From Rodentolepis nana (Eukaryota > Platyhelminthes > Cestoda > Cyclophyllidea > Hymenolepididae): 11,754 bases of DNA. Positions 1 through 11,754 of the stretch are shown here, one piece after another. Below the pieces are notes generated by a model. The model was not told where the DNA came from, did not search any database, and worked only from the letters and a program-made list of their open reading frames with translations. The DNA is taken from NCBI GenBank assembly GCA_900617975.1, contig UZAE01001731.1, positions 1 through 11,754 on the forward strand. Direction: 5' to 3'. Position 1 is the stretch's first letter. Every line of letters begins with the position of its first letter. The position numbers and the translations under genes are program-made.

Positions 1-36
<36 letters not shown>
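1..36. repeat. (AT)n microsatellite
   Basis: An uninterrupted run of 18 AT dinucleotides opens the window and probably continues to the left of it. It is a simple sequence repeat with no visible coding role. Confidence 0.97.
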
Positions 37-38
<2 letters not shown>

Positions 39-744
39 CTCTACGTGATAATTATGATATATTTTTCCTCTTTTATTTCTCTTGCGAAAGCCAATGATCG
101 AAATGTTCTGTTCAATATCATTTATAGGATTTATGAATTTTGCCTTGTGATTTAGGGTTCGTCATTAGCTCGTTTTATGTGTGAAATAAGTCAAAAATTC
201 CGAAGAATAATAATCACAACTGAAATATCTTGCTAAGAGTTTTCAAAAGAGTTAAATAGTTTGGCAGCGTTGACGAAAGCTGTAAATTCGTTACCATTAT
301 TTTCCTTCTCAACACTGAAAACATAAAAAACCAGACCTCAAAAATACAAAATTTAAGGGAATATCTTTACATTTCTTCAATCTCACTAATTCTATTTTCT
401 CCAAAATTGATAGTGTATCCTTATATAAAGTGTCTAACATGATTTATAACCTTTGAACATGTATTTTTCAAAAGAAAATTCCTCTCAGCTTGGCCAAATG
501 TATAACTATATTTCGAAATTGTAGCTGAAAGACATGAGGTTAGATTGAAGCAAGTTGGGGTGGTGTATATTAAGGGAGTCCTGACTTGATGAACCATTTG
601 TTCCGTAAACTAACAAATAGTCATCACAGATGCTAGTCACCGATGATATCGATGGCGAGGCGACTGTAAGTAAAAGAAGAACCCTATGTCTACTCCGTAT
701 ATATTCTATTGAGTTAAGTGGAACACTAACCCCGACCACAATTT
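37..744. other. Non-coding AT-rich stretch
   Basis: I see no gene here. Both strands carry only short open frames with no recognisable protein motif, and I found no splice-site or polyadenylation arrangement that would support an exon. The right edge is the A-rich tail of retroposon copy A, which reads as a T-rich stretch on the plus strand. Confidence 0.6.
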
Positions 745-1031
745 CTTTATTTATATCAACTAGAGGACTTCACAGAGAGGAGAAGGAACATGAAGGTGGG
801 AAAAATTCGAGAGGGGGAACAGAAAAGTGATTCAAGGATGTAAAAGAGACAGACAAACACAAAGGCAGAGAAAAGGTAAGGTGAGTACTGTGAAAGTAGT
901 GGAATATGGCTTACAGTGTAGTCATGGTAGTTTGAAGCCAGAAATCAATAGCTGGTTTAAAGACTTTTATTGTCGTATGAGTATACCTTGCCCAAGGAGC
1001 ACCACGAGGAGGTAAGTCCATATAACATTCA
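745..1031 (-). mobile_element. SINE-like retroposon, copy A (internally deleted)
   Basis: This is a minus-strand copy of the family seen at 1341-1666 and 2866-3188. Its 5' end is near 1031 and its tail near 745, where the minus strand reads GATATAAATAAAG. It matches B and C through the body, including the antisense block AGGTGAGTACTGT, but lacks about 45 bp just before the tail, the part around CTGCCATTT in B, C and D. I could not find a target-site duplication, so it is probably older or rearranged. The 62-codon open frame on the plus strand (827-1015) is antisense to the element and not a gene. Homology to the other copies is plain to the eye; the exact ends are uncertain by several bases. 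Confidence 0.75.
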
Positions 1032-1330
1032 ATATAAAACAGCAGAGTCTATGTACTTTTTGGTACATAAGCAATACATTTGGTTTGGTCCAACTAATAC
1101 CAATATGCTGGTTCATTTTGATTCGATTGCCTGAACAACTAGAAAATAGTATACCTGAGCAAATACCGATTTTCAGCCATGATATTTTCAGTACTAAAAA
1201 TAATAACGTAAACAAGTCAATCACAAAGATCACTATCGCAATATTCTAATCAATTTATTCTAAAATTCCTGATTAACATTAAAAATGTGTGAAAAAAGCA
1301 TAATTCATTGGGGATTAACGGCACTAATAC
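1032..1330. other. Spacer between retroposon copies A and B
   Basis: About 300 bp of AT-rich sequence separates the two head-to-head retroposon copies. The minus-strand open frame in it has no recognisable motif and runs into copy A. I see no gene here. Confidence 0.55.
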
Positions 1331-1340
1331 TTCTAAATAT
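1331..1340. repeat. Target-site duplication, left of copy B
   Basis: TTCTAAATAT lies directly before the 5' end of retroposon copy B and recurs exactly at 1667-1676, directly after its A-rich tail. This is the expected footprint of insertion by target-primed reverse transcription. Confidence 0.85.
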
Positions 1341-1666
1341 GGGAAGCGTGATCGACTTACCTCCACGTTGTGCACCTTGGGCAACGTATACTCGTACGGC
1401 AAAAAGGTCTATTAACCGGCAGTTGACTTCTGGCTTCAGACTACCATCACTCCACTGTATGTCATATTCGACTACTTCAACAGTACTCACCTCACCTTTT
1501 TTCTACCCTTGTGTCTGTCTCTTTTACATCTTTGAAACACTCTTCTGTCCCCCCCCCCCTCTCGACTTTTTTTTCACTTTGATGTTCCTTCCTCTCTGTG
1601 AAATCTGAAGTCAACTAAAGGGCTAAGTATGACTATCAAAATGCCTGCCATTTGATATAAATAAAA
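1341..1666 (+). mobile_element. SINE-like retroposon, copy B (full length)
   Basis: This 326-bp element is bounded by a perfect 10-bp direct repeat. It starts GGGAAGCGTGATCGACTTACC, which aligns with the start of copy C, and ends CTGCCATTTGATATAAATAAAA, an A-rich tail. At 1455-1494 it matches copy C (2981-3020) at 37 of 40 positions. A C11 run at 1549-1559 is an expansion not present in C. The element has no protein-coding capacity that I trust: frames on both strands are short, and B carries a single-base indel relative to A and C within the antisense frame. I could not make out a convincing tRNA-type box A/box B pair, so the origin of the 5' head is unknown. Confidence 0.88.
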
Positions 1667-1676
1667 TTCTAAATAT
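1667..1676. repeat. Target-site duplication, right of copy B
   Basis: Second exact copy of TTCTAAATAT, directly after the tail of retroposon copy B. It pairs with 1331-1340. Confidence 0.85.
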
Positions 1677-1738
1677 AATTCAAAAATAATATTCCCTTCA
1701 AAAGCAACGTAACAAAAAAAGTTTAAATGAAAATATCA

Positions 1739-1744
1739 TTTATT
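1739..1744 (-). terminator. Polyadenylation signal of the lysine-rich gene
   Basis: AATAAA on the minus strand, about 45 nt beyond the TAA stop at 1789-1791. Its position suits a short 3' UTR and supports the lysine-rich reading frame being a real transcribed gene. Confidence 0.65.
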
Positions 1745-1788
1745 AAGCTCTTAGCCATAAAATCTCATTTTTAATCACCCTTATCATA

Positions 1789-2115
1789 TTATTGCTCCAT
1801 TTCCTCATTCTTATTCTTATTCTTATTCTTATTTATATACTTATTCTTATTCACATACTTTCCCTTTTTACTCTTCTTTTTCCTTGGTTCATTATTTATT
1901 CTTTTATCCTTTTTCTCCTCTAATTTCGCTGCAAACTCTCTTTCCTCATCACTATTTCCCACAGAGACCCGTCGTGCTTCTTGTTTCGTATCTCGCGCCT
2001 TTTTTCGCGCCTGTTTCAGAATCTTCTTTCTGTTCTTGTCCAACGACCTCCTTTCAGATGTGGTCAGTGGTGAGGGTACATTTTTCTCTTCAGTCTTCTT
2101 CTTGCCCTTGGCCAT
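1789..2115 (-). CDS. Small, very basic lysine-rich protein, unknown function
   Basis: I do not recognise this protein. From ATG at 2115 the frame encodes 108 residues. It begins MAKGKKKTEEK, continues with a predicted-helical Lys/Arg/Glu-rich middle (about residues 20-80, including KNRKKILKQARKKARDTKQ) and ends in an Asn-Lys repeat tail encoded by an AATAAG hexanucleotide microsatellite. There is no signal peptide or membrane segment, and the composition suggests a nucleolar or nucleic-acid-binding protein, which is only inference. The frame is open further upstream to an ATG at 2283, but I chose 2115 because its context is AAAATGG and the basic composition starts there; an AG at 2128-2129 could be a weak 3' splice site. 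AATAAA follows about 45 nt after the stop. It could instead be the last exon of a longer gene. Confidence 0.5.
   Translation of the reverse strand: MAKGKKKTEEKNVPSPLTTSERRSLDKNRKKILKQARKKARDTKQEARRVSVGNSDEEREFAAKLEEKKDKRINNEPRKKKSKKGKYVNKNKYINKNKNKNKNEEMEQ
1806..1851. repeat. TTCTTA hexanucleotide microsatellite
   Basis: Imperfect tandem TTCTTA units on the plus strand (AATAAG on the minus strand) lie inside the 3' end of the lysine-rich reading frame. They encode alternating Asn and Lys there, so unit gain or loss keeps the frame. Confidence 0.85.
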
Positions 2116-2853
2116 TTTGGTCAGTTCCTTGGAATTATGACAACGTAGGGAATTGAACCAGAGAAATCCACAATAAATCGATATCTTGTGAGGATCACAG
2201 GAGTTGGACACGCGATTCCTTCTGGTCGATAAGTACCTTAAAGGGAATTGAACTAAAAAACGTGCTTTTCCAATTAGCTGCATTTTCTTCCAGATATAAA
2301 ATCGTGACTTTTGTAAAATAATTTGTGTCCTTTTTTCGCAGGAGCATAACGTAACAATTTCTTTTTAAGGTGACACTCTGCATTAATTTGAAGTAATGGA
2401 GACTAGTTTCATTCTCTGTAATATATTTGCCCAGTGGATACAGCTAGACCATAGTTAACTTAGGCTGGGGATAGATAGCTCTAAAAGACGGCTTTTGTAG
2501 ATTTATAAGTCTCAAGCCCATTAATTGCCATTTGAAATTCTAAACAATTGATGCTGCTAGTTATTGTCTACGTGGTGAAATTGGAACTGCTGTTTCCTAG
2601 AGAGTATTGGATCTTACCGACCATGGCATCTATCTCCATTGCCAACTCTGATTATTTTCAAAACTGGAGAACGAAATAGATGCGCACTAAGAAAGTAATT
2701 GGTGTGCACATTTTGGGTTGATGACTAATCCTTTCTTACGACAGAAGCTGTAGAAGTCATTCTCCAAGTGAGTGATGCCTTAAAAGTCCAATCTTCCATT
2801 TTTATTTCAGCTTCATTAATTTTTTTACAGATGTAAACTGCTTTCTTTCACTC
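2116..2853. other. Non-coding stretch upstream of the lysine-rich gene
   Basis: I see no supportable gene here. The minus-strand part next to the gene would hold its promoter and 5' leader. The 12-mer AGGGAATTGAAC occurs twice (2147-2158 and 2242-2253); its complement resembles a pol III box B, but no box A partner or tRNA fold is visible. Confidence 0.5.
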
Positions 2854-2865
2854 TATTGGTGATCC
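2854..2865. repeat. Target-site duplication, left of copy C
   Basis: TATTGGTGATCC directly precedes retroposon copy C and recurs exactly at 3189-3200 after its tail. Confidence 0.9.
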
Positions 2866-3188
2866 GGGGTGTGCGATAGACTTTCCTCCACGTGGTACAC
2901 AATGGGTAAGGTATACCCATGCGACAATAAAAGTCTTTAAACCGGAAATTGACTTCTGGCTTCAAACTACCATGACCCCACTGTATGTCATATTCCACTA
3001 CTTCCACAGTACTCACCTTAATTTTTCTCTGCCTTTGTGTTTGTCTATCTCTTTTACATCCTTGAATCACTTTTCTGTTCTCCCGTTCAAATTTGTCTCA
3101 CTTTGTTGCTCCTCCCCCCTGTGACGCCCGAAATCAGGTAAAGGGTTAATGGTAATTATCATAAAGTCTGCCATTTAAAATAAATAAA
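2866..3188 (+). mobile_element. SINE-like retroposon, copy C (full length)
   Basis: This 323-bp element lies between two identical 12-bp direct repeats. It starts GGGGTGTGCGATAGACTTTC and ends CTGCCATTTAAAATAAATAAA, an A/TAAA-rich tail that fixes the orientation as plus. Body sequence is shared with copies A and B, and the last part with copy D. The near-equal length of B and C (326 and 323 bp) and their matching 5' ends argue for a defined full-length short element rather than random 5'-truncated LINE ends. An open frame on the minus strand (2825-3070) is antisense to the element and crosses its boundary, so I do not call it a gene. Confidence 0.9.
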
Positions 3189-3200
3189 TATTGGTGATCC
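3189..3200. repeat. Target-site duplication, right of copy C
   Basis: Second exact copy of TATTGGTGATCC, following the tail of retroposon copy C. It pairs with 2854-2865. Confidence 0.9.
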
Positions 3201-3496
3201 TACTAGTTATGGCTTGTCACCAAGGCACGGCATAACCTAAAAGTGGGGCTTATGAGAACTTGGTTATTTTCATATTAAGGCTTGCGAGTAAGCTAGAAAT
3301 AAAGCAGAGCTTTTGGTAAGTAGTATCTGATCCCTATGGATGTGTGCTTGAATGCCAACTTAGGTCCTAGAAAAACAAAATGTATAAAGAATTTATCATA
3401 ACGGCAACTGGAAGTTGGCAGAAGTCTTGGCACCAGGATTGAACCACTTAATTCACTTGTGATAGTTCCTTAATAAACCTTACAATAGAATCAATC
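3201..3496. other. Non-coding stretch between copy C and the C-rich tract
   Basis: I see no gene here. The complement of about 3430-3446 reads GGTTCAATCCTGG, which matches a pol III box B, but there is no box A or cloverleaf around it. Confidence 0.5.
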
Positions 3497-3549
3497 CCTT
3501 ATCCCCCTTCCCAACCCCCCCCCCCCCCCGGCCCCCTCCCCCCTCCCTA
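3497..3549. repeat. C-rich polypyrimidine tract (G-rich on minus strand)
   Basis: The tract contains several runs of three or more C, including C15 at 3515-3529 followed by GG and more C runs. On the minus strand this gives well over four G-runs with short spacers, the pattern of a G-quadruplex-forming sequence. It stands out sharply from the AT-rich surroundings. Confidence 0.85.
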
Positions 3550-3801
3550 GTGCAAATTGACAGAGTGTACCTCACAACCGGCCATCCCTTTTTTGGCCTC
3601 CTCATTTTGTTCACTAGGGTGGCAAAGAGCACGCTACCCCGGGCTTCAAAAAAAGATTCTCAAAAAGCATGCCAGTATAATTCTTTACTCTTCTCAATCT
3701 CAAATAAGTAGAGGTATAGCTTTCCTGAGTTCAGACTGGGCGGATAGCCGCGTTCAAGCCAATCGAGACAAGTAAATTAAGGTAAAACTCCATCCCACAA
3801 G
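3550..3801. other. Non-coding stretch before the mariner element
   Basis: This is a somewhat GC-richer interval with no recognisable protein motif. The open frame at 3557-3775 has no family features and no splice support. Confidence 0.45.
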
Positions 3802-3803
3802 TA

Positions 3804-3833
3804 TTAGGTTGGCAACTAAGTCATTGCCGATTT
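3804..3833 (+). repeat. Mariner left terminal inverted repeat
   Basis: The 30-bp left end starts TTAGGTTGGCAAC after a TA target site. It differs from the right end at its positions 3, 15 and 27 only. Confidence 0.95.
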
Positions 3834-3877
3834 CAAATAAGAAGGCAAATTCGGAATTTTTGCTTAAAAATATAACT

Positions 3878-4921
3878 TTATTCAATTAGATATTGGCCGT
3901 TCTTGTCGATGACCTTTTTCCATCCTTCTGCCAGAGTAAAAATTCCCCGTTCGTAAAATGTCTGGTCTTTGCTATTAATAAACTGAATTAGGTGTGATCC
4001 GACATCATCCGCGTTGTTACAAATTTTACCATTTAAAGAGTTTTGCATGGAACGAAACAAATGGTAATCCGAAGGCGCAAGGTCAGGGCTATATATGGGG
4101 TGGGTGTGACAAAACATCCCAACCCAGTTCCAATAATTTTTGCCGAGTAACCAAAGGTCTGTGGGGCCTTGCGTTATCATGATGGAAAACAACACCCTTC
4201 CGCCGATTTGATAATGCCGGCCGCTTATCTTCAATTGCATCCTTCAGTTTTTCCAGTTGTTCAACATACACATTTGAATTTATCGTTTGGTTCTGCGGCA
4301 TGAGTTCAAAATACAAAATTCCTTTGTGATCCCACCACACTGACAGCATAATCTTTTTTGGTGAATCTCTGCTTTTCATACTGTTTGGGCTGGTTGATCT
4401 TGCTTCACCCATGATCTCTTGCGAGTAACATTGTTATAAACTATTCACTTTTCGTCGCCAGTAACTAGGTTCTTCCTCGGAAATGGATCATTCTCATTGC
4501 GTTTCAGTAGCGGCGAATCACAGATGCTAATCCGTTGCGTCAAATGAATTTCCTTTAACTGGTGAGGGATCCATAAATCAACTTTCTTGACATAACCAAG
4601 GGTTTTTCATTTTTTTTTCAATGCATGTATGCGACACATTGAGCTTCTCTGCAATATCTCGTGTTGCGCTGTGACGATTTGAATCGATAATGGCCTTGAT
4701 ATGGGTTTCATCCACTTCGACTGGGCGGCCAGATCGTTGTGAATTTTTCAGTGAAAAATCACCGCAACGAAATCTTTCAAACCAATTTCGACACTGCCTT
4801 TCTTCCTCACGGCTTCATCTCCATATACGGCACATAACTTCTTTTGTGTTTGCGATGCGTTCTTGCCTTTTCGGAAGTAATACAATAAAATGTGTCGGAA
4901 GTGCACGTCGTGTTCTTTCAT
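3878..4921 (-). pseudogene. Mariner transposase, broken by frameshifts and stops
   Basis: This would be a cut-and-paste transposase of about 345 residues. The start codon is at 4921-4919 and the final TAA at 3880-3878, overlapping an AATAAA. Recognisable in order are the N-terminal region with QTQKKLCAVYGDEAV, a helix-turn-helix-like stretch (about 4610-4690, IAEKLNVSHTCIEKK), a TGDEK segment followed by TGA where Trp is expected, SVWWD with the first catalytic Asp (4331-4329), HHDNARPH with the second (4178-4176), and SPDLAPSDYHLF with the third (4069-4067). Breaks seen: a frameshift near 4816, another in the A-run near 4612, a one-base shift near 4355, at least two internal stops, and a 4-base excess (about 4088-4099) between the second and third Asp. 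Removing those 4 bases gives exactly 34 residues between them. It cannot make active protein. Confidence 0.95.
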
Positions 4922-5073
4922 TTTTAAATTGGGATAAAAACAAAACTAAAGAACTAAACAAAAAAAATTTTTTACTAATTAACCTAGAACCCCATACAGT
5001 AAGAAAAAAATATAGGTTAGATGCTCTGGCCACGTTAACAAAACAAAAGAAAGTATAGAGTGAATCCGTCAAC

Positions 5074-5103
5074 AAAACGGCAATGACTAAGTTGCCAACC
5101 CAA
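5074..5103 (-). repeat. Mariner right terminal inverted repeat
   Basis: The complement of the last 30 bp starts TTGGGTTGGCAAC and matches the left end at 27 of 30 positions. A TA target duplication follows at 5104-5105. Confidence 0.95.
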
Positions 5104-5105
5104 TA

Positions 5106-8100
5106 GTTACGAACACTAAAAAGCACCTTGAAAGGGTGAAATTATATGAATTGCAATAGCAGCGAAAACATTCATTACTATTAAAAGTTTGAAAATTCGC
5201 TCAATATGATACTTGCTGGACAACGTCTTGTTAATTTCTGTTTATAAATGCATCGAAGTCTAGTGTTAGTTTCGAAGTTCAAACCATCCTCGAAGCCTCA
5301 GTAACACGTTACCTTTACACAGTTGCCAATTATTCAAGGCAGAACTTAGTTAACGTTCCGGCGAATACGAAGTGGATGAAAGAAGCAGTAAATTCAAATT
5401 GTATTGGTTTAGACATCCAATTGCTTAATTCCACCAAGATGTTAGCCCCAATGTATTCAAATTTTAAGAAAGGAGAGTAACCGGTTAAGGATTATTGAGA
5501 TAACAGATAAAGGAGCTTTGTTTTAGGGATTCTCTTAGGCATAGTTCTTAAACAAGAGTTAATTTAATATAGTACTCTCCGTACCTTAAACCTAAGAGAG
5601 GATGCATAATGGTAGCAATTCGGGAATTTGCTACGAATGTATAATTCAGGGAATAACAAGAGTTGACAAGGCGATCTTAGAATTCGTTTGCGGAGCAACG
5701 TTTAAAGGGGAGTGTGGTCACAGCTGATGTAGACAAATGAGGTCACAGTGAGTTCTCAGTAGAGGCTCGTACCAGATGGCTAAAAGTCAAGTGAACAAAA
5801 TTTCTAAGTGGAAGAAATGTGAGAGAGAGATAAATCGGATTAATTTTATTGATGTAATTTCACGTTTTTGAGTGTGATAATGGTAAACTCAAGGGAGTTT
5901 CTTCTCTCTAAGTAATTCTGTTGCAATTCTTTTAGCGGAGGAGAAATTTGTTCCTTGGTACTTAGGTTTCGTCAAGTGCGGTCTTGTAATGGCCAGAAGT
6001 ACGTCAAAACTCCAGCAGTATAATCATTTCAATAGGCAAACTAGTGTTAAGTTTGGAGGTATTCCAATTTGGAATTAATGACCTTCATAAAGTCGAACAG
6101 AGTTTAACAGACTATTCAAAATTAACTATCTACTTTTGCTGTCACCTGAAAGAGCATAAGCGATGTAAATTGGCAATCTTCCGCGTTTTGTTAATAAAAT
6201 ACCACTTTCAAATCAAATTTCAATTATCATGCAGTTTCGATTATGAAAGCAATACCGAATCGCTTTTTTTTATGCCCTAAATATTAAGTGTGAAAATTGA
6301 GCATCTTGCTCTTATTAAAGTGATGAGATAAATGGGCGTCAATTGGAGTACACGAAATTTTATTCACACATGCAACGATGATATAATGCTGGAAATGCGG
6401 AAGCCAACTACTACGCAGCAGGACAGTAGAAACCTGCTAGACGCAATTACTGCAAGGCGTATTAGAAATTCACGCTTGGCCCGACCAGACCAATGAAATC
6501 CCAATCCAACAGCGTTTGATTTTTCCTTTACTTATCAGACGGTGAACTGAGAGTTCTTTAAAAGTGGAGAGACAAATAAACCCACCATAGTCTGAACATA
6601 GTCAAATTGTGTACATATTTACTGGATTGTCGAAAGTTGGCTAATTTTAAGCATGTTTTTAGATTTAATCCCCATAAGCAAAACAATTTAAGTATTGAAT
6701 AGATTCCAGTTGGATTTGTCAGAAGAGCCTTAGAAATTCCAATTTGTGCACATTAAGATAAAGTTAAATTACCCCCGTTCGGTTATGATGAGCTGGTACG
6801 CCAATCAGATTGCCGGCTTATTGGCCAATCACGTTTTGCCGTAGGCAATATTGCGCCAAATAGGCACTGCCAGCCGACGTGCCACGAAAGGGATTTGAAA
6901 TTTGTAAGTCGGGCAGTCACACGGATCAATAGCTGGATGGCATCTGCAAGTTTTCAGATGAAGCGCTAATCCAGATGCGAAATTTTGTAATGTGGCAAGG
7001 AAACATTCCGGCAAAAAAATACTTTGTTCGGATCCAGATGAAGAAAAAAACGACATTGTTCGAAGTTAAATATAGTGACCTAATTGTAATTAATAACCCA
7101 GCTGAAATTGGCTTTTTTCGCAGTAAAATTAATAGACGTTTCGTAATACAGGAGTCACACTTTAAGGAGGAGCAACCAAGCACATAAGGAGGTCAAGATA
7201 TCTCATTTTAAGAGGGGGTATAGCGAATGTAGGAGGTCCTGAAGAACCATATTTATTTTTCTGAGCTTCATGATTACCAAATGAAATAGTTTTCATTATA
7301 AAGCTTGATGTCGTAGTCCTCTTCATTTGGGATGTCTAGAAGCCATGATTAGATATCTTGCTATGTTCATTTCACATAAATTTTGTGGCACCTATTTACT
7401 AAGCAAAGGAGTTTGTCAGTTTACAGGTTTTATAATTTCTGATCCACCATTGCTTTCTCACTCTTATTTGCCAAGATGGTGACATTATATTTTTTCAAAG
7501 AGGATGCAGAATTTTCAAAGGATTCAAAAACCAGTTCCTGTTTAATGCCTGCCCGAAATTGGCTTAATATATTTGGGTTAGATAAGATTGAGCTAACATC
7601 CTAGCCAATACCATGTCTTTTAGGTCAGATGCGCCTATGACCCTAGTATTTACTTAACGAGGTAGTATTGCAGATTACCTTAATCGCGTAGCCGAAGGGG
7701 TGAGTCATCCTCGAGGACAAAGACGTGCCCTAACGGGTGTGGCGGCGTGCTGATTCCGGAAATAAATACATTAGCTAAGAAAATCGTTGACATGGTACCA
7801 TTCATGAAGCTAGAAGCCAAGTCATTAAAACGAGATATAAACTCCAAGTGAGGAATAAGAAATCCTGAGTGAATGTAGAAAACGCAAACTAAACAAACAC
7901 TAAACACAAGACTGAAGAATCTTAAAAATGTCGCATTTAAAATTTTCGAAAATAGCAATTTTTTAAAATTGCATCATTCGTCCTCTATAATCAAAAAAGC
8001 AAGTACTACTTTAAGGGAATTGTGTGGGGAGAAAGAAAATCAATAATGACAATATCATGGGTGTCAAGCACTTCAATTACAAGGTTAATCAGTTAGAAAT

Positions 8101-8157
8101 ACATTTCAACAATAGGACAAGAAATATTTTCAAAAAAAATTGATAACCGTAGATAGG
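5106..8157. other. 3-kb stretch without a supportable gene
   Basis: I read both strands and found no recognisable protein domain, RNA gene or transposon end. The longest open frames (5241-5480 plus, 6332-6496 plus, 6975-7187 plus, 7680-7958 minus) have ordinary composition, no family motif and no matching splice or polyadenylation context. A 9-bp inverted repeat (TCTCTTAGG at 5531-5539 with CCTAAGAGA at 5591-5599) and a CCAAT cluster at 6800-6829 are the only local structures I noted. Confidence 0.5.
6800..6831. promoter_or_regulatory. Clustered CCAAT boxes, possible regulatory site
   Basis: GCCAATCA occurs at 6800-6807 and again at 6824-6831, and the second overlaps the palindrome ATTGGCCAAT (6820-6829). 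CCAAT is the binding core of the NF-Y factor. No gene is visible nearby, so function is uncertain. Confidence 0.25.
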
Positions 8158-8163
8158 TTTTAT
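8158..8163 (-). terminator. Polyadenylation signal of the lipoyl-domain gene
   Basis: AATAAA on the minus strand, 46 nt past the stop codon at 8210-8212. It defines a short 3' UTR and implies the transcript ends right after the single lipoyl domain. Confidence 0.75.
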
Positions 8164-8209
8164 TGTCACACACAAAAACTACACATTGATAAAATAGGTC
8201 TAATAGTAA

Positions 8210-8689
8210 TTACTTAAGCGAAGCAATGAACGCATCAGCATTTTTGTTAACTTCCTGCCAATCTTCGTCAGGTTCGGCAAGGATGGCAATGATCTCACCA
8301 ACCTTGCTTTCACTTCCTTCGTGTTGCTAAAATGCAAAAGCAATGGAAGAGCAAAAAAGTAGCGAATCAGGAAAAACTGCTGGAAAATAAACTTACGACA
8401 ATCTTGGCAAGGACTCCTTCTTCCTCAAATTCCATATCCATGACAGCTTTATCTGTCTGCACTTGACAAATAATATCACCGGCTTCAATAGTTTCACCCT
8501 CCCTTTTGGTCCACTTAAGAATTTTCCCTTGTTCCATTGTTGGTGAGAGATTGGGCATGCCAATCTTCATAGGGCCTTTAAAGTATTAAAAAAAATTGCT
8601 CTCTTACACATAACACGAGCATGAGTGTTCAATAGTCTATTGCAAAATTTTGGAACAAGAGGCAGGAGGGCAATACCGCGGACAAACAT
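8210..8689 (-). CDS. Mitochondrial lipoyl-domain protein, PDH E2/component X-like, domain-only
   Basis: Three exons (8689-8608, 8575-8397, 8326-8210) give 125 residues. Residues 1-28 (MFVRGIALLPLVPKFCNRLL...) are Arg/Leu-rich with no acid, as in a mitochondrial targeting peptide. Residues 29-110 are a complete lipoyl (biotinyl/lipoyl attachment) domain: MPNLSPTMEQGKILKW, then QTDKAV with the lysine to be lipoylated, then GVLAKIVQHEGSESKVGEI and EDWQEV. The order and wording resemble pyruvate dehydrogenase E2 and especially E3-binding protein (component X). Lipoyl domains carry substrate between E1, E2 and E3. Absent here are the E1/E3-binding domain and the catalytic acetyltransferase core, so the protein is far shorter than the roughly 500-residue relatives. 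Stop and AATAAA follow directly. An in-frame stop precedes the start. The usual Glu before TDKA is Gln. Exon joins are inferred from reading frame and splice consensus. Confidence 0.85.
8327..8396 (-). other. Intron 2 of the lipoyl gene (70 nt)
   Basis: Donor GTAAGT directly follows the codons for AKIV; acceptor TTTTGCATTTTAG precedes CAACACG. It is a phase 0 intron. Removing it restores the conserved lipoyl fold sequence; reading through gives unrelated residues after AKIV. Confidence 0.88.
8576..8607 (-). other. Intron 1 of the lipoyl gene (32 nt)
   Basis: A 32-nt GT-AG intron, GTAAGAG at the donor, T8 inside, and TTTAAAG at the acceptor. It splits a Cys codon (T|GC) and joins the targeting peptide to PMKIGMPNLSPTM. 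Without splicing, the upstream frame hits a stop within the next exon. Confidence 0.7.
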
Positions 8690-8729
8690 TATTAACCGAT
8701 TAATGGTTCAAGGAATTCGCTGTTCTTTT

Positions 8730-8760
8730 CTGAAACATAGAAAAACATATGCAAAATAGA
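8730..8760 (-). promoter_or_regulatory. Candidate 3' splice site upstream of the lipoyl start codon
   Basis: The minus strand reads TTTTTCTATGTTTCAG, with the AG at 8731-8730, 40 nt before the start codon. This is a good polypyrimidine-CAG acceptor. It could accept a 5' UTR exon or a trans-spliced leader. Confidence 0.45.
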
Positions 8761-9505
8761 GTGCTAGAACAATTTATTTATATAAATTTTTATTAATTAG
8801 TATAAAATAATTAATTATGTATATTTTAATAACTTTTCTCAAACACCAAATGCTTGTAAGTATTTAAGAACGATACAGAAGAAACAAAATTTGTCAATGC
8901 TAAATAACTTAAATAGGCACTTAAGTATTAACTTATAAACAGTTTATTCAAATATGTGACGAATTTTACTGCGGCAAACACTTGCAACGTTATAAATTAA
9001 TTAGAAAAATGCAAATTATCTCTTAATTTTGAGACATCAGCACCGAAGAATGCAACTACTAGTAGAATAAGGCCAATTATTTTATATTTAGATATGTTCG
9101 CTTAGTTCAGTCTATTTTATTAAATTATGTTCGTTTTCAAGTAAATAGCTCTAATCAACAACAAATCTAGCTGGCAAAGTCATTTCTGGGCTAGAAAATA
9201 CAGAATGATCTAATACTTATGAAATTCCGGATTTGTGGTGCATTTTTCGGTAATTATTTATTTTAAATGTCATTACACATCGTCCACATTACTTTTCATA
9301 AACCACATTTTTATTATTCAGTATGTCTAAATTGAACGTGTCTTTATGTTAGACCAGAAATCGCGGATTCCTTACCAATGAGCTCTTGCATCATGTACAC
9401 TTAAAAAGTTTAGTTAGCAAATTATCAGTTTCATTACCGGGTGCACCAATGAGTTTTTTTCGAAAAGTTAACCAAAAGAAAACCGCATTCCAAAAGAATG
9501 CACAT
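8761..9505. other. AT-rich intergenic DNA between divergent genes
   Basis: I see no gene here. The lipoyl gene promoter should lie in its left part. A short match to the retroposon tail (TTATTTATTTTAAATG, about 9255-9270) is too short and AT-rich to call. Confidence 0.5.
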
Positions 9506-9516
9506 GGATTATGTAT
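9506..9516. repeat. Target-site duplication, left of copy D
   Basis: GGATTATGTAT lies directly before the retroposon fragment and recurs exactly at 9596-9606. The last T may belong to the element tail. Confidence 0.8.
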
Positions 9517-9595
9517 TTATTCATCTCAAATGGCAGGATTTATGATATTTATCATTAGCCCTTAATCTTTTACTTTAGCTTCCCCCAAGAGGGGA
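9517..9595 (-). mobile_element. SINE-like retroposon, copy D (5'-truncated)
   Basis: This 79-bp minus-strand insertion carries only the 3' end of the family: on the plus strand CTCAAATGGCAGG and then a match to copy C through the CATTAGCCCTT block. Its tail on the minus strand reads CTGCCATTTGAGATGAATAA. Exact 11-bp direct repeats flank it, so the truncation happened at insertion rather than by later deletion, as in target-primed reverse transcription driven by a LINE. Confidence 0.8.
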
Positions 9596-9606
9596 GGATT
9601 ATGTAT
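9596..9606. repeat. Target-site duplication, right of copy D
   Basis: Second exact copy of GGATTATGTAT. It pairs with 9506-9516. Confidence 0.8.
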
Positions 9607-10143
9607 AAATATAAATATATATCCGAAGTCTTTCAAATATTAACAAAAAATTCATGCTACTAAAATTAAGATTCGAGATGGAGATTTGATCTTATGTTTA
9701 CTAGAAAGTTTAATTTGCGATGGGGAAACTAGCTGTGTTTATAAATTGAAGTTCTGATACTAACAAAATGAAATATCTACCTGATAAGGTTTACATATTC
9801 TCGTCATCACCTTTGGTGTAGTGCGATGCAACGACACCCGTGCCATAAGGATTAACGTTTCGATTTATTTATTGGGTGTTATATAGATCAACATATAACA
9901 TTATTGATACAGCTTGTTACAAAGTATAATTAATAAAATACCGCATGAATAAATTGATTGTGTAATTTTTCTAACTTTGTAATTTTATTTTTTATTGTTT
10001 AAATAATTCAATATTTTAGAAGCGTTCTAGTACTTGATGACCCTACTGTGTTAAATAGCCTGAGTATCCACCCCAGTCACGCTGTATTAGTTGTTAGTTG
10101 TTTTAAAGCTTTTTTTGAGGTGACGTTAAAGCTAGATTGTTTC
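9607..10143. other. AT-rich upstream region of the WD40 gene
   Basis: No open frame or repeat that I can support lies here. It should contain the promoter, and possibly a 5' UTR exon, of the WD40 gene. Confidence 0.5.
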
Positions 10144-10182
10144 GACTAACTAAAGTCTGTTATATCTTGTTTCGCATTTTAG
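10144..10182 (+). promoter_or_regulatory. 3' splice site abutting the start codon of the WD40 gene
   Basis: A branch-point-like GACTAAC (10144-10150) is followed by a T-rich tract and CATTTTAG, with the AG at 10181-10182 immediately before ATG at 10183. This is a complete acceptor module. It indicates either a 5' UTR intron or trans-splicing of a leader directly onto the start codon. Confidence 0.6.
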
Positions 10183-11476
10183 ATGTCAGATCAGCAAACC
10201 AAACGTCTACATTTTGTTTGTGGTTCTTACGACGGAACAGTATTTGCCATGTCTTATGAACCCGCAAAAGGTCAAGACAGTGGCCCATCTAGACTGAAAG
10301 CTGAGTTTATTGATCCTGAGGCACATACTGGTCCTGTTACAGCTCTTGCTGTATGTGGAGATACTGTTGCATCGGGGAGTGGTGATGAAGCCATTCAGGT
10401 ATATTTAATATATTTTGTCGCAATTTTCGTTCTTAATTCATTCACAAAATTCCCTTTATGGAATGTAGCTATTTTCTGTTTCTCAACGTCATCGGATGGG
10501 GTGTCTGGAGTTTCATACCGGCACAATTCGTCACTTGATATTTGCGGACTCCCGTCATATTCTCAGTTCCGGGGAAGACTCATGTATCGCGATTTGGCGT
10601 TGTAGTGGAAGCGCTAAAATCACTCAGAATTCTCATAAGTGGCAGTGCATTCGTCAGATGCGTCGCCACAAGGCTTCTATTAGAGCTATGACTCTACATC
10701 CCTCAAAGCGTCTTGCCTTCAGTATTGCTGACAGTGATGGCGACCATACCTTGAGAATCTGGTCTTTAACTCGTGGCCGCCAAGCCTATACCACTCGCCT
10801 TCGAGCGTTAAACGCCGAGGGAGCATCAAATATCTCAGTTTTTAAAGAGGGATCTCATCATTTTCTCTTTGTTCAGGTTGCTACCGCCACATCTCACCGT
10901 CTAGATGTTCTTGATCTGAACCACGTTTCACATAAGGCAATATTTTCAGCTCGATTTCCAGTTCTTCTTTCTCAGCCTCCTGTCGTTTTCCATGTGGACG
11001 AGGATTGTATTTACCTTCTCGTGGGAATCGGAAGCCTCTTAAGAGCCTACAAATGCCAAATCGGTGGAAGTAAAATGGAAGCGATTGCCGAGAGTCGTAT
11101 TCAAGGGAAAAGGTTTAAATTTTTGAAGGCTTTGTCATCTCACGAGATTGGAAAATTGATTGCCATGGTGACGTCGGATGCTGATGGCTCCTATGTAAGG
11201 GGATACATTTTGGACTTCGAGTTCATTAAGGCGAAGTCAGATGGAGATAAGTCACTTCCTTCACTAGGCTTGAAGCCAGTCTTTACCTATGACGTTCCTG
11301 GAATTAGAATCACTCAGGCAGATGCCGTTTGGACTAATCCTAGTGAGGAAAATGAAGAAGATGAGATTATTTTACGGGACGTTGAATTGGACGGCAATGA
11401 TGAAGAATCAGATGAAACCTCGGATGTTTCAGTAGAAGAGGATCTTAATGGTGCGTCTGAGTCTGATGAAAACTAA
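10183..11476 (+). CDS. PAK1IP1: WD40 protein of the MAK11/PAK1IP1 family
   Basis: Two exons (10183-10398 and 10469-11476) encode 407 residues. MAK11 (yeast) and PAK1IP1 (animals) are nucleolar WD40 proteins needed for assembly of the 60S ribosomal subunit; the animal protein was also described as a PAK1 kinase inhibitor. Visible WD-type repeats: residues about 12-46 (VCGSYDGTVFAM), 48-76 (HTGPVTALAV ... ASGSGDEAIQLFSV, spanning the splice), 88-117 (HTGTIRHLIFADSRHILSSG, ending IAIW) and 139-172 (HKASIRAMTLHPSKRLAFS, ending LRIW). The order of GDEAIQ, MGCLEFHTGTI, SSGEDSCIAIW and LHPSKRLA is typical of the family. Later blades are divergent. The C-terminal 46 residues are strongly acidic (Glu, Asp, Ser), common in nucleolar factors. 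Length is near the usual 380-400. The orthology is my reading of motifs, not a search. TATAAA at 11504-11509 may be a weak polyadenylation signal. Confidence 0.85.
10399..10468 (+). other. Intron of the WD40 gene (70 nt)
   Basis: Donor CAG|GTATAT and acceptor GGAATGTAG|CTATTT give a phase 0 join that reads GDEAIQ-LFSVSQRHR-MGCLEFH. The spacing across this junction matches the family exactly. A downstream ATG at 10496 is internal, not a start. Confidence 0.85.
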
Positions 11477-11733
11477 GCTGGAGATTTTTGTAATTCTTGT
11501 ATATATAAACAGACTGTAAATGCATTGTTTCTGTTTTACGTAACTCGCATTATCTCTCTTGATTAAGGTGCACTGATATTTTCCTTTATCGCTGTCTGCT
11601 CTAGATAGTACTTCAGGAAACATTCAATATTCAACGTAAAATTAAGTTCATTTCTAAATACCTTAAGGAAATTACACGGTGTATTGGGATTCACTCTCAG
11701 TCATCTATCTATTGTAATGCACCTTGGGGTTTA
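11477..11733. other. 3' UTR and flank of the WD40 gene
   Basis: No AATAAA is visible downstream of the stop; TATAAA at 11504-11509 is the best variant, with T-rich sequence after it. I see no further gene before the G-run. Confidence 0.45.
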
Positions 11734-11752
11734 GGGGGGGGGGGGGGGGGGG
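11734..11752. repeat. G19 homopolymer at the window edge
   Basis: Nineteen consecutive G residues, then CG, end the window. Such a run is unusual in this AT-rich DNA and may mark a place where the assembly is unreliable. Confidence 0.9.
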
Positions 11753-11754
11753 CG

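What the first reader, a model, noticed from the sequence alone, without database searches (positions are those of the whole stretch)
1331..3200. A short retroposon family with perfect target-site duplications
Two full-length elements, B (326 bp) and C (323 bp), share their 5' start, body and TAAA-type tail, and each lies between exact direct repeats of different sequence (TTCTAAATAT; TATTGGTGATCC). With copy A and the truncated copy D, four copies fall within 9 kb. The 5' head does not look like a tRNA, and I cannot match the consensus to a SINE I know. Four copies in under 12 kb implies a high genome copy number.
Basis: partly seen in the sequence, partly recalled or inferred. Interest (0 to 1): 0.78.

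Follow-up and report, generated by a model that had tools for sequence, protein, structure and literature searches.

The report
Tapeworm jumping element headed by ribozyme
A short mobile DNA element present in many copies in the dwarf tapeworm genome begins with what looks like a self-cutting RNA (an HDV-like ribozyme) and appears to borrow the copying machinery of a longer element that starts and ends the same way.

Summary
B (1341-1666, 326 bp) and C (2866-3188, 323 bp) are full-length copies of one dispersed retroposon, each with an exact target-site duplication. The genome is Rodentolepis (Hymenolepis) nana. The unrecognised head is an HDV-like self-cleaving ribozyme fold that starts at the element's first base. 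A 37-nt piece of it occurs 13,719 times in 107 Mb (up to 3 mismatches; reversed control 0). The partner is a LINE (endonuclease, RT, RNase H) with the same ribozyme at its start and the same ~70-nt tail. The short element is LINE head (1-~97), ~150 nt not found in the LINE parts sampled, and LINE tail. D is not this element but a 79-bp LINE end with its own 11-bp duplication; A is decayed. It works like a ribozyme-headed SIDE (R2Dwi_SIDE of flies, NARTc/RIME of trypanosomes), not a Pol III SINE. The head varies half as much as the middle, which suggests constraint. Cleavage is inferred; compensatory changes were not seen. B and C have stem mismatches and are probably dead. Paper searches listed no tapeworm case.

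The parts
1331..1340 (.). Left target-site duplication of B (TTCTAAATAT)
   Evidence: sequence
1341..1666 (+). Short element copy B, full length, 326 bp
1341..1412 (+). HDV-like ribozyme head of B (decayed: mismatches in P1); the element starts at ribozyme position 1
   Evidence: Rfam RF02682 26.1 bits, model 1-74 of 74, E 0.19, below the gathering score of 44; alignment
1591..1666 (+). Part of B shared with the partner LINE's 3' end
   Evidence: 79% over 77 nt to the L064 3' end
1667..1676 (.). Right target-site duplication of B
   Evidence: sequence
2854..2865 (.). Left target-site duplication of C (TATTGGTGATCC)
   Evidence: sequence
2866..3188 (+). Short element copy C, full length, 323 bp
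2866..2937 (+). Ribozyme-derived head of C, decayed; Rfam reports nothing here at E <= 5
   Evidence: alignment; not listed
3141..3188 (+). Part of C shared with the partner LINE's 3' end
   Evidence: 90% over 50 nt (3141-3190) to the L064 3' end
3189..3200 (.). Right target-site duplication of C
   Evidence: sequence
768..1021 (-). Copy A: decayed copy of the short element, first ~10 nt and most of the 3' part missing
   Evidence: 84% over 258 nt to consensus 11-262
9517..9595 (-). D: 79-bp 5'-truncated copy of the partner LINE's 3' end (not a copy of the short element)
   Evidence: 92% over 89 nt (9509-9597) to the L064 LINE 3' end
9506..9516 (.). Target-site duplication of D, copy 1
   Evidence: sequence
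9596..9606 (.). Target-site duplication of D, copy 2
   Evidence: sequence

Best explanation
The family is a non-autonomous, LINE-dependent retroposon with a self-cleaving head (a ribozyme-headed short internally deleted element, SIDE). Proposed cycle: (1) an insertion is read through from a neighbouring promoter; (2) the HDV-like ribozyme folds and cuts just before its first G, freeing an RNA whose 5' end is the exact element end; (3) the protein of the partner LINE, which carries the same head and the same ~70-nt tail, recognises that tail; (4) target-primed reverse transcription copies the RNA into A/T-rich sites, leaving duplications mostly of 10-15 nt and a (TAAA)n tail. Shown here: head and tail shared with the LINE, flush 5' boundary, duplications on both elements, ribozyme fold and Rfam match, lower variation in the head. 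Inferred: cleavage, read-through transcription, use of this LINE's protein.
For: Rfam RF02682: 20 full-model matches in 16 of 18 loci searched, all 20 starting at the element's first base (7) or 2 nt inside it (13); 6 exceed the cut-off of 44 bits, best 45.3 (copy starts). Whole genome: 59 matches at E <= 0.001 among 61 scored of 25,212 first-look candidates, 37 above the cut-off, best 54.5 bits, 0 of 14 control genomes (which element each belongs to was not checked). The HDV-like parts (7-bp P1 with G1-U, 8-bp P2, 3-bp P3, P1.1, 5-bp P4, C in J4/2) can be written on the consensus; 92.9% of cells pair against 30-49% for slid partners, though the structure was written from the consensus, which favours it. 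LINE heads carry the same ribozyme (L069 1349-1418, 37.5 bits; L068 2067-2136, 32.7 bits; both below 44); in L069 it ends 32 nt before the ATG of the endonuclease ORF. LINE 3' ends match the consensus tail at 83-90%. The LINE copy on C4530 has ATATACAGAATTAGT flush with G1 and again after its tail. Head substitutions 0.071 against 0.150 in the middle in 16 incidental full copies, lower in 16 of 16. Two copies with different flanks, L006 and L007, are 99.4% identical, so activity was recent.
Against: No activity was measured. Among 67 distinct heads no pair shows a two-sided (compensatory) change (shuffles: mean 1.6) and the covariation score (0.056) does not exceed shuffles (0.059); the copies are close relatives and mostly dead, so the test is weak, but it adds no support. 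Rfam found nothing in 2 of 18 loci (L036, L043), B scores 26.1 bits and C is not reported. In many copies Rfam's register starts 2 nt inside the element. Of 41 incidental pieces that are neither at a locus end nor tail-only, 17 do not reach the 5' end. The lower variation of the head could partly be mutation bias. Dependence on this LINE rests on shared ends only.
Confidence: 0.86

Rival explanations
1. The head is conserved because it is an internal promoter or protein-binding site (trypanosome Pr77 is described as both promoter and ribozyme), and the ribozyme fold has no role.
For: In trypanosomatids the same 77 nt work as promoter and as ribozyme (PMC4035085, passages). A promoter would also keep the 5' end fixed. 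No compensatory changes were seen.
Against: Stems, loop and the position of the catalytic C of an HDV-like ribozyme are retained in both the LINE and the short element, which a promoter alone would not need.
Confidence: 0.09
2. A classical Pol III SINE (tRNA, 5S or 7SL head) mobilised by a LINE.
For: Length, TAAA tail, copy number, LINE-like tail. Weak A-box-like strings at consensus 28 and 120 (3 mismatches) and a loose B-box-like string at 293 (1 mismatch).
Against: No tRNA, 5S or 7SL match inside the element in 18 loci at E <= 1; no match to GGTTCGANNCC with up to 2 mismatches on either strand; runs of 6 and 7 T in the sense strand would stop Pol III.
Confidence: 0.03
3. The copies are merely 5'-truncated ends of a longer LINE.
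For: True of D and of 3'-only copies such as L029, L050 and L060.
Against: B and C start at the same base, directly after a duplication, as do most of the copies with a duplication (42 of 50 flush); the 72 full copies were picked for reaching the 5' end, so their shared start alone proves little, but 28 of 57 incidental pieces also start within 3 nt. The ~150-nt middle is not in the LINE parts sampled.
Confidence: 0.02

Closest known systems
R2Dwi_SIDE and R2/R1 SIDEs of Drosophila (PMC3414825, passages read)
   Same: 5' HDV-like ribozyme of a LINE, LINE 3' end, and in R2Dwi_SIDE a central stretch (197 bp) with no identity to the LINE; its authors exclude the name SINE because Pol III is not involved.
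   Different: There 529 bp, in rDNA target sites, cleavage shown in vitro. Here ~326 bp, dispersed with varied target sites, thousands of copies, partner with an Exo_endo_phos_2 endonuclease and RNase H.
NARTc / RIME and SIDERs with L1Tc / ingi of trypanosomatids (PMC4035085, passages read)
   Same: Partner LINE with endonuclease, RT, RNase H and a ribozyme in the first 77 nt; the short relatives, also called SIDEs there, keep it; short duplications (7-11 nt).
   Different: NARTc and RIME are described as truncated versions of the LINE and screened by a poly-A track; here the middle is not from the sampled LINE and the tail is TAAA. Pr77 is also a promoter; untested here.
Non-LTR retrozymes of animals (PMC7761336, passages read)
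   Same: Short non-autonomous retroelements with a small ribozyme, likened there to SINEs.
   Different: They carry hammerhead ribozymes and give circular RNAs; here one HDV-like ribozyme per element and nothing that points to circles.
ta-TRIM of taeniid tapeworms (PMC4558846, passages read)
   Same: Small non-autonomous retroelement in tapeworms.
   Different: ta-TRIM is of the LTR type; I saw no terminal repeats here, and the ends are shared with a LINE.

Membership tests
SIDE (ribozyme-headed short internally deleted element) | HDV-like ribozyme at the exact 5' end, shared with an autonomous LINE | tested here: met
   at sequence level:
SIDE (ribozyme-headed short internally deleted element) | 3' end shared with the autonomous LINE | tested here: met
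SIDE (ribozyme-headed short internally deleted element) | Ribozyme self-cleaves | not testable with these tools
   no bench; only fold and Rfam score
SIDE (ribozyme-headed short internally deleted element) | Junctions typical of target-primed reverse transcription | tested here: met
   50 of 69 copies with a duplication, null 0.9%; one LINE copy with a 15-nt duplication
SINE in the strict sense | Head from a Pol III gene (tRNA, 5S, 7SL) with A and B boxes | tested here: not met
   only weak A-like and loose B-like strings
SINE in the strict sense | Pol III transcription | not testable with these tools
   internal T6 and T7 runs speak against it
HDV-like ribozyme family | P1, P2, P3, P1.1, P4 in nested double pseudoknot with catalytic C in J4/2 (layout recalled) | tested here: met
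   Rfam
HDV-like ribozyme family | Compensatory changes in the stems | tested here: inconclusive
   0 of 25 pairs with a change on both sides among 67 distinct rows (71 of 72 short-element heads, L047 left out, plus 2 LINE heads)
L1Tc/ingi clade LINE (for the partner) | Endonuclease, RT and RNase H with a ribozyme head | tested here: met
   PF14529 and PF00075 on one copy, PF00078 on another, PF00075 on a third; ribozyme; a Cys/His cluster read by eye
L1Tc/ingi clade LINE (for the partner) | RT phylogeny places it in that clade | not tested
   no tree built; named non-tapeworm proteins in the list are called transposon BS or X-element

The most novel reading that the evidence does not exclude
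The R. nana genome may hold one of the largest families of HDV-like ribozymes in any animal, more than ten thousand sites that can or recently could cleave, so that insertions in sense orientation in introns and untranslated regions cut host transcripts and shape where the family survives and how genes are processed.
Probability: 0.2. Interest if true: 0.8.

Novelty: new member of a known kind. Interest (0 to 1): 0.6.

Why it matters
HDV-like ribozymes at LINE 5' ends and their short parasites are described in flies and trypanosomes. A dispersed, very abundant pair in a tapeworm brings the same design to another phylum and gives thousands of natural ribozyme variants with known insertion sites. 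It could account for part of the repeats left unclassified in the related H. microstoma (14.8% of its repetitive sequence; PMC7653826, passages). It makes testable whether self-cleavage sets the 5' end of dispersed retroposons, and whether ribozymes inside genes are selected against in one orientation.

Tried and rejected
Pol III SINE: rejected. Truncated LINE ends: rejected for B and C, accepted for D. Covariation as proof of the fold: no two-sided change, so the support rests on the Rfam match, the LINE heads and the lower head variation. Head and tail counts as a measure of truncation: not used, because the four patterns differ in length and in fit to subfamilies (13,719 heads of 37 nt, 8,455 short-element tails of 37 nt, 313 LINE heads of 43 nt, 1,057 LINE tails of 46 nt, each at up to 3 mismatches). 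Long LINE frames reported (1261, 1219, 1350 aa): of the two stretches I fetched, C3599 was N over most of its length and C3997:1-700 wholly N, so those two frames run through N; the third was not looked at. My first sets of incidental copies wrongly held 7 search hits from loci clipped at a contig end or merged with a neighbour; one search repeats the counts without them and replaces them here (one search gave 0.061 against 0.135 and 21 of 22). RT clade not assigned.

Full report
What was claimed and what is there. The window (11,754 bases) is a whole contig, C1731, of a 107.1-Mb genome. Its WD-repeat protein is identical, over the 326 residues searched, to one named Rodentolepis nana on a contig of 11,754 bases, and the nearest named relatives of the genome's COX1 are tapeworms.

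The family. Searches with B and with C scored 40 candidates each of 7,259 and 5,022 first-look candidates. In the 58 loci kept, plus the window, I found 119 pieces, of which 72 were full length by my limits, search hits included. Their consensus is 327 nt. The first base is G in 68 of 72, but these copies were picked for reaching the 5' end. Of 69 copies with usable flanks, 50 have a duplication of a score that arises in 0.9% of pairings of flanks from different copies; 41 of the 50 are 10-15 nt long, 42 end directly before G1 (0-2 nt were allowed) and 43 start with A, though the A-rich tail makes that first A ambiguous. Among 57 incidental pieces (the search hits themselves removed), 28 start within 3 nt of the 5' end, 44 reach the 3' end and 19 do both; 11 are tails only. 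Sixteen incidental full copies average 88% identity to the consensus, while the nearest neighbour of a full copy is at a median 91%; L006 and L007, with different flanks, are 99.4% identical, so the family moved recently.

The head. Rfam with permissive settings puts RF02682, an HDV ribozyme family, on B from its first base, full model, 26.1 bits, E 0.19, below the cut-off; C was not listed. In 18 other loci it made 20 full-model matches in 16 loci (none in L036 and L043), all at the first base or 2 nt inside an element; 6 exceed the cut-off, and RF00094, from hepatitis delta virus, gives 10 weaker matches below its own cut-off. In the whole genome 25,212 candidates passed the first look; of 61 scored, 59 matched and 37 exceeded the cut-off, against 0 of 14 control genomes. 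On the consensus the parts are P1 1-7/32-38 with a G1-U38 wobble, P2 11-18/65-72, P3 19-21/29-31, P1.1 23-24/39-40, P4 45-49/54-58 and C60 in the place of the catalytic C (names and layout recalled). Over 67 distinct heads 92.9% of cells pair, against 30-49% when partners are slid, but the structure was written from the consensus and no pair shows a compensatory change. B and C have mismatches in P1; P1 mismatches have been proposed to explain missing activity in other HDV-like ribozymes (PMC3774820, passages), so neither window copy is likely to be active.

The partner. Several pieces matched only the last ~70 nt. Upstream of three of them (L029, L050, L060) lies the end of a protein with an RNase H motif and a Cys/His cluster, in L029 and L060 broken by stops, then a stop and a short stretch. 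That protein end, from L050, has 2,986 first-look candidates; all 150 scored match at 83% identity or better, its own locus included. One copy (C4665) keeps the RT (PF00078, 134 bits); another (C4530) the endonuclease (PF14529) and RNase H (PF00075) with no RT found across a single N. Upstream of the endonuclease of C4530 and of C2493 stands the ribozyme (37.5 and 32.7 bits, below the cut-off of 44). In C4530 it starts GGGGTGCGCGATAG and ends 32 nt before the ATG; C2493 has lost the stretch with the ATG; C4701 keeps the ORF start and a decayed head that Rfam does not report. C4530 has ATATACAGAATTAGT immediately before G1 and again after its tail. LINE and short element thus share both ends: consensus 1-97 at 87% (L069) and the tail at 83-90%; nothing between matches the sampled LINE parts beyond a few short strings, the best of 18 nt. 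Among named proteins nearest to the RT are those of R. nana and H. microstoma, then spiders, a cockroach and molluscs; the best hit has no name (120 of 756 listed).

D. On the minus strand 9595-9517 matches the LINE 3' end (92%) better than the short element (80%) and lies between two copies of an 11-bp repeat. It is a truncated LINE insertion, and shows in the window itself the kind of event the LINE makes.

How it works. The shared head and tail, the flush 5' boundary and the duplications point to co-transcription with a neighbour, release by self-cleavage, recognition of the tail by the LINE protein and target-primed reverse transcription. The low variation of the head fits: in 16 incidental full copies substitutions per site are 0.071 (0.052-0.093) in the ribozyme, 0.150 (0.128-0.174) in the middle, 0.133 in the middle without its pyrimidine tracts, and 0.095 in the tail, with the head below the middle in 16 of 16. 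In all 72 full copies, search hits included, it is 0.051 against 0.111 and 65 of 72. Activity, transcription and protein use remain inferred.

Place among known things. The design, LINE ribozyme + foreign middle + LINE tail, is that of R2Dwi_SIDE (PMC3414825, passages); the partner resembles L1Tc in domain set and in having the ribozyme in its first ~75 nt (PMC4035085, passages). Differences are the host phylum, the dispersed sites, the copy number (13,719 core matches, LINE heads included; about 4% of the assembly if all were full length) and the TAAA tail. In the H. microstoma genome paper the words SINE, SINEs, ribozyme and ribozymes do not occur, and repeats are left unclassified (PMC7653826, term search and passages); in two other tapeworm papers on mobile elements the word ribozyme does not occur (PMC4558846 and PMC6880638). 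Paper searches listed no title or abstract start describing an HDV-like ribozyme in a tapeworm; the listings are capped and the library lacks most subscription journals.

Noticed in passing
window 3799-5108: A decayed mariner-like DNA transposon: 35-nt inverted ends (3799-3833 / 5074-5108, 89% complementary) around broken frames on the minus strand. The name is my reading of the translation, not a database hit.
   Followed up: no
window 10183-11476: WD-repeat gene with a short intron, related to p21-activated kinase-interacting protein 1; identical to a named R. nana protein.
   Followed up: partly
L037 ~1500, L044 ~1021 and ~2932, L050 ~1826: Runs of extra G directly before the Gs that open the element. 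The window itself ends in a run of G (11733-11752) at a contig end, perhaps the start of another copy.
   Followed up: no
L014 1-400: The LINE-type 3' end occurs there repeatedly in tandem, so the tail can also grow by tandem duplication.
   Followed up: no
L033 1130-1202 (-): A tRNA-like gene (Rfam 48.4 bits) lies about 45 bp upstream of a short-element copy; single case.
   Followed up: no
L070, L071 (C4530, C4701): LINE copies hold a single N where coding sequence is missing, as if the assembler had collapsed the repeat; LINE lengths from this assembly may be unreliable. L066 (C4665) also has a lone n near its RNase H part.
   Followed up: partly
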